The notes beneath the pieces are model-generated. The model ran no database searches and was not told where the DNA came from. It saw only the letters and a list, made by a program, of their open reading frames with translations. Source: Candidatus Schekmanbacteria bacterium (GTDB taxonomy: Bacteria; CSSED10-310; JACPHN01). Taken from it: a DNA stretch of 64,000 nt. Position numbers and translations under genes: made by a program. Of the stretch, positions 1-64,000 are shown in pieces (the stretch's first letter is position 1; the number at the start of each line of letters is the position of its first letter). The stretch is taken from positions 1-64,000 of the forward strand of contig JACPHN010000039.1 in assembly GCA_016188575.1 (NCBI GenBank), given 5' to 3'.

Positions 1-1163
1 CGCCGTTGCCGAAGACAGCGGTTTCGGAAAAGAAACCGGCGATAACGGCTCCCTTGTCGGCGTCGACAATGGCCACGCCCGCACAGAGATCGGCTTTGGG
101 ACCGCCCGCCGCGCGGGCCCAGAGCAAGCTGCCCGCAGGGTCATAGAGCGCAACAAGCGGGTCACGCTCGCCGCTTGCCGTCAGTGTCGTCTCGTTCGCC
201 TCGCCCTCGCCAAAGGTAACGGTGTCTTCCATGTCCCCACAGACCGCGATGGTCCCGAGCCGTTGCCCCACCGCGACGCCTTCTCCATAGTCACCGCCGA
301 TCTGCTTTGCCCATGCAGCTTTCCATCCCGATCGTAACGCGCCACGTAAGCGGCCTGGCTGGGCGAGGAAAGTACTGTTTCGTTTGCTTCTCCTGGCCCA
401 AAGGTGGCTTCCAGGTTAAACTCGCCCACGACCGCGACGCTCCCCGTCCGCCCCTCCACCGCCACGGCCGGCGCGTTGTCGAAGGCCGTCCCTCCGGCGC
501 GCTTCGCCCACAACAGGCTGCCATCGGTGTTGTATTTGGCCACAAAGATGTCTAACCCGCCAGCCGCCCTGAGCACCGTTTCATTGACCTCACCGGGACC
601 CGCTTCGCCCAGGCCAGCGTTCCATCGGCGTGATACTTGGCCAGAAAAATATCGTAGTAACGTGGTTCCGGAAAGGAGACCTCGCTGGGCTCGCCGGCCC
701 CGAACGTCACCTGGGTGTTGTAACCCCCCGCCAGGACGATACTCTGATCCCGCGGATCGATGGCGACGTCACGGACCAATTCAATACCGGCGCTGATGAT
801 CGGCCTCACCCACGCCAGTGATCCGTCCGCGGTGTATTTCGCCACGTAGCCGTCTCCCCACCCGTTCGTGGGGCTGAGCGTGGTTTCGTTGGCTTCGCCG
901 GCGCCGAAGGTCGCAGCGTCGGCGAAGCCCGCGAACGAGCCCACCACGACGCTGCTGCCATCAGCGGAGGAAAGCGCCACTGCATCCGCCTCGTCCTCAC
1001 CCTGCCCGCCTGCCGACTTCGCCCACAGCAACTGGCCACTTGGCGCTTTCTCCTGAGAAAACCCGGATGCGCAGCAAAGCAGCGACGCGATGAACGCAGT
1101 CACTGCCGCGGCGACACCCTGAGTCGCCCGCTCGTTCGCCTGCAAGTAGCCTGAGAGGTGCAT
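1..1163 (-). pseudogene. SBBP-repeat (beta-propeller) secreted protein, frameshifted and partial
   Basis: The start at 1163 is chosen because AAAGAGGAG lies just upstream and the first 35 residues form a signal peptide (hydrophobic run ending in a CASGFSQ-type cleavage region). The rest is a series of roughly 45-residue repeats with the signature LLWAK-AGG ... VGSF ... FGAGEANETTL ... GYVAKYTADGSLAW, typical of SBBP beta-propeller repeats in exported or surface proteins. The frame breaks near 575, where a repeat joins AWAK directly to GPGEVNETVL and so lacks about 35 residues. It breaks again near 305, where one G is missing between CTG and GCATGG. The reading continues past the window edge, so the C-terminus is not seen. 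Function is unknown; such proteins are usually adhesive or structural. Identification of the repeat family is fairly sure; whether the breaks are real or sequencing errors is not. Confidence 0.7.
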
Positions 1164-3703
1164 CGCCTGTGTCTCCTCTTTACGGCACGCGCCGGGGAAC
1201 GACAGCACACGGTAGACTTCGATTGCCTCAAAGCCATTCGACCGCCCCCAGTAGACGGTCCATTCCACTGGGTCTCGGGTGATCGCCAACTGCGATCCCC
1301 AGCCGCGCGGATCGTGCTCGCTCTCGGCCAATGGCCCGGCGACCTGCCGCAAGGCGAAGCTGCCTTCGTCCAACACGAACAACTGATCGGGGTTGGTCGT
1401 CGCGATCCAGAGGTAGCCGCACAGCGAGCGCATATGGGTGACGGACGCTGCGCCGGTCGGCAGTTTCCACTCCGCCTCCTGGAACCAGTCCTTCACCGCC
1501 ATATTGAAAATCCTGACTTCGGCATTGCGGGCCGGTCCCTGGCCGGAGCTATACCCCATGCCCTGCCCGCCGTAGAGCTGCCCACCGTGCCATTCGAATC
1601 CGACGATGTCGTCCTTCGAATTGCCCTCCGGATACTTATCATGGTGGAGCGGACCGTCACCGGTCACCGTGGTCTCGATCACCGTTCCCGCATCAGCACC
1701 GAAACCGCTGATCAACCACAGCGCCGGCTGCGCGCCGAAGCTGTTCAGCCCCACCGTCATGCCCGTGATGAAACCCACCACGTCGGGAATTCGCTCTTCC
1801 AACTCTCCTTCCGGCCTGACGTCAAAGAGCGTCGGGTTGTCGACCACGTTGGCTGCAGCGTCGACCTGGCGCTCCCAGGTGCAGTTGTAGGCCGCGATCG
1901 CCTTGCCGTCAAACCACACCCCGGTCGTGCTCAGCGGCTTCGCGCAGTCCGACATCGAGCGGGCCGTCTCCAGGCCATCGCCTCCGCGGTAGCGCCAGTA
2001 GGTGTCCGCGCCCTCGACGGCGAGATAGAAGTCCTCTCCGAACGGATCCTCCCCGAACGGTTGTCCCACCGTCTCCTCCGGGCCGGAATACAGCTCTTGG
2101 TGCCCTGCGCCGCCCGCCGCGATGCGAACCACTTTCGACTCGTGGTTGCCCGCATTTCGGAAGACGTTGCTGAAGGTCATCAGGAGCTCGTCGCCGGGGA
2201 GGCCCTGGAACCCGACGATCTTGTAGGGCGGCCGGCAGTCAGCGTCACCATCGCACGGGGCGCCGGAATTGGCCTGCACGTCCCACGACCACATCGGCGC
2301 CTCCGGCAGCGCCAGCGGCGTTACCTGAAACGACAGGCTCTTCGGCGCCGTGCTGTGCGCGTCGGGATTCGGCACGTGATGAACCGCGTTGACCCACACG
2401 CTGTAGTACATGGGCTGATTGCGCGGGAACCGCAAGAAGGTCTCCGCGGGGACCTCGATCCGGATCTTGCTGTCCGACCAGGTCTTGATCCAGTCGTTTG
2501 CACCGCTGCCGGCGGCATACGCTGTGAGCGTGGCACCGCTCTGCGCGCCGCCGGGCGCGATGGCGACGTTCCCGGGCCTGAGGGTGGGGCCGAGCCGCTA
2601 CCGCTCAGCTCGAAAATCAGCGGTTGGCCCACTTCCAGCGACGTCGACGGCGGCGCCGGGTTGGTGATCGTGAGCCCGTCGAGCCGCGGCAGCGGGAAAA
2701 CGTAGCTTCCGGTCACGGAGTAGCCCGACCGCCCATGCCAGACGCTGCCCTCGTAGACCTCCACGTGATACGGCTGATAGCCGCCGCTGCCGTAGAGGCG
2801 CGCGCCCGGAACCGCAACCTTGATCAGGCTGTTGCTCCACGTCACCACGGTCGCCCAGAACGCGGCGCCGACTGGATCGATGGCCACCGCCCCCGCCTTC
2901 GTTCCGAAGCTCGTGCCGGTGATCGCGATGGTGATGGCGTCGGTGGTATGCGCGTGGTTGGGGGTCGCGGAAAAGCTCGAGACGACCGGCTTCTTGGGCT
3001 TGACGCCGAGGGTGGTGGTCGCGTAGGCGCTCGTCTCGCCGGCCAGATCGGACACGAGCAGCCGCAGCGACACGTCCTTCGCCGGCTCCGTGACCAGCGA
3101 CGCAGCGGGAACGCGAGCCGCGACGGCGCTACTCGACCAGCTCCAGACGGAAGCCTGCAGCGTGCCGGCCGGCGAGACCTGCCCCACGGTGGCGGGGTTG
3201 GGCGAGAGCGACAGCGCCTGGATGCTCGGGGCGCCCGCGGGCATGACGGATATCGAGGTGTCCGGGGAAACTGCGGTCGCCGCGTCGGAGGTTACCACAC
3301 GCAGGCGGATCGGGTGGTAACAGGCGGGAACGCCGAAGGCGGACGCGGGAACGGTAACGGCGATCCTGGAGTCACTCCAGCTCGTCATCGCGGCGCCGAC
3401 CTGGCCGGGCACCGCGAACAGGACGTTGCTCTTGATGCCATCCACGAACTGGAGACGCGAAGCACCGGCTCTGAAGACGGCAAAGTTGCGGCCGAAGATC
3501 GTAAAGCTGAAGGAGCTCTCGTGCTGCGCTACTGCCGGATTCCTGGATACCGAGGTGACGACGGGATCGGGGATAACGGGGATGATGGGTGGGGTGGGCG
3601 TCGGCTCCGGCACCTGGGCGGGCGCTGGAACGGTGGGCAGAGCGAAGAAGAGGGCGAGAGCCGCAGCGGCGAGCGAGCCGGACGAGGACTTGATCATGGT
3701 CAT
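1164..3703 (-). pseudogene. IPT/TIG-repeat secreted protein, frameshifted
   Basis: Translation from 3703 gives a signal peptide (MTMIKSSSG, a hydrophobic stretch, then APAQ) and several IPT/TIG-like immunoglobulin repeats, recognisable by recurring SWSDSRIAVTVPASAFG, SWSSSAVAARVPAASL and TWSNSLIKVAVPGA segments. The frame shifts by one base near 2590 in a C-rich run. The other frame resumes the same repeat (TWSDSKIRIEVPAETF) and continues into a roughly 400-residue C-terminal domain I do not recognise. No stop is met before the next gene: the open frame runs straight into the downstream signal peptide at 1163. A TAA in the neighbouring frame at 1180-1182, immediately before that gene's ribosome-binding site, is the likely original stop, implying one more indel. 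Probable role is an exported ligand-binding or structural protein. The in-frame start at 3748 is less likely because it puts 15 residues ahead of the signal peptide. Confidence 0.65.
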
Positions 3704-4043
3704 ACCCCGCGGTCTGGAGCGGGTTGGGAAGATCCTGCCGCGGGTCATGCAACGGTTGAGCCGGCCGAGCGCGCTTGATCGGGCAGACGAAAAAATGCTC
3801 GATCATGCCATCGGGGCTCTTGGGGCGGGATCTGCGCCGGGTTGCGACCATCAGGGCGTCATGGTGTTGCATCAGGGTTTTCGTGCGCGCGCTTCGCGAG
3901 ATATCGCTCCGGCAGACACGTGGAGCAGCGCCGGGGGCTGGGACAGGCGCGCGGCTGCTTCGCTCTCATCGCGCGCCGCCAGCGGTACGAGCGCGCTTCA
4001 CGGGCGGCGCGCCGAGCCCGGGCGGCGCGACCTCCACCATGGG
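3704..4043. other. Intergenic, no gene recognised
   Basis: This 340-base stretch lies between the divergently oriented TIG-protein start and the phosphatase relic. Open frames cross it but have no recognisable protein content. I see no repeat, RNA or clear promoter in it. Confidence 0.5.
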
Positions 4044-4440
4044 GTGCTATTCCTGTCCGCCCGCAACTACGCGCGAAGCACCATGGCGGAGGGCTGGACG
4101 AGGCGGCTATTCCCTCCCGGCATCCGGGTCTGGAGCGCGCGAGCGAACGTCGGCGGCGCGGTCCACCTGCTGGCCGTGCGGGGTGATGGCCGAGGTCGGC
4201 ACCACGTTTCCGGGCAGCTCCCAAAGCGGATCTCGGGCGTGCCTCTCGGCGACGTGGACACGATCGTCACGCTGTGCGCGGAGGACCTTGGCATCGCGCT
4301 CCCGCCGGAGCTCTCTCACGAGTCGTGGCTGCTCGCGGACCCCGCCCCCGTCAGGGAACGGTAGAGGAAGTCCTCGGGGCCTTCCGGGCCGTTTGGGACG
4401 AGCTGAAGACCCGGATCGTGCCGGTCGTCGAGCGCTGGTG
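4044..4440 (+). pseudogene. Low-molecular-weight phosphotyrosine phosphatase / arsenate reductase-like relic
   Basis: The segment reads VLFLSARNYARSTMAEGW, then LLAVR, VMAEVG, SGQLPKRI, GDVDTIVTLCAED and a tail GTVEEVLGAFRAVWDELK, the order of conserved blocks in the LMW-PTP/ArsC family (usually about 140 residues). Three frame changes separate the blocks. An extra G in a G-run near 4183 is compensated about 25 bases later by a missing base near 4205, and one C is missing from a C-run near 4350. The P-loop that should be CxxGNxxRS reads S-A-R-N-Y-A-R-S, so the nucleophilic cysteine is replaced by serine. Even if the indels are sequencing errors, the product would be expected to lack phosphatase activity. 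No partner ars genes are nearby. Confidence 0.6.
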
Positions 4441-4509
4441 GCGGGAGTCGATCAGCCTCCGGGCCAGGCGATCGGGTGTAAAGCATACGTCGATTCGCTG
4501 CACCTCGGT
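4440..4509 (-). repeat. Partial second copy of the Rpn-like gene N-terminal segment
   Basis: Directly after the stop of the Rpn-like gene the same strand reads EVQRIDVCFTPD, which matches the EVLRIDVWFTPD segment found near 5300 in that gene at both DNA and protein level. The match is only a few dozen bases and decays on both sides, so it looks like a relic of a tandem duplication. It overlaps the 3' end of the opposite-strand phosphatase relic. Confidence 0.45.
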
Positions 4510-5395
4510 TCAGCTCGGATCGTCCAGGTCGTGTGCGAGGATTTCCTGGAATTCCTCCACGCTGCCGGCGATGGAGGCATCTCGAAGCAGGGCGTCGAGG
4601 ACGGGGACGCGTTCGAGGCTCTCGACCTGTTGAATGATCGCGGCGGGTATGGCCCCAAAACGCGCCTGGAGCACCGCGAGCACCGCCTCTCGGGCTTTTT
4701 TGAGCTCACCCTGCTGAATTCCCTTTTCTATGCCTTTCTCGATGCCTTTCTCGATGAGCTCGGCTTCGAGGAGCTCGAAGGCGGGTTTCGTGTTCATGAG
4801 AAACTCCTGATGACGTTGGTGGGAGTGGGCGGCGACGTGGATTCGGAGTCGTCCGATGAGCCGCAGCAGTGGCATGCGCTCTGGGGCATCGGCGGGGAGC
4901 ACAAGCAGGTCCGCGACCGCCTCGCGCTGGGTCTGGCCGCGACCGAGCACTCGGAGCGGGAGCGTGGATCGTTGGCGCGGCAAGTCGGCGAGGACCACCA
5001 CCCCCAGGCGCCAGGCCGGCGCGGCGACATGAACGCCATCTGGCCACCCTGGCGCCGGGGCGAGGCCAAGCCCGGCGAGCGCGTCGCGGGGCGAGCCGGG
5101 CGACAGCACCCACAGTCGCGGCAGCGGGACCGGCCCGGCGGTCACCCGGCTTGCCAGCGCAGTCCCGCACGGTCTGGACCCCCGGGGTCTTGGAAAACGA
5201 CTCGATCAGGCAAGGGCGGTCCACCATGCGGCCGAGCACACCGAGCGCTCCGCGATCCGCCCCGGGGTCAGGGGTGAACCACACGTCGATTCGCAGCACT
5301 TCGCCCGCGACCTCTTGTTCGAGGTGGACGGAGCCGGCGGGCTCGAGGAGCACTCGGAGCGCCTGCTTGGCGAGTTGATCATGGGCAGTGCGCAT
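4510..5395 (-). pseudogene. Rpn-family (PD-(D/E)XK-like) nuclease/transposase-associated protein, frameshifted
   Basis: The start at 5395 gives MRTAHDQLAKQALRVLLEPA, then EVLRIDVWFTPDPGAD, GRMVDRPCLIESFSKTPG, and after a one-base shift near 5165 a second part with PLPRLWVLSPGSP, a hydrophobic-basic middle region and a C-terminal helix-rich tail with tandem IEKGIEKGIEKG. This order resembles large Rpn-like families of delta-proteobacteria and cyanobacteria, in which the N-terminal part is a restriction-endonuclease fold. Removing a single extra T near 5165 would rejoin the frames as VRDALASRVTAG. The charged IEKG repeats near residue 220 occur in many Rpn/DUF4351-type proteins. Activity cannot be judged from sequence; family assignment is moderate. 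Confidence 0.55.
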
Positions 5396-5745
5396 GCGGC
5401 TATCCCTCCGCAGGAGAACGCTCATCCGGACGAAACCGGCAAGAATCAAGATATCACCCCCCCGCTCGCGGCCGCGCTACCTCGATCTCGTCGCGCTGGC
5501 AGAAGCTCAGAGTTTGCTTGCGTCTTCACAAGCTCACCGGCGACACGCGAAACTCCGACATCGGGCGCATATCACAGCATCCGCGCCGAGGCACAGCCTG
5601 CGCCCCCGTTCGTTCAGAAGTCGTGACAGCATCCGGTACTTCGCATCGCGCCGCACATCGTTGACCATGCCCACAGCATGGCGGGCTTCGGCTACATGGT
5701 TTTTCGCAGTGCCGGCGTTGGGCGTCTCGTGGCCCGGGCGCCAGC
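5396..5745. other. Intergenic with a possible transposase N-terminal relic
   Basis: About 350 bases between the Rpn-like gene start and the end of the sensor kinase. On the minus strand 5534-5668 encodes 44 residues beginning MVNDVRRDAKYRMLSRLLNE and continuing RGRRL. This resembles the N-terminal segment of ISAzo13-type transposases, where a 'LNER-RRL' motif precedes an AAAEA helix. It then runs into a stop. No other part of a transposase and no inverted repeats are visible, so this is at most a small relic. Confidence 0.3.
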
Positions 5746-7509
5746 TCAGCGCTCGGCGCCGTCGCCGGCGTTCTGCACCCAGCGCTCCAGCACGTCCCTC
5801 AGTCGGTTGGGTTCTACCGGCTTGGAGATGTAGTCATCCATTCCCACGGTCAGGCACCGGTCGCGGTCCGCGATCATGGCGTGCGCCGTCAGGGCGATGA
5901 TCGGGGTGCGCCGGCGGTCGCCCTCGCGCGCGCGCATCGCTGCCGTGGCGCGATACCCATCCATGACCGGCATCTCGCAATCCATCAGGACCGCGTCATA
6001 GCGAGCTTGGGCGAAGAGATCAACAGCGACCTGGCCGTCCGCCGCTTCATCGACAGCGTAGCCGAGACGACTCAACGCGGCGCGCACGAGAAAGCGATTC
6101 GTGCGATCGTCGTCGACGATCAGCACGCGCGCGCCCGACCGGCCGGTAGCCGCGGGTGCGCGAGGCTGCGCGGGGTCCGCAGCGTGGTAGCCGCCGGGTG
6201 CAAGCTGTCTCGCGGGCACGGCAAAGGGCAAGATGAACCAAAAGGTGCTTCCCTTGCCGAGCTCGCTCTCGAATCCCAGCTCGCCGCCCATCAGTTTTAC
6301 AAGGCGGCGGGAGATGTTCAGGCCAAGGCCGGTGCCGCCGAGCTCGTGAGCGCCGGAGCTGTTGGTCTGAGTGAAATCATCAAATACCGTTGTGGCCAGC
6401 TCGGCCGGAATTCCAATTCCGGTGTCCGCGACCGCGAAACGAACGCGTACGCCGTCGGACGCGCCAGCGGTAGTGGCGACATCGACGAGCACCTGTCCCG
6501 TTCTCGTGAACTTGACCGCGTTGCCGACGAGGTTGGTGAGCACCTGGCGCAGGCGCGTCGGATCGCCCGTAACGCGGCTGGGGACAGTGGCGGCAGCCCG
6601 GTGACACAGCTCCAGACCCTTTTTCCTGGCCAGCGGCGCCAGGGCCGCGATGGCCTCGGCGACGCACTCGCCGAGCGGGAAGTCGATGCTGGAGAGCGTC
6701 ATCTTCCCGGCCTCGAGGCGCGACAGGTCGAGAATATCGCCGAGGATGACGAGGAGATTCCGCGACGAGGTGGCGATGGTTTCCGCGAGCTCGCGTTGCG
6801 CCGCGGTGAGGGGCGTTTCGAGGAGGAGCTGGGCCGTACCGAGCACGCCGTTCATCGGGGTGCGGAGCTCGTGGCTCACGGTGCGCAGGAAGACACTCTT
6901 GGCCTGGTTGGCCATTTCCGCGGCCTGCTTGTCGCGGCGCAGGGCGATTTCGGCTTCGACGCGATCGGTGACGTCGCGCACGGTCTCAAGGCTCGATCGT
7001 ATCTGTCCGTCCTCGCTCCGGATCGGGTACGCCGCGATCTCGAGATAGGTGGGCCGACCCGAGCTGGTGGCGATCTCGCGCACGGACGTGTGGGGCGCGC
7101 CATCCTCGAAGGCCCGTTCGGTCGGGCAGCCGAGGCACATCTCGTTCCGTGCCCAGAGGACGCGATAGCACTTTTCACCGAGACGGTTCCCGTAGGCCTG
7201 CGTGACGCGATCGCACTGGTACGTCAGCGCCAGCTCGCGGTCACGGATGGTGACGTCGGCGCCCATCGTGTCGACGGCGGAGCGGAGCACCGCATTGTCG
7301 TGGCGCAAGGCGTCGAGGACGGGGATGGGCAGGAGGCGCTCGTCGCGTGTCGGCGACGTTTCGGACAGTACCGCCAGCGTGGCGAGATTGCGGAGCCGGA
7401 GGTCCAGCTCGGCGGCGGCCCGGCGCTCGCCGGCGATACGGCACGGCGGGACGCAGTAGATGTTGTCGACGACGTCCGCCCCGAGGAGCACGAGAGGATG
7501 CGCCTGCAA
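5746..7509 (-). CDS. PAS-hybrid histidine kinase with C-terminal receiver (C-terminal part of an amber-split gene)
   Basis: This reading frame carries, in order, the end of a MEDS domain, a linker helix, a PAS/PAC domain ending [10 protein letters not shown], a HisKA dimerisation helix with the phospho-acceptor box [15 protein letters not shown], a HATPase domain ([13 protein letters not shown] in the ATP lid) and a receiver domain with [10 protein letters not shown], the phospho-acceptor in [14 protein letters not shown] and the switch lysine in YISKPVEP. It should be a cytosolic or peripheral sensor kinase; no membrane segment is visible. The frame is continuous with the MEDS-coding frame upstream, separated by one TAG at 7525-7527. 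The first possible internal start is the TTG/ATG-like codon at 7509, with no convincing ribosome-binding site, so expression may depend on read-through of TAG. Neighbours give no clear partner. Confidence 0.8.
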
Positions 7510-7524
7510 TCCGGCGATCTGCGC

Positions 7525-8079
7525 CTAGGGCGGCACGGATCTGCGGTCGAGCAGGCAGAGCGCCACGGCACTATGGCTCGTGAGAAAGCTGTCGATGTTC
7601 GCGTCGAGGTCGCGGACATCGCAAGCGCGCACGGGGTACCTGGCGGCGCCGGCGACTTCCACAGCGAGGCGAATGCGCGCGAATCCGGAGTCACGAGCTC
7701 TGTCGGCTTCCGCCAGCAGCCACGAGACCAGAGCATCGGGGGCCGGCGGCGCTGAGCCGCTCTGCGTGGGAGGCAGGAACACCGCCAGGCGGCCTGCATG
7801 GATCAGCTCGTCGCCCGCCACCCCGAGGTCGTACAGAGCGCTCTCGAACGCCTGCCTGCCACGCGCGTCGACGACACATAGGAGACAATCCTGGGCAGCG
7901 ATGCCGGCGGACAGAAAGTCGGCCAGAAGCGCGGATTGCTCGTCGTCCGAGGAATAGTGGACACACAGGTGATCGCCCGACTGCAGGTCGGTAACCCGTC
8001 GCCGACGGGCTGGGTCGCTTTCTTCGCCCGAGGCCATTTGCAGCCCTACTACCCCGAAGAGGTCCGTCCGGGTCGTCAC
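7525..8079 (-). CDS. MEDS sensory domain protein (N-terminal part of an amber-split hybrid kinase)
   Basis: 184 codons with the MEDS (DcmR-type) sensory fold: SGDHLCVHYSSDDEQ near the N-terminus, LLADFLSAGIAAQDCLLCVV, and the C-terminal LTSHSAVALCLLDRRSVPP. MEDS domains are thought to bind small methyl- or hydrocarbon-derived ligands and normally continue with helix and strand elements ending in a 'THPLV' segment, typically followed by PAS and kinase domains. Here TAG at 7525-7527 stops translation after VPP, and the same frame then reads [15 protein letters not shown], exactly the expected continuation. In relatives the position is usually Glu, and GAG to TAG is one base change. The upstream start at 8079 is an assumption; an internal ATG (MASGEE) is possible. 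Confidence 0.7.
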   Translation of the reverse strand: MTTRTDLFGVVGLQMASGEESDPARRRRVTDLQSGDHLCVHYSSDDEQSALLADFLSAGIAAQDCLLCVVDARGRQAFESALYDLGVAGDELIHAGRLAVFLPPTQSGSAPPAPDALVSWLLAEADRARDSGFARIRLAVEVAGAARYPVRACDVRDLDANIDSFLTSHSAVALCLLDRRSVPP

Positions 8080-8317
8080 CTATCAGCAGCTCCTCGGACA
8101 CAGATACTGATCGCCAGGCGCCGCGCTGTCAAGGCGCAAGCAAATGAGACGGCGCGGCGGCGGGAAGCGCGCTGCGACCTCGGTGCAATGCGCAGGGCGA
8201 GCACGCCTTCGCCGGAGGCGCAAGCAGATGAAGCCTTACCGCAAGCAAATGAACCGGCGCGCCAGCGCCTGAGCGAAACGAGTGGGCCCCATCCCACGCG
8301 CGAATCGCGCCCTGAGC
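8080..8317. repeat. Intergenic with three degenerate direct repeats
   Basis: The motif GCAAGCAAATGA (once GCAAGCAGATGA) occurs near 8136, 8220 and 8241, two copies being followed by CGGCGCG. A 14-bp palindrome, CCCTGAGCTCAGGG, lies at 8310-8323 over the stop codon of the kinase gene and could help end its transcript, though no T-run follows. No gene is seen here. Confidence 0.4.
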
Positions 8318-11300
8318 TCAGGGGCAAAACGCTCTGATCATGCTCTCCGGCGCGACGACGCCCTGCGCAGCCAGAGCGGCGCGCACGCCCGCGATGGTCT
8401 GCTCGCCCGCCGCGCCTCCGGCGATTTCCGCCCACCGCCAGCGCGCGATCCAGGCGATCAACATCAGATCCTCCTCGCAAGCGCGCTCGTCGGCGCGCCG
8501 CAGCAAGCGCCGGGCTGCTTCCAGGTCGCCTGCGAGCGCGCTCATGCGCGCCGCGATCAAATCCGCGGTCGCCTTGAACAGGCTCCCACGGCGCCGGCGC
8601 AAAGTGCGGACCGCGGCGCGCGCCGCCGCACGAGCCCGGCGGTGCGCCGGTCCCATTGCCGCTGCCGTGGCGCCACGTACCCAGTGGGCCAGCGCCGCGT
8701 CGAGCGGCGAGACTTCCAGCATCAGCGACCGCCTGATCAGCGGCCAGTTAGTTTCAAGCATCCCCCAGGCCTCCGCGACCCTCCCCTGGTACAGTCTCAC
8801 CTGGACCCGCGACAGCAGGTAGTACCACCGGTCAAGTCCCATCGCCGGGAGCTCCGGGTGATCCTCCGACCAGGCCGCCCACGCTTGATCCACCGCCCGC
8901 AACGCCTCTTCGGGTGCGTCGCGCATCATCTGGGCGGTGGGAATGTCGAGCATCTCGATGATCCACTGCTGCCAGCGATCACCCCGCGCCCGCGCCTTGG
9001 CCGCCGCCGGTCCGGAGCGCGCACTGAGCTCGAGCAGGCGACCCCGGAACATCATCAGCATGGCGACGAGACTCTCGGCGAGGAACCCCTCGAAGCTGAA
9101 CGCGCCTCCCGACCGCTCGACCATGGCCATGACGTCCTCCGCAGCGCGCATGGCGCGGCTCCATTCCCCCGCGCTGAGGTGTCGATCGATGTCGCCCACT
9201 CCCACCATGATCTGGAGCTTTCCGGGGTCCTGGTGCGCGAGCAGGCGCTGGGCATCGCCGTGGAGCCGACCTGCCCACCGCTGCGCGAGCACCCCGGGAA
9301 CCGCCGCCACGACCGAATAGAGATAGGCGGTCGCGCGACAAACGCGCGAGGGCTCACCGGTCGCCAACGAATACCAGCAGCCCTGTGACTGCACCGCGAT
9401 ACATGCGAGGTGGTCGGTGAGAAATAGGGGCACGGTGGCGGTCAAGGCGATGTCGGCCCGCAGCAGATCCTCCCCGGTAGCCGCCGCGATCGGGCGCTGG
9501 GGTGTCCGCCCTTGCCAGCGGTAGCACCGCCAGAAGAAGCGCATGGTGAGCCGGATCGCATGCCATCGGGAGGAGGGAAAGGACACCCCGAAATCCGCGA
9601 GAATCGGCCTGAGGAGCGAGAGGCCGGTGCGGATGCGACCAGCGCGCAAATACTGCTCGCCGGCACTCGCCCGCAGCCTGACCGCCGCCAGGCCCTCCGC
9701 GTGCGCCGCCGCCGCCAGCAAGACGTCAGCCGCCCCGGCCGCACATCCCGCATCGATCAGGCAAGCGGCCTGCTGCTCGCGGAGCTGCACCTGAGCCGCG
9801 GCATCGCCAGCGGCGGTCCAGCGTACTGCGACGCCCAGAAACTCCGCCGCGCGCTCGAAAGCGAGCGCCTCGCGCGCCCGGTACGCGGCGCGCAGCGCCG
9901 CCGGCAGGGCGATGGCGCCAAGTCCCGCGGCGTCGCCGTGGACTGCAAGGTTCTCCGCATCGTCCAGCTCCGCGGCGACGATGGCGTGCACGATGGCGCG
10001 GTGCAGTGCGACGCGATCCTCCGCCGAGAGTGCGTTCGTGACTTCGTGGCGCATCCGATCGTGAAATGGCTCGAGCTGTTCGCGGCCACCACTTCCCGAA
10101 ACGCGCAGCAGATGCCGGGCGCGAAGCTGCGTCAGGAGGCCGCTGTTGACCTCGGCGCCGAGTGCTCCAGAGGCCAGAGCGCGACCCATGGGGCGGCCAA
10201 AGACCGAGACGATTTTCAGCAGTCGCGCCGCGTGAGCATCTAATTGGGCGGTCCGCCTGCGCACGATCTGGCGCAGCCCGGAGTCCGAAGTTTCGACCGG
10301 GAAGGCGTGAGGTGGCCCAGGTGACGCGCTCGCAGCCTCGCCGATGAGCTCTGCGAGAAGCAGCGGATCGCCATCCGCTTCGCGCGCAATCGGCGTGAGC
10401 GCGTCACCCTGGGCGGCGCGCGGGCCGCCACACGACCGCACCAGGGCACTCGCTTCCGCATCGGTGAACCGCTCTACCGAAAGCGACACCGCGTGGACGC
10501 CCGCGGCTCCGGGACTGCGCAGTGCCCGCAGGAGCCGATCCAGGCTCGGGGTCTGCTCCACGGCCGCGGAGCGAAACGCCAGGAGCACCATCAGGCGGCG
10601 CGCCAGCGGCGGAGCGAGCAGCTCCTCGAGGAGCCAGGTGCTGTCCTCGTCGCCCCACTGAAGATCGTCGAGCACCAGGAGCACCGCATTGCATCCGAGG
10701 AGCTGCGACACCAGGCCGCGCCACGCCCGCGCCGCCGCTAGTCGATCCTCGAGCCCACCGCCGTGCCAGGCACGGACCTCGTCTGAATCCACCGCCTGTT
10801 CTCCGCCGGCGTGACAGTGCGCCCCTTCATCCCTCTGCCCGCAATCGCGGGGCGGTGAGGTGGCGGGTCTTCGTGATGCGCTTTCCGCACAGCTCGCAGT
10901 CGCACCGGCGGTGGATTCAGACTCGCCGGCGCCGGCCGCCTCGCCCGCCGCGCGCGGCCGCAGCACGGGGAAAAGGCGCTGCAGAACCTTTTCAACGGTG
11001 ACGCCGCGGAGGCTCTCGTCCCGCTCGAGCCGTTCGGAAAGCTCGTCGATGATGGCGTCGAGCGCCTTGAACGGGATGCGCTCGGACTCGAAGCAGCGCG
11101 AGCGAAACGCCATGATCTCGGGCGGGATCGAGCTCAGCCAGTGCTCGATGAGGCGGGTTTTCCCGAACCCGGCCGCTCCTTGCAGGGTTACCGCCACGGT
11201 GCCGCCCTGGATGGCCACAGCGAGGGCGTCGTTCAGCTCCCGAAGCTGCTCGTCACGCCCCACGAACGCGGTCCGGGAGCCGTGCCGGAGCGCTTCTGGC

Positions 11301-12361
11301 GCACGTATCGGCCGCTCGCCCGCAAGCGCTTCGCGAATTTGTGCACCTCCCGGCCGCCGCTCCGGGTTCCTGTCAAGCAGGCGGCGACAGAGCTCGGCGA
11401 GGTGGTCGCCGCACTCGGGGCGAAGCTGCGCAGGGCTCGGCGCGGGGCGCGCAAGCTTCTGAGCGAGGACCTCGTGGGAATCACCGAGGAATGGGCGGCA
11501 ACCAGCCAGGGCTTCGAACAGCATCGTGCCAAACGCGTACCAATCGCTCGCCGGCGAGGCGCCGCGGCTGTCGAGCTGCTCGGGCGCCATGTATGCCGGC
11601 GTGCCGCCCCGGGAGGCGGCGGCGCGATCGCCGCCAGCGTCGAGAGCGGTGGCGACTCCGAAATCGAGCACGACGACGCGGCCGGCCTTGGTGACCAGCA
11701 CATTCGCCGGTTTGAGATCGCAGTGTGCCACGCCACGGCGGTGCAGCGCTTCAATCGCCTCGACAAGCTGGAGGCTGACAGCAGTCAGGCGGGCGGTGTC
11801 GGGGGGCGGCAGCGCGGCCGCCTCGCTCTCGCTGCTGGCGATGCTGGCGGTGGCAGCGCGCGCCGCGGCTGTCAGTGTCTGCCGCAGCGTTTCCGCAGAC
11901 CGCCATGCCGGAGACTCGGCCGTGGGGTCGCCGCAAGCAGGGGACGTCCTGTTCTGGTCCACGGCGGCAGCGGCCGCGGACGGCAAGGTCGTCGCTCCGA
12001 ACCCCATCGCCGCCGGGGTCGGTGACGGCTCGGTGTCGTCCGCGGCTGGCCGGGGCGCCTGATAGCAGACGTAGTCCCGAAAAGAGATGCCATCCACCAG
12101 CTCCATGGTAAAGAACCAGCACGGATCCGACGCAAACAGCTCGTGAAGCGTCACGAGGTTGACGTGCACGATTCCTGCCAGCATGCGGAACTCGCGTTTG
12201 AGGTCCACGAGCGCCTGCGGGGTCGCGCGAAAAAGCGCCTTGAGCGCGACGAGCTGATCGCGCTCCCGGTCATGGGCTGCGTAGACGATGCCAAAGCCGC
12301 CCCGCCCCAGACAGCGCTGTATCACAAAACGGTCATCGATGGACGCGCTGACGACGTTCAT
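8318..12361 (-). CDS. Eukaryote-like Ser/Thr kinase with AAA-type ATPase and TPR-like region
   Basis: 1347 residues. Residues 10-330 form a protein kinase domain: glycine loop GRGGFGIVY at 19-27, lysine K41, catalytic HCDLKPAN at 213-220 and DFG at 233-235. An Ala/Pro-rich insert of about 80 residues separates the hinge from the catalytic loop. Residues about 360-800 are a STAND/AAA ATPase with Walker A GAAGFGKT near 395 and Walker B LLVLDDLQW near 560. The remaining 500 residues are alpha-helical and TPR-like. This architecture is known from PknK-type regulators and many myxobacterial kinases. The gene starts 19 bases after gspM and is probably the last gene of the T2SS operon. Residues about 480-527 are encoded by a MITE-like repeat inserted between Walker A and Walker B without breaking the frame. 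Confidence 0.85.
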   Translation of the reverse strand: MNVVSASIDDRFVIQRCLGRGGFGIVYAAHDRERDQLVALKALFRATPQALVDLKREFRMLAGIVHVNLVTLHELFASDPCWFFTMELVDGISFRDYVCYQAPRPAADDTEPSPTPAAMGFGATTLPSAAAAAVDQNRTSPACGDPTAESPAWRSAETLRQTLTAAARAATASIASSESEAAALPPPDTARLTAVSLQLVEAIEALHRRGVAHCDLKPANVLVTKAGRVVVLDFGVATALDAGGDRAAASRGGTPAYMAPEQLDSRGASPASDWYAFGTMLFEALAGCRPFLGDSHEVLAQKLARPAPSPAQLRPECGDHLAELCRRLLDRNPERRPGGAQIREALAGERPIRAPEALRHGSRTAFVGRDEQLRELNDALAVAIQGGTVAVTLQGAAGFGKTRLIEHWLSSIPPEIMAFRSRCFESERIPFKALDAIIDELSERLERDESLRGVTVEKVLQRLFPVLRPRAAGEAAGAGESESTAGATASCAESASRRPATSPPRDCGQRDEGAHCHAGGEQAVDSDEVRAWHGGGLEDRLAAARAWRGLVSQLLGCNAVLLVLDDLQWGDEDSTWLLEELLAPPLARRLMVLLAFRSAAVEQTPSLDRLLRALRSPGAAGVHAVSLSVERFTDAEASALVRSCGGPRAAQGDALTPIAREADGDPLLLAELIGEAASASPGPPHAFPVETSDSGLRQIVRRRTAQLDAHAARLLKIVSVFGRPMGRALASGALGAEVNSGLLTQLRARHLLRVSGSGGREQLEPFHDRMRHEVTNALSAEDRVALHRAIVHAIVAAELDDAENLAVHGDAAGLGAIALPAALRAAYRAREALAFERAAEFLGVAVRWTAAGDAAAQVQLREQQAACLIDAGCAAGAADVLLAAAAHAEGLAAVRLRASAGEQYLRAGRIRTGLSLLRPILADFGVSFPSSRWHAIRLTMRFFWRCYRWQGRTPQRPIAAATGEDLLRADIALTATVPLFLTDHLACIAVQSQGCWYSLATGEPSRVCRATAYLYSVVAAVPGVLAQRWAGRLHGDAQRLLAHQDPGKLQIMVGVGDIDRHLSAGEWSRAMRAAEDVMAMVERSGGAFSFEGFLAESLVAMLMMFRGRLLELSARSGPAAAKARARGDRWQQWIIEMLDIPTAQMMRDAPEEALRAVDQAWAAWSEDHPELPAMGLDRWYYLLSRVQVRLYQGRVAEAWGMLETNWPLIRRSLMLEVSPLDAALAHWVRGATAAAMGPAHRRARAAARAAVRTLRRRRGSLFKATADLIAARMSALAGDLEAARRLLRRADERACEEDLMLIAWIARWRWAEIAGGAAGEQTIAGVRAALAAQGVVAPESMIRAFCP
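10781..10922. mobile_element. MITE-like element with perfect 16-bp inverted repeats, inside a coding sequence
   Basis: The ends are GTCTGAATCCACCGCC (10781-10796) and its exact reverse complement (10907-10922). The 142-bp body also holds a CG-rich hairpin around GCCCGCAATCGCGGGGC. A TC dinucleotide abuts both outer edges and may be a target duplication; 142 plus 2 bases is 144, which keeps the host frame. The interior aligns with the intergenic copies at 17579-17710 and 58881-58979. No transposase is encoded, so it would have been moved in trans. Confidence 0.7.
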
Positions 12362-12380
12362 GGTTTTTCGCAGCGTGGCC

Positions 12381-12884
12381 CTAGCGCGACAGCATGAGCT
12401 GGGCGTCGATGGCGAGCGGCTGGTCAGCCCGCCGGCGGATCCGCGCGCTGGTCACGCCAATTCGTTTCTCCTCTTGCAACGTGTGGAGCATGAGCACGAG
12501 CTCGCGGTACCCCAGGCGCTCGACGGCGAGCTCGACCTTTTCCGCGGTATTCCGATCCCCTTCGCGGCCGATCGGCCGCAAGGTCACGACACGGTCGGCG
12601 CCGGGGACGGTGCGGGTGACCTGTTCGACCTGCGCGAGCAGCGAGGTGCTCTCCCCCGAGGCCGCGCCGTTGCTTCGCAAGACGCCAAGTTGGCTGCTAA
12701 GCTGCCGGGCCTCAGCAAGCTCGACGGCCTTGCGGTAAACCCGCTCCCGGGCGCGTTGATAGCGCGTCCAGACGCCGCCGCCGCCCATCAGTATCAGGAT
12801 GACCAGACCCAGGGCCAGCGCGACCCGACTCCGGCGCGGCGTCGCCGCCCACGCGTCACGGAGCGCTTCCAGACGCTTCTTCAT
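12381..12884 (-). CDS. gspM: Type II secretion system protein M
   Basis: 167 residues: a short basic N-terminus, one transmembrane helix at about 20-38 (VALALGLVILILMGGGGVW), a coiled-coil-prone stretch and a C-terminal ferredoxin-like periplasmic domain with the pattern RLGYRELVLMLHTLQEE. GspM is a bitopic inner-membrane subunit that contacts GspL and GspC in the assembly platform. The length and position at the end of a GHIJKLM gene order support the call. Its ATG overlaps the gspL stop by four bases (12881-12884), indicating translational coupling. The protein is weakly conserved, so the call rests partly on synteny. Confidence 0.85.
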   Translation of the reverse strand: MKKRLEALRDAWAATPRRSRVALALGLVILILMGGGGVWTRYQRARERVYRKAVELAEARQLSSQLGVLRSNGAASGESTSLLAQVEQVTRTVPGADRVVTLRPIGREGDRNTAEKVELAVERLGYRELVLMLHTLQEEKRIGVTSARIRRRADQPLAIDAQLMLSR

Positions 12885-14353
12885 GGTCCCTGACCTCCCC
12901 CGTCCTTGAGTCGCACGCGAAAGACGACCGAGCCGTCACGCGGATTGGTATCAGCATTTTCGAGCTGGGGAGCGCCGAGCTCGGGATGGCGTTTGGCTTC
13001 GTCGAGGAGGCCGTCGACATCGGCGTAAGACGGGCTCCAGCCGGACAGGACGATTCCGCCGGCCTGGATCTCGAGCTCGTCGAGTCGTACCTTGGGGCTC
13101 TTCGCAAACGCCCTGGTCACGGCGCTGACCACGCTCAGCACGTCCTTGCGGGCCGCGGTGCTCGCCGTCGCGCTACCCCCGGTGATCTCGTCGCGCATCG
13201 CGCGCAGTCGACGGAGCTCGCCGCCGGCGGCTCCGGCCCCCAGGAATGGCCGCGCGAGCGCCGTGATTTCGCGTTGCAAGCGATCGTACTGCCCTTGTTC
13301 CGCGGCAAACCGGCCGGCGACACTGATCGTCGCGGCCAGGAATAGCGCTGCGACGATTCCGAGGCCGCGGAGGCTCGCTTGCCGCCTGATGGCTGGCGCG
13401 GCGCTGGCTGCAAACCAGCCGTCGGGGACGAGACAGGCGCCAAGCACCGCAGCACACCCGGGCGCCTCGGCGGGAGGTATCGCCGGGCCCTTGCGCATCT
13501 CGAAGGAGCGCACCGGCATGTCGAGGCGGCGGTGAAGCCACGCCGCAAGTCCAGTCCCGGCGGCGCCGCTGCCGGTAAGCACCAGCTCCCAGAGGCCGCG
13601 CCGGCTCACCCCGCCGGCAGCCGCATCCATGGACAGGCGCAACTGCTCCTCGAACGCGCTCAAGGCGGCAACGCCGCCCTCCGGTGAGCGCTCGAGGAGC
13701 GCCTCGGCAAGAGGGCACGGCAGCGGCAAGGCGCGGGCCAGCAGTGGCGTGTCCTGTTCGCACAGCATCCAGGCGACGTGCGCAGCGCCGACGTCGATGA
13801 CACCCCAGCGCGCTGATGCTGGCGGATCCCATGTCGCCACGGCCTGCCGCGCCGCGAGCACGTCTGGAATGTGAGCGGTGCGGCCCGTGTTCTTGTCGGC
13901 CAGGGCCTGCGGAGGCGTGACGACCGCCGCCGCGGGCGCCGCCCAGGCAATCACGTCGCGTAGCGCGCCGCTGCCCACTTTTCGGCCGCGAACCGCGGCG
14001 AAGCAAGCCGGCTCCAGGTCAGGTGCGAGCTGACCCGTCAGCTCATTCTCGACGAGACGCGCCAGAATCTCGGGCTTGGAGGCCGGTAGGGTGACGTGGC
14101 GAACGCCGCAGCGGGCGGCGGACACGAGCATTGCGATGCCGGCGATTTCGTCTCGCCGGCCGATGACCCCTGCAACCGCGGCCGGTAAGGCGGATAGCGC
14201 CTCCGCCGGCGACGGCGCCGCGGTCGCGAATGGAATGGTGCCGCGTCGCACCCCTTCCAGGTACCTCCGGCCGCGGCGGGCTACCGCCCAGCGAATCTCG
14301 GCGGGTCCAACGTCAACCGCTACGGTCACCTTGCTCAACGAGCCTGCCTCCAT
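12881..14353 (-). CDS. gspL: Type II secretion system protein L
   Basis: 490 residues. The N-terminal two thirds have an actin-like cytoplasmic fold (VAVDVGPAEIRWAVARRG at the start, LTGSGAAGTGLAAWLHR later), followed by one membrane helix at about 340-360 (GLGIVAALFLAATISVAG) and a periplasmic domain resembling PilN/GspL C-termini. GspL anchors the GspE ATPase to the inner membrane and pairs with GspM. The ATG at 14353 overlaps gspK by 19 bases. A TTG at 14338, overlapping the gspK stop as TTGA, is an equally plausible start and would give a protein five residues shorter. No gspE, gspF or gspD lies in the window, so the operon is only part of the system. Confidence 0.85.
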   Translation of the reverse strand: MEAGSLSKVTVAVDVGPAEIRWAVARRGRRYLEGVRRGTIPFATAAPSPAEALSALPAAVAGVIGRRDEIAGIAMLVSAARCGVRHVTLPASKPEILARLVENELTGQLAPDLEPACFAAVRGRKVGSGALRDVIAWAAPAAAVVTPPQALADKNTGRTAHIPDVLAARQAVATWDPPASARWGVIDVGAAHVAWMLCEQDTPLLARALPLPCPLAEALLERSPEGGVAALSAFEEQLRLSMDAAAGGVSRRGLWELVLTGSGAAGTGLAAWLHRRLDMPVRSFEMRKGPAIPPAEAPGCAAVLGACLVPDGWFAASAAPAIRRQASLRGLGIVAALFLAATISVAGRFAAEQGQYDRLQREITALARPFLGAGAAGGELRRLRAMRDEITGGSATASTAARKDVLSVVSAVTRAFAKSPKVRLDELEIQAGGIVLSGWSPSYADVDGLLDEAKRHPELGAPQLENADTNPRDGSVVFRVRLKDGGGQGP

Positions 14354-15288
14354 CTCGCCGCCACCAGGCGCACGGTTCCGGACCGCGTGAACCAGGCTTC
14401 GAGCCCGGCCGCGACCTCCTCGGTGCGTGCAACCACTGACAGGTGAAACGCCGTGGACTGTACGGTCAGGAGGTTTGCGATGGAGCCGCGCAGCTCGGGC
14501 GTCGTCGACACCCGGTCAAAGACCGCGCTCACCGCTGCGAACGGCTGCTTGTCGCGCTCCTGGAGTAGCGCCTCGACCCACGCTTCCGGCATCGCCTCGC
14601 TCAGGCACAGCAGCACCTCGCGCGGCGCCGTGTTCACGTTGATGCGCTCGTTGCCGCGAAGCGTAAGCCATTTTTCCGCCATGGCGCCTAGACCCGGGGC
14701 GCTTTCCGCGGCGCTGCCTTCGCCGCCGGGAGCCTCCAGGCCATACCGGGGACGCAACAGCGGGAGCTCGCCGAGAAACTCCAGAGCCGCTCCGGATGCG
14801 CCTCCTCCCGAGGTCCCGTAGCGCCATCGTTCCAGGAGCGCAGCGTTGAGAGCGCGGACCTCGGTCGGCCTGGCACCGGCGAGCGTCAACAGGCGGTCGA
14901 GTCTGCCCACGGCGACCGGCTCGAGCTCGCCGGCGCCACCGAATACCGACCCCAGCGGAAATGATCGTTCCGCGTCGCGAATCTCCGCGACGACGTCCAG
15001 GCCGCCGCCGAGGTCGGCGGCGATGCCTTTGGCCCAGCTTTCAGAAAGTGCGTCGAGCTTCGCGTCGTCCTCTTGCAAGACCGCGCGCGCCACCTCGATC
15101 GCGGAACGCGCCGCGGAACGTACTGCGACGCGATCTGCCTGCCGCGCCGCCACGCCGGCGGCGGTGCGGACCGTCTGGTGAAAGGCGAGAACGGCCGAAG
15201 TCAATACCGCCGTCACGATTACCACGATCAACAGCACATAGCCGCGGTCACCGCGGCGAGCAAGGGGCAAACGAGGCAGGGCAGTCAT
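14335..15288 (-). CDS. gspK: Type II secretion system minor pseudopilin GspK
   Basis: 317 residues, the usual size for GspK, the largest minor pseudopilin. The prepilin-like signal is RRGDRGYVLLIVVIVTAVL, with the glycine before the hydrophobic stretch at about residue 16. The mature part contains NVNTAPREVLLCL, the hallmark SAM-like segment of GspK that binds calcium in studied homologues. Unlike G to J it lacks Glu at mature position 5, as is typical for GspK. It caps the GspI-GspJ tip complex of the pseudopilus. The start overlaps gspJ by four bases. Confidence 0.9.
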   Translation of the reverse strand: MTALPRLPLARRGDRGYVLLIVVIVTAVLTSAVLAFHQTVRTAAGVAARQADRVAVRSAARSAIEVARAVLQEDDAKLDALSESWAKGIAADLGGGLDVVAEIRDAERSFPLGSVFGGAGELEPVAVGRLDRLLTLAGARPTEVRALNAALLERWRYGTSGGGASGAALEFLGELPLLRPRYGLEAPGGEGSAAESAPGLGAMAEKWLTLRGNERINVNTAPREVLLCLSEAMPEAWVEALLQERDKQPFAAVSAVFDRVSTTPELRGSIANLLTVQSTAFHLSVVARTEEVAAGLEAWFTRSGTVRLVAARWRQAR

Positions 15289-15968
15289 CGGCGGGCTCCC
15301 CGCGGATTGGGCGCCAGCACCCGAAAGGTGCGCTCCGCCTCATCGGCGTGACCATCACCGCGAGCAACTCGGATGGACACCCGGATCGCTTCAGGCAGCG
15401 CCCCCGCCAAATCGGCATCCCAGCTCGGCAGCCAGCCAGTGCCATCGAAGTAGGCGATCGCTACTTGTTCTACCCCCGCCAGGAGCTCGTGGGACGGTAC
15501 GTTCCAGGGCTCGTCAGGCTCCGCGGGGTTCGCTTCGCCGTCCCGGGCGATGGCGACTTCTTCTCGCAAGCTTCCGGTCTGGGAGTCCAGGTAGAGCACG
15601 AACGCCACGAGCGGTGGCTCTCCGGGCCGACCACTCCAGCTCGTGCCCGCCAACAACGGCTCGCTGCCGCCGGTGGCGCCCGAGCCGACCAGCGCGCGGC
15701 TGCGATACGAAGACAGGAAGAGCCCCTCGAGGCGGTCCTCGAGGTGGTTCATCACGGTGAGGACGTCCTGGTTGCGCGCGAGGCGAGGCGTCAGGTTGGC
15801 GGTCACGGCAGTCACGGACCAGAACAGGGCAAAAGCCGCGGTCAAGACGAGCGAACCGATGAAGATCGCGAGGAGCAGCTCGACGAGGGTGAAACCTGCG
15901 GAGCGGGCGGGCGCGGTAGGGTGCGGCGCTACCGGGGGCAGCGCGGCGATGCCGGCGACTGGGGTCAA
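15285..15968 (-). CDS. gspJ: Type II secretion system minor pseudopilin GspJ
   Basis: 227 residues with a long 23-residue leader and a clear prepilin cleavage/methylation site SAGFTLVELLLAIFIGSLV, including Glu5. The remaining fold is beta-rich with a pseudopilin disulfide-free body. GspJ forms the tip trimer with GspI and GspK. The gene overlaps gspI and gspK by four bases each. An ATG nearer to the cleavage site is not available, so the long leader is probably real. Confidence 0.88.
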   Translation of the reverse strand: MTPVAGIAALPPVAPHPTAPARSAGFTLVELLLAIFIGSLVLTAAFALFWSVTAVTANLTPRLARNQDVLTVMNHLEDRLEGLFLSSYRSRALVGSGATGGSEPLLAGTSWSGRPGEPPLVAFVLYLDSQTGSLREEVAIARDGEANPAEPDEPWNVPSHELLAGVEQVAIAYFDGTGWLPSWDADLAGALPEAIRVSIRVARGDGHADEAERTFRVLAPNPRGARR

Positions 15969-16435
15969 CTCGGGGGTCCTTCCTCGCGCATCGTCCAGCG
16001 GCGCACGACGAGCTGGTCAGCGAAGGGCGCGGCCCAGTCGGTTCGGCTGAGTTTCTCGGGGTCGTCAGCCCAGCGCACCGTGGCTTCGACCTGATAGGTG
16101 CCGGCGTATGGCCCGGGGTTGTGGGTCATGTTCCAGATGACCCGACCGTCACTCGTCGCGCCGTTCGCCTTCCACTCCCGGTCACCGATGTCCCAACCAT
16201 GCAGCACGGTTTCGGCAACGGCCGCCGCGCGACTGCGGGCCGCGGCGCGCTCCCACAGCAACATGTCGGCGCCGAGCAGGCGCACCGCGCCGGCGACGAC
16301 CAGCGAGAGAATAACGACGGCCAGCATCGCCTCGATCAGCGTGCTGCCCTGTTCCGATCGCCGGACCGGCCGCGACAGTCCGCGTTTGCCGCGCGAAATC
16401 CCGGGCGCTCCGTGAACGCCGAGCGCCGGGTTCAT
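15965..16435 (-). CDS. gspI: Type II secretion system minor pseudopilin GspI
   Basis: 156 residues from the ATG at 16435, which overlaps the gspH stop as ATGA; a longer open frame upstream is rejected for that reason. The prepilin signal is EQGSTLIEAMLAVVILSLVV with Glu5 present. The mature domain ends in the typical tail where QLVVRRWTM precedes the stop. GspI nucleates the pseudopilus tip with GspJ and GspK. The leader of about 30 residues is longer than usual. Confidence 0.87.
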   Translation of the reverse strand: MNPALGVHGAPGISRGKRGLSRPVRRSEQGSTLIEAMLAVVILSLVVAGAVRLLGADMLLWERAAARSRAAAVAETVLHGWDIGDREWKANGATSDGRVIWNMTHNPGPYAGTYQVEATVRWADDPEKLSRTDWAAPFADQLVVRRWTMREEGPPS

Positions 16436-17028
16436 CCTCGCCCTCCGTCTGCAGTAGCGGGGTCGCGGATGACCCGCGCCGCCGGCCAGGTCAGCAACCA
16501 TCGGCTGCGCGAGCTCCCGGTCTGCCGCTCCAGCGTCATGCCATCGGCCAGGCCATGGGGGCCCAGCACCGGACCCGCGGCGGCGCCGCTCCCATCCGCG
16601 CCGGAAGGACGGCCGTCGCGGCCCAAGATTCGCCAACCGGCCGGCAGGCGCACCGGATCCGGAGACCCGGCCGCCGCCGCGGCGTTGGCGTCGGCCGCCA
16701 TGAAGCGGAGGATCTCTCCTCCGGGCTCGACCACCACGCGCAGCATCGCGTCATTGTCGGCGCACCAGGCGGCGGCCGAGGAAAACCAGCGTTCGACTTC
16801 CTGCGCCTCGGCAACGGGTCCTCCGAGTGACCGCCTGCCGAACGCGGGCAGCGCCAGGCCCATCATGATCGCGGTCAGCGCGATCACGACCGCCACCTCA
16901 AGCAACGTGAAGCCGCGCCGGCCCACGGCTTCGGCAGCGTCGCCGCCGCAGCACCTGGCCGACCGTGGATCAGAGCATTTCCCCGAATCCGCCGACGAGC
17001 TCCTCATCGGACATGGCCCTCGCTCCAC
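16432..17028 (-). CDS. gspH: Type II secretion system minor pseudopilin GspH
   Basis: 198 residues with leader, cleavage site RRGFTLLEVAVVIALTAIMM (Glu5 present) and a beta-sheet body. GspH links the tip complex to the GspG fibre. The start at 17028 lies 18 bases after gspG. The N-terminal 36 residues before the cleavage site are unusually long and carry three cysteines; an internal start (MRSSSADSG, seven codons later) is possible. Overlap with gspI is four bases. Confidence 0.85.
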   Translation of the reverse strand: MERGPCPMRSSSADSGKCSDPRSARCCGGDAAEAVGRRGFTLLEVAVVIALTAIMMGLALPAFGRRSLGGPVAEAQEVERWFSSAAAWCADNDAMLRVVVEPGGEILRFMAADANAAAAAGSPDPVRLPAGWRILGRDGRPSGADGSGAAAGPVLGPHGLADGMTLERQTGSSRSRWLLTWPAARVIRDPATADGGRG

Positions 17029-17046
17029 ACGCCGCGTTCGCTCGCG

Positions 17047-17511
17047 TCACTGGGCGTCCCACACGCTGATGTCCTGGTCAATACCATCCCCGCCGTCCTG
17101 CCCGTCGGCACCGAGTGACACCAGGTCGAACGGGCGGCCGTCAGGCGCGGGTGACACGTAGATAAAAGGAGCCCCCCACGGATCCACCGGGATTTGCCCG
17201 CCCTCCAGGTATCCTCCCTCGCGCCACGCCGCCGGACGCGGCTCTAGCTCCGGAGGCTGGACGAGCGCCCTGAGCCCTTGCGCGGTTGTCGGGTAACGGC
17301 TGTTGTCCAGCCGGTAGAGCTTCACGGTGGAAGCGAGGCTCGCGAGCTGCATCCGCACCTTGGCGAGCCGCGCATCGTCCGCGCGATCCACGATACGAGG
17401 CACCACCAGGCCGGCCAGAATGCCGAGAATCACGACCACCACCATGATCTCAATGAGCGTAAAGCCGCGCTCGCACGCGGCGGCACGGGCAGAACATCGG
17501 GCTTTCAGCAT
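17047..17511 (-). CDS. gspG: Type II secretion system major pseudopilin GspG
   Basis: 154 residues. The prepilin signal CERGFTLIEIMVVVVILGIL has Glu5, followed by the long N-terminal helix and the GspG-specific body: RYPTTAQGLRALVQPP, YLEGGQIPVDPWGAPF, and a C-terminal calcium-site loop GADGQDGGDGIDQDI. This is the main subunit of the pseudopilus that pushes folded proteins through the outer membrane secretin. It is the first gene of the GHIJKLM block, has a GAGAGGA ribosome-binding site and a sigma-70-like promoter just upstream. Confidence 0.94.
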   Translation of the reverse strand: MLKARCSARAAACERGFTLIEIMVVVVILGILAGLVVPRIVDRADDARLAKVRMQLASLASTVKLYRLDNSRYPTTAQGLRALVQPPELEPRPAAWREGGYLEGGQIPVDPWGAPFIYVSPAPDGRPFDLVSLGADGQDGGDGIDQDISVWDAQ

Positions 17512-17544
17512 GCGCGTCCTCTCGAATCCTCAATCCGTACAGAA

Positions 17545-17571
17545 CCTATATCGCGGGCGACCCGCTGTCAA
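17545..17571 (-). promoter_or_regulatory. Putative sigma-70 promoter for the gspG operon
   Basis: Read on the minus strand, TTGACA (17571-17566) is followed after 15 bases by TATAGG (17550-17545), about 35 bases before the gspG start. The spacer is short; TAGGTT two bases on would give 17. No other promoter-like sequence is seen ahead of gspG. Confidence 0.4.
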
Positions 17572-17578
17572 TCGCGCC

Positions 17579-17710
17579 GGCGAACCTGAATCCACCGCCG
17601 GCTCGACTGCAAGCTGCGCGGAAGGCGCATCACGAAGACGCCCTGCCTCACCTTCCCCCGCACGCGGGGGGAGGGATGGAGAGGGCGCGGGTTGCGTGGC
17701 GGGAGAGGCG
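17579..17710 (+). repeat. Dispersed repeat, intergenic copy B
   Basis: Starts CGAACCTGAATCCACCGCCGG, continues through GCTGCGCGGAAGGCGCATCACGAAGAC-like sequence (17611-17637) and a hairpin CCTTCCCCCGCACGCGGGGGG, and ends near GGCGGGAGAGG. It aligns along about 120 bases with the element inside the kinase gene, but the far inverted repeat is missing, so this copy looks truncated. It lies between the divergent gspG and asparagine synthase genes. Confidence 0.65.
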
Positions 17711-17758
17711 CGCCATTTCGTTCTTCCACGGCTACAATTCGCCAGGTGAGGTGCAATC

Positions 17759-19624
17759 ATGTGCGGCATAGCAGGCTTCTACGTGTTCGCTGGAGGCCCC
17801 CCCGGCGATGACCGCGCCTGCCTGGACCAGGCTCTGCAGCTCCAGGCAAACCGGGGGCCAGATGGCACAGGAAGCTACGTCACGGGCGATGGGCATGCCG
17901 GGGTAGGACATCGCTGGTTGAAGATCGTCGATCTGGACCCGCGGGCCAAGGGACCTCTGGCGAATGAAGACGGGACGATCCAGCTCGTTTTCAATGGCGA
18001 GATCTACAACGCCAGGGGGCTCCGCACCGAGCTCGGCCGGCTCGCCCACCGCTTTCGCACCCGCTCGGACGCGGAGGTGGTCGTTCACGGATATGAGGAG
18101 TGGGGCCTCGAGGTGCTTCCGCGCCTGACGGGCGACTGGGCATTCGGGCTGCTGGATACCGGCAAGGATCGCATCGTTTGCGCGCGCGACCGGTTCGGAG
18201 TGCGGCCACTGCACTACCTGCTGCAGCCGGGGCGTCTGGCCTTCGCCTCCGCGATCCGCGCCCTGCGCCCTTGGCGATCGTGTCTGGCGCCGAACTGGCC
18301 CAAGGTGGCCGATTTTTTCCTGCGCGGCTACCGCTACCTCGATGACGGCACGGAGACCTTCTTCGCAGACGTGTGGCAGGTTCCTCCCGCATCCCTGCTC
18401 ATCGCCGACAGTCAGGGCCTCGCGGTGCGCAGGTGGTGGCGGCTTGACCCGGCCGCGCCGCCACCGCCTGAGGCGGAGCTCGAAGAGCGACTTCGCGAGC
18501 TCTTGCGCGATGCCGTCCGAATCCGCCTGCCGGAGCACTGGCGGCCGGCGTTTTGCGTGAGCGGCGGCTTCGACTCCTCGAGCCTTCTGTGCCTGGCGGC
18601 GGAAGCGGGCTGTCGCTGCCCGGATGTGCTGAGCCTGCAGACCGCGGACCCGCTGTTGGACGAGAGCGAGCTCGCGCGCCGCGTCGCCCGCCACGCCGGC
18701 GCCCGGTTGCACCTGGTACGCCCGACGGGCGAGGACCTTGCGGTATCCTTGCCCGAGCTCGCGCGCCGGCACGACGAGCCCATCCCTGCGGCCGCATGGT
18801 TCGCGCACGACTGCCTCGTGCGCGCCGCGGCGCAGGGTGATCACCGGGTCGTGTTGTTCGGCCACGGCCTGGACGAGCTCGGAGGCGGTTACCACGACCA
18901 CTATGCGTTTCATCTCGCCGACCTCCGGTCCAGCGGGAATGCCGCGCAGTATGGCGCGGAGCGCCGCGCCTACGCGCGCCTCTTCGCCGCCAGCGATGAA
19001 GATCTCGACGAGCTCCTGAAGCGCACATGCGACGCGCAAGGTCGCTTCTGCGCGCCGCTTTACTTGCAGGCGCAGGAGCAGTTCCACGACCAGCTCGCCC
19101 CGGAGCTCGTGGCCGCTGCGGCGACGCGCACCCGGCGCTTCCAGCCCGAGGCGCCCTTCGACTCGCAGCTCAAGAATAGCCTGTATCGCGACCTCACGAT
19201 CGAGACGATCCCGGCAATGATGCGGGTCGAGGACGAAGCGTGCATGTCGGTTTCACTCGAAAACCGCGTGCCCTTCCTCGATCACCGCGTGGTAGAGCTG
19301 CTGATGGCCCTGCCTCCACACCTGCTCATCAACGGCGGGCGCACCAAGCACGCGCTGCGCCTGGCGATGCAGGGAATCCTGCCGGAAGAAATACGTTCGC
19401 GGACTGCGAAGCGGGGGCTGAACGTGCCGCTTCACAACTGGCTCCTGGGGCCGTGCCGGGGGCTCGTGGCGGCGATCGCCAACGCGCGACTGTGGCGGGA
19501 GACCGGCGTCCTCCGCGGTCGCGAGCTGCCGCCGCTGCCCCCGGCGCTAAGCTTTTTGGAGGCGGCCTTTTACTGGCGCGCGCTCGCGTTCTATTATTGG
19601 TATGTCGCGCACGTTCGTACGTGA
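17759..19624 (+). CDS. asnB: Asparagine synthase (glutamine-hydrolysing) family protein
   Basis: 621 residues. The N-terminal glutaminase domain begins MCGIAGFY, so Cys2 is the nucleophile, followed by NRGPDGTGSY and LVFNGEIYNARGLR. The C-terminal synthase domain has the ATP-pyrophosphatase loop FCVSGGFDSSSLL near residue 268 and SLENRVPFLDHRVVELL further on. The reaction would be ATP-dependent amide transfer from glutamine to a carboxylate. In this setting, next to a surface-polysaccharide cluster, it may amidate a uronic acid sugar or act in antigen synthesis rather than make free asparagine; such paralogues are common in O-antigen loci. The start is fixed by the need for Cys2; GGTGAG precedes it closely. 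Confidence 0.88.
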   Translation: MCGIAGFYVFAGGPPGDDRACLDQALQLQANRGPDGTGSYVTGDGHAGVGHRWLKIVDLDPRAKGPLANEDGTIQLVFNGEIYNARGLRTELGRLAHRFRTRSDAEVVVHGYEEWGLEVLPRLTGDWAFGLLDTGKDRIVCARDRFGVRPLHYLLQPGRLAFASAIRALRPWRSCLAPNWPKVADFFLRGYRYLDDGTETFFADVWQVPPASLLIADSQGLAVRRWWRLDPAAPPPPEAELEERLRELLRDAVRIRLPEHWRPAFCVSGGFDSSSLLCLAAEAGCRCPDVLSLQTADPLLDESELARRVARHAGARLHLVRPTGEDLAVSLPELARRHDEPIPAAAWFAHDCLVRAAAQGDHRVVLFGHGLDELGGGYHDHYAFHLADLRSSGNAAQYGAERRAYARLFAASDEDLDELLKRTCDAQGRFCAPLYLQAQEQFHDQLAPELVAAAATRTRRFQPEAPFDSQLKNSLYRDLTIETIPAMMRVEDEACMSVSLENRVPFLDHRVVELLMALPPHLLINGGRTKHALRLAMQGILPEEIRSRTAKRGLNVPLHNWLLGPCRGLVAAIANARLWRETGVLRGRELPPLPPALSFLEAAFYWRALAFYYWYVAHVRT

Positions 19625-19681
19625 CAGTGTGGACCTGCGAACCGCGGGGCGGGTTCCCGCCCATGCAGATGGAGGATGCTG

Positions 19682-20101
19682 GTGAGAAAGAAAGTTGCGA
19701 TTCTGGCCTTGGGAATGGCGCTGTGGGCAGGTGTAGCCGGGGCTGCGGAGGATGAGAAGGAGCGCCTGGCGGTGGCGGCGGCGTTGAGCTGGCTGGCACT
19801 GGTGGACGACGGCGGCTATGTGGAGAGTTGGAACGGGGCGTGCGAGTATTTCCGGAAGGCGGTGACGGCCGAACAGTGGAAACAGTCGCTGGGCGCGGTC
19901 CGCAGTCCGCTCGGATCGGTGGTTTCGCGTGAGGTGGCGAGCACGAGCTACCAGACTTCGCTACCTGGTGCGCCGGACGGCGAGTACGTGGTCGTGCAGC
20001 TCAACAGCGTCTTCGAGCACAAGAAGGCCGCGGTAGAGACGGTAACGCCGATGCTGGAAGCGGACGGCAAGTGGCGGGTATCGGGCTACTACATCAAGTG
20101 A
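19682..20101 (+). CDS. DUF4019-domain secreted protein
   Basis: 139 residues from a GTG at 19682, six bases after GGAGG; an ATG at 19676 is in frame but too close to that site. A signal peptide (VRKKVAILALGMALWAGVAGA) is followed by a small domain with ALSWLALVDDGGYVESW, an EQWKQSLGAVRSPLG segment and a C-terminal DGKWRVSGYYIK, the DUF4019 pattern. These proteins are periplasmic or exported with a cystatin/NTF2-like fold and no established role. It stands between asparagine synthase and the low-GC polysaccharide genes. Confidence 0.75.
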   Translation: MRKKVAILALGMALWAGVAGAAEDEKERLAVAAALSWLALVDDGGYVESWNGACEYFRKAVTAEQWKQSLGAVRSPLGSVVSREVASTSYQTSLPGAPDGEYVVVQLNSVFEHKKAAVETVTPMLEADGKWRVSGYYIK

Positions 20102-20338
20102 GGGTGGCCGCGGCCTTGTGCGATGGCGCCTGCGAGAATATGCTCGGCGTCGGCCGAATGTGCTTTGCACGATGGCGAGCGCCATGCGCGTGAGCACTTG
20201 TAGAGGAGCATCGCCCGACCTTTGGCCGACGCCCTATGCCCGCCGCTGGAATTTTGCGGTAGTTGGTACCTGGTCCGGGGTGCGGAGTGGCAGTGGGAGC
20301 GGGAGAAGGCGGACGCCGCTGGCCGCCGGGAATGAGTG

Positions 20339-21508
20339 ATGAAGTCGATCTATTTCTTTGTCAAGAGGCTGTACGAGCTGTATGTAGCGCTTGTGAGGCG
20401 ATATTATAAATTTGAGCACATTGTCGTTCTCGTGCCAGAGAACGATGATGTAGACAGGGAAAGTATTGATAGTGAGTTATCATTCTACGTAGGTGCGAAT
20501 CAACCGTGGAGAGCACGCACGAGAATACCACTTCCGACAAGGATTTTGTATCTAATGCGCGGAGATCCTGTAGTTACGATAGGAATATCGTACAAGCAGT
20601 GGCATCGGCTGTGGTTGAATGAGTTCAATGTAGACGCAAATAAATGTCACGTAGCAGCATGGTCGTGGCATCAACTGTCTACATTTGTAAATCGGGAGTT
20701 TGTATCGCGCGAAATAGATGACAAGAAGTCATTTGAAAAACTGATGACCGCCATGAAGTGCAAGACCGCTGTAAAAAAGGCGTATGTATTTGGCACTGGG
20801 CCGAGCTTGATAAAATGCTTTCAGTGGCAGTATTCCGATGGCATCAGGATCGCATGCAACACGATGGTAAAGAGCGATCGCATCTGGAATCACATAAAGC
20901 CGAATATACTAGTCGCGGGAGATGCAATACACCATTTTTCCAATACAGATTACGCGAACAATTTCAGAAGAGACCTACGGAAAAGATTGAGTGATAACCC
21001 GGACCTTCTGTTCTTATATCCATCTGATTTCCATTTTTTCGTAAGCCGCCATTTGTCCGAGTATCGCAATCAGCTTATCCCCATGGGAAGCAATGGAAAT
21101 ACGGATCCATTCAAAAACTTTAACGGAAGGCTGACACGAGCGTCCAATGAAAACGTCTTGACCATGCTTCAGCTTCCGCTGGCGGCAAACTTTGCACGCG
21201 AAATATACTTCCTCGGGTACGACGGGCGCGCGAGCGGCGATACCGGTTTCTGGAGAAGTGATAATGAATACAATTATGTCGAAGAGCTGGAACGGCTCCG
21301 AGCGGCTTATCCCGCCTTCTTCTCCTACTACCTGGAATCGAGCAGCGACAAGAACAGTTACGTAAAGAAGGTTCATGGACAAGCTCTCGATAATAACATG
21401 GAGCGCGCCGAAAGGAATGGCTATGTCTTGTATTCGCTCGCCAGCAGTCACACCAATACTTTTCAGAAACGATATGAGCGATACCTGACCGCCAAGTGTC
21501 ACGTGTGA
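20339..21508 (+). CDS. DUF115/GT42-like putative glycan-modifying protein, low GC
   Basis: 389 residues from the ATG at 20339 (GGGAA just upstream). The core has AYVFGTGPSLIKC, then IACNTMVKSDRIW, NILVAGDAIHHF and later REIYFLGYDGRAS. This order resembles the DUF115/MptE-like and CST-I (GT42 sialyltransferase-like) proteins, which share a 'GxGPSL' nucleotide-sugar loop. No signal peptide is visible; it is probably cytosolic. Base composition is clearly poorer in GC than both neighbours, with many ATA and AAT codons, pointing to recent acquisition. It sits upstream of an O-antigen polymerase and a GT4, so a role in building or capping a surface glycan is likely. The specific reaction is unknown. 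Confidence 0.55.
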   Translation: MKSIYFFVKRLYELYVALVRRYYKFEHIVVLVPENDDVDRESIDSELSFYVGANQPWRARTRIPLPTRILYLMRGDPVVTIGISYKQWHRLWLNEFNVDANKCHVAAWSWHQLSTFVNREFVSREIDDKKSFEKLMTAMKCKTAVKKAYVFGTGPSLIKCFQWQYSDGIRIACNTMVKSDRIWNHIKPNILVAGDAIHHFSNTDYANNFRRDLRKRLSDNPDLLFLYPSDFHFFVSRHLSEYRNQLIPMGSNGNTDPFKNFNGRLTRASNENVLTMLQLPLAANFAREIYFLGYDGRASGDTGFWRSDNEYNYVEELERLRAAYPAFFSYYLESSSDKNSYVKKVHGQALDNNMERAERNGYVLYSLASSHTNTFQKRYERYLTAKCHV

Positions 21509-21544
21509 TTCTTTGATCTTCTCCAGGCTCCTTTCTCACCGCCC

Positions 21545-23032
21545 ATGATCGCACTCCCGTCGGCTACTCCCCGCCTGGCACCGATCGTGCGCTCGCTCGC
21601 GGTCCTCGCTTACTACTGCGTCCCGTACGCTATTTGCCTGTGGTTGTTCGCGCGCGATCCCGAGACGCACGTGACCATCGTCGCGTTGCCGCTGCTTTTG
21701 CTCGCGTTTCTTTTCGCCAAGCGCATCTTCATGGGCCGATTCGGCTACGCGGACGCGGTTGCGGTGCTCCACTTCTCGGCGTGGCAAAACCTCGTGCTCG
21801 GCTACTTTGCACCGGACTTGTCCGAGCTCCACTTTCGGGCGCTTCTGGTCTACAACTTTCTGATCGCCGGCGGAATCTGCGCCGTGTTCTTTCTCTGGAA
21901 CCTGGGAAAAGGTCACTGGCGAGGTCTCTTGCCGACGTATCGCGCCTTCGCCGCGGTACTCGCGCTGGCCGCCATCTCCGTCGGGCTCTTCGGATTCAAC
22001 GGAGCTTCGTCTATTGCTTCCTTGCGCAATATCATTGGCCCCATGCTTTTCACGACCGTAGGTTTTGCGGTAGCATCCAGGTTACATACGGATAAGAGGA
22101 TAGCATATCTTACAGTTGTAATAGCTTCCATGGTTATCTCTGTGGGCGTGTACGAACGATTCTATCAACCTGATTTCTGGTATTGGTTTAATATAGAAGA
22201 GCTATGGAATAAAAAAGGAATTGCAAATCTCAATCGGGTCGGTATTCCCAGCAACTGGTATGCAGCAGAACGCATTGGCGACTTCTACCTAAGGAGAATG
22301 GTATCCAGCTTCGCGGATCCCGTAAATCTTGGGGCATTCTTCTATCTTGCCTTTGTATCTGGCTATCTCATAAAGAGCCGACTCGGAATGATCATAGGAG
22401 TGGCTGGCATATTGCTGGGGATAAGCAAGGGTGGCTTTCTAGGTCTGTTGGTCTTTTCCGTTGTATACGCGTATTTCCGCGCGCCGAAAATCGTTTTTCT
22501 TCTTACCGTGCTCATGTCCTCTATTATTGGCGGCGTGTTCATATATATATCATTTACCCACTTCACATCAAGCGTCTACACGCACATGTCCGGATCACTC
22601 CAAGGTTTCCTGGCGCTGACAGAGACGCCCATGGGTCTGGGGCTCGGGAGGACGGGAACTCTTGCCAATCAACTCGGAGATCTCGGCCACCAGCGCATCC
22701 GCGAAAGCGGTACCGGCTTGATCATCGGTCAGCTCGGGGCGCCGGGTTTTGCCGTGTTCTGCTACTTCATATACTCGCTGGCTCGTCGCCTCCTCTCGAT
22801 CCCCGATAAGCGCGTGCGCATCGCCTCCTTGTCGCTCTTGCTCGGCATCACGTTCAACATCGTCTTCAATGAGGTGGCGCTGAGCCCAAACTCCAGCGCG
22901 CTGTATTTCGTGCAAGTAGGCGTCATGATCTCGCTGTACGCCCGGCCGGCAATGCGCCTCGCGCTTGCGGCTCGCATCCGGCAGGCGCTGTTTCCAGCTC
23001 GCCGGGTCTGGCTTCCCGTCCGCCCGGCGTGA
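21545..23032 (+). CDS. O-antigen polymerase/ligase-like membrane protein
   Basis: 495 residues with 11 to 13 predicted membrane helices spread over the whole length and a larger loop around residues 200-250 (YERFYQPDFWYWFNIEEL). This is the layout of Wzy polymerases and WaaL-type ligases, which are poorly conserved in sequence. A motif ETPMGLGLGRTGTLANQLGD in the second half resembles the periplasmic loop of Wzy/WaaL proteins. The middle third of the gene (about 22,030-22,600) is much richer in A+T than either end although the frame is unbroken. Polymerase versus ligase cannot be told apart from sequence alone. Confidence 0.7.
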   Translation: MIALPSATPRLAPIVRSLAVLAYYCVPYAICLWLFARDPETHVTIVALPLLLLAFLFAKRIFMGRFGYADAVAVLHFSAWQNLVLGYFAPDLSELHFRALLVYNFLIAGGICAVFFLWNLGKGHWRGLLPTYRAFAAVLALAAISVGLFGFNGASSIASLRNIIGPMLFTTVGFAVASRLHTDKRIAYLTVVIASMVISVGVYERFYQPDFWYWFNIEELWNKKGIANLNRVGIPSNWYAAERIGDFYLRRMVSSFADPVNLGAFFYLAFVSGYLIKSRLGMIIGVAGILLGISKGGFLGLLVFSVVYAYFRAPKIVFLLTVLMSSIIGGVFIYISFTHFTSSVYTHMSGSLQGFLALTETPMGLGLGRTGTLANQLGDLGHQRIRESGTGLIIGQLGAPGFAVFCYFIYSLARRLLSIPDKRVRIASLSLLLGITFNIVFNEVALSPNSSALYFVQVGVMISLYARPAMRLALAARIRQALFPARRVWLPVRPA

Positions 23033-23044
23033 GGGAAGCTGCGG

Positions 23045-24187
23045 ATGAGCGACATCACCACGACACCGCAGGTAGCGATCCTGGGAACGCGAGGAATTCC
23101 GGCGGCCCACGGCGGCTTCGAGACCTTCGCTGAGCGGCTGGCGCTGCACTGCGTCGCCCGCGGGTGGTCGGTGTGCGTTTATTGCCAGATTGAGGATGGC
23201 CGGGGCGTCCGTGAGGACATCTGGAACGGCGTGCGACGCGTCCAAATTCCCGTCTCGATCCCCGGAGCGATCGGCACCGTGGTGTTTGACTGGAAGGCTA
23301 CCCGGCACGCCGCACGGACCGCGACGTTGGCTCTGACGCTCGGCTACAACACCGCCGCCTTCACAGCGCTGTACCGGTTGCGGCGCATTCCCAATGTGAT
23401 CAACATGGACGGGCTGGAGTGGAAGCGGGACAAGTGGGCCTGGCCTCAGAAGATCTGGTTGTGGTTCAACGAGCGCCTCGGCTGTTGGTTCGGCAACCAC
23501 CTCATCGCCGACAATCCGCACATTGCAGATCATCTGGCCACGCGGGTCAGCCGGACCAAGATCACGATGATCCCGTACGGGGCTGACGCGGTCGACGGGG
23601 GCGACACCGCAGTGCTCTCGCGCTTTGGCGTGGAGCCGCATGGCTACGCCCTGGTGGTGGCGCGGCCCGAGCCCGAAAATTCCATTCTTGAAGTCGTCAG
23701 AGCGTTTGTCCGTCGGCCACGGCGGGAGCGGCTGGTCGTGCTTGGCGACGTACGGCCGGAAGCGGGCGAATACCAGCGCGCGGTGCGGGAGGCCGCGACG
23801 CAGGCCATCTGCTTTCCCGGCGCCATCTACGACCGGAGCATCGTGGAAACGTTGCGCTACTATGCGGGCGTCTATGTGCACGGACATCGCGTCGGCGGGA
23901 CGAATCCGTCGCTGGTCGAAGCGTTGGCCGCGTCCTCGCCGGTGTTGGCCCACGACAACCCCTTCAACCGGTGGGTTGCGGGAGCCGCGGCGCGCTATTT
24001 CAGCGACGAGCCGAGTTGCGCTCGCGCGCTCGATGACGTGCTTGGCGACGGTGCTCTCCGCGCGTGGATGCGGGTCGAAAGCCGCCGCCGGTACGAGGAG
24101 GCGTTTCGCTGGGAGCGCATTCTCGCTCAGTACGAGGAGCTCCTGCACCAATGGCACGAGCGGGCGTCGCGGCCAGGCTCCCGGTGA
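23045..24187 (+). CDS. GT4 glycosyltransferase with DUF1972 N-terminal domain
   Basis: 380 residues. The N-terminal domain begins VAILGTRGIPAAHGGFETFA, characteristic of DUF1972 proteins such as rhamnosyltransferases of capsule and O-antigen loci. The C-terminal half is a GT-B Rossmann fold with a donor-binding segment YVHGHRVGGTNPSLVEALA, whose EAL part holds the EX7E-type glutamate. It should transfer a sugar from an NDP donor onto a lipid-linked glycan at the cytoplasmic face. It follows the polymerase by 12 bases and probably shares its transcript. The sugar specificity cannot be read from sequence. Confidence 0.85.
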   Translation: MSDITTTPQVAILGTRGIPAAHGGFETFAERLALHCVARGWSVCVYCQIEDGRGVREDIWNGVRRVQIPVSIPGAIGTVVFDWKATRHAARTATLALTLGYNTAAFTALYRLRRIPNVINMDGLEWKRDKWAWPQKIWLWFNERLGCWFGNHLIADNPHIADHLATRVSRTKITMIPYGADAVDGGDTAVLSRFGVEPHGYALVVARPEPENSILEVVRAFVRRPRRERLVVLGDVRPEAGEYQRAVREAATQAICFPGAIYDRSIVETLRYYAGVYVHGHRVGGTNPSLVEALAASSPVLAHDNPFNRWVAGAAARYFSDEPSCARALDDVLGDGALRAWMRVESRRRYEEAFRWERILAQYEELLHQWHERASRPGSR

Positions 24188-26374
24188 TCAGGGCGCGCCT
24201 GGCGGGGCGGCCTCACCGGCCGGCGCCGGCTGGTCGGCTGGGGGCCCGCTGACGCGCTCGCGCGTGCCCACGACCACCGCGGCGACCAGCGCCAGCAGGA
24301 ACAGCACCACCAACACGATACCGACGGGCGAGCGCTGGCGCTTCGGCGGCGCGAGGAGAGCGCTGAGATCTTCATCTTCGGCGGCTTCCGCAGGCCGCTG
24401 AGCGAGCGGCGCCGCGGGAGCGGTCTCAGGAATCGGCGCCGCCGCGGCCGGTGGGACCGGCGCGCCCGCGGCAGAGATGACGGCGGCGTGAGCGCTCGTC
24501 ACCTCCGCCTGGTCATTGTGTGCTGTTGCCGAGGCAGTTTGGGGGACAGCCGGTTCGCGCGCGGCCTCGCGCCAGCCAGTCGCCTCCAGCCTCGCCAGCT
24601 CGCGATTGGCCGCGTCGTTGGTCGGATCGATGGCCAGCGCTTCGCGAAGCAGCATGACGGCGCGCGCGGGGTCGCTTTTCTTCTCGAACGCCTGAGCTTC
24701 CTCGACCAGCGAGCTCACGCGCTGGTAGCGTTCGCCGCGCTGGCCGACCATCTTTAGCAGGTTGCGCGCTTCTTCGGATTCGGGATTGAGCTCGAGCGCC
24801 GCCGCCGCCGCTTCTGCGGCCGCGATAAAGTCGCCGCTCAGCAGCACGGCCTTGCCTTCGGCGACGAGTGCCTCACACCTCAGGGCGTCATCCTGTACGG
24901 GCGCCGGAGCCAGCGCCGCGCCGAGGTCGCCGGAGTCCTCTTCGTTGATCTGCGCGTCATCCTCGGCCAGCCAGCTCTCGTCGAGCACGAGCAAGCCATC
25001 GTCGTCGCCGGTCTCCTCGGCTGCCGCCTCGGCTCGTGCCTCCGCTCGCGCCTCCGCTCGTGCCTCGCTCTTCTTGGCCGGTGCTGCACCGCGCGGCGGC
25101 AGTCCACCGGGACTCCGCGCCGGAGCCGGCGCCGGCGCCTCCTTGGCCACTTCCTTGCGCTGCTGCCGCCGCGCTGTGGAAGCTTCTTGCCGCAGTGTCG
25201 AAGCGAGTCGATTCGTCGGTCGCCTCGTAAGCACGGAGTCGAGCATCTCCAGCGCCTCCGTCGCGCGCCCCTTGCGAATCTCGGCCGCCGCCTGGTCGAG
25301 AATGATGGCCGTGCTGCTGCGCTTGCGCGCGCGGCTGCGGCCCTCCGCGGCCTCCGCCGCAGGTAGCGCCAGCGCCGTCGCCGAGCTTGCAGTAACGAGC
25401 TCCTTTACGACGTTACTGCCCGGTGACGTTTCGAGCCGCCCCCGACCGGCGCGGCGATCCCCACCCGCCTCCTTGTCCTCGCCCTCGGCCGGCCCAAGCG
25501 CACCGATGGCCTTGAGCGCGTCAATCATCTCTTGCGCCGACTGGAAGCGTTTGGCGGGCTCCTTTTCGATCGCCCTGAGAATGATGCTCCGCAGCGCTTC
25601 GGGAGCTTCTGTCAGACTCGCCACAACGGGCGGCGCCTCATGCACGTGCTGATAGATGATCGCCATCGCGTCGTCGCCATCGAACGGCACCGTCCCCGTG
25701 ACCATCTCGTAGAGAATGATGCCGAGCGAATACAGGTCGCTGCGCTCGTCTACCTCGCGCCCACGGCCCTGCTCCGGGCTCATGTAGTGGGCCGTGCCCA
25801 CGAACGTGCCCTGGGCGGTAAGCTTGCCACCACCAGCGGCCTTCGCAATGCCGAAGTCCGTGACCACGGCCTTACCCGCGGTCGTGAGAATGATATTCTC
25901 CGGCTTGAGATCGCGGTGGATCACCCCGGCGCGATGCGCGAAGTCCACCGCACGAAGCACGTCCACGGCGACCGGAATCACCTCTGCAACCGCCAGGCGC
26001 TGCCGGCGCTCGAGCACCTGCGTCATCGTCTGGCCATCGAGAAACTCCATCGTAAAGTAGATGGTCCTCTCCAGGCGGCCGATGTCGAAGATGGTGACAA
26101 TGTTGGGGTGGTTGAGGCGGGCCGAGGTTTTCGCTTCCCGCTGGAAGCGTTCAAGGAACTTCTCGTCCTTGGCCATCTCTGGACGCAGCACCTTGACGGC
26201 TACCGGGCGATCGAGGTCCAGATCGGCGTACTTGAGAACGTAGGCGAAGCCGCCCTTGCCGATGACCGTAGTAAAGCGGTACCGATCGCCAAGCACCTTG
26301 CTCAGGTCGGTAAGCAAGTCGCCATCACCGTTCGCCAGAAAATCTTCCGGCACCTTAACTGCGTCGTCCGCCAT
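24188..26374 (-). CDS. Membrane-anchored Ser/Thr protein kinase with TPR-like region
   Basis: 728 residues from the ATG at 26374 (GGAAA upstream); the 20 residues ahead of it in the open frame are unsupported. Kinase domain at about 32-300: GKGGFAYVLKY, Lys61, HRDLKPEN near 155, DFGIAKA, activation segment with GTAHYMSPEQ. Next come Ala/Glu-rich linkers, including an EAR-AEAR-AEAR repeat near residue 440, a helical TPR-like region (about 540-620) and one membrane helix near 675-695 (VGIVLVVLFLLALVAAVVVG). A short C-terminal tail lies outside. This is the PknB-type bacterial kinase layout without PASTA domains. The stop abuts the convergent GT4 gene. Confidence 0.88.
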   Translation of the reverse strand: MADDAVKVPEDFLANGDGDLLTDLSKVLGDRYRFTTVIGKGGFAYVLKYADLDLDRPVAVKVLRPEMAKDEKFLERFQREAKTSARLNHPNIVTIFDIGRLERTIYFTMEFLDGQTMTQVLERRQRLAVAEVIPVAVDVLRAVDFAHRAGVIHRDLKPENIILTTAGKAVVTDFGIAKAAGGGKLTAQGTFVGTAHYMSPEQGRGREVDERSDLYSLGIILYEMVTGTVPFDGDDAMAIIYQHVHEAPPVVASLTEAPEALRSIILRAIEKEPAKRFQSAQEMIDALKAIGALGPAEGEDKEAGGDRRAGRGRLETSPGSNVVKELVTASSATALALPAAEAAEGRSRARKRSSTAIILDQAAAEIRKGRATEALEMLDSVLTRRPTNRLASTLRQEASTARRQQRKEVAKEAPAPAPARSPGGLPPRGAAPAKKSEARAEARAEARAEAAAEETGDDDGLLVLDESWLAEDDAQINEEDSGDLGAALAPAPVQDDALRCEALVAEGKAVLLSGDFIAAAEAAAAALELNPESEEARNLLKMVGQRGERYQRVSSLVEEAQAFEKKSDPARAVMLLREALAIDPTNDAANRELARLEATGWREAAREPAVPQTASATAHNDQAEVTSAHAAVISAAGAPVPPAAAAPIPETAPAAPLAQRPAEAAEDEDLSALLAPPKRQRSPVGIVLVVLFLLALVAAVVVGTRERVSGPPADQPAPAGEAAPPGAP
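25026..25067. repeat. 12-bp tandem repeat inside the kinase gene
   Basis: Three and a half units of GCCTCCGCTCGT (with single-base variants) encode the EARAEARAEAR segment of the kinase linker. In-frame units of this kind can change in number by slippage without breaking the gene. Confidence 0.75.
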
Positions 26375-26619
26375 GTCTGGTTTCCATGTCGTGCGTGGCC
26401 GCCTGCCCGAAAGGGTTGCCGCGGCGCGGCTCACCCGTGTCGCGTGTCGGGTTGCAACTATACCATCTGCGAGGCGCTTCTGCCAAGGAGCAAGATCGGG
26501 CCTTTGCGCGCGCGTCTGGACCCCTACGCCGGTTCGACTCCACGCTGCGCGGCGAGCGCATTCGGCCGAATGTCCGGTTTCGTCCAGTACACTTCTTCAC
26601 GCCGCAGGTTCGGCGCGGA

Positions 26620-26641
26620 GGGGCGCGATTCATCGCGCCCC
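26620..26641. repeat. REP-like palindrome
   Basis: GGGGCGCGAT-TC-ATCGCGCCCC, 10-bp perfect arms and a two-base loop, followed by CAATGCC. The same core and the CAATGCC tail recur at 54384-54412. Confidence 0.7.
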
Positions 26642-26690
26642 AATGCCGGGCCGGGAATCATCGGGCCGAGAATGATCCGCCCGGATAACC

Positions 26691-26736
26691 GGCCGCGACG
26701 ACCGGGCGCGATAAATCGCGCCCGGTCGTCGCGGCC
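26691..26736. repeat. 46-bp perfect palindrome, 22-bp arms with AA loop
   Basis: The left arm starts GGCCGCGACGACCGGGCGCG and the right arm is its exact reverse complement. The inner 18 bases (GGGCGCGATAAATCGCGC) share the core of the REP-like palindrome 50 bases upstream. It could extrude as a cruciform or act as a bidirectional terminator. Confidence 0.8.
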
Positions 26737-26853
26737 TCAGGTGTAAGGCACATGCGACCGACGCCCTGATTCCGGACCGACACCCGTCCCGTTGGCGGCG
26801 CCCGCGATTCGCGGTAAGATCAGGCACAAATCTCTCGCCCCAGGAGCTCATCG

Positions 26854-27363
26854 GTGACGACGGTCAGAACGGCGCGGCTGAGTGATCTCGAAGCGATTAC
26901 AGCCATCTACAACCACGAAGTCCTGCACGGTTCCGCGACCTTCGACACCGAGCCGAAACATCTGGAGGAGCAACTGTTGTGGTTTGGGAAGCACGATGAA
27001 CGCCACCCGCTGCTCGTGGCCACTCCCGACAGCAACGGCGAGGTGCTGGGATGGGCGTCGCTGAGCGCCTGGTCGGACCGCTGCGCCTATGCGGGCACCG
27101 TAGAAAACTCCATCTATGTCGCGCCGCAGTCCCGCGGCACGGGAGTAGGCAAGCTGCTTCTCGGTGACCTGTTGCGGGTGGCTGCCGAAGCCGGCACCCA
27201 CACAGTGCTGGCGCGCATCGCCGACGGTAATCCGGCCAGTGTTCATCTTCACGAGCGCGCGGGGTTTCGGCACGTCGGCAGAATGTTCGAGGTCGGCTAC
27301 AAGTTCGGGCGCTGGATCGATGTGTTGGTTATGCAGAAGATGCTCTTGGGTCGAGGCTCGTGA
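26854..27363 (+). CDS. GNAT-family N-acetyltransferase, phosphinothricin-acetyltransferase-like
   Basis: 169 residues with a GTG start preceded by AGGAG at the right distance. Motifs: TAIYNHEVLHGSATFDTEP near the N-terminus, the acetyl-CoA loop SRGTGVGKLLL near residue 95, and HERAGFRHVGRMFEVGYKFG near the C-terminus. These are the signatures of the PAT/Bar and YncA-like (methionine sulfone/sulfoximine acetyltransferase) group. It should acetylate a small amine, and many relatives detoxify glutamate analogues. The true substrate is not evident. It stands alone on the plus strand upstream of the SPOR gene. Confidence 0.88.
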   Translation: MTTVRTARLSDLEAITAIYNHEVLHGSATFDTEPKHLEEQLLWFGKHDERHPLLVATPDSNGEVLGWASLSAWSDRCAYAGTVENSIYVAPQSRGTGVGKLLLGDLLRVAAEAGTHTVLARIADGNPASVHLHERAGFRHVGRMFEVGYKFGRWIDVLVMQKMLLGRGS

Positions 27364-27454
27364 CCACGGCGCAGCGGAGGTGTCGGCTGGCGCCGCGATC
27401 CGCGCCGGAGGCCGGAGTGAGCTCCCAGGTAGCGATCACGTTGGGGCATCAGGA

Positions 27455-28666
27455 ATGACAGCTAGATCTCGCGGCAGGATCACCTGGCGCGGCGGCGCCA
27501 TCGTGGCATTCGCGGCGCTGCTCGCAAGTCCTGGCGGTGGCGGCGCGCAGACCGAATCCGGCGACGACCCCACCGGCGCTGTGCGCGGCGATGTCGATCT
27601 CGAGGCAACGATGGATTCCGCCAGGGCGCTGAATATGGTGCGCGAAGCCTACCACGAGGCCGACTGGACAGTGGTCGATCGCATTGGCAAGGTGTTCTTT
27701 GCGGCGACGGAAGCCGCGGAGCCATCCGTGGCGGGGGTGGAGGTGGCGTATTACCTCGGTGAGGCGCAGACCGAGACGGCGGCGGCGCTCGGCTGGTATG
27801 GCAAGGCGATCGCGGAGGCACAGCGACTCCGCCGCGGGCGCGAGCAGCCGCCAAGATCCGAGGCCAGTCGCATTGGCGAGGGGGAGTCTCTCGCTCCTGG
27901 GGCGCGGTTGTTTGTCCAGAAGGCGCTGTTGGCGAGCGCGGAGCTGCAATACTTGATGGGTACCGAGGCTGAGGCGCTGGAATCCCTCAATCAGCTCGGC
28001 GCCTGGCGCCCGGTCCCGGACGATGTCGGGGCGCGAGCCGATCTGGTGCGCGGCTGGGCGTATCTGGCTGTCAAGCGGTATCGAGACGCCGAGCAGACGT
28101 TCGGCTTGCTTCACGACTCCGCACGGGGCACAGCCGCTGACTTGCAGGCGCTGTTCGCCCGTGGTGACACTCGGGTCGCGCGCGGCGACCTGGCTGGCGC
28201 CCTAGAGGACTATCGGCAGGTCGCTCGGGTAAATCCCGACTTTCTGCCGCGGGCCGCCCTCAGCTCGCGGATCGACGCCACCACGGACAAGAAGCGCGCT
28301 CAGGAAGATACGGCTTCTCCCGCCACGGCGCCGCAAAACCCGTTGTTCGTGGTGCAGGTCGGTGCCTTCGCCGATCCCCGCCTTGCTCACGATCTGGTAA
28401 CTCGCCTGGAACGTGAGGGGTACGCGCCCACGATTTTGACCGAGCGCGCTCCTGGAACCGCCAGCAGTCGCGAGCTGATTCACAAGGTTCGCCTCGGGCC
28501 GATCACCGGCCGCCGCAAGGCCGATGCGCTGGTGAGCGACCTGTGGATGCGGCTTGGCCTCGGCTCATTTGTCGTCCCCATCGCGCCGCTGGACTCACCT
28601 GCCGGCGAGCCGCCGGCGGAGGGCGGCGACGTGCTGCACGCGCCGATCGTCGAGGAGTCGCTGTGA
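27455..28666 (+). CDS. SPOR-domain protein with TPR-like repeats, exported
   Basis: 403 residues from the ATG at 27455; the longer open frame that starts within the GNAT gene is rejected. A signal peptide (basic MTARSRGRITWR, then a hydrophobic stretch ending GGGGAQ) leads to a helical TPR-like middle and a C-terminal SPOR domain at about 305-385 (LFVVQVGAFADPRLAHDL and HKVRLGPITGRRKADAL). SPOR domains bind denuded glycan strands of peptidoglycan, often at the division site. Its TGA overlaps the mutS GTG start as GTGA, so the two are translationally coupled, although their functions seem unrelated. Confidence 0.85.
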   Translation: MTARSRGRITWRGGAIVAFAALLASPGGGGAQTESGDDPTGAVRGDVDLEATMDSARALNMVREAYHEADWTVVDRIGKVFFAATEAAEPSVAGVEVAYYLGEAQTETAAALGWYGKAIAEAQRLRRGREQPPRSEASRIGEGESLAPGARLFVQKALLASAELQYLMGTEAEALESLNQLGAWRPVPDDVGARADLVRGWAYLAVKRYRDAEQTFGLLHDSARGTAADLQALFARGDTRVARGDLAGALEDYRQVARVNPDFLPRAALSSRIDATTDKKRAQEDTASPATAPQNPLFVVQVGAFADPRLAHDLVTRLEREGYAPTILTERAPGTASSRELIHKVRLGPITGRRKADALVSDLWMRLGLGSFVVPIAPLDSPAGEPPAEGGDVLHAPIVEESL

Positions 28667-31413
28667 ACGTGCCTGCAGCCGACGAGACTCCCATGATGCG
28701 GCAGTACCGCGAGGCCAAGGAGCAAAGCCCCGACGCGCTGCTGCTGTTTCGGATGGGGGACTTTTACGAGCTCTTCGGGGAGGATGCGATCACCGCTGCC
28801 CGCGAGCTCGGCATCACGCTGACGACTCGCGACAAGGGCAAGGAGAACCCCATGCCGATGGCGGGGGTGCCGTACCATGCCATCAGCTCGTATCTGCAAC
28901 GGCTCATCGCCCGCGGATTCAAGGTCGCCGTGTGTGAGCAGGTCGAGGAGCCCGGGGAAAACAAGGGCATTCTGCGGCGAGAGATCGTGCAGGTTGTGAC
29001 CCCCGGCACCGTCATGGATACGGAGATGCTCAATGAAAAGGAAAAAAACTTCCTCGGGGCACTGGTGGTGGAGCCCTCGGGAGGGCGCACCGGGCCAGGC
29101 GGGGCGAGCACCGGAGCGTGCGTGGGGGTGGCGCTCCTTGAGGTGTCGACCGGGGAAATGATCGTGTGGGAGTCAGCCTTCAGCCAGGGCCGGCAACGAC
29201 CTCGGGAGTGTGCCGCGGAGATTCTGGTCGCAGCGGAGATTCTCGATCGCTATCAACCTGCCGAGGTGCTGTATCCCGACGGCGAGAGCGAGGACGAGCT
29301 TGAGATGTCGTTACGCGCCCTGCCGGCGCGGCGCACGCGGTACACCGGAGTTTACTTCGGCGCCAAGGAGGCGGCGGCGGCGCTGCGGCGGGCGTTTGGC
29401 GTGGTATCGCTGGAGGGGTTCGGCCTGGACGATCGGCGGCCGGGCCCGGCGGTTCGCGCCGCCGGCGCGCTGCTCGCCTACGTCGAGGAGACACAGCAGC
29501 AGCCGCTCAGCTACGTGGGCCCGCTGCGCCTGCTCGGCCCCAGCGAAGGAATGGTCGTGGATGGCACAACCCGGCGCAACCTCGAGCTCGTGCGCACGAT
29601 TCACGGTCAGGATGGCGAAGGAACGGTGCTTCATGTTCTGGATCGGACGCGGACCCCGATGGGAGGGCGCCTGCTGCGGGAATGGCTGCTCGCTCCGCTC
29701 GCGCAGGTCGCGCCGATTCGCGCGCGTCACGATGCCGTAGCGGCGCTGCTCGCGGACGATCTCGCCGGCTCCCGGGTGGCGGAGCTGCTCGGCGGCGTCG
29801 GCGATCTGGAGCGGGTCATCGGCCGCGTCTGCCTCGGCCGCGCGACGCCACGCGAGATCAGTCTCCTCGGCTCGTCATTGTCTCGGTTGCCGGCGCTCCT
29901 CCAGGTTCTCGGCGGCCGCGGTGAAGCGCTGGACCACGTCGTCAGCCGTGTCGACCCGATCCCCGAGCTCTGCGCGCTGATCGCCACCTCACTCGCCTCG
30001 GAGGCGCCGATCACAGCGCGCGACGGCAACGTCTTCGCATCGGGATTCAGCGCCGAGCTCGACGAGCTGCGCTCCCTGGCGCACGACGGCAAGAGCTGGA
30101 TTCTCTCGTACGAGGCGCGGGAGCGCGAGGCCACCGGGATTTCCTCGCTCAAGGTGCGTTACAACAAGGTCTTCGGGTACTACCTGGAAGTGACCCGCTC
30201 ACACTTGGAGAAGGTCCCCGATGACCGCTATCAGCGCCGCCAGACGCTGGTCAATGCCGAGCGGTTCATCACCCCGGAGCTCAAGGCATTCGAGGAAAAG
30301 GTGCTCGGCGCCGAAGAAAGACAAAAGGCGCTGGAGATCGAGCTTTTCGCGCGGTTTCGCGAGCGGGTCGCGGGCTATGCCGGACGGGTGCGTGAGACGG
30401 CGCGGGCGCTCGCCGAGCTGGACGTCCTCGCCTCATTCGCCGCCGTCGCCCGGGACCGCAACTACGTTCGCCCGCTGATCGACGAGACCGGGATCCTGGA
30501 GATCGAGGCCGGCCGCCATCCCGTGGTCGAGGCGCTCGCGGAGAACGAGCCGTTTGTGCCGAACGACACCTACCTCGACCTCGAAGATCATCAGCTCATC
30601 CTGCTCACGGGTCCGAACATGAGCGGCAAGTCAACCGTTCTGCGGCAGGTTGCGCTGATTGCGCTTCTCGCGCAGATCGGCGCCTTCGTCCCGGCGCGCC
30701 GCGCCCGCATCGGCGTTGTCGATCGCATCTTCACACGCGTCGGCGCGAGCGACAACCTGGCGCGTGGCCAGAGCACGTTCCTGGTGGAAATGCACGAGAC
30801 CGCCAACATCTGCAACAACGCGACTCGTCACAGCCTCGTGGTGCTCGATGAGATCGGCCGCGGCACAAGCACGTTCGACGGTCTCTCCATTGCCTGGGCG
30901 GTGGCCGAATACCTGCACGAGGCCCCGCACCTCGGCTGCAAGACCCTGTTTGCCACCCACTATCACGAGCTCACGGAGCTGGAATCGATCCTCAGGCGGG
31001 TCAAGAACTACCACGTGGCGGTGCGCGAGGAGTCCGGCAGGGTGGTCTTCATGCGCCGTGTCGAGCGCGGCGGAATCGACCAGAGCTTTGGTGTGCACGT
31101 GGCAGAGCTGGCCGGCCTGCCGCGGTCCATCATTCGCCGCGCGCACGAAATCCTGGGCAACCTGGAGGCATCCGAGCTTGACGCGTTGGGGCGACCGCGG
31201 CGCGGTCGCGGACGGCAAGCCCGCGAGGTCGTGAGGCGGCGCGAACGCGCCCAGCAGCTCACACTGTTTGTCCCGCGCGAGCACCCTGTCGTGGGAGAGC
31301 TCGCGCAGGTCGTGCCCGAGGAGCTGACCCCGCTGCAGGCGCTGAACAAGCTGGACGAGCTCCGCAGGCTGCTGGATGTGGTCCCGGTTTCGGGCCGAGG
31401 TCGGCCGGCGTGA
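28663..31413 (+). CDS. mutS: DNA mismatch repair protein MutS
   Basis: 916 residues from a GTG that overlaps the upstream stop; the 40-codon extension is unlikely. MutS domain I has GDFYELF at 32-38, including the Phe-X-Glu mismatch-reading pair (F34, E36). The clamp and lever domains follow, then the ABC-type ATPase with Walker A TGPNMSGKST at 649-658, the signature region DNLARGQSTFLVEM, Walker B SLVVLDEIGRGTST and a conserved ATHYHELTEL. The C-terminal tail includes LTPLQALNKLDELR, the tetramer/MutL-proximal helix found in MutS1. It recognises mismatches in newly replicated DNA and recruits MutL. No mutL is in the window. Confidence 0.97.
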   Translation: MNVPAADETPMMRQYREAKEQSPDALLLFRMGDFYELFGEDAITAARELGITLTTRDKGKENPMPMAGVPYHAISSYLQRLIARGFKVAVCEQVEEPGENKGILRREIVQVVTPGTVMDTEMLNEKEKNFLGALVVEPSGGRTGPGGASTGACVGVALLEVSTGEMIVWESAFSQGRQRPRECAAEILVAAEILDRYQPAEVLYPDGESEDELEMSLRALPARRTRYTGVYFGAKEAAAALRRAFGVVSLEGFGLDDRRPGPAVRAAGALLAYVEETQQQPLSYVGPLRLLGPSEGMVVDGTTRRNLELVRTIHGQDGEGTVLHVLDRTRTPMGGRLLREWLLAPLAQVAPIRARHDAVAALLADDLAGSRVAELLGGVGDLERVIGRVCLGRATPREISLLGSSLSRLPALLQVLGGRGEALDHVVSRVDPIPELCALIATSLASEAPITARDGNVFASGFSAELDELRSLAHDGKSWILSYEAREREATGISSLKVRYNKVFGYYLEVTRSHLEKVPDDRYQRRQTLVNAERFITPELKAFEEKVLGAEERQKALEIELFARFRERVAGYAGRVRETARALAELDVLASFAAVARDRNYVRPLIDETGILEIEAGRHPVVEALAENEPFVPNDTYLDLEDHQLILLTGPNMSGKSTVLRQVALIALLAQIGAFVPARRARIGVVDRIFTRVGASDNLARGQSTFLVEMHETANICNNATRHSLVVLDEIGRGTSTFDGLSIAWAVAEYLHEAPHLGCKTLFATHYHELTELESILRRVKNYHVAVREESGRVVFMRRVERGGIDQSFGVHVAELAGLPRSIIRRAHEILGNLEASELDALGRPRRGRGRQAREVVRRRERAQQLTLFVPREHPVVGELAQVVPEELTPLQALNKLDELRRLLDVVPVSGRGRPA

Positions 31414-32132
31414 TCGGGGACCTCGATAGCACCCGTGACCTGAGCGTGTGCCGAATCTGCGCGCAACCCAGTCCGCTCTGGTTTACCACCAACCGCCCGT
31501 TTCACCGCTGCTCGTCCTGTTTCCTCCTGCAAACCCACGCGCTGGGCGCGGAGAGCGACCACGAGGAGTTTTATCAGCGCCACTATGGCGGGGGAGGAGA
31601 GTGCGGTCCCCGCGAGGAGCAGCGCGACCAGGACCGAATTTGGTGTGGAGCCCTCCTGCAGGCTGGCCAAAGGCTCGGCAAGTCCGCGCGCGATCTCGCC
31701 GTGCTCGATTACGGTTGCGGCGGTGGCGGGGCTGTGAGCGCGTTGCGGGTGGCGGGCGCCGACGCCTGGGGGGTCGATCCCTACCTGGCGGAGAGGGACG
31801 CGAGTGAGCACGTCTTGCGGGGCCGTGCCACGCTCCTCTTTCCCCATGCATCCTTCGACGTCGTTGGCGCGCGCGAGGTCCTCGAGCACTTGCCGTCACC
31901 CTGGAACGATTTGTATGCCATCGACCACGTACTTCGGAAACCCGGCGGCCTGCTCTTTTCAGTGCACCTGTTCGAGTCGAGCTTGGGTAGCGATCAGGTA
32001 GCCGGCGATTGGTATTGCGCCGATCCGACGCACGTGACTTTTTATAGCCCGGAGGCCATAGCGGCCATCGTGCGCCGGCTGCAATGGCGGCTCCTGGTGC
32101 TTTCGAGGAACGTCTTTTTGGCGCTCAAGTAA
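31410..32132 (+). CDS. Class I SAM-dependent methyltransferase with N-terminal zinc-ribbon
   Basis: 240 residues. The N-terminus has four cysteines in CRICAQ and HRCSSC, a zinc-ribbon typical of methyltransferases in glycan and lipid loci. The SAM-binding motif I is LAVLDYGCGGGGAV near residue 98, and REVLEHLPSPWNDL near 150 is motif IV/post-I. The fold is the Methyltransf_23 type. The ATG overlaps the mutS stop by four bases. The substrate is unknown. Confidence 0.8.
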   Translation: MIGDLDSTRDLSVCRICAQPSPLWFTTNRPFHRCSSCFLLQTHALGAESDHEEFYQRHYGGGGECGPREEQRDQDRIWCGALLQAGQRLGKSARDLAVLDYGCGGGGAVSALRVAGADAWGVDPYLAERDASEHVLRGRATLLFPHASFDVVGAREVLEHLPSPWNDLYAIDHVLRKPGGLLFSVHLFESSLGSDQVAGDWYCADPTHVTFYSPEAIAAIVRRLQWRLLVLSRNVFLALK

Positions 32133-32258
32133 AGCACGGCGGCCGGCGGCGAGACGCGCTGGCCGCGCGCCCCATCTTGCCTCTGTGCTGCGAACGAGGT
32201 ATCGTCTGAGATAGAATATCGGGGCTTGGGGTTGACCCATTCGTGGCGGAGGACTGCA

Positions 32259-32681
32259 GTGAAAGTATCGGAATTCATGATCACCGACGTGCTGAAAGTA
32301 GATGCGCACGACCCATTGGAGCTCGCCGCGGCGCTCATGAGGGAGCACCGTGTCGGCATGCTGGTGGTGGAAAGAGATGGAAAAGTATGCGGTTTTCTGA
32401 CCGCACGCGACATCGTCTACGAGGGCGTGGCCGCGTTGGCGGAAGGAAAGTCCGTGGCTATCGGTGATATCACCAGAAACGACCTCGTGACCGTGCATCA
32501 GGACAGCGACCTCTTCGACGTGGTGCGGGTCATGGGCAATAACCGGCGGTGGTACATCGGGGTTACGGACAACGCCGGTGAATGTGTCGGCATCGTCAGC
32601 GTTGACGATGTGATGGTGATCATGATCTCGGAGTTCAGCCACGTGGCCGACGTGGTGACGCGGTACTCCAAGCTCTTGTGA
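32259..32681 (+). CDS. Tandem CBS-domain protein
   Basis: 140 residues. The GTG at 32259 follows GCGGAGGA by five bases and gives VKVSEFMITDVLKV, the usual first strand of a CBS pair; the upstream in-frame start is weaker. Two CBS motifs are present: LMREHRVGMLVVERDGKVCGF at about 25-45 and the second around NRRWYIGVTDNAGECVGI. Pairs of CBS domains bind adenosine nucleotides and act as energy sensors, often regulating a partner. None is fused or adjacent, so the target is unknown. Confidence 0.85.
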   Translation: MKVSEFMITDVLKVDAHDPLELAAALMREHRVGMLVVERDGKVCGFLTARDIVYEGVAALAEGKSVAIGDITRNDLVTVHQDSDLFDVVRVMGNNRRWYIGVTDNAGECVGIVSVDDVMVIMISEFSHVADVVTRYSKLL

Positions 32682-32727
32682 CGCCTTCGGGGTGCCGGCG
32701 CGACCGCGCCGTGGCCACCGATTTCCG

Positions 32728-33780
32728 ATGTTTACCGTGATGGAATCGCCACGCCCGGATTGGGCCTTGCACCAGTACGACCTCGGCCGGGTGGAATCCG
32801 TCGAGCACGTCCCCCGGGGCCTCATTCACCGCACGTACGACGTGCGCAGCGAGCGCGGCCGGTTCATTCTGCAGCGCTTGCACCCGGTGCTGGCGAATGG
32901 GGAAATGCTGGCCGACATGGCCGCAGTTACCGCGCACCTTGCGGCGCGGGGGTTGTTGACACCGTGCATCGTGCGCACCCGGGTGGGGGAGCTCGCGGCG
33001 GTCGACGGCGCCGCCTGGTGGCGACTGACGCTGCACATCGGCGGTGAGACTTTTGACGAGGTCGGCGACTCCGACATGGCGTACGCGGCGGGCCGCGAGC
33101 TTGGCCGCTTCCACGCGGCGGTGGGTGATCTGGAACACGTTTTCCGCTCACGTCACAGCCTGCATCAGACCCGCCGGGTGGTCGAGCTGTTGCAAGACGT
33201 CCTGGGCCGCGACCTCACTGCTGCGCCTCGCGGCGCCGAGGTGGCCGAGCGCGGTGCCGCGGTGATTCGCTCGCTCGCCGGGCGCTACCTCGACGGACTG
33301 CCCCAGTGCGTCGTGCACGGTGATCCTAAGATCTCGAATGTGGTGTTCGTTCCGCGATCGGGACAGGAGGCGCGGCGGACGCTCGGGTTGATCGACCTGG
33401 ATACGGTGAGCCGGCATACACGGCTCGTCGATCTGGGCGATGCCGCGCGTTCCTGGTGCCGCAGCGGCGGTGAGGACGAGCGGTCGGGCTTTCTGCTGCC
33501 GCATTTCCAGGCGTTGCTCGCGGGCTATTCCGAGACGGCACCGCCACTCGCCGCCGCCGAGCGCGAAGCGCTTGCTCGCGCACCGGCGGTGATCACCCTC
33601 GAGCTCGCCGCAAGGTTCCTGCGCGATTGTATCGAGGACGCTTACTTCGGCTGGGATGCCCGGCGCTACGCCTGCCGGCGCGACCACAATTGGGCCCGGG
33701 CGATGGGCTGCATCGCGCTTGCCGAAAGCATCGGAGAGCAATCCGGCGAGATCGCGAGGGCCGTGGCCGCCGTTCGCTGA
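32728..33780 (+). CDS. APH/choline-kinase-family phosphotransferase
   Basis: 350 residues from the ATG at 32728. The protein has an N-lobe with GRFILQRLHPV, a hinge, and the catalytic loop CVVHGDPKISNVVF near residue 195 followed by LGLIDLDTVS, the HGDxxxxN and D-x-D pattern of aminoglycoside/homoserine kinase-like phosphotransferases. Relatives with the 'LHRIN'-type N-lobe phosphorylate N-acetylhexosamines or related metabolites, which is possible here. No resistance role should be assumed. Confidence 0.8.
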   Translation: MFTVMESPRPDWALHQYDLGRVESVEHVPRGLIHRTYDVRSERGRFILQRLHPVLANGEMLADMAAVTAHLAARGLLTPCIVRTRVGELAAVDGAAWWRLTLHIGGETFDEVGDSDMAYAAGRELGRFHAAVGDLEHVFRSRHSLHQTRRVVELLQDVLGRDLTAAPRGAEVAERGAAVIRSLAGRYLDGLPQCVVHGDPKISNVVFVPRSGQEARRTLGLIDLDTVSRHTRLVDLGDAARSWCRSGGEDERSGFLLPHFQALLAGYSETAPPLAAAEREALARAPAVITLELAARFLRDCIEDAYFGWDARRYACRRDHNWARAMGCIALAESIGEQSGEIARAVAAVR

Positions 33781-33875
33781 CGGGTGAAACGAGCAGACGA
33801 GCGGCCGGCGGGTTGACAATTCGCCGCGGCGGCCTTAGCCCAATAAGAGAGCATTCTCGGATCAGGAGCGTCACC

Positions 33876-34670
33876 ATGAGTTTGACACGCCGACTCGCCG
33901 TTGCCGCAGTTGCGGCTCTTTCGTGTTTGTCCGGCACTGCTTTAGCCGAGCTGCACCGACACCCGATACTACCTTCCCCTCCCCCGTTCACGACCAACAC
34001 GCCACCGGCCGCGGCCGTGCCCGCCGACGCGGTCACCGCCGGAGGCGACGCCCGGCTCGATCTGCGCACCATGGCGCGGATCCCGGCGGGGTGGGTGGAC
34101 GTTTCGAAACCGCCATTCGCCGACGTTACCGCCGGCCGGCATCGAGCCCTGCGCAAGATTTGGGTGCGCTCCTTCGTCGTGGATCGCAAACCCGTATCGG
34201 TGCGCGCATACCGCCATTGCGTCGATTCCGGGCACTGCTCGGAACCCGCCACTGCCGGCGGCTGCTCTTGGGCGACGGCGGATGCCGGTGGCGCGGATCC
34301 CGTAAACTGCGTGAACTGGCACCAGGCCAACGCTTATTGCCGCTATCGCGACGCGCGGCTCATCGACGAGCTGCAGTGGGAGCGCGCCGGCGATCTGGTC
34401 GCCCGCGAATCCTGCCCGCACGGCCTGTGTAATGAAAACGCCGCGATGTGGGAGTGGGTCCAACGCCCGCGAGCCGTATGCCAGGGCGCGTCGTCCCGGA
34501 GGTCGCAAGATCTGGTAGAACATGAACCCGAGGCGCTCCGCCGGGCAGTGCTGCCCGCTGATGGCGGCGCCATCGTGAGCTGGCCGGACAGCCAGCGACG
34601 CTGGCATGAGCCGGCCAACCACCAGCCCGCGTTTGCGACGTTTCGCTGCGCCCGGGCGCTTACTCCATAG
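33876..34670 (+). CDS. Secreted FGE-sulfatase (SUMF1)-domain protein, divergent
   Basis: 264 residues with a signal peptide (MSLTRRLAVAAVAALSCLSG followed by TALA). The mature part follows the formylglycine-generating-enzyme fold: MARIPAGWVDV, FVVDRKPVSVRAYRHCV, VNCVNWHQANAYCRYRDARL, MWEWVQ and a final FRCARALTP. The Ca- and Cys-containing active-site block that normally reads RVLRGGSW is missing or unrecognisable, so enzymatic sulfatase activation is doubtful. Many such secreted FGE-like proteins act as binding modules. A TTGACA at 33813-33818 may belong to its promoter. Confidence 0.7.
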   Translation: MSLTRRLAVAAVAALSCLSGTALAELHRHPILPSPPPFTTNTPPAAAVPADAVTAGGDARLDLRTMARIPAGWVDVSKPPFADVTAGRHRALRKIWVRSFVVDRKPVSVRAYRHCVDSGHCSEPATAGGCSWATADAGGADPVNCVNWHQANAYCRYRDARLIDELQWERAGDLVARESCPHGLCNENAAMWEWVQRPRAVCQGASSRRSQDLVEHEPEALRRAVLPADGGAIVSWPDSQRRWHEPANHQPAFATFRCARALTP

Positions 34671-34714
34671 GCCGGAGGCATCGGCAGCGGCTCTCCGCGG
34701 GCCGCGCGTGGCGG

Positions 34715-34768
34715 GTCGATCGGAGACCGCACTTCCCGCCTGGCGCGGGTTTGTGGACTCCGATCGAC
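34715..34768. terminator. Possible bidirectional terminator between convergent genes
   Basis: GTCGATCGGAG (34715-34725) and its exact reverse complement (34758-34768) flank a CG-rich centre between the convergent FGE-like and propeller genes. There is no T-run, so intrinsic termination would be weak. Confidence 0.35.
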
Positions 34769-34782
34769 TGTTGCGGCGCTCG

Positions 34783-37386
34783 CTACAGGTAGCGGATCGT
34801 AATCGTCTCTCCCTCCGCCCGGACCGACAGAATTCGGGTCGGGGTGGCGCGCCCGAGCGCCGCACCCGCGGCGTCCAACGCGCCGGTGATGCCGGCAGCA
34901 ATGTCCTCGGCGTGCTCCCAGAGCGTCCCTGAAAGGTAGTCGCCCAGGTAGTCGTCAGCGAATCGCCCGAAGGCCCGCTCCGCCCAGGCCCAGCCGGCGG
35001 TGTTGAAGGCGCCGTGGAAGGTAAAATCGAAGGTCGGGGTCAGCTCGACGCCGGAGAGCACGAGCTCACCGTTGCGCACCCCCAGCGTGAGGGCGGCCTC
35101 CATCTCGAGCTTCGTGACGTCGATGTCGGGAGCGCTGGCGTCATTGTAGCAGTGCCACGTGTACTCCCAGTCGCGCAGCTCCCGCCCCCCGGCGGTCTCG
35201 AACTGCAGCGCCAGTTTCAGCTTGCCGTCGGCGATCGAAACGAGGTCCGGACCTGATCCCTCGCCAATGGCCGCATTGATCTCGTTGAGATAGAAATAGT
35301 AGTCGATCCCCGGCAGGTCCTCCGGGTGATATTCGATTACGGGAATATCGAAGCTCGTCCGTTCCGGCGCCTCGCTTCCAAAGCCGAGCTCGATGTAGGA
35401 TTCCTGGCGCAGGAAGTGGTCGCCGACGGCCGCCTCTCTGTAGTCGCAGACGCTGTCGACCCCCTCATGTCCGTTGTAGTTGTCCAGGTGGACCTGGCCG
35501 CGAATCGCCGAGGCCAAGGCGGTAACCAGCACATCGCTGATGACCCACTCGTTCGGCGTCCAGGCGTGGGAGAAGTGCTGCCATGCGGTTGCCAGCGTCC
35601 CGGCCACGGGGTAGGCCACCGACAGTCGCACCGCAATGTCAATTCCGTCGCGCTCGAAGGCACGGCCCCGGTCCGGCAACGTGATACTCCCAAGGGTGAT
35701 GGTGGTGCCGCGAGCGATGGCGTAGGTGCGCGTAAGGGTGCCGGAGGCCAGGCGACTCGATCGCGGTCCGGCAGTGCGGACGTCGTATTCGATAGTGATC
35801 GCGCTACGCCTCAGGTCGGCGTCGCCCTCGTTTTGCGCTCGGAACGCGATCGCCAGGGAGCTCTGGCTCACTATTGGAGCGAGAGATATGAGCCGCGGCG
35901 CGCGCACGTCCACGGCGACCTCCGCAGCATCTTCCAGCGGTGGCGAGGTCAGGGATGAGATCGACAGCTCAAAGCGCTCGGTCTCCTGGCTCGGGAGCAC
36001 CGTTCGCGACCCGCCGACTGCCGTGCAGCCGTTCTCCTGAACGCGCGTCCAGCCGCGGATGGAGATGCTGCCGGCATCCGAGAGGTGGCCGATACTGTTG
36101 ACGCGGGCCCGGCAGGACAGGGTCTCCCAGGTGAGGCGCGTCGAGGACCCGAGGTCGACTGCGGCGGGCGAGGCACTGAAGGAGGTAATGGCGAGCAGGT
36201 GCTCGGCCCGTCCACCGTGTGCTGCAGCGTTGCGGAAAAGCGGCCACGCCGCCAACGCCGGCCCCCCCTCGCCGCCGCGCAGGGCGAGCAACTGCCCATC
36301 GCGGCCGCCGACATACACCATTCCATCGGCGGCGATGGTCGGGGAGGAATACCCGTGAGTGTTGAGGTCTTGCGACCAGGCGATTGTCCCGTTCGGTCGC
36401 ACCGCGACCAGGGCACCCTCGTCGGAAGCGACGTAAATCGTCCCATCCCTGCCTACGGCCGGCGCCGAGCGCAGATACGCGCCGACGTCGACCCTCCAGA
36501 GCTCGCTTCCCGTGCTCGCCACGGCGTGGAGGTGGCCGTCGTAGGCACCCACATACACGACTCCGGCAGACCCGATGACGGGGGAACGGACATCAGCGCC
36601 GAGCGGCAGACGCCAGTGCAGGGTGCCATCGCGGTTGACCGCATACAGGCTGCCATCCCGGGAGCCGAAAAAGATCACTCCGTTCCCCCCGATAGCCGGA
36701 GATGAGCGCACGGCGTCGCCGGTCTCAAAGGTCCAGGCGAGCCCGCCCGAGGGGGTCAGCGCGTAGAGCGTGCCGTCCTCCGAGCCCACGTAGATCGTCC
36801 CGTCCACGGCCACCGCGGGCGAGCTGGAGATTGCTCCCATGGTGGCCACGACCCAGCGCAGGTCCCCATCCGGCGTCAGCGCGTAGACGACGCCGTCCGC
36901 GCCGCCCACGTAGAGAGTGCCGTCGGCGGCGATGGCGGGCGAGCTGCTGACGGGGCCGCCGGCCGTAGCGTAGGACCAGCGCTCGTTGCCGGTCGCATCC
37001 ACGGCGACGACGCGGCCGTCCTGAGCGCCAAAATAGATGGTGCCGTCCGCGCCGATGGCGGGCGAAGACGATACCTGTGCCCAGAGCGGGAACGACCACC
37101 GCAGCTCTCCGTCCGGAGCCACGGCAAGCAGGCGCCCGTCACCCGAACCGACATGGATCGTGCCATCATCGGCGATCGCCGGCGAACCACTGACCCAACC
37201 GCCGCCGGCGTCGTACACCCAGCGCCGGTGATCGCCGATCGCGACGACGCCATCGTCACCTCCGCCGGGTTCCGGAGCCGCCGCCAGCGCCCCGGCGCTG
37301 AGGGCGAGGCTGGCCAGGACTGCGATCTCGAATGATTTGTTTGGTGACCTGCGAGTGAACAATCCAGTTGCCAGATGTCGTTTCAT
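34783..37386 (-). CDS. Secreted protein with eight PQQ-type beta-propeller repeats
   Basis: 867 residues from the ATG at 37386, eleven bases after AGGGGAGA; a longer frame to 37509 has no support. A signal peptide is followed, at about residues 55-380, by eight repeats of about 40 residues with the core SSPAI-ADGTIYVGS-DG-LYAL, the BamB/PQQ-enzyme propeller blade. No quinoprotein catalytic residues are evident. Residues about 400-560 are beta-rich, Ig-like, and the final 300 have no recognisable domain but carry an acidic YYFYLNEIN segment and two cysteines. Likely an exported binding protein. Confidence 0.82.
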   Translation of the reverse strand: MKRHLATGLFTRRSPNKSFEIAVLASLALSAGALAAAPEPGGGDDGVVAIGDHRRWVYDAGGGWVSGSPAIADDGTIHVGSGDGRLLAVAPDGELRWSFPLWAQVSSSPAIGADGTIYFGAQDGRVVAVDATGNERWSYATAGGPVSSSPAIAADGTLYVGGADGVVYALTPDGDLRWVVATMGAISSSPAVAVDGTIYVGSEDGTLYALTPSGGLAWTFETGDAVRSSPAIGGNGVIFFGSRDGSLYAVNRDGTLHWRLPLGADVRSPVIGSAGVVYVGAYDGHLHAVASTGSELWRVDVGAYLRSAPAVGRDGTIYVASDEGALVAVRPNGTIAWSQDLNTHGYSSPTIAADGMVYVGGRDGQLLALRGGEGGPALAAWPLFRNAAAHGGRAEHLLAITSFSASPAAVDLGSSTRLTWETLSCRARVNSIGHLSDAGSISIRGWTRVQENGCTAVGGSRTVLPSQETERFELSISSLTSPPLEDAAEVAVDVRAPRLISLAPIVSQSSLAIAFRAQNEGDADLRRSAITIEYDVRTAGPRSSRLASGTLTRTYAIARGTTITLGSITLPDRGRAFERDGIDIAVRLSVAYPVAGTLATAWQHFSHAWTPNEWVISDVLVTALASAIRGQVHLDNYNGHEGVDSVCDYREAAVGDHFLRQESYIELGFGSEAPERTSFDIPVIEYHPEDLPGIDYYFYLNEINAAIGEGSGPDLVSIADGKLKLALQFETAGGRELRDWEYTWHCYNDASAPDIDVTKLEMEAALTLGVRNGELVLSGVELTPTFDFTFHGAFNTAGWAWAERAFGRFADDYLGDYLSGTLWEHAEDIAAGITGALDAAGAALGRATPTRILSVRAEGETITIRYL

Positions 37387-37630
37387 GATGGTGTCTCCCC
37401 TGATTCTCTTGGCGGCGCGGCACCACGGTGCGCGCCCGGATGGGGGTCTCGATGCGGACCCGATGGCATCGCCGGTGCTAGCGCGACGCTTCCGGATTCG
37501 AGGTTGCAACGAACGTACCGGCTCGGCAGCAAGGGCGGGCGTGCCTCAAGCACCAGGTTACGCGGGGCACCATGATGCGCTGGTCGACCAGGCGGGCGTG
37601 AAAGATTCACGCTATCAGGCGTGTCTCACG

Positions 37631-38062
37631 TCAAGCGTTCAAGGGATTTTCCCACTTGACACCGCGAAACCTGGCAATGTCACCATCCGTGCTACAGATC
37701 GTGAGGCCATGCTCGATGGCTAGTACCGCAAGATGTGCATCCGCCACGAGAGCGCCAGCCACTCCGCCATGAGAAAGCAACTGACTCAGGATAGTCGCGT
37801 GACGCTCGGTTGGCGCGGGGACCCAAACCAGCGGTAATGCCAACCACTGCTCCACTTGCTGCCAAGCCACCTGCATTTGCAATGGACGCGAAAAAATCCG
37901 CGGATTGGTGCTGATCCGCAAGAAAGCGAGCAACGACGGCCAGGGCAGTCCGACACGTGCCAGCCCGTTGAGCTGTGCGTCAAGCCACGAGTGGGCGCGC
38001 GCATGCTGCGGGTAGTCGGCAATCTTCGCGTAAAGCAGAAGGTTTGCGTCTACCAGGATCAC
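37631..38062 (-). CDS. vapC: PIN-domain toxin, VapC-like
   Basis: 143 residues with the PIN fold: MILVDANLLLYAKIADYP (catalytic Asp5), a central helix, and the C-terminal ADAHLAVLAIEHG and STDGDIARF with the remaining acidic residues. VapC proteins are Mg-dependent ribonucleases held in check by VapB. The start codon overlaps the antitoxin stop by four bases, the normal antitoxin-first order. Confidence 0.9.
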   Translation of the reverse strand: MILVDANLLLYAKIADYPQHARAHSWLDAQLNGLARVGLPWPSLLAFLRISTNPRIFSRPLQMQVAWQQVEQWLALPLVWVPAPTERHATILSQLLSHGGVAGALVADAHLAVLAIEHGLTICSTDGDIARFRGVKWENPLNA

Positions 38063-38310
38063 GGGTGGTCTTCACCCTCGGCAAGGGCCAGAATCTCAGC
38101 GATGTTGTCCAGATTCGGCAGGCGCAGTTGCCCAAGTCGCACCGGTACGGTAGCGTACTGCGTCTGCTGCAGGGGCTTCCGTTCCGCCAGGGTTGCCAAA
38201 CCGGCACGAAGCGCCACATTGACTACCGAACGCAACGGCTCTTTCCGTTCGGCGATGAGTTTCTGCAGCCCTATGGCGACGTCATCGTCGAGAGTGAGAG
38301 TGGTTCTCAT
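38059..38310 (-). CDS. vapB: VapB-like ribbon-helix-helix antitoxin
   Basis: 83 residues: MRTTLTLDDDVAIGLQKLIA is the N-terminal ribbon-helix-helix DNA-binding part (DUF2191 type), and the C-terminal region NLDNIAEILALAEG is the flexible part that wraps the toxin. It is the first gene of the pair. Upstream, GTATAGCTATGC at 38322-38333 is a palindrome (ATAGCTAT core) close to the start and is a likely autoregulatory operator. Confidence 0.85.
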   Translation of the reverse strand: MRTTLTLDDDVAIGLQKLIAERKEPLRSVVNVALRAGLATLAERKPLQQTQYATVPVRLGQLRLPNLDNIAEILALAEGEDHP

Positions 38311-38321
38311 AGATCATGGCA

Positions 38322-38333
38322 TAGCTATACGAT
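38322..38333. promoter_or_regulatory. Possible vapBC operator
   Basis: A palindrome with core ATAGCTAT lies 12-23 bases before the antitoxin start, in A+T-rich sequence likely to hold the promoter. Confidence 0.3.
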
Positions 38334-38572
38334 GCGGTGATGTCAAGCCTCGCCGCCACGAGCTCCACACCGGCCTGGTGCTTGCGTCTCCTCGCGCAAG
38401 ATCGCTCAGCCATGCGCTCGCAGTGCTCATCAATAAGGTGATGATCGAGATCCCGCCGGCGCATCTCGGCCTGAAGGCCGTGGTTTCAAACGAGCCTCCT
38501 CGAAGGGGACTGGCAAGTGCTCGGCGATTGACAATCTTGTATGATCATGCGTCCGATGCTATCCTGTCTGGC

Positions 38573-38896
38573 ATGAGACTGGTGGATTGGGCCGAGCAAC
38601 AGGGGATTACGTACCAGGCTGCATGGCGTTTGTCTAAGGCCGGCTGCCTATCAGTGCCGTCAACCCAACTGAAAACGCGGACGATCTTGGTTCATCCGCC
38701 TGAGTCGAGACAGCACGACGGCACTATTGCCTTGTTTGCCCGAGTATCCAGTGCTGGCCAACAGACGGACTTGGAGCGCCAGCTTGGACGTTTGACCGAG
38801 CACGCGAGTCATCGTGGTTTCACCCTGGTGCGCATCGAGCAAGAGATGTTCTGTCTGTGGCCATATCTTGGAAGAATTGCCACTGTCGCAGCGTGA
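38573..38896 (+). pseudogene. tnpA: IS607-family serine recombinase TnpA, N-terminal fragment
   Basis: The first 88 codons read as an IS607 TnpA: a MerR-like helix-turn-helix (MRLVDWAEQQGITYQAAWRL), the linker TRTILVHPPE and the start of the resolvase domain with the catalytic serine in LFARVSSAGQQTDLERQL. Homology ends at about 38,835 (HRGFTLVRI); the remaining residues are out-of-frame TnpB sequence. A normal TnpA has about 200 residues, so the catalytic domain is mostly gone. The element can no longer move itself. Confidence 0.8.
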
Positions 38897-39062
38897 ATGG
38901 AGATGTCCAACATGTGGCGCACAGCACGAGCGTGACCTTAATGTGGCAAGGAACTTGGAGAATCTAACGACTATGGCGAGCTCCACCCGAAGTAACGCCT
39001 GTGGAGAAGGGAGATCCCGGCAGGCTGGTTTACGGGCAGCCGGTAGCCATTCGCGGAAGTAG
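38832..39062 (+). pseudogene. tnpB: TnpB (IS200/IS605/IS607) C-terminal fragment
   Basis: About 75 codons keep the TnpB zinc finger (CSVCGH ... CPTCGAQHERDLNVARNL), including the RuvC-III aspartate in ERDLN. The RuvC-I and RuvC-II parts and the start are deleted. It is fused out of frame to the TnpA fragment at about 38,835, consistent with a single internal deletion of roughly 1.5 kb. In intact elements the omega/reRNA is transcribed from the 3' end of tnpB into the right end, so 39,000-39,130 may hold a relic of that RNA. Confidence 0.8.
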
Positions 39063-39280
39063 GAACCAGACGGCAGGAAATCAAATCGAGCCCCAAAGCC
39101 AGCGGAGATGGAAACGTAAGGTCTGGAGGACGGTAAGGCATGATCGACCGCTTTGAAGCCCGCGCCGCACGAGGGCAGGTGCAAGATGTCCGCGGCCGTG
39201 CGGTGCCCGCCGCGCCCTCGTACGAGAGTCTGCCGAGCGCAAGGGCGCGCAGTACGCGCGGCGGTCCGGCGGTTCGGGAG

Positions 39281-40612
39281 ATGAGCGTGCGGGTCGAGGT
39301 CATCACGCCGATCCTCGGCGGCGGCACCCAGATCCGCGCGATCGACGCGGTCGATGTCATTCGTGCGGCCACCGCGCGTGGGCATCTTCGCTTCTGGTGG
39401 CGCGCCATCTACTCCGTTCAGTGCCAGGGCGCAGAGGACTTGTACGCGCGCGAGAGCGCGCTTTGGGGGCGGGCCGCGACGGACGAGGGCGGACGGTCCG
39501 CTATCGAAGTCCGCATCGACGTCGAACAGGCGAGCCCGATCGACGAGAGCGACATCCGCCTCTACGACTCGAGAGATGGCAAGGCGACGCCGGGCGCTTA
39601 CGCGCTCTGGCCAGCGCGCGCGGAAACGAGGACGAGGACGCCCCCGGCCCCTCGCCGCGAGCAGGGCACACGGTTCCTGTTGACGCTTCTCGTTCCCGCA
39701 AATCGCGAGGGCGAGATACGGAATGCGGTTCGTGCATGGCTCCTCTTCGGTGGCTACGGCAGCCGTACGCGACGCGGTCTCGGGAGCTTCAGGGTTCTGG
39801 ACGACCCCAGCTCGTGGCTGCCGTCAATGGCGACGCGCGAGGCGATCAAAACCCTCTTCGGTCTCGACGTCTTTGCTTCGCCCGGAAAGACGGTCACCGA
39901 TTCGCCATGGCTCGGAGGTGCGGCGCTTCAGGTCGGCAAGGTCGAGCGCGACGCGATGAAGGCGTGGATGACCGCACTCGAATGGCTCAAGGAGTTCCGG
40001 CAGGGAACCAGCGGCCAGTCCGGTGAAAGCGCGCGCGAGCCTGGAACCAGGAAGCTGCAGCCCCAGCGGCCGTCGATCTCCAACTGGCCGGAGGCTGACA
40101 AGGTGCGGCATCTGTCGACTGCGAAGAAGGGCCTTCGTTGGGCTCACCAGCCGCGTCACAACGGCTCGCCAGCCTGGCCGCGCGCGGGCTTCGGTCTACC
40201 CATCATCGGGCAGTTCCAACAGCAGAGTCGGCAGAAGAACCAGGCGGGTAAGAACCTCTACTGGGACCAGCTCGCAACTACCGACCCGAGCTACGGGACG
40301 GAGCCGGGCAGCTTCGAGCTGTGCTGGCGCTCCGGTAACTCTGAGCATGATCGCCTCGCGAGCCCGCTGATCGTGAAGGAGCTGCCGCTCGCCGACGGGA
40401 CGTTCGTCCCATGTGCGATGTGGCTCAACCGAGCCTATCCCGACGGCAACGTCGTCCTACGCGGAGTGAACAACTCGGCCGCGCCCTTCGACCGCCTTGT
40501 CGCCGCCGGCGACACGCCTCGCTTCTCGGCGCTTGCGAACAAGCTGAGCCTACGGCAGGCGTTCCTCGACTGGCTGCACGCCAAGTACCGCACGACGGTG
40601 GTAGCGCCATGA
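39281..40612 (+). CDS. cmr1: CRISPR type III-B RAMP protein Cmr1
   Basis: 443 residues from the ATG at 39281, giving MSVRVEVITPILGGGTQIRA, the usual Cmr1 start; an in-frame ATG 141 bases upstream adds a tail that family members lack. RAMP features are HLRFWWRAIYSVQCQG (strand and Trp pair) and the glycine-rich loop GGYGSRTRRGLGSFRVLD near residue 160. Cmr1 caps the 3' end of the crRNA-containing Cmr complex. It is the first gene of a seven-gene operon in which nearly all junctions overlap. The upstream sequence is the IS607 relic, so the promoter may lie within it. Confidence 0.88.
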   Translation: MSVRVEVITPILGGGTQIRAIDAVDVIRAATARGHLRFWWRAIYSVQCQGAEDLYARESALWGRAATDEGGRSAIEVRIDVEQASPIDESDIRLYDSRDGKATPGAYALWPARAETRTRTPPAPRREQGTRFLLTLLVPANREGEIRNAVRAWLLFGGYGSRTRRGLGSFRVLDDPSSWLPSMATREAIKTLFGLDVFASPGKTVTDSPWLGGAALQVGKVERDAMKAWMTALEWLKEFRQGTSGQSGESAREPGTRKLQPQRPSISNWPEADKVRHLSTAKKGLRWAHQPRHNGSPAWPRAGFGLPIIGQFQQQSRQKNQAGKNLYWDQLATTDPSYGTEPGSFELCWRSGNSEHDRLASPLIVKELPLADGTFVPCAMWLNRAYPDGNVVLRGVNNSAAPFDRLVAAGDTPRFSALANKLSLRQAFLDWLHAKYRTTVVAP

Positions 40613-42393
40613 CCGCTCACCTGCTCCTCGTCACGCTCGGCCCCGTACAGGACTTCATCGCGCAGGCGCGGCGTACGCGTGACCTCTGGTACGGAAGCCA
40701 CGTTCTCTCGGAGCTTGGGCGCGCGGCGGCGCGCGCTCTCGTCGAAGGCAACGCGGAGCTTGTTTTTCCGGCGCTGAAGAAGGGCGATGGAGAGCTCGAG
40801 CCGTGTCTCGGTGCGCTGCGACCCGACGAAAAGCTTCCCCTGACCGTCGCCAACAAGCTCCTCGCCGAGGTTCCCTCCGGGATCGATCCCGAGAAGCTCG
40901 CGAGAGCGGTGCGCGAGGCGGTCCTGCAGTACTGGCGCGAAGATGTCGCAGCACCCGTCAAAGCCAAGTGCGCCGGCCTCCTCCCCGATGCCATCGATGC
41001 CGTCTGGACCGAGCAGATCGACACCGTCGTCGAGTTCGCGGCGAGCTGGTTGCCGCTCGGCGAGTACGCTGAAACGCGCCGCCAGATCGACAGCGCCATC
41101 GCCAGTCGGAAGATGCTACGCGACTTCGGTCCGTGGACGCACGGACGCGGCTCCGTACCCAAGTCGAGCCTCGATGGAGCAAGGGAGACCATCCTCGTGC
41201 CGCCGCGAGCGCGGCAGACGACGCTCGTGCGCAAATACCGGATCGCGGATGGCGAGCAACTCGACGCCGTCGGCCTCGTGAAGCGCGCCGGTGGTGAGCC
41301 CGCTCAGTTCGTGCCCGTCGTAAACGTCGCGCTCGCGTCCTGGGTGGAGCTCGTAAATCGCGTGGCCGCGCTGGAGCTCGAGAAGCTCCGGGATGCGTGC
41401 GGGGCGGCGGGCGTCTCGCGCGTCGTGCGCGCGGACCTCCCGTGCGCAGCGACGTTTCCCTTTGACGCCAGCGTGCTTATTCCGAGCCGCTGGCGGTCGG
41501 TGTTCGAGGAGCAGGGGCTCGAAGGTGACGCGGAGTCATGGGGCCGAGTGCACGTGCAGCCGATCCTCGACAAGGTCTCGGACTCGTATCCGTACGTCGC
41601 GTGCCTCGTCGCCGACGGCGACCACATGGGCCGTGCGATCGATCGCTTCGGCTCGGCTGCCGACCACCGTATTTTCTCCGAGGCTCTCGCGCAGTTTGCC
41701 AGCGAGGCGAGAACGGTGGTCGAGCAACGCCATCGCGGCATCCTTGTCTACGCGGGGGGCGATGACGTGCTCGCGTTCTTGCCGCTCCCCGAGGCGCTCG
41801 CGGGCGCGGAAGATCTTCGCTTGCGCTTCAGCGGCGTGATGGCATCCGCGTGTTCGTCATCGATCGAAATGCAGCGGCCGACGCTGTCAGTCGGCCTCGG
41901 AGTCGGTCACCTCATGGAAAGTATGGGCGATCTGCTGGCGCTCGGACGGGCGGCCGAACGAGAGGCCAAGCGCGACCGCAACGCGCTCGCGGTGCTGGTG
42001 GACAAAAGGTCAGGAGGCCGCAGTTCCTGGCGCGGGCAGTGGAGCGAGGATCCGGTCCGTGGTCTGCACGACAGCGCTGCCTTGCTGCAGGACCGTCTCC
42101 CGGCTCGCAAGGTCTATGAAATCGCGAGCACCCTGGCGCGTCTGCCGGAACCTGGGGACGCGAGCGGCGACGGCTGGGCACGGCTCCTCGCACTCGAGGT
42201 CAGGCGCTCGCTGGCTCGCACCGAAAGTGGGGGCCTGGACCTCCAGAGCGCCGGCCTCGCGCTCGACGACGGAGCCGGCTACCCGGCGCTGCACGCCCGT
42301 GTCCGCGCATGGGTCGCGCGGCTGCTGATTGCCCGTACGTTCGCACAGGCGATCCCGCGCGAGCGGCAGCGCGAAAAGGAGGAGGCCGCATGA
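40609..42393 (+). CDS. cmr2: CRISPR type III-B Cas10/Cmr2, HD-less, GGDD intact
   Basis: 594 residues. The N-terminal LLLVTLGPVQDFIAQARRTR is the Cas10 palm-1 start, and LVADGDHMGRAIDRF and GILVYAGGDDVLAFL (GGDD at 383-386) form the cyclase active site. Usual Cmr2 proteins of 750-900 residues carry an N-terminal HD nuclease; here the palm starts at residue 1 and no HD signature precedes it. The protein should assemble with Cmr3, generate cyclic oligoadenylates on target RNA binding, and lack DNA cleavage. ATGA overlaps with cmr1 and cmr3. Confidence 0.92.
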   Translation: MTAHLLLVTLGPVQDFIAQARRTRDLWYGSHVLSELGRAAARALVEGNAELVFPALKKGDGELEPCLGALRPDEKLPLTVANKLLAEVPSGIDPEKLARAVREAVLQYWREDVAAPVKAKCAGLLPDAIDAVWTEQIDTVVEFAASWLPLGEYAETRRQIDSAIASRKMLRDFGPWTHGRGSVPKSSLDGARETILVPPRARQTTLVRKYRIADGEQLDAVGLVKRAGGEPAQFVPVVNVALASWVELVNRVAALELEKLRDACGAAGVSRVVRADLPCAATFPFDASVLIPSRWRSVFEEQGLEGDAESWGRVHVQPILDKVSDSYPYVACLVADGDHMGRAIDRFGSAADHRIFSEALAQFASEARTVVEQRHRGILVYAGGDDVLAFLPLPEALAGAEDLRLRFSGVMASACSSSIEMQRPTLSVGLGVGHLMESMGDLLALGRAAEREAKRDRNALAVLVDKRSGGRSSWRGQWSEDPVRGLHDSAALLQDRLPARKVYEIASTLARLPEPGDASGDGWARLLALEVRRSLARTESGGLDLQSAGLALDDGAGYPALHARVRAWVARLLIARTFAQAIPRERQREKEEAA

Positions 42394-43556
42394 CGAGGAC
42401 TGCGCGTGTTGCCCTCGTTCCACGTGACGGCATCTTCTGCAAGGACGGAAGGGGCTGGCATACGAGCGCCTCCGGCCGCGGGCACGGTCTTGACTGGCCA
42501 TGGCCGTCCACTATCCTCGGCGCGCTCCGATCGGCCTGGGGTCGAGCGGAGGAGGCAAGGATTGGTGCCATCTTCGGCCCCGACGACTGGCGGACGCGCA
42601 CGGCGACAATCCGGCTCGGGAGAACGCTGGCGCTCCGGCGGCGACACGGTGCCGCGTGGGGCACCGAGCACGCAACGTGGCCGGTTCCCCTGGACGCCCT
42701 CTGGCTCGAGCGCCGAACCGAGGTACATCGGCTCGACCCGGTCGAGCCCGTCGCACCGACGCTCGGGCGCGACGACGACAAGGCCCGCGAGGACCTGATG
42801 CGGCCCTTCCTCGATGGCGCCGGGAAGCCGCTCCCGCCGCCACGCTGGTGGAGCAACGAGGACTTCTCGGCCTGGCTCGCGGGGCACTCCGTCCCGGTGC
42901 GAGACGGCGACGACGTACTCGCCATGGCGCGCCGCCTTCAGGTGCACGTCGGCATTCTTCCCGAAGAGCTCACGGCCGACGAGGGCGTCCTCTTTTCGCA
43001 CGACGTGATCGAGACGCTCGATTCGGACGCCGAATGGGCGATCGGAGCCGAGGCCGTCCTTCCGGACGGCGAGCTGTCCGCGGTCACGACGCTCGGATCA
43101 GATGGGCGCCTGGTGCGTGTGGAGCCGCTGCCCGACGCGCTTTTCGAGCCGCCTGCGCTGGTGCTCGAAGCCTTCCGGGCCACGAGCATCGGCCTGCGGA
43201 TCGCCGCTGTCACGCCGATCTGCTTCGAACGAGGCTGGTTGCCCGTCGGCTTGGAGCGGCAAGCTGGCATGTACCGGGGCCGCGTACCCGGCATCGACCA
43301 CGAAGTGATCCTGCGCGCAGCCTTCGTCCCGCGACCGAGTCACGTTTCGGGCTGGGATATGGCGGCGGGTGCACCGAAGCCGACCTCGCGCCTCGTAGCG
43401 CCGGGTGCCGTCTACTTCTTCGAGCGAACGGATGCGAAGCCTTTCGGTGAAGTCGACGCCCGGTCGCTCTGGCTCGCGGCGCTTGGCGAGCGCACGGATG
43501 AGGGCTTCGGGCGGGTCGTTCCGGGAGTCTGGAGTCCGAAGAGGAGCACCCGATGA
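42390..43556 (+). CDS. cmr3: CRISPR type III-B protein Cmr3
   Basis: 388 residues. The call rests on the RAMP fold and position: MTRTARVALVPRDGIFCKDG, then HGLDWPWPSTILGALRSAWG, a mid-region GLRIAAVTPICFERGW, and a glycine-rich C-terminal LAALGERTDEGFGRVVPG that binds the crRNA 5' tag. Cmr3 contacts Cmr2 and the repeat-derived crRNA handle at the base of the complex. It overlaps both neighbours by four bases. Confidence 0.88.
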   Translation: MTRTARVALVPRDGIFCKDGRGWHTSASGRGHGLDWPWPSTILGALRSAWGRAEEARIGAIFGPDDWRTRTATIRLGRTLALRRRHGAAWGTEHATWPVPLDALWLERRTEVHRLDPVEPVAPTLGRDDDKAREDLMRPFLDGAGKPLPPPRWWSNEDFSAWLAGHSVPVRDGDDVLAMARRLQVHVGILPEELTADEGVLFSHDVIETLDSDAEWAIGAEAVLPDGELSAVTTLGSDGRLVRVEPLPDALFEPPALVLEAFRATSIGLRIAAVTPICFERGWLPVGLERQAGMYRGRVPGIDHEVILRAAFVPRPSHVSGWDMAAGAPKPTSRLVAPGAVYFFERTDAKPFGEVDARSLWLAALGERTDEGFGRVVPGVWSPKRSTR

Positions 43557-44419
43557 ACACGAGACCATTTATCCTGCACGCGCTATCGCCGCTCCACGCT
43601 GGTACCGGACACGCGGCGGACGTCATCGATCTGCCTACGGCGCGCATGAAGGCGACCGGCATTCCTTTCGTGCCGGGCTCGTCCGTCAAGGGCGTGCTGC
43701 GGGACGCTCGGCGTAGCGGCGATCGTGACAAGACCGAGGCGGTCTTCGGTCCCTCAGATGATCCGGCCGCGCATGCGGGCGCGCTCGTCGTCGGTGACGC
43801 GCGCCTGTTGGCGCTGCCGGTCCGGAGCTTCCGCGGCACGTTCGCGTGGACGACCTCGCCGCTGCTCCTCGCGCTCGCGAAGCGCGATCTCGACGACGTC
43901 GGGAAGGACCTCTCCATCCCCAGCATCAGCCGCGGTGCGCAGCTCGCCCCAGGAAGTTGCTGCGGCCACAACGGTCGGCTCTACCTCGAGGATCTGGATC
44001 TGCCCGCGACCGAATCCAAGGAGGCGGCCGCCTGGGCACGGTTCCTCGCTCCGCTCGCATCGCCCGGGGACGACATCTTCACGAAGCGCTTCGCCATGGT
44101 CGACGACGACACCATGACATTCCTCTGGGAGACAGCGACGCAGCTGGACGCACGGGTCCGCCTGGACGAGAAGACGCGCACCGTCGCCCCCGGCGCCTTG
44201 TGGCTGGAGGAGAGCCTCCCACCAGAAACACTGCTCATCGGTCTGCTTGCGGCGGATCGCAGCCGCCGGCGCGGCACCGCCATGACGCCTGACGATGTCT
44301 TGGGCTTCGCGCTTGCCGGCGAGGAGGTCTTCCAGCTCGGAGGCAAGGCGACGACCGGGCGCGGCCGGTGCCGGATGATCCCCGTTGCGCGAAAGGATGC
44401 CGGCCATGGCAACACCTGA
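43553..44419 (+). CDS. cmr4: CRISPR type III-B backbone subunit Cmr4
   Basis: 288 residues, the typical length of Cmr4. The N-terminal HALSPLHAGTGHAADVIDLP carries Asp26, the residue that cleaves target RNA in studied complexes, followed by TGIPFVPGSSVKGVLRD (thumb and G-rich region). GLLAADRSRRRG and the C-terminal FQLGGKATTGRGRCRM complete the RAMP signature. Several copies form the helical backbone, so the complex should still cut target RNA at 6-nt spacing. It overlaps cmr3 by four bases and cmr5 by 14. Confidence 0.93.
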   Translation: MNTRPFILHALSPLHAGTGHAADVIDLPTARMKATGIPFVPGSSVKGVLRDARRSGDRDKTEAVFGPSDDPAAHAGALVVGDARLLALPVRSFRGTFAWTTSPLLLALAKRDLDDVGKDLSIPSISRGAQLAPGSCCGHNGRLYLEDLDLPATESKEAAAWARFLAPLASPGDDIFTKRFAMVDDDTMTFLWETATQLDARVRLDEKTRTVAPGALWLEESLPPETLLIGLLAADRSRRRGTAMTPDDVLGFALAGEEVFQLGGKATTGRGRCRMIPVARKDAGHGNT

Positions 44420-44786
44420 CGCGCTCCAGAAGCCCCTCCGGCGTGACCAGCGGTGCGCTCTTCATGCCTACGAGGCGGTCGGCAGAGTGCCGAGAAACCA
44501 GCAGAAGGACTACGAGATCACGGTCAACGACCTTGGCACCAACATCCTGCGCAGCGGCCTGTGCGCCGCGATAGCGGGGCTGCAGCGCCTCGGCAATCGC
44601 GGGGAGCTTCTCCTCGGCCACCTCGCCGCCGCCAGCGTCTCGGGTCTGGATGGCGCAACCGCGGACGACCTCGCCCGGCGCGTGCGCGAGCTCGATGCTG
44701 ACACGTACATGATCTCTACGCGCGAGATGCTGCAGGTCGCGGTGTGGCTCAAGCGCGCCGTGCAGGCGACCTTCGGAGGTGCTTGA
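44406..44786 (+). CDS. cmr5: CRISPR type III-B small subunit Cmr5
   Basis: 126 residues, all helical, as expected for Cmr5. MATPDALQKPLRRDQRCALH starts the protein; the centre has YEITVNDLGTNILRSGLCAA and the C-terminus ISTREMLQVAVWLKRAV, matching the conserved Cmr5 helices. It lines the belly of the complex along the crRNA-target duplex. The ATG at 44406 lies within cmr4. Confidence 0.88.
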   Translation: MATPDALQKPLRRDQRCALHAYEAVGRVPRNQQKDYEITVNDLGTNILRSGLCAAIAGLQRLGNRGELLLGHLAAASVSGLDGATADDLARRVRELDADTYMISTREMLQVAVWLKRAVQATFGGA

Positions 44787-44788
44787 GC

Positions 44789-45943
44789 ATGCGCCAGGTG
44801 CTGCAGTCGGTTGGCACTCCGGATCACGTCGGACTTGCCTATGACGCGTGGGCGCCCGTCGGAGAGGACGGCAAGGTGCCAGACTGCGATCGCGCGAGCT
44901 GGCTCTCCGCGCTCGCCGCGATCGCCATTCCGCCCGAGTACTCGCGATCGTTCGAGCGCTGGAAGGCGAGCTTCTCGGCGCCGGGTGATCGTCTATTCGA
45001 ACTGGTGCTGGCCAGCCGGCTACTCGTTGGGCACGGCAACTCGAGCGCGATCGACCTCGGGATCACCGTGCACCACACCTGGGGCGTGCCGGTGATTCCG
45101 GGATCGGCGCTGAAAGGCCTCGTCGCACACTTCGTCGATACGGTGTACGGCCCTGATGACGCGGCGCTCCCGCCATGGGAGCAACCCGATACTGAGCTCG
45201 CTCGGGCGGACTACCAGGGAGTGACGTGGCGTGACCGACGCGTCGAGCGCGGCCCCGGCGCGGTCTATCGCGCGCTCTTCGGTGCGCCAGAGGCCGGGGC
45301 GGACGAGGCAATGCGAGCGCAGGGGTTCGACGCGGGCGCCTCGTCCGGCCTGGTGATGTTTCACGATGCCCTCTACGTGCCGAATAGCGGCACGGACGAC
45401 AGCCCATTCGTAGCCGACGTTCTCACGGTGCACCAGAAGGCGTACTACGACGGTTCGGGCGGAAGCTGGCCCAACGACTACGACAGCCCGAATCCGGTCG
45501 CCTTTCTCACCGTGCGTCCCGGCGCGCGGGTGCTCTTCGCGCTGTCCGGCCCCGCGGACTGGACGGAGCTCACCGAGCGGCTTCTGATTGACGCACTCAA
45601 GAAATGGGGGGTCGGTGGCAAGACGAGCGCCGGCTACGGCCGCTTCGTGACCGCCGAGAAGGGCACGGCTTCCCGCGGCGAGAGCTCCGATCCGTCGCGG
45701 GGCACCCCGAATGCCGCACGGCCCCGCCACCAGCGCGGCGAGCGCATCACGGTGAGGCGTGTCGACGATCCCACGGGCAAAGGTAAGGTGAAGTTCCGCG
45801 CTGCGGACGGCTTCCTCGGTCACTTCGCTGAGGAGGCGCCACCGCAGGTGCCGATCGGCGAAGCTACCGAGATATGGGTCGCCAACGTGAGCGCCCAGGG
45901 CTACACGCTCACGTTGCGTCAACCCAAGGAGAGGAGGCGATGA
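44789..45943 (+). CDS. cmr6: CRISPR type III-B protein Cmr6
   Basis: 384 residues. RAMP signatures: HTWGVPVIPGSALKGLVAHF near residue 100, a central FHDALYVPNSG and HQKAYYDGSGG segment, and KKWGVGGKTSAGYGRFV near 280 as the glycine-rich loop. The last 90 residues are an OB-like tail (GERITVRRVDD and EIWVANVSAQGYTLTLR), an addition often seen in Cmr6. Cmr6 works with Cmr1 at the head of the complex. The ATG starts three bases after the cmr5 stop. Confidence 0.9.
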   Translation: MRQVLQSVGTPDHVGLAYDAWAPVGEDGKVPDCDRASWLSALAAIAIPPEYSRSFERWKASFSAPGDRLFELVLASRLLVGHGNSSAIDLGITVHHTWGVPVIPGSALKGLVAHFVDTVYGPDDAALPPWEQPDTELARADYQGVTWRDRRVERGPGAVYRALFGAPEAGADEAMRAQGFDAGASSGLVMFHDALYVPNSGTDDSPFVADVLTVHQKAYYDGSGGSWPNDYDSPNPVAFLTVRPGARVLFALSGPADWTELTERLLIDALKKWGVGGKTSAGYGRFVTAEKGTASRGESSDPSRGTPNAARPRHQRGERITVRRVDDPTGKGKVKFRAADGFLGHFAEEAPPQVPIGEATEIWVANVSAQGYTLTLRQPKERRR

Positions 45944-47460
45944 CCGGGCCCGCGCTCGCGTCGCTGTCGCCTGAGCTGCTTGATGTACAGCGTCGCTGGT
46001 TCGATCTGCCTCGTAGGGAGCAGGACGACCTGTACGCTCGGGAGTTTGCTGCGCCCTTTGCCCGAGACTTCTCCAAATTGCCTCTTCATGGTGCGCCGCG
46101 CGACATGCCGCGGCCCCGCGCTCTTGTGAGCGTCCTCGGGTTGTCGTGGCAGCCCGTGGCCCTGATGGCTGCATGGTGCAGGCCCGAGCGGATGCTGATC
46201 CTCTGCACCGACGAGTCGTTGAAGGTCACGCCGGCCGGCGACGGCGTCATCTCCTTCATTGCCCGTGTCGCGGGCGTCAAGAGCGAGGTGATCGAGCACG
46301 TTCGCGTTGGTGACCCTGGGGAAGCAGACATTTACCGCGCAGTCCGTGATTTTCTGCGCCGCGCTAAAGTTCCCCCGCGAGAGATCTTCGTCGACCCGAC
46401 CGGCGGGAAGAAGTCGATGTCGGCCTCCGCCGCGCTGGCCGGGTTCCTCGCCGGCACGCCGCTCGTCTACGTCGACTACGGCCAGTATCATGGCCCCAAC
46501 CGCATTCCGATCGCGGGGACCGAGTACCCGCGGCTCCTCGCAAACCCCCTCGAGGTGATGGGTGACCTCGAGCTGCGTGACGTATTCGGGGCGTTCAACC
46601 GGAGCGACTTCAACGAGGCGGAGCGGCTCGCAGGAAGACTGGCTGCTCGCGTCTACGAGCCGCGCGAGGCCGAATGCCTCGAACGCCTTGCCCGAGGCTA
46701 CGCGGCGTGGGATCGGTTTGACTTCCGTGCCGCTCATCTAGCGCTCCAGGAGGCTCGCGACGTGCTGGACCGCTTCGCCGACCAAGGCGGATGGGTCTGG
46801 GCATCCACCGTGCGGGACGCGCTCGCACGCAACCTCCCTGCGCTCCATGACCTCGAACAGGTTCCGCGGCGGCCGGATCGGATAGAGGCAGGCGTCCCTT
46901 TGCTCGCCTGGTATCTCGCCGCGGCTGGTCGGTTCCTCGCCGTCGGAAAGCCGAGCCTCGCGGTGCTCCTCACGTATGCCGCCGTCGAGCGTTACGTGGA
47001 CCTCTGTCTCTGGATCGATTTCAAGCTCGACGACGAGAAGCCCGATTACTCGCTAGTTGACTGCAAGCTCGATCGGGAGAAGCACCACGAAGCGGGTCGT
47101 CGACTCTTTGGCAAGGAGTACAGGCCGCGCGAGCTCGATGGCCCGATCATGTTCACGAACGGCGCACAGCTCCTTGCCGCCCTGGCGCCGGGACGACTCG
47201 CGATGGATGACCTCGGGCTGTTGATGGGGCTCTCAAGCGCGAGGAACAGTTGCGAGTACGAGCACGGGTTCCTCCCGAAGATCCCCAAGTGCGAGGACGT
47301 CGAGCGGTATCTGCAGAGGGCGAAGCTGCTTATCGGGCGAGTGTGCAGTAGCGCGGAAGATCTCGATCACAGGCTACTCGATCACCGCTTCCCAACTCTT
47401 GACCTCGAGGAGGCGAGCATACCAACGTTTCCAACCCACGGAGAGAGAGCGGAGCACTGA
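45940..47460 (+). CDS. CARF-HEPN ribonuclease of the TIGR02710 (Csm6/Csx1-like) family
   Basis: 506 residues. The N-terminal CARF domain has ALVSVLGLSWQPVALMAAW, a Rossmann-like core and the ligand loop DPTGGKKSMSA at 152-162 that binds cyclic oligoadenylate in Csm6/Csx1-type proteins. A helical linker follows, then a C-terminal HEPN domain with R435-x6-H442 (SSARNSCEYEHGF), the catalytic RNase motif. This is the effector to be switched on by Cmr2 products: a non-specific RNase that cleaves cell and virus transcripts during infection. It overlaps cmr6 by four bases, so it is made with the complex. The exact ligand (cA4 or cA6) cannot be predicted. Confidence 0.88.
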   Translation: MTGPALASLSPELLDVQRRWFDLPRREQDDLYAREFAAPFARDFSKLPLHGAPRDMPRPRALVSVLGLSWQPVALMAAWCRPERMLILCTDESLKVTPAGDGVISFIARVAGVKSEVIEHVRVGDPGEADIYRAVRDFLRRAKVPPREIFVDPTGGKKSMSASAALAGFLAGTPLVYVDYGQYHGPNRIPIAGTEYPRLLANPLEVMGDLELRDVFGAFNRSDFNEAERLAGRLAARVYEPREAECLERLARGYAAWDRFDFRAAHLALQEARDVLDRFADQGGWVWASTVRDALARNLPALHDLEQVPRRPDRIEAGVPLLAWYLAAAGRFLAVGKPSLAVLLTYAAVERYVDLCLWIDFKLDDEKPDYSLVDCKLDREKHHEAGRRLFGKEYRPRELDGPIMFTNGAQLLAALAPGRLAMDDLGLLMGLSSARNSCEYEHGFLPKIPKCEDVERYLQRAKLLIGRVCSSAEDLDHRLLDHRFPTLDLEEASIPTFPTHGERAEH

Positions 47461-47556
47461 CCATGGCCCTCATCACCCGCGGACGCGCCGGCAAGGCCAT
47501 GGACCTGAGCACGACTTGCTGGCCGATGCGAAGCCGACGAAGCCCCGAGGTGACCC
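47461..47556. other. Short spacer with a possible small ORF
   Basis: An ATG at 47463, right after the CARF-HEPN stop, opens a 39-codon frame (MALITRGRAGKAMDLS and onward) that runs into mntA. It has no recognisable homologue in my knowledge and may be chance. Confidence 0.25.
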
Positions 47557-47856
47557 ATGAAAACCCGTTTGCCACTGGATGACGAGACGCTCGCAGCCTT
47601 CTGCCGCAAGCACGGCATCCGAAAGCTGTCGCTCTTCGGATCGGTGTTGAAGGGCGCTGCCCGCCCCGACAGCGATATCGATCTACTGGTCGAGTTCGAG
47701 CCCGGCTGTGCTCCGGGCCTCATCAGGCTGGCCTGGATGGAAAACGCGCTTTCCGACATGATGGGTCGGAAGGTCGATCTGCGGACACCTGGCGACCTGG
47801 GCCGGCATTTCCGCGACGAGGTGATGAAAACGGCTGAGGTACAATATGCTCGGTGA
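47557..47856 (+). CDS. mntA: MNT nucleotidyltransferase antitoxin
   Basis: 99 residues with the minimal nucleotidyltransferase signature GSX10DXD (LFGSVLKGAARPDSDIDLLV). MntA antitoxins transfer AMP groups to a tyrosine of the partner HEPN toxin and so block it. The gene precedes hepT and overlaps it by 11 bases, the usual arrangement. The third catalytic residue is probably Asp near residue 74 (KVDLRTP). Confidence 0.92.
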   Translation: MKTRLPLDDETLAAFCRKHGIRKLSLFGSVLKGAARPDSDIDLLVEFEPGCAPGLIRLAWMENALSDMMGRKVDLRTPGDLGRHFRDEVMKTAEVQYAR

Positions 47857-48187
47857 TGATCACGTTCGACTGCCAGACATGATCGACGAAGCAGAGACCG
47901 CCGTAGCCTTCGTAGCCGGGCGCAGCCAGGATGATCTCGACCGGGACCGGATGCTGTTTCACGCGCTGGTACGGGCTATCGAGGTCATGGGCGAGGCTGC
48001 GAGCAGGCTCTCTGTCGAGGCGCGTGCTGTAGCACCGCAGGTCCCCTGGAGGGACATCGTTTCGATGCGCAACCGACTGATTCACGGTTACGCGGCGATC
48101 GACCCGGACGCCCTGTGGAAGACAGCGACAGAGGACATTCCGGCGCTTCTTCCGCTTCTTCGAGCACTCGCCACAAGCAACGATTGA
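47846..48187 (+). CDS. hepT: HEPN-domain toxin, HepT (DUF86)
   Basis: 113 residues, helical, with the RX4HXY motif R75-N-R-L-I-H80-G-Y82. R75 and H80 form the ribonuclease centre, and Y82 is the tyrosine modified by MntA in characterised pairs. Both the toxin and antitoxin motifs are intact, so the pair is probably functional. It sits directly behind the type III CRISPR operon, extending the defence island. Confidence 0.92.
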   Translation: MLGDDHVRLPDMIDEAETAVAFVAGRSQDDLDRDRMLFHALVRAIEVMGEAASRLSVEARAVAPQVPWRDIVSMRNRLIHGYAAIDPDALWKTATEDIPALLPLLRALATSND

Positions 48188-48393
48188 GGGTTTGACATCG
48201 CCCTCACCATCCACGAACGCATCGTCAGTGCCACGGACCTCCCATCCGGCGAGAACAATCGGCAGCGGCTCGAGCGCATCGCAAACGGCACTCGTAATTC
48301 GGCGGCGGAGAGACTCGACGAGCGATGAAGCGTGAAGGAAAAGCGTTTCTCTCGCCCCTTCCACCTCCATCGCTCATCCCTCATCCTTGCCTT
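48188..48393. other. Spacer with a possible gene end
   Basis: In one plus frame the region reads as a plausible C-terminal tail (HERIVSATDLPSGENN, RLERIANGTRN, ending at the TGA near 48,329), but there is no start upstream. It may be a relic of a gene interrupted by the defence island. No repeats or CRISPR units are present. Confidence 0.25.
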
Positions 48394-49902
48394 CTACTCG
48401 TCCCGGGGAGCTTCCTCCGCCTTTACCGCAACATAGCGGGACCCGCCGTTCGGACGCCGGATAAAGAACAGCACGGCATCCCCCGGCTGAACTTCCGCGA
48501 CCGCCGCGCGGTACTCTTCCATATCCGCTACCTTCTTCTGATTCACCTCGAGGATGACGTCACCGCGGCGAAGCGGCGGCTTGGCTCTGGCAGCGGGCGA
48601 CCGCGGGTCGACATCGGTGATCAGAACACCAGTGGCTTCCTCCAGACCGAGCCTCTTGGCGAGGTCCGCCGTGAGGGTCTGCGCTTCAATCCCGACGTAG
48701 CCGCGCGAATCCCCGCTGGTGCCACTGCCGACCGGCTGCTCATCTTCTTCCGGAAGCACACCCAGGACGAGATTGAACTGCTTCTTCTGTCCCTCCCGGA
48801 CGACATCGACCTTGACCTTGGCGCCGGGGGGGAGTGCCGCCACCATTGAGGGCAGAGCATCGTGGCTTGAAACCGCCTTGCCGTCGAAACCGACGATCAC
48901 GTCCTTGGCCTGCAGCCCGGACTTCGCCGCCGGTGAATCGTCGGTGACACGCACGACGAGCGCTCCCTCGGCCGATGGCAGACCAAGCGCCGAGGCGATG
49001 TCCGCACCGACCTCCTGGATCTCAACCCCGAGCCAGCCGCGCACGACCTTGCCCGTCTTCTTGAGCTGCGAGATGATGTTGCCCGCCATATTGATCGGGA
49101 TCGCGAAACCGATGCCCGCCGACTGGCCCGTTCGCGAATAGATGGCGGTATTGATACCCACAACCTTACCCGTAATGTCGACCAGCGGTCCACCTGAATT
49201 CCCCGGATTGATGGAGGCGTCGGTCTGAATGAAATCCTCGTACGGCCCGATCCCCAGCCCCGTCCGGCCCATGGCGCTGACCACGCCCACCGTGACGGTG
49301 TGGCCCAGGGCGAAAGGATTGCCGACCGCCATGACCCAGTCACCGACCTCGAGGCGAGCGGAATCTCCGATCTCGACCGTTCCGGTCAGCGCGTGCAGGT
49401 CGCCTTTCACCTTGAGCAGCGCGATGTCCGTCTTGGAATCCTTGCCAATCAGCTCCGCGTCAAACTCCTTGTTCGACAGCGTGATGACCTTGATTTCCTC
49501 GGCTTTCTCGATGACGTGGTAGTTCGTCACCACGTGCCCGTCGTCGTCGATGACGAAACCGCTGCCGAGTGACTGCTGCCTGAGCTCCGGAGCGTTTTCG
49601 CCGAAGCGCCGATCAGAGAAGGGATCGAGGAAAAAGTGAAACGGACTCTGCAGCTCCGCCTCGCGGAGGACTCTGGTGGACGAGATGTTGACGACGTGGG
49701 GTTTGACTTTGCTGGCGATGGTGCGAAAGGTCGATGTGGTCAAGACCACACCGTTTTCAGGCTCGGCGGATTTCTCTTGAGCATTGGCGGGCGGCGAGGA
49801 TACCAGGCTCGGCAATTCGTGCCGGGCGGCAGGCAGCACCATCAAGCCGGTGGCCAGAAACAGGATAACAAACAACCAACGCGCGATTTCTCTTGGTTTC
49901 AT
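48394..49902 (-). CDS. degP: Do/DegP-like periplasmic serine protease with two PDZ domains
   Basis: 502 residues. The N-terminal hydrophobic stretch (LFVILFLATGLMVLPA) is a signal anchor or cleavable signal. The trypsin-like domain carries the triad H129 (VVTNYHV), D159 (KTDIALL) and S236 (NPGNSGGPL). Two PDZ domains follow at about 290-380 and 400-490. It degrades or refolds damaged envelope proteins, and the substrate-gated HtrA oligomer is expected. It is 23 bases downstream of murF and probably co-transcribed, an unusual partner for mur genes. Confidence 0.93.
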   Translation of the reverse strand: MKPREIARWLFVILFLATGLMVLPAARHELPSLVSSPPANAQEKSAEPENGVVLTTSTFRTIASKVKPHVVNISSTRVLREAELQSPFHFFLDPFSDRRFGENAPELRQQSLGSGFVIDDDGHVVTNYHVIEKAEEIKVITLSNKEFDAELIGKDSKTDIALLKVKGDLHALTGTVEIGDSARLEVGDWVMAVGNPFALGHTVTVGVVSAMGRTGLGIGPYEDFIQTDASINPGNSGGPLVDITGKVVGINTAIYSRTGQSAGIGFAIPINMAGNIISQLKKTGKVVRGWLGVEIQEVGADIASALGLPSAEGALVVRVTDDSPAAKSGLQAKDVIVGFDGKAVSSHDALPSMVAALPPGAKVKVDVVREGQKKQFNLVLGVLPEEDEQPVGSGTSGDSRGYVGIEAQTLTADLAKRLGLEEATGVLITDVDPRSPAARAKPPLRRGDVILEVNQKKVADMEEYRAAVAEVQPGDAVLFFIRRPNGGSRYVAVKAEEAPRDE

Positions 49903-49925
49903 CGGTAGCGGTTTCCTCGCTCGGG

Positions 49926-51440
49926 TTACGAATGAAATTCTTGGCAGGCTGTCCTCTTCCCCTGAGAAACCGCGGAGGCGCTGTCAGGTTCCGCGAGCAA
50001 CCGCACGATCTCCGAAAACGCCCGTTCCATGGCGGCACCACGCGATCCTTTGATGAGCACGTGGTCTCCGGGCTGCAGGGCGGCGACGACGGCCGCGGCC
50101 AGGAGCGCGTGGGTCGCTTGCCAGCAAAGCATGCCGGGGCGAGCGGCGGAGGCACCGGCGCCGTCGTGGATGTATTTGGCCAGTGCGCCGGTAGTGAAAA
50201 TCCCGGAAAAGCCGCGCTCCGCGAGCAATCCGCCGATGTTCCGGTGGGCCTGTTCGCTGCCCGGGCCGAGCTCGAGCATGTCGCCGAGAACCGCGATTGC
50301 CCGGCCTCCGGCTGCCATGTCCAAAAGGGTGCTCGCGCCCGCCGCCACGGAGGCGGGTGAGGCATTGTAGGCATCCAGCAACACAGAGACCGTCCCGCCG
50401 CCCGGCAGGCCGATCGACCTCACTTCGAGGCGCATGGGGAGCCCCCTGAAAGTCGTCAGGCGTTCGCTCATGACGTGCGGGTCTTCTCCGAGGACGAGGC
50501 CGACTGCGAGCGCTGCGGCCACATTCAGCGCGCTGTGCCGCCCCGGCAACGGGGCGATGAGCTCGAGCGCGATGGGAGGCGCGTCGCGGATGGTGCCACG
50601 GAGCGAAACCCGGTAGTGCCCTCCCGGTCCGCCGGCGGCGGCGGTCAGCCGCAGATGGTCGCCCGCGGCCGCGCTCATGGCGCGCGTACCGTAGCGCACG
50701 ACCCGGACGCTTCGTTGCCGCAGGCGCTCCGCGATGCGCTCGCACCGGGCATCGTCGGCACACAGAACGGCGGCACCGCGGGCCTCCAGCCGCGAGAAGA
50801 TCTCCCCTTTTTCGTCCGCGATTTCGTCGAGACTTGCGAAGAACTCGGCGTGCACCATCGCGACGTTGGTCATGACGGCAACGGAGGGGCGCGCCAGGGC
50901 CGCCAGGCGATCCATCTCTCCGGGCCTGCTGATTCCCATTTCCAGGACCGCGGCGCGCGGGCTTGGGCTGCAGCCGAGCAGCGCGAGTGGCAGGCCGATC
51001 TGGCCATTGAGGTTTCCGGGCGTGGCGTGGACCCGTGGGCGGCCTCCTAACACGCACGCAATGAGCTCCTTGACGGTCGACTTCCCGACGCTACCGGTGA
51101 TGCCCACGAGCGGCGCATTGAGCTGTCCGCGGTAGGCGGTGGCCCAGGCCTGCAAGCCGGTGAGCGGTTGGTCGTGCAGAATGACGGCTGCGTCCTCGGG
51201 GTCATCGATGCGCGTGCACAGCACCGCGGCACCGCGGCGGAGCGCCTCGCCGACGAAGGCGTTGCCGTCGACCCGCTCGCCGGGGAGAGCGACAAACAGG
51301 TCGCCCGGTTCCAGCACCCGGGAATCGACGCTCAGACCGCTGACGACTCGATCCTGAATGTCGGCCCGCGTCGCGGCGCGTCCGCACGCCAGTGCGGCGA
51401 TCTCGCGCAGAGTCCAGGATCTGCCAAGCTCAACTCTCAT
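49926..51440 (-). CDS. murF: UDP-N-acetylmuramoyl-tripeptide--D-alanyl-D-alanine ligase
   Basis: 504 residues. MurF has the Mur-ligase ATP-binding loop GITGSVGKST at 113-122, the middle-domain motif VLEMGISRPGEMDRL and the C-terminal DAYNASPASVAAG. It adds D-Ala-D-Ala to UDP-MurNAc-tripeptide in the last cytoplasmic step of precursor synthesis. It overlaps murE by 11 bases. No neighbouring mraY or murD is visible, so the dcw cluster is split in this genome. Confidence 0.95.
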   Translation of the reverse strand: MRVELGRSWTLREIAALACGRAATRADIQDRVVSGLSVDSRVLEPGDLFVALPGERVDGNAFVGEALRRGAAVLCTRIDDPEDAAVILHDQPLTGLQAWATAYRGQLNAPLVGITGSVGKSTVKELIACVLGGRPRVHATPGNLNGQIGLPLALLGCSPSPRAAVLEMGISRPGEMDRLAALARPSVAVMTNVAMVHAEFFASLDEIADEKGEIFSRLEARGAAVLCADDARCERIAERLRQRSVRVVRYGTRAMSAAAGDHLRLTAAAGGPGGHYRVSLRGTIRDAPPIALELIAPLPGRHSALNVAAALAVGLVLGEDPHVMSERLTTFRGLPMRLEVRSIGLPGGGTVSVLLDAYNASPASVAAGASTLLDMAAGGRAIAVLGDMLELGPGSEQAHRNIGGLLAERGFSGIFTTGALAKYIHDGAGASAARPGMLCWQATHALLAAAVVAALQPGDHVLIKGSRGAAMERAFSEIVRLLAEPDSASAVSQGKRTACQEFHS

Positions 51441-53034
51441 TGGCGACTCCCCACCCGGCGGCCCCCAGAGCCTTTCGCGCGGTGTCCCGATCGCTGAACG
51501 GGAGGACTCGGTTGCCGATGATCTGTGTCGCTTCGTGGCCCTTGCCGGCCAGAATCACGGCGTCGCCGGGGGCGGCCCAGGCGATGGCCGTCCTGATCGC
51601 TTCCTCGCGATCCGGGCAGACCCGCAAGCGCGAGCGGTCACGGTTTTCGACACCCCGCAGCATGGCGGCGAGGATGTCGCCGGGGTCCTCACTGCGCGGG
51701 TTGTCGGTCGTCAAGATCGCAAGGTCCGCCATCTCCAGCGCGAGGCGCGCCATCAGCGGCCGTTTCGAAGGGTCACGATCGCCGCCGCAGCCAATTAGTA
51801 CCGCGAGGCGGCGGGGTGCGGCGGCACGGGCCGCGCTCAGCAGGCTTTCGAGCCCGGCAGGATTGTGTGCGAAATCGACGATCACCGTGAATGGCTGCCC
51901 GAGATCGACGCGCTCGAAGCGGCCGGGGACGCCGGGAAAGTCTGCCAGCGCCACGGCCGCAGCTTGCAGCTCCCCGCCCAGCGCGGAGACCACCGAAAGC
52001 GCGACGAGACTGTTTTCGACATTGAAGAGGCCAGGCATCGGCACCCGAACGGCAAATTCCTGGACGCCGCCACCCACCGCGTGCGCGCGCGCAGTATAGC
52101 ACATGTCGAAACCCTGCGGGCGCGGCTCCAGTGCCAGCAACGCGGTTTCGGAGGCGGGCGGCGGCGAGCACGGGGCAACGGCAAACGTGCACACCGTGAC
52201 GTCGCTCGGCAACACAACGCCGCCGACGCCTGGAAGGTCGCGCCAGTTCGCCGGGAGAATGGCGGTGCCCCCGGCTCGCACTCCGGCGGTCAAGAGCAGG
52301 CTCTTGGCGCTGCCATACGCGGCGATGCCGCCGTGGTAGTCGAGGTGCTCATTACCGCGCAGGTTGGTCAGGGCCGCGCACGTGAACCGCAGGCCGGCGA
52401 GACGGCGCTGCGCCAGACCGTGCGATGAGACCTCTACGGCTGCCGCCCGAGCGCCCGCGTCCCGAAGCTCGGCGAGCGCCGCTTGCAGATCGGCGGCATC
52501 CGGGGTCGTAAGCACCGGGCTCCCGAGCGGCACTTCGCGTTGCCGGCGGCCCGGGTGCCACACCCCGATCGTGCCGACGATCCCGGTGGGGATACCGAGG
52601 CGCTCGAGTATCCAGGCGGTCATGAACGATGTTGTCGTCTTGCCATTGGTGCCGGTTATTCCCGCCATCGCCAGCGCCGCTGCCGGCTCGCCGTGGGCGA
52701 GGCCCTGGGCCACCGCCCAGGCCGCGCGCAGGTCGCTGACCCGCAGCCAGGCGGGCGCGGACAGCGCGCCCGCGAGCAGCTCCGCAGCGCCGCTTCCTGC
52801 TACGATCGCGCTCGCGCCTCGCGCGATCGCCGCGCCGATATCCGCGGCCCCGTCCCGGTGGGCTCCGGGCCAGGCCAGGAACAGGTCCCCGGGCCCCAGC
52901 TCGCCCGCGTCTCTGCTCACCCGCAACACCACGACGTCGCGCGCACCCGCTCCTCCGCCCAGCTCGCAGGCCACCCCGGCCGCGGCAAGCGCCTCCTGCA
53001 GCGCGGCGACGGTAAAAGGCAGCGCCCCGGTCAC
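51430..53034 (-). CDS. murE: UDP-N-acetylmuramoyl-tripeptide synthetase (meso-DAP-adding)
   Basis: 534 residues from the GTG at 53034, overlapping the upstream stop as GTGA; the in-frame start at 53142 lies inside the MoaD-MoaE gene and is rejected. ATP loop GITGTNGKTTT at 125-135, VEVSSHGLAQRR in the middle domain and DNPRSEDPGDIL starting near residue 444. DNPR is the sequence that selects meso-diaminopimelate instead of lysine. MurE adds that residue to UDP-MurNAc-L-Ala-D-Glu. This supports a diderm, DAP-type cell wall. Confidence 0.95.
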   Translation of the reverse strand: MTGALPFTVAALQEALAAAGVACELGGGAGARDVVVLRVSRDAGELGPGDLFLAWPGAHRDGAADIGAAIARGASAIVAGSGAAELLAGALSAPAWLRVSDLRAAWAVAQGLAHGEPAAALAMAGITGTNGKTTTSFMTAWILERLGIPTGIVGTIGVWHPGRRQREVPLGSPVLTTPDAADLQAALAELRDAGARAAAVEVSSHGLAQRRLAGLRFTCAALTNLRGNEHLDYHGGIAAYGSAKSLLLTAGVRAGGTAILPANWRDLPGVGGVVLPSDVTVCTFAVAPCSPPPASETALLALEPRPQGFDMCYTARAHAVGGGVQEFAVRVPMPGLFNVENSLVALSVVSALGGELQAAAVALADFPGVPGRFERVDLGQPFTVIVDFAHNPAGLESLLSAARAAAPRRLAVLIGCGGDRDPSKRPLMARLALEMADLAILTTDNPRSEDPGDILAAMLRGVENRDRSRLRVCPDREEAIRTAIAWAAPGDAVILAGKGHEATQIIGNRVLPFSDRDTARKALGAAGWGVANES

Positions 53035-53744
53035 GTCGTCCCGCTCTCTTCCGCGCCCACCCACGAAGCCGTACCATCGGCATAGATCTCGCGCTTGAAG
53101 ATCGGCACGAGCTCCTTGATGCGCTCGATCGCCTCGCGACACGCCGCGAAGGCCGCCGCGCGATGGGGCGCCGAAACGACGATCGCCAGCGCTTCTTCCC
53201 CGATCGCCAGCGGCCCCAAACGGTGCATGATCGCAATGCCCTCGAGATCGTGGCGCTGCCGGAGGTCCCGCCCGAGGCGGTCAAGCTCCGCCGCCGCCAT
53301 TGGCTCATACGCCTCATAGGCCAGTCGCTGGACGACCTTGCCGCGGTGGCGGTTCCGTACCACCCCGATAAACTCCACGACAGCTCCCGCAGCGGGGCTC
53401 GCCACCGCGCGCCGCAGCGCTTCGAGCTGAATGGGCTCCCGGGTCAGGCCGACGTGGAAGCGCGCCGGCACCTCCGTTTCCGCATCTGTTTCGCCGGCGC
53501 CACCCGCGAGGGGCGGAAAGATCGCGACTTCCGCGCCTTCGCGCAAGGCGCCGTCGCCGCCGACGTGCTCGCGATCCACGGCGAATCGCGTCATCGACCA
53601 TCGCGTCGAAAGCACGGGCCAGGTGCGCACGAGCACCTCCCAAAGGTCACTGACGACGGGTCGATCGCCGGGAATCTCGAGCGTTTCGCTGGAACGACCG
53701 AGGAGGTCCCGATAGAACCCAAAGAAAAGAACGGTGACTCGCAT
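53031..53744 (-). CDS. MoaD-MoaE fusion, molybdopterin synthase in one chain
   Basis: 237 residues from the ATG at 53744. Residues 1-82 are MoaD: VTVLFFGFYRDLLGRSSETL, AVDREHV and the ending AIFPPLAGG, whose last glycine is normally the free C-terminus that carries thiocarboxylate. Residues about 95-230 are MoaE, with GAVVEFIGVVRNRHRGK, HRLGPLAIGEEALAIVV and the tail PIFKREIYADGTASWVG with the conserved lysine. In separate subunits MoaD must have a free GG; here it is internal (G81-G82). A similar fusion (MoaX) in mycobacteria is cleaved after GG. The stop overlaps murE. Confidence 0.9.
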   Translation of the reverse strand: MRVTVLFFGFYRDLLGRSSETLEIPGDRPVVSDLWEVLVRTWPVLSTRWSMTRFAVDREHVGGDGALREGAEVAIFPPLAGGAGETDAETEVPARFHVGLTREPIQLEALRRAVASPAAGAVVEFIGVVRNRHRGKVVQRLAYEAYEPMAAAELDRLGRDLRQRHDLEGIAIMHRLGPLAIGEEALAIVVSAPHRAAAFAACREAIERIKELVPIFKREIYADGTASWVGAEESGTT

Positions 53745-54154
53745 GTCTGTGCTCGTTAGCACCTCCGATACCCCGGGCGCAAGGCCGTGACGCCACACCT
53801 GTGCGAGTGGGGCGCGATGGTATCTGTTTGCCCCCTTCCCCGCTTGCGGCCAAGCGCCTATCCCGGTAGGCCCGTAGCTCGCCAGGTACTCAACGCCAGC
53901 GCGACATGCCACGAGCATCCCGTGCGAAGAACGAAGAGGATGGCGTTCATCGCTCGGCGGGGATCGGTGGGCGGATGGTGACAGCCGAGCGGGTGGGGTT
54001 TTCGTGGAGGCAGAAGGGGTAGGATTCTCTGAGCTCAGGTGAACAGTTACCCCTGCGGCCGGCGGGCGCGCCGCAGGTGACGGAGGCGGAGCGGCGCGAC
54101 TGCCTGGATGCGGTGGTTAGTGGGTGGCAGCGGGGGTCTGGTGACTCGAGGTCG

Positions 54155-54340
54155 GACCGGCCATACTTGCCGTAGATAAAACATCTAAGGCGATTCTGGC
54201 CGCCAATTCGCCTCAATTCGCCCCGTTTTCGGCCACTTTTCGCGCAGATGGCCGTATCTATGGCAACTATGGCCGGTTTTTCAAGAATTCCCCGGCCAGA
54301 TTCGCGTTAGATGTTTTATCTCATCGGAAAGTGGCCGGTC
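54155..54340. mobile_element. MITE-like element, 186 bp with 34-bp imperfect terminal inverted repeats
   Basis: The left end (54155-54188) and right end (54307-54340, inverted) share GACCGGCCA at the outer end and AGATAAAACATCTAA at the inner end, both exact, with a diverged 10-base stretch between. Beyond these, GCGA[T/A]TCTGGCC continues the symmetry, so the whole element can fold as one long hairpin. It is richer in A+T than its surroundings and encodes no protein. Confidence 0.7.
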
Positions 54341-54383
54341 TGTCGTCTGATCCTCGCGCGGCTACGCTCTTCGCGTTACCGTA

Positions 54384-54405
54384 GCGGCGCGATTCATCGC
54401 GCCGC
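54384..54405. repeat. REP-like palindrome
   Basis: GCGGCGCGAT-TC-ATCGCGCCGC: 10-bp arms, two-base loop, followed by AATGCC. The core matches the palindrome at 26,620-26,641. Confidence 0.7.
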
Positions 54406-54547
54406 AATGCCCGTGCAGGCGCGACAATGTGCAGCACGCGTTGCAGGGCAGGGTTTCAGACCGGCTGACGAATGGATGAGGCATCGTTGCGCAACGAGTG
54501 CGCGAGGCGCGGGGGGAGGGAGGGTGAACACATACCAATTTCCAATC

Positions 54548-54814
54548 TCAATGCGCCAGCTCGCGGAGCGCGTTGCGGTATCGCGCCATAATACCCTCCG
54601 CCACGCTTACTTGCTCGGCAAAGTCCTCTCCATAGGGTGTCAGCCGAAACCCGTCCGGTGACTTCGTCAGGCAGACGATGTCGCCGTTTCTCAGTTGGAG
54701 CTGATCAAGCACGCTTTTGGGAAGAACAATGCCTTCAGAGTTTCCGATGCGGATGATCTTCAAGATGAAAGGCCGGAAAAATTTCTTCCGAGGCGGTACA
54801 CTGATCGGCGGCAC
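54548..54814 (-). CDS. AbrB/MazE-type antitoxin-like DNA-binding protein, no toxin partner
   Basis: 88 residues. The swapped-hairpin AbrB fold is at about 17-60 with ILKIIRIGNSEGIVLPKSVL and a following acidic stretch RNGDIVCLTK, and a C-terminal helix YGEDFAEQVSVAEGI. Such proteins are antitoxins to Fic/Doc or MazF-like partners. No toxin gene lies downstream within 300 bases. The ATG at 54814 gives a basic N-terminal extension of about 17 residues compared with relatives. It may act as a stand-alone regulator or be a leftover. Confidence 0.8.
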   Translation of the reverse strand: MPPISVPPRKKFFRPFILKIIRIGNSEGIVLPKSVLDQLQLRNGDIVCLTKSPDGFRLTPYGEDFAEQVSVAEGIMARYRNALRELAH

Positions 54815-54911
54815 GAGACGAGGGACAGCCGAAGACGTCTTCAGGTGTGCTTCCGCCGGGCCGGAGCTCCACTGAGGGCGAGAAAGTCGAATCGGGACGC
54901 AAACAGGGGCG

Positions 54912-55694
54912 ATGGATCGTACCGGAAAACGCCGTGGCCCCTACTGGGCGCTGATCGAGAGCTGGGCGGTGTGGGTGGTCGCCTTTCCGCTCGCGCTGGC
55001 GGCGGCGCCGCGATCGCCGGCGCTGCTGCTGGCAATTGCCCTCGGTGGCCTGGCGATCTGCGCATACAGTCTCCAGCGGCAGATGATCGCCGCCTGGGTC
55101 GTGCGTGTCCCGTTAGCGCTCAACACCGGGATCGCTGTGCTCTTCGCCGTGCTGCTGCGCGGGCTCGACGTGGCATGGTTTCATCTGCCGCTCAACGTGG
55201 CGTTACTCGGCGTGGCCGCGTGGCTGGGCCTGGAGGTCGGCGGGCGGATCGCGCAGCGGGAGCATCTCGTGCCGCTGCTGATCGTCGTCTCGGCGGTGGA
55301 CACCTGGAGCGTCTACCGCGGGGTCTCGGCGGGGCTCGTGTCGTCCGGGAAGATCGCCTACTTTCTGCCGAGCTTGCCGCTGGCACCCGAAGCCTGGTTA
55401 CCCATCATCGGTGTTGGCGATCTTTGCGTGGTGGCGATCATACTCGCCGCGGGTCGATCCTTGGGGTTGCCGTCGTGGCGGGGCGCCGCAGCGCTCTGGA
55501 TCGGTCTGGGACTGGCGCGCGCGGTGGCGCACGCGGTAGCCGCTCCTCTTCCCGCCCTGCCGGTGAGCGCGCCGATCTATTATTTGGCACTGCGGAGAGA
55601 GCTGCCGCTATCTCGCCGGGATCTGGCGATTGCGCTCGCGTTTCTGGCGGTATTGGGAGCGGTCCTCGTGGTGATGCGCGCTATTGCACGTTGA
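54912..55694 (+). CDS. Presenilin/signal-peptide-peptidase-like multi-pass membrane protein (candidate intramembrane aspartyl protease)
   Basis: 260 residues, about eight or nine hydrophobic segments. Three motifs stand in presenilin order: D130 in VSAVDTWSVYRG (the YD-type site, with SVY as in archaeal relatives), G167-x-G-D170 in IIGVGDLCVVAIILAAG, and P214-A-L-P in LPALPVSAPIYY. Presenilin and SPP enzymes use the two aspartates and the PAL loop to cut membrane-embedded helices. KIAYFLPSLPL between the two aspartates matches the conserved proline-rich loop. Here the first motif lacks the Tyr before Asp. It converges with the sigma-54 response regulator and overlaps it by 14 bases. Without a search I treat this as a strong candidate, not an established assignment. 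Confidence 0.5.
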   Translation: MDRTGKRRGPYWALIESWAVWVVAFPLALAAAPRSPALLLAIALGGLAICAYSLQRQMIAAWVVRVPLALNTGIAVLFAVLLRGLDVAWFHLPLNVALLGVAAWLGLEVGGRIAQREHLVPLLIVVSAVDTWSVYRGVSAGLVSSGKIAYFLPSLPLAPEAWLPIIGVGDLCVVAIILAAGRSLGLPSWRGAAALWIGLGLARAVAHAVAAPLPALPVSAPIYYLALRRELPLSRRDLAIALAFLAVLGAVLVVMRAIAR

Positions 55695-57087
55695 GGCCGA
55701 GGTCGATCCCGAGCTCGCGGATCTTGTTGTAGAGGGTCTTGACGCTGACGTCGAGGAGCTCCGCGGCCGCGGCGCGCGCGCCGTCCGTAACGCGCAGCGC
55801 GGCCACTACGGCGTCTCGCTCGGCGTCGCGAACCGCGTCCTTCAGCGGGCGGATCGCCGCGCCGCAAGTGGTCGGGGTAGGCGCATTTCCTGGCGCGCAC
55901 GTCTCACCGGCCGTCGCGCCCTCGCCCGTGCGCTCGGCGGCAGGCGGCAGCACGGCGCGAGGATCGGCCAGGATCACGGCGCGCTCGATGGCGTGCATCA
56001 GCTCGCGGACATTCCCCGGCCAGGTGTACGCGCGCATTGCTGCCAATGTCTCCGCGGCGAACGGGCCGAGCTCGCGGCCATACTTGCTCTCGAACTGGCG
56101 GATAAAGTGGTGAGAGAGCGGCTCCAGATCGTTCAGGCGCGCGCGCAGGGGCGGCAGCCGGAGCGTGACAACGGCGAGACGGTAGTACAAGTCCGGGCGA
56201 AACCGGCCGGTTTGCACGGCGCTCTGAAGGTCGACGTTGGTAGCGGCGATGACTCGCGCGTTTACGTGTCGCGACGCGACGCCGCCGACCCGCGTCACCT
56301 CTCCTGACTCGAGCGTGCGCAGCAGCTTGGCCTGGGCATTGGGCGCCAGCTCTCCGATCTCGTCGAGGAAGACCGTGCCGCCGTCGCCCGCCTCGAACCG
56401 GCCGAGCTTCGCCGCGTGCGCGCCCGTAAAGGCCCCGCGCTCGTGGCCGAAGAGCTCACTCTCGATCAAGGCCTCGGGCAGGGCCGCGCAGTTTACCGCG
56501 ATCCATGGTCCGTGGCGCCGCCCCCCGCTCCAATGCAGCGCCCGCGCCACGAGCTCCTTCCCGGTGCCGGTCTCGCCAATGACGAGCACCGGGACGTCGG
56601 TGTCGGCGAGGCGCTGCATCTGACTGAAAAGGTCGCGCATCGGCGGGCTCTCGCCGAGCAGCGGCGGCGCTCCGGGGCCAAGGTCGAAGCCCGGCCGGCT
56701 GTCTCTCGCCAGGCGCAGCAGGCCACTGGCTTCCAGGCCGCGCTGCACCGCGTGCAGAAGATCCTGGTTGCGGAAAGGCTTGACGAGAAAATCGAACGCC
56801 CCGTCCTTGAGTGCGGCCACGGCGGTGTCTACCGTGCCGTAGGCGCTGATCATGATGACGGGAATCCGGTCAGCGCGCCGGCGGAGCGCGCGCAGCGCCT
56901 CCGCACCGCTGATTCCGGGCAGCTTCAAGTCCATCACCACGCCGTCGAAGGTGGCGGACTCGAGCAGTCGCAACGCGTCCTCGCCGCTGGCGCAGGCGCA
57001 CGCGGCATGGCCGGCGCGCCCCAGCACGTCGGCCAGCATTTCCCGCATGTTGGGTTCGTCGTCCACGACCAGGATGCGCGCGCTCAT
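55681..57087 (-). CDS. NtrC-family sigma-54-dependent response regulator
   Basis: 468 residues from the ATG at 57087, overlapping the kinase stop as ATGA. Receiver domain 1-120 with ILVVDDEPN, phospho-acceptor in GVVMDLKLPG and switch lysine in FLVKPFR. The AAA+ domain has Walker A GETGTGKE, the sigma-54-contacting GAFTGA loop (FGHERGAFTGAHAAK), Walker B GGTVFLDEIG and the arginine finger region. The C-terminal Fis-type helix-turn-helix ends VSVKTLYNKIRELGIDLG. It activates sigma-54 promoters when phosphorylated by the partner kinase; targets are unknown. Confidence 0.95.
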   Translation of the reverse strand: MSARILVVDDEPNMREMLADVLGRAGHAACACASGEDALRLLESATFDGVVMDLKLPGISGAEALRALRRRADRIPVIMISAYGTVDTAVAALKDGAFDFLVKPFRNQDLLHAVQRGLEASGLLRLARDSRPGFDLGPGAPPLLGESPPMRDLFSQMQRLADTDVPVLVIGETGTGKELVARALHWSGGRRHGPWIAVNCAALPEALIESELFGHERGAFTGAHAAKLGRFEAGDGGTVFLDEIGELAPNAQAKLLRTLESGEVTRVGGVASRHVNARVIAATNVDLQSAVQTGRFRPDLYYRLAVVTLRLPPLRARLNDLEPLSHHFIRQFESKYGRELGPFAAETLAAMRAYTWPGNVRELMHAIERAVILADPRAVLPPAAERTGEGATAGETCAPGNAPTPTTCGAAIRPLKDAVRDAERDAVVAALRVTDGARAAAAELLDVSVKTLYNKIRELGIDLGLNVQ

Positions 57088-58754
57088 GCCTTCCCTCCGG
57101 CGACCAGAATGACGTGAAATGCGGTCCCTTCTCCGGGTCGGCTTTCCACCTCGAGCCGCCCATTGTCGCTTTCCACCGCCTGACGGGCCAACGCCAGACC
57201 GAGCCCCGTCCCGCCGTCCTTGGTGGTGACATACTCCGCGAAAAGGTGCGCGGAGACGTCCACGGCGATGCCGGGCCCGAGATCCCAAACGGTGATGCGC
57301 ACCGCCGGTCGGCCCTCGTCAGCGCAGGTGGCGGTGCGGATGCCCGCCGCGCCGCCCGGGCCGGACGCCTCCAGAGCATTCTTCAGCAGATTGTAGAGCG
57401 CGCCGCGGAGCCGTTCCTCGTCGGCCCAGACCGGGGGGAGGCCGGCGGTCAGCTCGGTCTCGACCGCGCCAGCGCGTCCTTGCGGAGCGCCGCGTGCCAG
57501 CGCCGCGACGCTCTCGGCGAGCGCGTTGACGTCGAGCAGCCGTGGCCGCGGCGCCGGCTCCCGAGCCCGCAGCAGCAACCGCGAGACTTTCTCATCGATG
57601 CGCGTCACTTCCTCTTCGATGATCCGCAGGCACTTGCTCACCATCGCTCGCGCCCGCGCGTCCAGCTCGACCTTGTCCAGCTCTTCACGCAGAATCTCGG
57701 CGTAGCCGCGAATGGGCCCGAGCGGATTCTTGATTTCGTGCGCGACCGCCGCCGCGAGATTGCCGAGCAGCGCCAGATGCTCGGCCTGCTCCAGCCGCGA
57801 CCGCGTGCGCTCGAGCTCCAGTCGCAACTGCTCGGCGCGAGCGCGCAAGGCGACACGCTCGTTGGACAGCACCCGTGCCGCGAACCGCTCGAGATGCGGG
57901 CGCACCGCGAGAAACCCGAAGCTGGCGAATAGCGCAACGATGGTGGCGAGCGCCACGGCGGGGAGCCCCAGTTGGAGATCGAGCACGTGATCGAGCGACC
58001 ACGCGGTCAACGCGGTCACGATCGCGACGCCGCCGGCGGCGGCGCCGAAAAGCAGGGCGCGGTCGAGCAGGCCGCGGAGTGATACGCGCCGCCAGCGCAC
58101 CAGCGCGAGCAGGTTGAGCTCGGCACAGAGCACGAGCATGAGCATTTCCGACGGCACCCTGCCGCCCCTCGACCCGCCCGCGAACAGCATCAGCCCCAGC
58201 GCGGCCAGCGGTAGCAGGACGTTGATCGCGAGCACCGCGGACAGCTCGGCGACCTCCGGTCCGCCGCCGAGCGCCTTGCGGCTTGTGACCAGAAGCCAGA
58301 CGCCGGCGCCCAGCATCCCGAGCAGATAGAGCGTAAGGAGGGCGGCAGCCGCCACGCCGGGCGGCTCGCTGCGCCAGTAGTGGCTGGCGGCACCTTGTGC
58401 CAGTCCAAGCCGCGGCAATGCGTAGGCCATGATCAGGAAGGGCGCGAGGAGCAGCAGATCGGCGGCGAAGCCATGGCGCCGCCGCAGCGGACCGCGCCGG
58501 TACGCCGCCGCCTGGGTGAGAAAGGCGGCCGGCACGAGCAGCGCTCCGGCCATGGCGACGAGGATCGCCGCGGACGTTCCGCGCCCGAGATGGAAGAGGA
58601 CGCCGCCGGAGCACCACAGCGCGGCCGCCAGGGCGTGCAGCGCGAAAGCGTGGCAAAACCGCGTTGTGGGCGCGCGCACCACGACGTGCAGCGCCAGACT
58701 GGCGTTGATCGCGAGCGCCACGATGCCGAGCGCGATGCGGAGCATGCGGGTCAC
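57084..58754 (-). CDS. Membrane sensor histidine kinase of the NtrB/AtoS type
   Basis: 556 residues. The first 290 residues are mostly hydrophobic, with seven to eight membrane segments and no large periplasmic loop, so the signal is likely sensed in the membrane or by the 7TM-like region. Next come a coiled coil, HisKA with VAHEIKNPLGPIRGY near residue 335 and HATPase with GGTGLGLALARQAVE. It pairs with the overlapping regulator gene. The start at 58754 could equally be the ATG at 58745. Confidence 0.9.
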   Translation of the reverse strand: MTRMLRIALGIVALAINASLALHVVVRAPTTRFCHAFALHALAAALWCSGGVLFHLGRGTSAAILVAMAGALLVPAAFLTQAAAYRRGPLRRRHGFAADLLLLAPFLIMAYALPRLGLAQGAASHYWRSEPPGVAAAALLTLYLLGMLGAGVWLLVTSRKALGGGPEVAELSAVLAINVLLPLAALGLMLFAGGSRGGRVPSEMLMLVLCAELNLLALVRWRRVSLRGLLDRALLFGAAAGGVAIVTALTAWSLDHVLDLQLGLPAVALATIVALFASFGFLAVRPHLERFAARVLSNERVALRARAEQLRLELERTRSRLEQAEHLALLGNLAAAVAHEIKNPLGPIRGYAEILREELDKVELDARARAMVSKCLRIIEEEVTRIDEKVSRLLLRAREPAPRPRLLDVNALAESVAALARGAPQGRAGAVETELTAGLPPVWADEERLRGALYNLLKNALEASGPGGAAGIRTATCADEGRPAVRITVWDLGPGIAVDVSAHLFAEYVTTKDGGTGLGLALARQAVESDNGRLEVESRPGEGTAFHVILVAGGKA

Positions 58755-59256
58755 CTCACTGCGAGCCGCGCGTATTCGTGGATCATCTTACCGGGTTCGC
58801 GGGCGAAACCCCAGGCGGTGACTTCGACCCGACAGCGCCCCCTCCGTCCCTCGCCCCGCCGGCGAGGGAAGGTGACGCCGGGTCCCTCCCCCCGCTTGCC
58901 GGGGGAGGTAAGGTTGGGGGGTATTCGTGATGCGCCTTCCGCGCAGCTTGCAGGCGAAGAAGCGGGGGATTCAGGGTCGGTGGGTGAGCGGGCAGGCTCG
59001 GCACGGGAAGGTGGCGCACCGGTGTGGTGGCGCAAACTGCCACTACAACTCAACACGTAACCGCCCCGGCGTCCCGCGGCGCTCTCCATTCCTCGCCCTA
59101 CGCAAACCGGCACGCTTCCCGCCGCCGCCCAAAGCACTTCCAGCAGACGTGACGAGCCTCGTCTGCTTGCGGCGGCGCGTGTCGGATCCTGGCATGGCCC
59201 CTGCAACACCACCGGGCAGCGGAATCACTCCGCGACAACAGAAAAGGTGAGCTGGC
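58755..59256. other. Intergenic with dispersed repeat, 500 bases
   Basis: Contains repeat copy C and a second hairpin (TCCCTCGCC / GGCGAGGGA at 58847-58869). The last 200 bases lead into the next gene; a ribosome-binding site AAAGGTGAG is visible at 59243-59251. No gene is supported. Confidence 0.5.
58881..58979 (-). repeat. Dispersed repeat, intergenic copy C
   Basis: On the minus strand: CGACCCTGAATCCCCCGC, then GCTGCGCGGAAGGCGCATCA and a hairpin in CCTCCCCCGGCAAGCGGGGG. It matches copy B and the kinase-gene element over the central 60 bases. The outer inverted repeat found in the kinase copy is partly eroded. Confidence 0.6.
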
Positions 59257-60270
59257 ATGTTCGCAAAGACGTTCGTTCGTATCAAGATGATCGCAAGTGT
59301 TATGGGTTGCTGCCTGGCGTTGACCGCCCCCGCGGTCGCCGAGGTGCTCCACACCACTGACGGAACCGCTCCCATCATCTTCACCGCGATGACGCACACC
59401 GATGGCACGACCTATACCGCCAACAGCAGGAGCTTCCTGAGCGCGGTCGAACAGGCGCGTTGGGCGATGAGCCTCTACGACGAATACGGCCTCAAGATGA
59501 ACCTCGAGGCCTCCAAGGACTTTGCCACGGCAAATACCACGTGGAGCGTGAACATCCTCGCGGAGACCGTCGCCAACCGGCACGGTGTCGGCACCCACGC
59601 CAACGGCATCGGCGGTTCCCAGGCCCGCGAATCCACCCTCAGCTACGCCCGCAAGATCACCGAAAACAAGCGCGCCGTGGATGCTCTGGTAGGCACCGCC
59701 AACAACGTGTCCATCTCCGGAATATGCGGGCGCAGCGACTGGGTTGCGGCGGCCGCCCGAGCCCGCTTCAAGACAATCGACGCGATCACCGGCATGTGCT
59801 ACCTTTCCATGCCCGAGGAGGCCCGTCCGGACGGGTGGACGGACGACGCCATTCTCTCCACCTACTACCACGATGCCGCGCCTGTGGATTTTGCGGAGCG
59901 AATTTCCCCCTTCCGGCTCAAGGATAGCCAGGATTTCACCCCCGACGCCGACGGCGTGATCACGATCAGCAACGGCGAGCTCGGCGAGCTGGCCAGCCTG
60001 GCAGAAGGTCGCGTCTCGTGCGGCACGAGCTGCGAGCTCGGCGAGGACGATTTCCAGGTGGTGTACGACGCGATCGACCTGATCGTCGCGACGCGCGATC
60101 CCGGCCAGGTAGCGAGAATCAACATCCACATCCCCATGCGACACTTCGATGCCGCCAACGAGTCGCTGTTGCGTTCCTTCATGGCTGCCCTGAAGGCGTA
60201 CGCCGACGATGGCGCCATCGCGTTCGGCACCCAGAAGGACGTGGTGGACACCTACGAGCAGTGGAGATAA
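59257..60270 (+). CDS. Secreted protein, possibly polysaccharide-deacetylase-like
   Basis: 337 residues with a signal peptide (VRIKMIASVMGCCLALTAPA followed by VAE). The mature part begins IIFTAMTHTDGTTYT and ends with AALKAYADDGAIAFGTQKDV, which recalls the last strand and helix of NodB-type deacetylases. Other parts (THANGIGG, SWVAAAARARFKTIDA, MCYLSMPEEARPDGW) are compatible with a TIM-like barrel with few clear catalytic residues. Two cysteines in GRVSCGTSCELGED may form a disulfide. The call is tentative and the substrate unknown. Confidence 0.45.
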   Translation: MFAKTFVRIKMIASVMGCCLALTAPAVAEVLHTTDGTAPIIFTAMTHTDGTTYTANSRSFLSAVEQARWAMSLYDEYGLKMNLEASKDFATANTTWSVNILAETVANRHGVGTHANGIGGSQARESTLSYARKITENKRAVDALVGTANNVSISGICGRSDWVAAAARARFKTIDAITGMCYLSMPEEARPDGWTDDAILSTYYHDAAPVDFAERISPFRLKDSQDFTPDADGVITISNGELGELASLAEGRVSCGTSCELGEDDFQVVYDAIDLIVATRDPGQVARINIHIPMRHFDAANESLLRSFMAALKAYADDGAIAFGTQKDVVDTYEQWR

Positions 60271-60344
60271 TAGAGCACACTGTTAGTCGCCTCAGCGGGT
60301 CGGCGACCGCGCCCACAAAACCCTCGGCAAGGACTTGACATAGC

Positions 60345-61544
60345 ATGACCGACCAGGTGCGCGCTCGCCGACTCGATCCTTTCGGCACCACGATTTTCAG
60401 CGAGATGACCGCGCTGGCGATCCAACATGGGGCGGTGAACCTCGCACAGGGGTTTCCCGACTTCGAGGGCCCGCCGAGCATGGTCGAGGCGGTGATTCGG
60501 GCTCTGCGCGCCGGCGAGAACCAGTACGTCCGCTCGCAGGGGCATCTCCGCCTCGTTCGCGCTCTCGCCACCCGGCAACGCGAGCGCTACGGTCTCGACT
60601 ACGATGCGGAACGGGAAATCGCGGTGTTCAGCGGCGCGACCGAGGGGCTCATGTCCGCCGTCCTCGGTCTGGTCAACCCCGGCGACGAGGTGATTCTTCT
60701 CGAACCGTACTACGACAGCTATCCCGTGTGCGTGGCGATGGCCGGCGGCGTGACGCGCTACCTGCCGTTGCGGTTTCCGGCTTTCGAGGTGAATTTCGAC
60801 GAGCTGGCCTCGCTCTTCAACGAGCGCACCCGGCTCCTGTTGCTCAACTCGCCGCACAACCCCACCGGCAAGGTGCTCTCGGCGGCGGAGCTCGAGGGCA
60901 TCGCCGCACTGTGCCGGCACCACGATGTGCTCGTCGTCACCGACGAGGTGTACGAGCACCTCACCTACGGTGACGCCGTTCACGTGCCCATGGCGACGCT
61001 GCCGGGGATGCGCGAGCGGACCTTGACGATTTCGAGTGCAGGAAAGACCTTTTCCTTCACGGGATGGAAGGTGGGGTGGGCGTTCGGGCCGGCCCCGCTG
61101 GTCGCCGCCGCGCAAGCAGCGCACCAATACGTCACGTTCTGTACGCCTGGAGCGCTGCAGATCGGCGTGGCAGAGGCGCTGGAGAGCTGCGGCGCGGACT
61201 TTTACGCGGCCTTGCGCAGCGACTACCAGAGTCGCCGCCACTTTCTCGTGGAGCGACTCGCGGCGCTCGGTTTTCGGGTCGCGCCTCCCCAGGGCACGTA
61301 CTTTGTCCTCGCGGACTTCACCCCCGTTTGGTCGGGCGGCGACGACCTCGCCTTTGCGCGCTACCTGACGCGCGCTTGCGGCGTCGCGGCGATCCCCCCG
61401 AGCGTCTTCTATCGGGCCGCGCCCGAGGAGGGCCGGCGTCTGGTGCGATTCGCGTTTTGCAAGCGCCGGGCCACGCTTGAAGCGGCGGCCGAGCGGTTGC
61501 GAAAACTGGCGGCCGGAAACGACCGGCCAGTTGACGAGCTGTAA
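60345..61544 (+). CDS. Class I/II pyridoxal-phosphate aminotransferase
   Basis: 399 residues. Motifs: VNLAQGFPDFEGP near residue 30, typical of the kynurenine/methionine aminotransferase branch; FSGATEGLMSAVLGL; NSPHNPTGKVL near 166; VVTDEVYEHL with Asp for the pyridine nitrogen; and the PLP lysine in SSAGKTFSFTGWKVGW near 232. The final VRFAFCKR carries the substrate-carboxylate arginine. It transfers the amino group between an amino acid and a 2-oxo acid. The aromatic/methionine branch suggests methionine, glutamine or kynurenine as donor. Confidence 0.9.
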   Translation: MTDQVRARRLDPFGTTIFSEMTALAIQHGAVNLAQGFPDFEGPPSMVEAVIRALRAGENQYVRSQGHLRLVRALATRQRERYGLDYDAEREIAVFSGATEGLMSAVLGLVNPGDEVILLEPYYDSYPVCVAMAGGVTRYLPLRFPAFEVNFDELASLFNERTRLLLLNSPHNPTGKVLSAAELEGIAALCRHHDVLVVTDEVYEHLTYGDAVHVPMATLPGMRERTLTISSAGKTFSFTGWKVGWAFGPAPLVAAAQAAHQYVTFCTPGALQIGVAEALESCGADFYAALRSDYQSRRHFLVERLAALGFRVAPPQGTYFVLADFTPVWSGGDDLAFARYLTRACGVAAIPPSVFYRAAPEEGRRLVRFAFCKRRATLEAAAERLRKLAAGNDRPVDEL

Positions 61545-61557
61545 CGAGCGTTATAAA
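61531..61557 (+). promoter_or_regulatory. Putative promoter of the flavoprotein-tetR pair
   Basis: TTGACG (61531-61536) and TATAAA (61552-61557), with a 15-base spacer, overlap the end of the aminotransferase gene. The operator-like palindrome follows at once. Confidence 0.45.
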
Positions 61558-61564
61558 TTAAGAA

Positions 61565-61574
61565 CGAACGTTCG
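61565..61574. promoter_or_regulatory. TetR-type operator candidate
   Basis: CGAACGTTCG, a perfect 10-bp palindrome eight bases after the TATAAA box, within GAACGAACGTTCGAATC. Many TetR repressors of fatty-acid or isoprenoid genes bind such AACGTT-centred sites. The TetR gene two positions downstream is the natural ligand-binding partner. Confidence 0.5.
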
Positions 61575-61600
61575 AATCGCTCGCGCTCTTGGAGGAAACC

Positions 61601-63298
61601 ATGTCGGAACTGGACACGCTCGTCATCGGGTCGGGGGCCGGCGGACTCGCCGCGGCGCTGCCTCTTGCTCAGGCCGGACAAAAAGTGCTCGTGCTCGAGC
61701 AGCATGAGATTCCCGGCGGCTGGTGCCATACCTTTCAGCTCGGCGGCTATCGCTTCAGCCCCGGCGTGCACTACGTCGGCGAGCTCGGACCCGAAGGCCG
61801 CATGCGCGCGCTTTACGAGGGCCTCGGCGTCGCCGGCGACATGCTGTTCTTCGAGCTCAACCCCGACGGCATCGACCACGTTCACATCGGTGCGGAGCGC
61901 TTCGACATCCCAAAAGGCAAGGAGGCCTTTGCGGCGCGGTTGAAGCGGCGCTTTCCCGAGGAGTCGCGCGGCATCGATGGATATCTGGACGTCGTGGCCC
62001 GGCTCGACGGGGAATTCGGCGAGCTGCTGAGGATCCGCGGCTGGAAAGACGCGCTGACGCTGCCGCTGCGCACGCCCACGATCCTGCGGTACGGGGTGTC
62101 GACGCTCGCGTCGCTGCTCGACCGCTTCGTCTCGAACCCGACGCTGCGGGCAATCTTGGCGATTCAGTGCGGAGACTATGGCCTGCCGCCGGCAACGGCG
62201 CCGGCGCTCTTGCACGCCGGTGTGGCTGCGCACTACTTTCGGGGCGGCTTCTATCCGAAGGGTGGCGGGGTAACCCTGCCGCGGGCCTTCATTCGCGCTC
62301 TGAAACGCGCCGGTGGAGAGATCCGCCTGGGTGCTCGGGTGGAGCGCATCCTGCTGGAGCGCGCAGGGCGAGGCAAACGGGCCGTAGGCGTGCGCCTCGC
62401 CGACGGCACCGAGATCCGCGCGCGGCGAATCGTCTCGAACGCGGATCCAGGGATCACCTACGAGCGGCTGGTGGGGCTCGAGAACCTGAGCGGCCTGATG
62501 CGCCTGCGGCTGCGCCGCACGCGGTACTCGGTCTCGGCGCTCAGTCTCTTTCTCGCGGCCGACTACGACGTGCGCGCGGCCGGGCTCGATTCCGGCAACT
62601 ACTGGTACAACAGCACGGCGGACCTCGAGGCCGCCTATCGCTTCGCGCTCGATAGCGGGACGTTTGCCGAAGGGGACGACTTTCCGGGCGCGTTTCTCAC
62701 GGTAACGACGCTCAAGGATCCGACCAAGCTTCATGGCGCGCGACACACCATGGAGGCCTTCACGTTCGTGCCGTACGATCCGTTCAAGGCCTGGGCGCAC
62801 AGTCGCTTCGGGAATCGCCCCGAAAGCTACAAGGTGCTCAAGGAGGAGCTGACGGTGCGGATGCTACGGACCCTGGAGCATCTGCTTCCCGGCATCTCTC
62901 GAACTGTAGCCTTCTCGGAGCTCGGCACGCCGTTGACGAACGAGCACTACATCATGGCGACCAAGGGGAGTATCTACGGCACGGAGAAGAATCGCTGGCA
63001 AATCGGGCCGCTGTCGTACGGTCAGCAGGCGCCGATCGCGGGGCTGACGCTGTGCGGCGCCAGCACGACCGGACATGGGGTCATGGGGGCGACGATCTCC
63101 GGGTTGCTGGCGGCGCGCGCGATTCTGGGTTGTCGGCTCGGTGAGCTGCTCAAGGATCATGGGCAGTCGCTGCAGGTGTATCCCGCGGACAATCCCGAGG
63201 CGTGGCCCGAGGCGTTGCGGTTCCGGGTGCGCGCCAGAACCGCGGCGCCGGAGGGTGCTGCGGCCGCGGAGGAGCCGTTGGAGGCCGTGGATGCCTGA
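61601..63298 (+). CDS. FAD-dependent oxidoreductase, CrtI/retinol-saturase-like
   Basis: 565 residues with GGAGG seven bases upstream. The N-terminal FAD loop is LVIGSGAGGLAAALPLAQAG near residue 6, followed by LEQHEIPGGWCHTF and FSPGVHYVGEL, the signature of phytoene desaturase/carotene isomerase and retinol saturase relatives. The C-terminal part ends GLTLCGASTTGHGVMGATISG, the second FAD segment. It should act on a hydrophobic polyene or lipid, isomerising or reducing double bonds. No other carotenoid gene is present, so a lipid or sterol-like substrate is possible. The stop overlaps tetR. Confidence 0.8.
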   Translation: MSELDTLVIGSGAGGLAAALPLAQAGQKVLVLEQHEIPGGWCHTFQLGGYRFSPGVHYVGELGPEGRMRALYEGLGVAGDMLFFELNPDGIDHVHIGAERFDIPKGKEAFAARLKRRFPEESRGIDGYLDVVARLDGEFGELLRIRGWKDALTLPLRTPTILRYGVSTLASLLDRFVSNPTLRAILAIQCGDYGLPPATAPALLHAGVAAHYFRGGFYPKGGGVTLPRAFIRALKRAGGEIRLGARVERILLERAGRGKRAVGVRLADGTEIRARRIVSNADPGITYERLVGLENLSGLMRLRLRRTRYSVSALSLFLAADYDVRAAGLDSGNYWYNSTADLEAAYRFALDSGTFAEGDDFPGAFLTVTTLKDPTKLHGARHTMEAFTFVPYDPFKAWAHSRFGNRPESYKVLKEELTVRMLRTLEHLLPGISRTVAFSELGTPLTNEHYIMATKGSIYGTEKNRWQIGPLSYGQQAPIAGLTLCGASTTGHGVMGATISGLLAARAILGCRLGELLKDHGQSLQVYPADNPEAWPEALRFRVRARTAAPEGAAAAEEPLEAVDA

Positions 63299-63908
63299 AC
63301 CGGAAACGGTTCGCGACTTCCGCCGGGCGCAGATCATTGGCGCGGCCCGGCGGATTGTGGCCCGGGACGGACTGCACGCGTTGACGGTCAGCGCGCTCGA
63401 GGGCGAGCTCGCCTTCACGCGCGGAGTGATCACGTACCATTTCCGGAACAAGGAAGAGATCGTTCAGGCTGTGCTCGCGTCAGCGCTGGCGGACGTCGAG
63501 CACGCCACGGTGTCGCGGGTGCGTTCGTCGATGGGCGCCGCGGAGAAGATCGAGGCGCTGTTGCGCTCCACGGTGCGCGGTCTTCTGGATAACGTCGAGG
63601 CGAGCATGGTGCTGCTCAGCTTCTGGGGGAGGATCCCCGCGGACCCGGAAATCGCCGAGCTCAATGCGCGGCTCTATGAGCGGTATCGCGCCTACACGCG
63701 CGACGTGCTTGCCGAGGGCGTGGCCACGGGGGATTTTGTCCCGGCCGCGGCGAGCGATGCGGTGGCCGCGCTGGTCGTGGGGATCGTCATCGGCACGGTC
63801 GCTCAGGTTTGCTTCGAGGCAGGTTGCATCGATCCGGACGCGGTGGTGGCGGAAGCGGCCGGTGCGATTCTCGGCCACGTCCGGCACCGCGCGGCTTCCT
63901 GCGCGTAA
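63291..63908 (+). CDS. TetR-family transcriptional regulator
   Basis: 205 residues. A helix-turn-helix at about 10-55 includes IIGAARRIVARDGLHALTV and FTRGVITYHFRNKEEI, with a TetR C-terminal ligand-binding domain of helices. The start at 63291 overlaps the flavoprotein gene by eight bases, so the regulator is made with its probable target. It likely represses the pair from the palindrome at 61565 until a hydrophobic ligand binds. Confidence 0.9.
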   Translation: MPEPETVRDFRRAQIIGAARRIVARDGLHALTVSALEGELAFTRGVITYHFRNKEEIVQAVLASALADVEHATVSRVRSSMGAAEKIEALLRSTVRGLLDNVEASMVLLSFWGRIPADPEIAELNARLYERYRAYTRDVLAEGVATGDFVPAAASDAVAALVVGIVIGTVAQVCFEAGCIDPDAVVAEAAGAILGHVRHRAASCA

Positions 63909-64000
63909 TGCACACACTCGGGTGTTGGCCCCGCGCAGCGCAGCGCCGTCGGGCACCGGCGGGTGCGTAGGGCGCTGATCGCGACGCCATTTCGGCGCGG
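63909..64000. other. Trailing intergenic sequence
   Basis: About 90 bases after tetR with some CG-rich inverted sequence (GGGCACCGGCGGGTGC) but no clear terminator or gene. Confidence 0.4.

Follow-up and report, generated by a model that had tools for sequence, protein, structure and literature searches.

A mobile repeat inside a kinase-ATPase gene

The window, by which we mean the whole 64,000-nucleotide stretch analysed, contains a gene for a Ser/Thr protein kinase in which a kinase domain (PF00069) and an AAA_16 ATPase domain (PF13191) are followed by a long C-terminal region (Table 1). A copy of a MITE lies inside this gene, antisense to it, between the segments encoding Walker A and Walker B. 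The termini of the copy, set by family-wide alignment, are TCTGAATCCACCGCC...GGCGGTGGATTCAGA. The perfect 16-bp inverted ends reported in the initial annotation are present (10781–10796 and 10907–10922); the outermost G/C of this 16-mer is, however, a base of the target duplication, and the element measures 140 bp, not 142 bp. The target duplication, given there as 2 bp, has to be corrected to the 4-bp motif CTCG on both sides. The net insertion of 144 bases, a multiple of three, holds as 140 bp plus 4 bp, and so does the addition of about 48 residues between the Walker motifs. The 48 added codons begin exactly at a codon boundary, with codon 481, and the flanks joined without the insert would read ...AGAGEVRAWH... 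The reading frame of the host gene stays open across the MITE, with strong coding signal on either side and no other lesion within its 1347 codons. The 140-nt strand of the MITE folds better than every shuffled sequence (z −3.1), as expected from its palindromic build.

The kinase-domain hinge of the same protein contains a low-complexity insert rich in Ala, Pro and Ser (residues ~105–190, window ~11790–12050). An old, decayed MITE copy was considered for this linker and rejected, as the family profile gave no match there even at E 100. Directly upstream of the kinase gene, the genes on the minus strand at 12381–17511 resemble a type II secretion cluster, with GspG/H/I/J/K/L/M-like translations.

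Table 1 Features of the kinase-gene locus and family copies in the window and in genes elsewhere in the genome. Positions without a contig handle refer to the window.
Feature	Position	Strand	Remarks
Host gene: 1347-aa Ser/Thr kinase with AAA_16 ATPase domain and long C-terminal region	8318..12361	-	insert = residues 481–528
MITE copy, 140 bp	10782..10921	+	consensus orientation, antisense to kinase gene; profile match 120.5 bits, E 2e-36 in window; boundaries from terminal inverted repeats and target-site duplication
Left terminal inverted repeat	10782..10799	+	outer 15 bp without mismatch; 95% over 19 bp counting duplication base 10781
Right terminal inverted repeat	10904..10921	-	inverted-repeat match to left end
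Target-site duplication CTCG, left copy	10778..10781	.	4 bp, family rule
Target-site duplication CTCG, right copy	10922..10925	.	4 bp, family rule
Second family copy, end-truncated, intergenic	17585..17688	-	90.2 bits
Third family copy, rearranged/partial, intergenic	58805..58975	+	73.7 and 25.9 bits
Second kinase-AAA_16-TPR protein, MITE after Walker B	C173:36796-36935		in frame, 140 bp
Biotin-protein ligase, MITE after catalytic domain	C76:5104-5243		duplication GCAA; in frame, 140 bp
Kinases, probable diverged in-frame copies	C90, C194, C225		two of three in kinase-domain hinge
PD-(D/E)XK nuclease, probable diverged in-frame copy	C160		
Polyketide synthase, probable diverged in-frame copy	C60		weak flank score
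Other probable diverged in-frame copies	C162, C120, C92, C4		C120 with weak flank score

The distance from Walker A to Walker B is 177 residues in the host kinase. It is 131–134 residues in nearly all distant homologues of the last 998 residues of the protein that align through the region, with three longer cases of 138–157. The expectation that homologous kinases lack the segment was borne out: about 44 residues are missing from them at the position of the insert. No close orthologue of the host kinase was found in the collections searched, so the empty site is visible in distant homologues only (25–36% identity). The extra residues belong to a poorly conserved loop that connects an FPVL motif with the conserved helix following it. 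In a predicted structure of residues 356–680, the AAA core is confident, with 10-residue mean pLDDT values mostly of 83–97, and a fold search returned AAA+/STAND-type ATPases as best matches. The insert (model residues 126–173) has pLDDT values of ~35–56, and model residues 115–167, which cover most of it, are below 50. It is thus modelled as a probably disordered, floppy loop.

The repeat family in the source genome

The source genome comprises 9.2 Mb in 275 contigs with 66% GC. A search of it gave 41 matches at E ≤ 1e-3 from ~450 candidates, the best of them outside the window at E 2.7e-44. A family profile was then made from full-length copies and run contig by contig against 2.35 Mb of the 9.2 Mb. 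It detected 166 matches at E < 1e-3 (146 at E < 1e-5), 62 of them full length. Scaling from these 2.35 Mb, whose contigs were picked partly for containing family matches, suggests about 650 copies genome-wide, fragments counted. Of the 62 full-length copies, 20 share the most frequent length, 140 bp. Exact 4-bp flanking duplications occur at 21 of the 62 full-length copies against 0.38 expected; flanking repeats of 2 and 3 bp are at chance level, and those of 5–9 bp were not seen. Duplication of 4 bp is therefore characteristic of the whole family, including the copy in the kinase gene. The genome-wide copies and target duplications envisaged in the initial annotation thus do exist.

The family consensus has the ends CCTGAATCCACCGCC, and four of its six reading frames are open. 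The family displays the features of MITEs, namely terminal inverted repeats, target-site duplication, no transposase and many dispersed copies. No copy of it turned up in 60 further genomes, seven of them from the same phylum. The window also contains two copies of another short palindromic repeat (GGCGCGATTCATCGCGCC; 26616–26647 and 54380–54411; 91% identity), apparently unrelated to the MITE family.

Ends common to the MITE and IS1380-family remnants

IS1380 was examined as a source because the MITE ends look like those of ISEcp1, a member of the IS1380 family. The inverted repeats of ISEcp1 are IRR ACGTGGAATTTAGG and IRL CCTAGATTCTACGT, and its duplications are of 4–5 bp (PMC7864471). The source genome contains three remnants of IS1380-family transposases (DDE_Tnp_1_4, PF13701). 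The similarity among them stops at GGTGGATTTAGG, which the MITE end GGTGGATTCAGG matches. It breaks off at GGCCGGTGGATTTAGG in contig C174 and at GGCCAGTGAATTTAGG in contig C143, and from the alignments we take these break points as the right end of the insertion sequence. The last 14 bases of the insertion sequence, compared for the right end only, agree with the MITE consensus end at 12 positions in C174, 10 in C143 and 11 in C269. The MITE also has the duplication length (4–5 bp) and the CCT...AGG ends of the IS1380 type. Since its ends match the right end of IS1380-family remnants in the same genome, we classify it as an IS1380-type MITE, and infer that it was mobilised in trans by a transposase of this family.

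An intact IS1380 transposase was not found in the assembly, where all three copies are truncated or stop-bearing. Searching the loci of the insertion sequences with the family profile gave no match and hence no internal similarity to the MITE, and no convincing complete autonomous element between two family ends was found in the 2.35 Mb. A 2-kb segment present at two loci with 83% identity (L199, 58–2045, and L200, reverse) carries a metalloprotease-like reading frame and the end of an IS1380-family transposase; it is possibly the result of one-ended transposition or an old duplication.

Copies inside other genes

Genes were called in the 2.35 Mb with a simple codon-model gene finder, which assigned 78.5% of the sequence as coding. 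The full-length copies comprise 44 that are intergenic, 12 that overlap a predicted gene end, three with a weakly supported flank, and three inside genes, defined by strong coding signal on both flanks. Random placement would put ~49 of the 62 in genes. All three in-gene copies are exactly 140 bp long and in frame. Translations of the gene pairs flanking MITEs look on inspection like distinct proteins, and the idea that such pairs are halves of one split gene was rejected.

We extended the search genome-wide with the consensus translated in two antisense frames, and checked the flanks of the matches. It yielded about nine more probable in-frame copies in genes, more diverged and without exact duplications. 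The initial annotation placed the copies elsewhere in intergenic DNA; this applies to most of them, but a further two full-length copies and some nine diverged ones are apparently in frame within genes. All 12 in-gene copies are antisense to the family consensus; an orientation bias was not upheld, as nine of the 12 came from the antisense-frame queries. Two different kinases have a diverged copy at the corresponding site, in the hinge that connects the kinase lobes (L212, C194:28075-28214; L233, C225:6398-6537). Two adjacent polyketide synthase genes each contain an in-frame family-like segment (L210, C60:19802-20068; L232, C60:14690-14829), in one of which copies apparently overlap or are nested.

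Kinase genes make up 4.3% of the coding DNA and two of the three hosts in the 2.35-Mb sample, a suggestive excess noticed after the fact. Of the 12 hosts overall they are five, an excess due in part to a search that favours long open frames. Some 100 kinase-motif genes are estimated genome-wide from 26 in 2.35 Mb; their median length is ~1190 residues and several encode kinase-AAA_16-TPR proteins.

Tolerated passenger or domesticated segment

We propose, with a probability of about 0.8, that the 48 residues are a passenger, contributed by a tolerated, frame-neutral insertion of a trans-mobilised IS1380-type MITE. An IS1380-family transposase acting in trans would have put the 140-bp non-autonomous element into the kinase gene at CTCG and, in doing so, duplicated this 4-bp target. 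Because 140 + 4 is divisible by three and four of the six consensus frames are open, a gene hit by a fresh canonical copy stays in frame in four of six combinations of frame and strand; the kinase frame was kept in this way, with a gain of 48 residues. These sit between Walker A and Walker B in an AAA_16 loop of poor conservation, a place where a disordered loop may be tolerated. The MITE appears to have entered other genes of the genome in the same manner. The insert is presumably tolerated and the kinase presumably still functional; the added residues may possibly influence regulation of the ATPase.

The initial annotation described the element as domesticated, and selection could indeed have retained the 48 residues as a regulator of the ATPase or kinase, for instance by serving as phospho-acceptor or flexible gate. 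The frame is unbroken at 16% divergence from the consensus, and the MITE occurs after Walker B in a paralogous kinase-ATPase and in the kinase hinge of two other kinases; the share of kinases among the hosts points the same way, apart from the part of it that stems from the search. We found no sign of selection at the protein level, however, and consider domestication unlikely. The codon log-odds score of the insert is −10, like that of non-coding DNA, against +29 and +25 in the adjoining 200 codons. Changes from the consensus at codon positions 1, 2 and 3 number 66, 78 and 66 in the 12 in-gene copies, without third-position excess, in a test that is weak because divergence from the consensus includes changes predating insertion. 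The insertion sites differ among the paralogues, so that their position implies no common function, and the insert itself is predicted to be disordered. Nor was selection for open frames retained as an explanation, since the openness of the 140-bp copies exceeds the independent-column expectation slightly at most.

Slightly less probable still is that the insertion has disabled, or is disabling, a protein that is not needed, and is neutral and in frame by chance. One third of random lengths preserve the frame anyway, the host is one of the ~100 kinase-motif genes and may be redundant, and the copy retains perfect ends. Against this, 1347 codons without a further lesion and a coding signal unbroken on both sides of the MITE speak for an intact gene. 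Clear out-of-frame, gene-splitting copies are absent among the 62 full-length ones, which suggests that gene-destroying insertions were removed, although a transposase preference for intergenic DNA would account for part of the depletion in genes. A chance resemblance, or a GC-rich linker of low complexity mimicking an element, can be dismissed almost entirely: a GC-rich central hairpin is common to many GC-rich places, but the matches are full length with E values down to 2.7e-44, the family-wide excess of 4-bp duplications already refutes it, and the segment is absent from homologues. From the even codon positions and the non-coding score of the insert together, we infer that insertions are passively tolerated and harmful ones purged, in preference to domestication.

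Small mobile repeats that have invaded proteins in frame are known mainly from Rickettsia. To our knowledge, the source transposon of the Rickettsia palindromic elements is not established. The family described here combines a target duplication and fixed length with a plausible source insertion sequence and about a dozen in-gene cases, which makes the question whether such inserts are tolerated or useful directly testable. We speculate, as a doubtful extension, that an IS1380-derived, frame-neutral MITE outside the Rickettsiales repeatedly adds loops to proteins and is preferentially retained in large kinase-ATPase regulators. If this were true, frame-neutral MITEs would be a source of loop innovation in proteins.

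Comparison with known systems

The family has a close resemblance to other bacterial MITEs in its 140-bp length, lack of transposase, terminal inverted repeats matching a resident insertion sequence, target duplication, and hundreds of mostly intergenic copies. It differs from them in that its apparent parent belongs to the IS1380 family, which is unmentioned in a 2024 review of prokaryotic MITEs (PMC10969869), and in that its canonical length plus duplication is divisible by three. With the IS1380 family and ISEcp1 it has in common the terminal repeats (GGTGGATTTAGG in the resident insertion sequence, ACGTGGAATTTAGG in ISEcp1) and the 4–5 bp duplications (PMC7864471); unlike them, the MITE lacks a transposase, and the profile search showed no internal similarity between it and the insertion sequence.

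In-frame insertion of small repeats into proteins is established for the Rickettsia palindromic elements (PMC10969869) and occasional for other MITEs (PMC5896051). QMITE1 and QMITE2 of Coxiella burnetii overlap open reading frames or lie in frame inside some of them, as the present family does, but have other lengths and direct repeats, and the named in-frame cases in mid-ORF are in hypothetical proteins (PMC5896051). The Rickettsia palindromic elements are palindromic repeats of ~150 bp that lie in frame in many unrelated protein genes (Ogata et al. 2000, 2002, via PMC10969869). They are retained as extra protein segments, and nearly half of the R. conorii copies are in genes (PMC10969869). 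The present family likewise forms in-frame inserts in unrelated genes, encoding kinase-ATPases, a biotin ligase, a PD-(D/E)XK nuclease and polyketide synthases. It differs in its clear 4-bp duplication, its fitting source family of insertion sequences, the small share of its copies in genes, and its host genome of 9.2 Mb and 66% GC; the likeness is one of behaviour. By membership the family belongs to the MITEs, among which it is new and of the IS1380 type; in the way it works it resembles the Rickettsia palindromic elements.

Follow-up and report, generated by a model that had tools for sequence, protein, structure and literature searches.

Presenilin is the protease linked to Alzheimer's disease, and proteases of its clan have been described from eukaryotes and archaea. 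A YD pair at the first aspartate is a signature of the A22 enzymes (PMC2947513). In PSEN1, the PAL motif occupies residues 433-435 (PMC7248309), and SPP/SPPL act on type II segments and have the loop between the two aspartates on the non-cytosolic side (PMC7366577). For bacteria, a 2020 review of regulated proteolysis gives eukaryotic presenilin as its sole aspartyl intramembrane example (PMC7593790). In the open-access literature searched, we found no description of a presenilin-clan protease from bacteria; the phrase "bacterial presenilin homologue" occurs in one paper, in a lipid-binding context, where it appears to mean archaeal PSH.

The window, which is the whole stretch of DNA analysed here, comprises 64,000 nucleotides from a Candidatus Schekmanbacteria bacterium (contig JACPHN010000039.1, positions 1 to 64,000). 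A sequence-only reading had proposed one of its genes, here P0001, as a candidate bacterial presenilin-type intramembrane protease. The gene and its elements are as follows.

54912-55694, plus strand: P0001, a 260-residue protein with nine predicted transmembrane helices, assigned to the presenilin clan from its translation, the family profile, an AF2 model and PDB comparison
54905-54909, plus strand: AGGGG, which from its sequence may be the ribosome-binding site of P0001, a short distance before the ATG
55299-55301, plus strand: codon of D130 (in AVDTWSVY), the putative first catalytic aspartate, invariant in 19 sequences and placed in the C-terminal half of helix 116-135
55410-55421, plus strand: GVGD, residues 167-170, with D170 the putative second catalytic aspartate; G167 and D170 are invariant, and the motif aligns to GLGD of PSEN1
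55551-55562, plus strand: PALP, residues 214-217; P214 is invariant, and the motif is matched to PSEN1 PALP by profile and by structural register (233 on 452)

All three motifs named in the sequence-only reading (D130 in AVDTWSVY, GVGD at 167-170 and PALP at 214-217) are present in the translation, and the loop between the aspartates, described there as proline-rich, holds four prolines within residues 138-166. Eight or nine hydrophobic segments had been claimed, and the AF2 model contains nine helices long enough to span the membrane, with an additional short helix following the first Asp helix. P0001 is a genuine reading frame. When a profile is made from the remaining 18 members of the family, P0001 matches it at E = 2.6e-28, a test that is slightly circular because P0001 had contributed to profiles by which some of the 18 were identified; no other frame in the window scores, and the best of 2000 shuffles against the same profile reaches E = 8.4. 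An overlapping and longer frame (54695-55732, 345 aa, Arg-rich) was rejected as a shadow frame of GC-rich DNA.

A contig scan of genomes with P0001 alone as the query returned no relative. A BLAST search of 60 genomes with P0001 turned up a single true relative, the G022 protein, which shares 25% identity and has D-x-WSVY, GLGD and PGIP in the same layout. With a profile made from this G022 relative and its near relatives, 17 of 386 sampled bacterial genomes gave matches with E no higher than 0.01, and about 14 were accepted after the sequences were read; further members were found in the same small phyla as the earlier ones. A scan of named genomes with a closer subset of members yielded 11 loci, all in MAGs, with records including UBP13, UBP7, Planctomycetota/Planctomycetales and Actinomycetota. 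In seven further genomes from the small phylum to which the window belongs, no relative of P0001 was found. Two apparent matches were rejected as chance, L003 in G036 (an alternative frame) and L070 in G039 (a cation-efflux-type transporter by eye), and the weak matches L021-L023 were not accepted as members. The family is scattered through several lineages of uncultured bacteria. The iterated searches retrieved relatives at about 20-25% identity, and the aligned ones are about 17-26% identical to P0001, whose branch in the family tree is the longest (2.45).

Among the 19 aligned members, D130, G167, D170 and P214 are the sole invariant positions, and residues V134, G137 and P156 (P0001 numbering) are nearly invariant. 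As judged from the alignment, these four positions correspond to known marks of the presenilin clan: the two putative catalytic aspartates, the glycine of GxGD and the proline of PAL. With no other column invariant across 19 such divergent sequences, the motifs of P0001 are not explained by chance. The first aspartate is preceded by V in P0001 and by A, V, M or L in other members, and the tyrosine of YD is missing family-wide. The second motif loosens from GxGD to GxTD, GxAD, GxSD or GxPD in some members. We also observed two very divergent relatives (L020:1360-2358 and L035:7793-8821, both on the minus strand) with GPAD and GFAD, plus PALVP, which are possibly a separate subfamily.

We compared two predicted structures with the PDB, one of P0001 (13 sequences; pLDDT 78, pTM 0.75) and one, by AlphaFold, of L014, the member from G379 (19 sequences; pLDDT 85, pTM 0.83). 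The sequence-only reading had proposed a fold comparison with PSH and SPP as a check, and it came out in favour of the claim: with these predicted models as queries, P0001 gave 24 strong matches, all of them PSEN1, PSEN2, SPPL2a or PSH (Z 9.8-14.3; the next, unrelated, at Z 4.8), and L014 gave the same list of 24 (Z 9.3-14.1; the next, unrelated, at Z 5.6). A Z near 14 can arise among helical bundles; nothing unrelated exceeded Z 5.6 for either model. Foldseek placed the same proteins on top for both, with modest E-values (0.004-0.02). In the P0001 model, D130 lies in helix 116-135 and D170 opens helix 168-183, and the two helices are predicted to be adjacent. The aligned ranges end at P0001 233 on PSEN1 452 and at L014 255 on PSEN1 451. 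Counting back from these ends, and if the alignments are gap-free, the PAL proline (P0001 214; L014 237) falls on PSEN1 433 in both models, so that the PAL loop is in the register that a presenilin-type protein had been expected to show. In the L014 model, the first Asp helix is also followed directly by another helix, and there are two short strands, of which the later one runs into GxGD; TM6a and beta1/beta2 in substrate-bound PSEN1 resemble this arrangement (PMC7248309). P0001 very probably adopts a presenilin-clan fold.

Each of the described systems shares part of this picture. Archaeal PSH (MCMJR1; PF06550; 4hyc, 4hyg, 4y6k) is likewise prokaryotic and of similar size, with aspartates on adjacent helices, GxGD and PAL, and it matches the P0001 model at Z 10.3-12.1. 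However, PF06550 does not detect the family, the family lacks YD, and P0001 has four rather than five helices before the Asp helix and an extra C-terminal helix after the PAL helix. Presenilin-1/2 (A22A) have in common with the family the GLGD...PALP profile alignment and the best structural score (Z 14.3), and with the L014 model the post-Asp helix and the pre-GxGD strand, whereas P0001 has no nicastrin/APH-1/PEN-2 context, no YD and no long TM6-TM7 loop, and its predicted orientation is opposite. SPP/SPPL (A22B; SPPL2a 9k92/9k93) agree with P0001 in motif order, fold (Z up to 13.5) and predicted orientation, but P0001 is shorter, lacks YD and has no match to Pfam Peptidase_A22B.

The orientation was predicted from the K+R content of the loops, in a count that omitted the termini and the Asp loop. 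The predicted cytoplasmic loops are richer in 19/19 members, which gives a topology with the N terminus in and the Asp loop outside. The cyclase fusion in genome G137, described below, needs the presenilin domain to end outside, according to the count of later TM segments, and this agrees with the N-in topology. An SPP-like orientation, with the N terminus inside and the inter-aspartate loop outside, is thus predicted with a fair degree of probability. Since the predicted orientation is SPP-like, type II-oriented (N-in) membrane segments are the most likely substrates, and activity on such segments is what we would most likely expect of P0001 as a putative intramembrane aspartyl protease. In the proposed mechanism, peptide-bond hydrolysis inside the membrane would use a water molecule activated by D130 and D170, which are placed on adjacent helices, and the PALP loop would shape the active site. 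Cleaved signal peptides, shed N-terminal anchors and pseudopilin-like anchors are candidate substrates.

The P0001 gene stands alone in the window, and its neighbours are as follows.

54548-54814, minus strand: MazE/AbrB-type antitoxin-like protein, divergent and upstream of P0001
55681-57288, minus strand: sigma-54-type response regulator, convergent, with a 14-bp overlap with P0001
57084-58754, minus strand: membrane histidine kinase adjoining that regulator

It had been suggested that the kinase and the sigma-54 regulator could form a signalling unit with P0001. We reject this because of gene orientation and lack of conservation: both genes lie on the opposite strand, tail-to-tail with P0001, and a search for the same neighbours in related genomes, which the sequence-only reading had proposed as a check, showed no kinase/regulator pair beside the gene in the neighbourhoods read. 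In these neighbourhoods, no single neighbour is conserved family-wide, and the conserved pairs are clade-specific (gene names here are by eye where there is no Pfam call). A metallo-beta-lactamase-fold gene is directly upstream in G023, G309, G389, G391 and G392 (L033, L034, L053, L055, L056), and at several of these loci it is end to end with, or overlaps, the presenilin-like gene. The neighbours are truA and purN in genomes G137 and G273 and a SIS-domain gene in G379 and G386; G379, and perhaps G253, has an FG-GAP-type exported protein nearby. A simple replacement of SppA by the family is unlikely because SppA is as common in family-bearing genomes as elsewhere (S49 in 15/19 family-bearing versus 98/117 sampled genomes). 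Elsewhere in the window, a frame at 53031-53918 (minus strand) fuses ThiS/MoaD-like and MoaE domains (molybdopterin synthase), and a 337-aa protein with an apparent signal peptide is encoded at 59257-60270 (plus strand), for which Pfam gives nothing at E up to 0.01.

Two loci bear on a rival reading, in which P0001 works mainly as a sensor or scaffold. The family gene of the G022 lineage is followed by one of GAF-GGDEF-like type (domain names by eye). The second copy in genome G137 (L052:4306-7701, minus strand, 1132 aa) joins a presenilin-like domain to an extracytoplasmic region, HAMP and a class III adenylate/guanylate cyclase, and its motifs are LDLWSG, GVSD and PALP. Both arrangements, and the GVSD in place of GxGD in the fused paralogue, would suit a presenilin-fold sensor or scaffold that keeps its active-site residues in the manner of a pseudo-protease. 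However, both aspartates are invariant in 19/19 members, which is hard to explain without catalysis, and P0001 itself retains full GVGD and PALP. We regard a sensor or scaffold as unlikely, and the conserved residues suggest that P0001 is quite probably catalytic.

At two other loci, in G391 and G392 (L055:995-1966 and L056:1732-2709), the presenilin-like gene directly precedes a six-pseudopilin operon on the same strand. Pseudopilin anchors are type II membrane segments. The A24 enzymes share GxGD and the two aspartates and cleave leader peptides at the membrane surface. The position directly upstream of this operon and the common GxGD would fit a relative of the type IV prepilin peptidases and FlaK, but the PAL motif is conserved after the GxGD helix, the strong structural matches are all PSEN/SPPL/PSH, and Pfam Peptidase_A24 is matched by no scanned family member. 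FlaK/prepilin-peptidase structures are absent among the matches listed for the P0001 and L014 models, though such a relation may exist without appearing there. A kinship with A24 is highly improbable, and an intramembrane aspartyl protease of the presenilin clan is the reading that we prefer.

P0001 has no match in Pfam, and against NCBIfam at E up to 10 it gives nothing but two noise matches. None of the Pfam A22 models (PF01080, PF04258, PF06550) is above its gathering score for P0001 or the scanned relatives. PF06550, the archaeal PSH/SPP model, has no match in P0001's own genome and is over its cut-off in 0/366 sampled bacterial genomes; archaeal controls do match. Two members reach Pfam Presenilin (PF01080) below the gathering score, with E = 0.0033 and 0.013 over the GxGD...PAL region, and the best relative scores 16.7 bits against a gathering score of 34.3. 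The top PDB match of the family profile is the C-terminal fragment of PSEN1 (2kr6, E = 0.0036-0.0053), with GxGD aligned to GLGD and PALP to PALP. That no curated model reaches its cut-off would also fit an unrelated polytopic membrane protein, a transporter or channel with chance motifs, but exactly the catalytic residues are invariant family-wide and the structural match is specific in two members, and we give this explanation a very small chance.

The presenilin-clan reading is preferred because of the conserved aspartates and PAL proline, the presenilin profile matches and the two structure predictions. The claim of a bacterial protein of presenilin/SPP/PSH type is therefore supported in its broad sense, and P0001 is predicted to have the features of a GxGD protease: two aspartates on adjacent TM helices, GxGD, PAL and a presenilin/PSH fold. 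Plain A22 membership, in the strict MEROPS sense, does not hold, because neither P0001 nor any other member has the YD motif and none of them scores at the gathering level of a Pfam A22 model. At an estimated probability of about 75%, P0001 belongs to the presenilin (GxGD) clan as a bacterial intramembrane aspartyl protease, in a family separate from presenilin, SPP/SPPL and archaeal PSH as described so far. We also lean towards a new bacterial family of presenilin-clan proteases whose first motif is altered, whose orientation is SPP-like and of which one lineage carries a cyclase fusion.

Such a bacterial family would extend the presenilin clan to a third domain and would supply small, apparently single-subunit, divergent enzymes for work on the presenilin mechanism. 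If the reading is true, bacterial regulated intramembrane proteolysis would have a further branch beside the rhomboid and site-2 proteases, and the origin of presenilin would have an extra outgroup. It would also raise the testable questions of which substrates these proteases cleave in bacteria and of the reason for the fusion of one of them to a cyclase.
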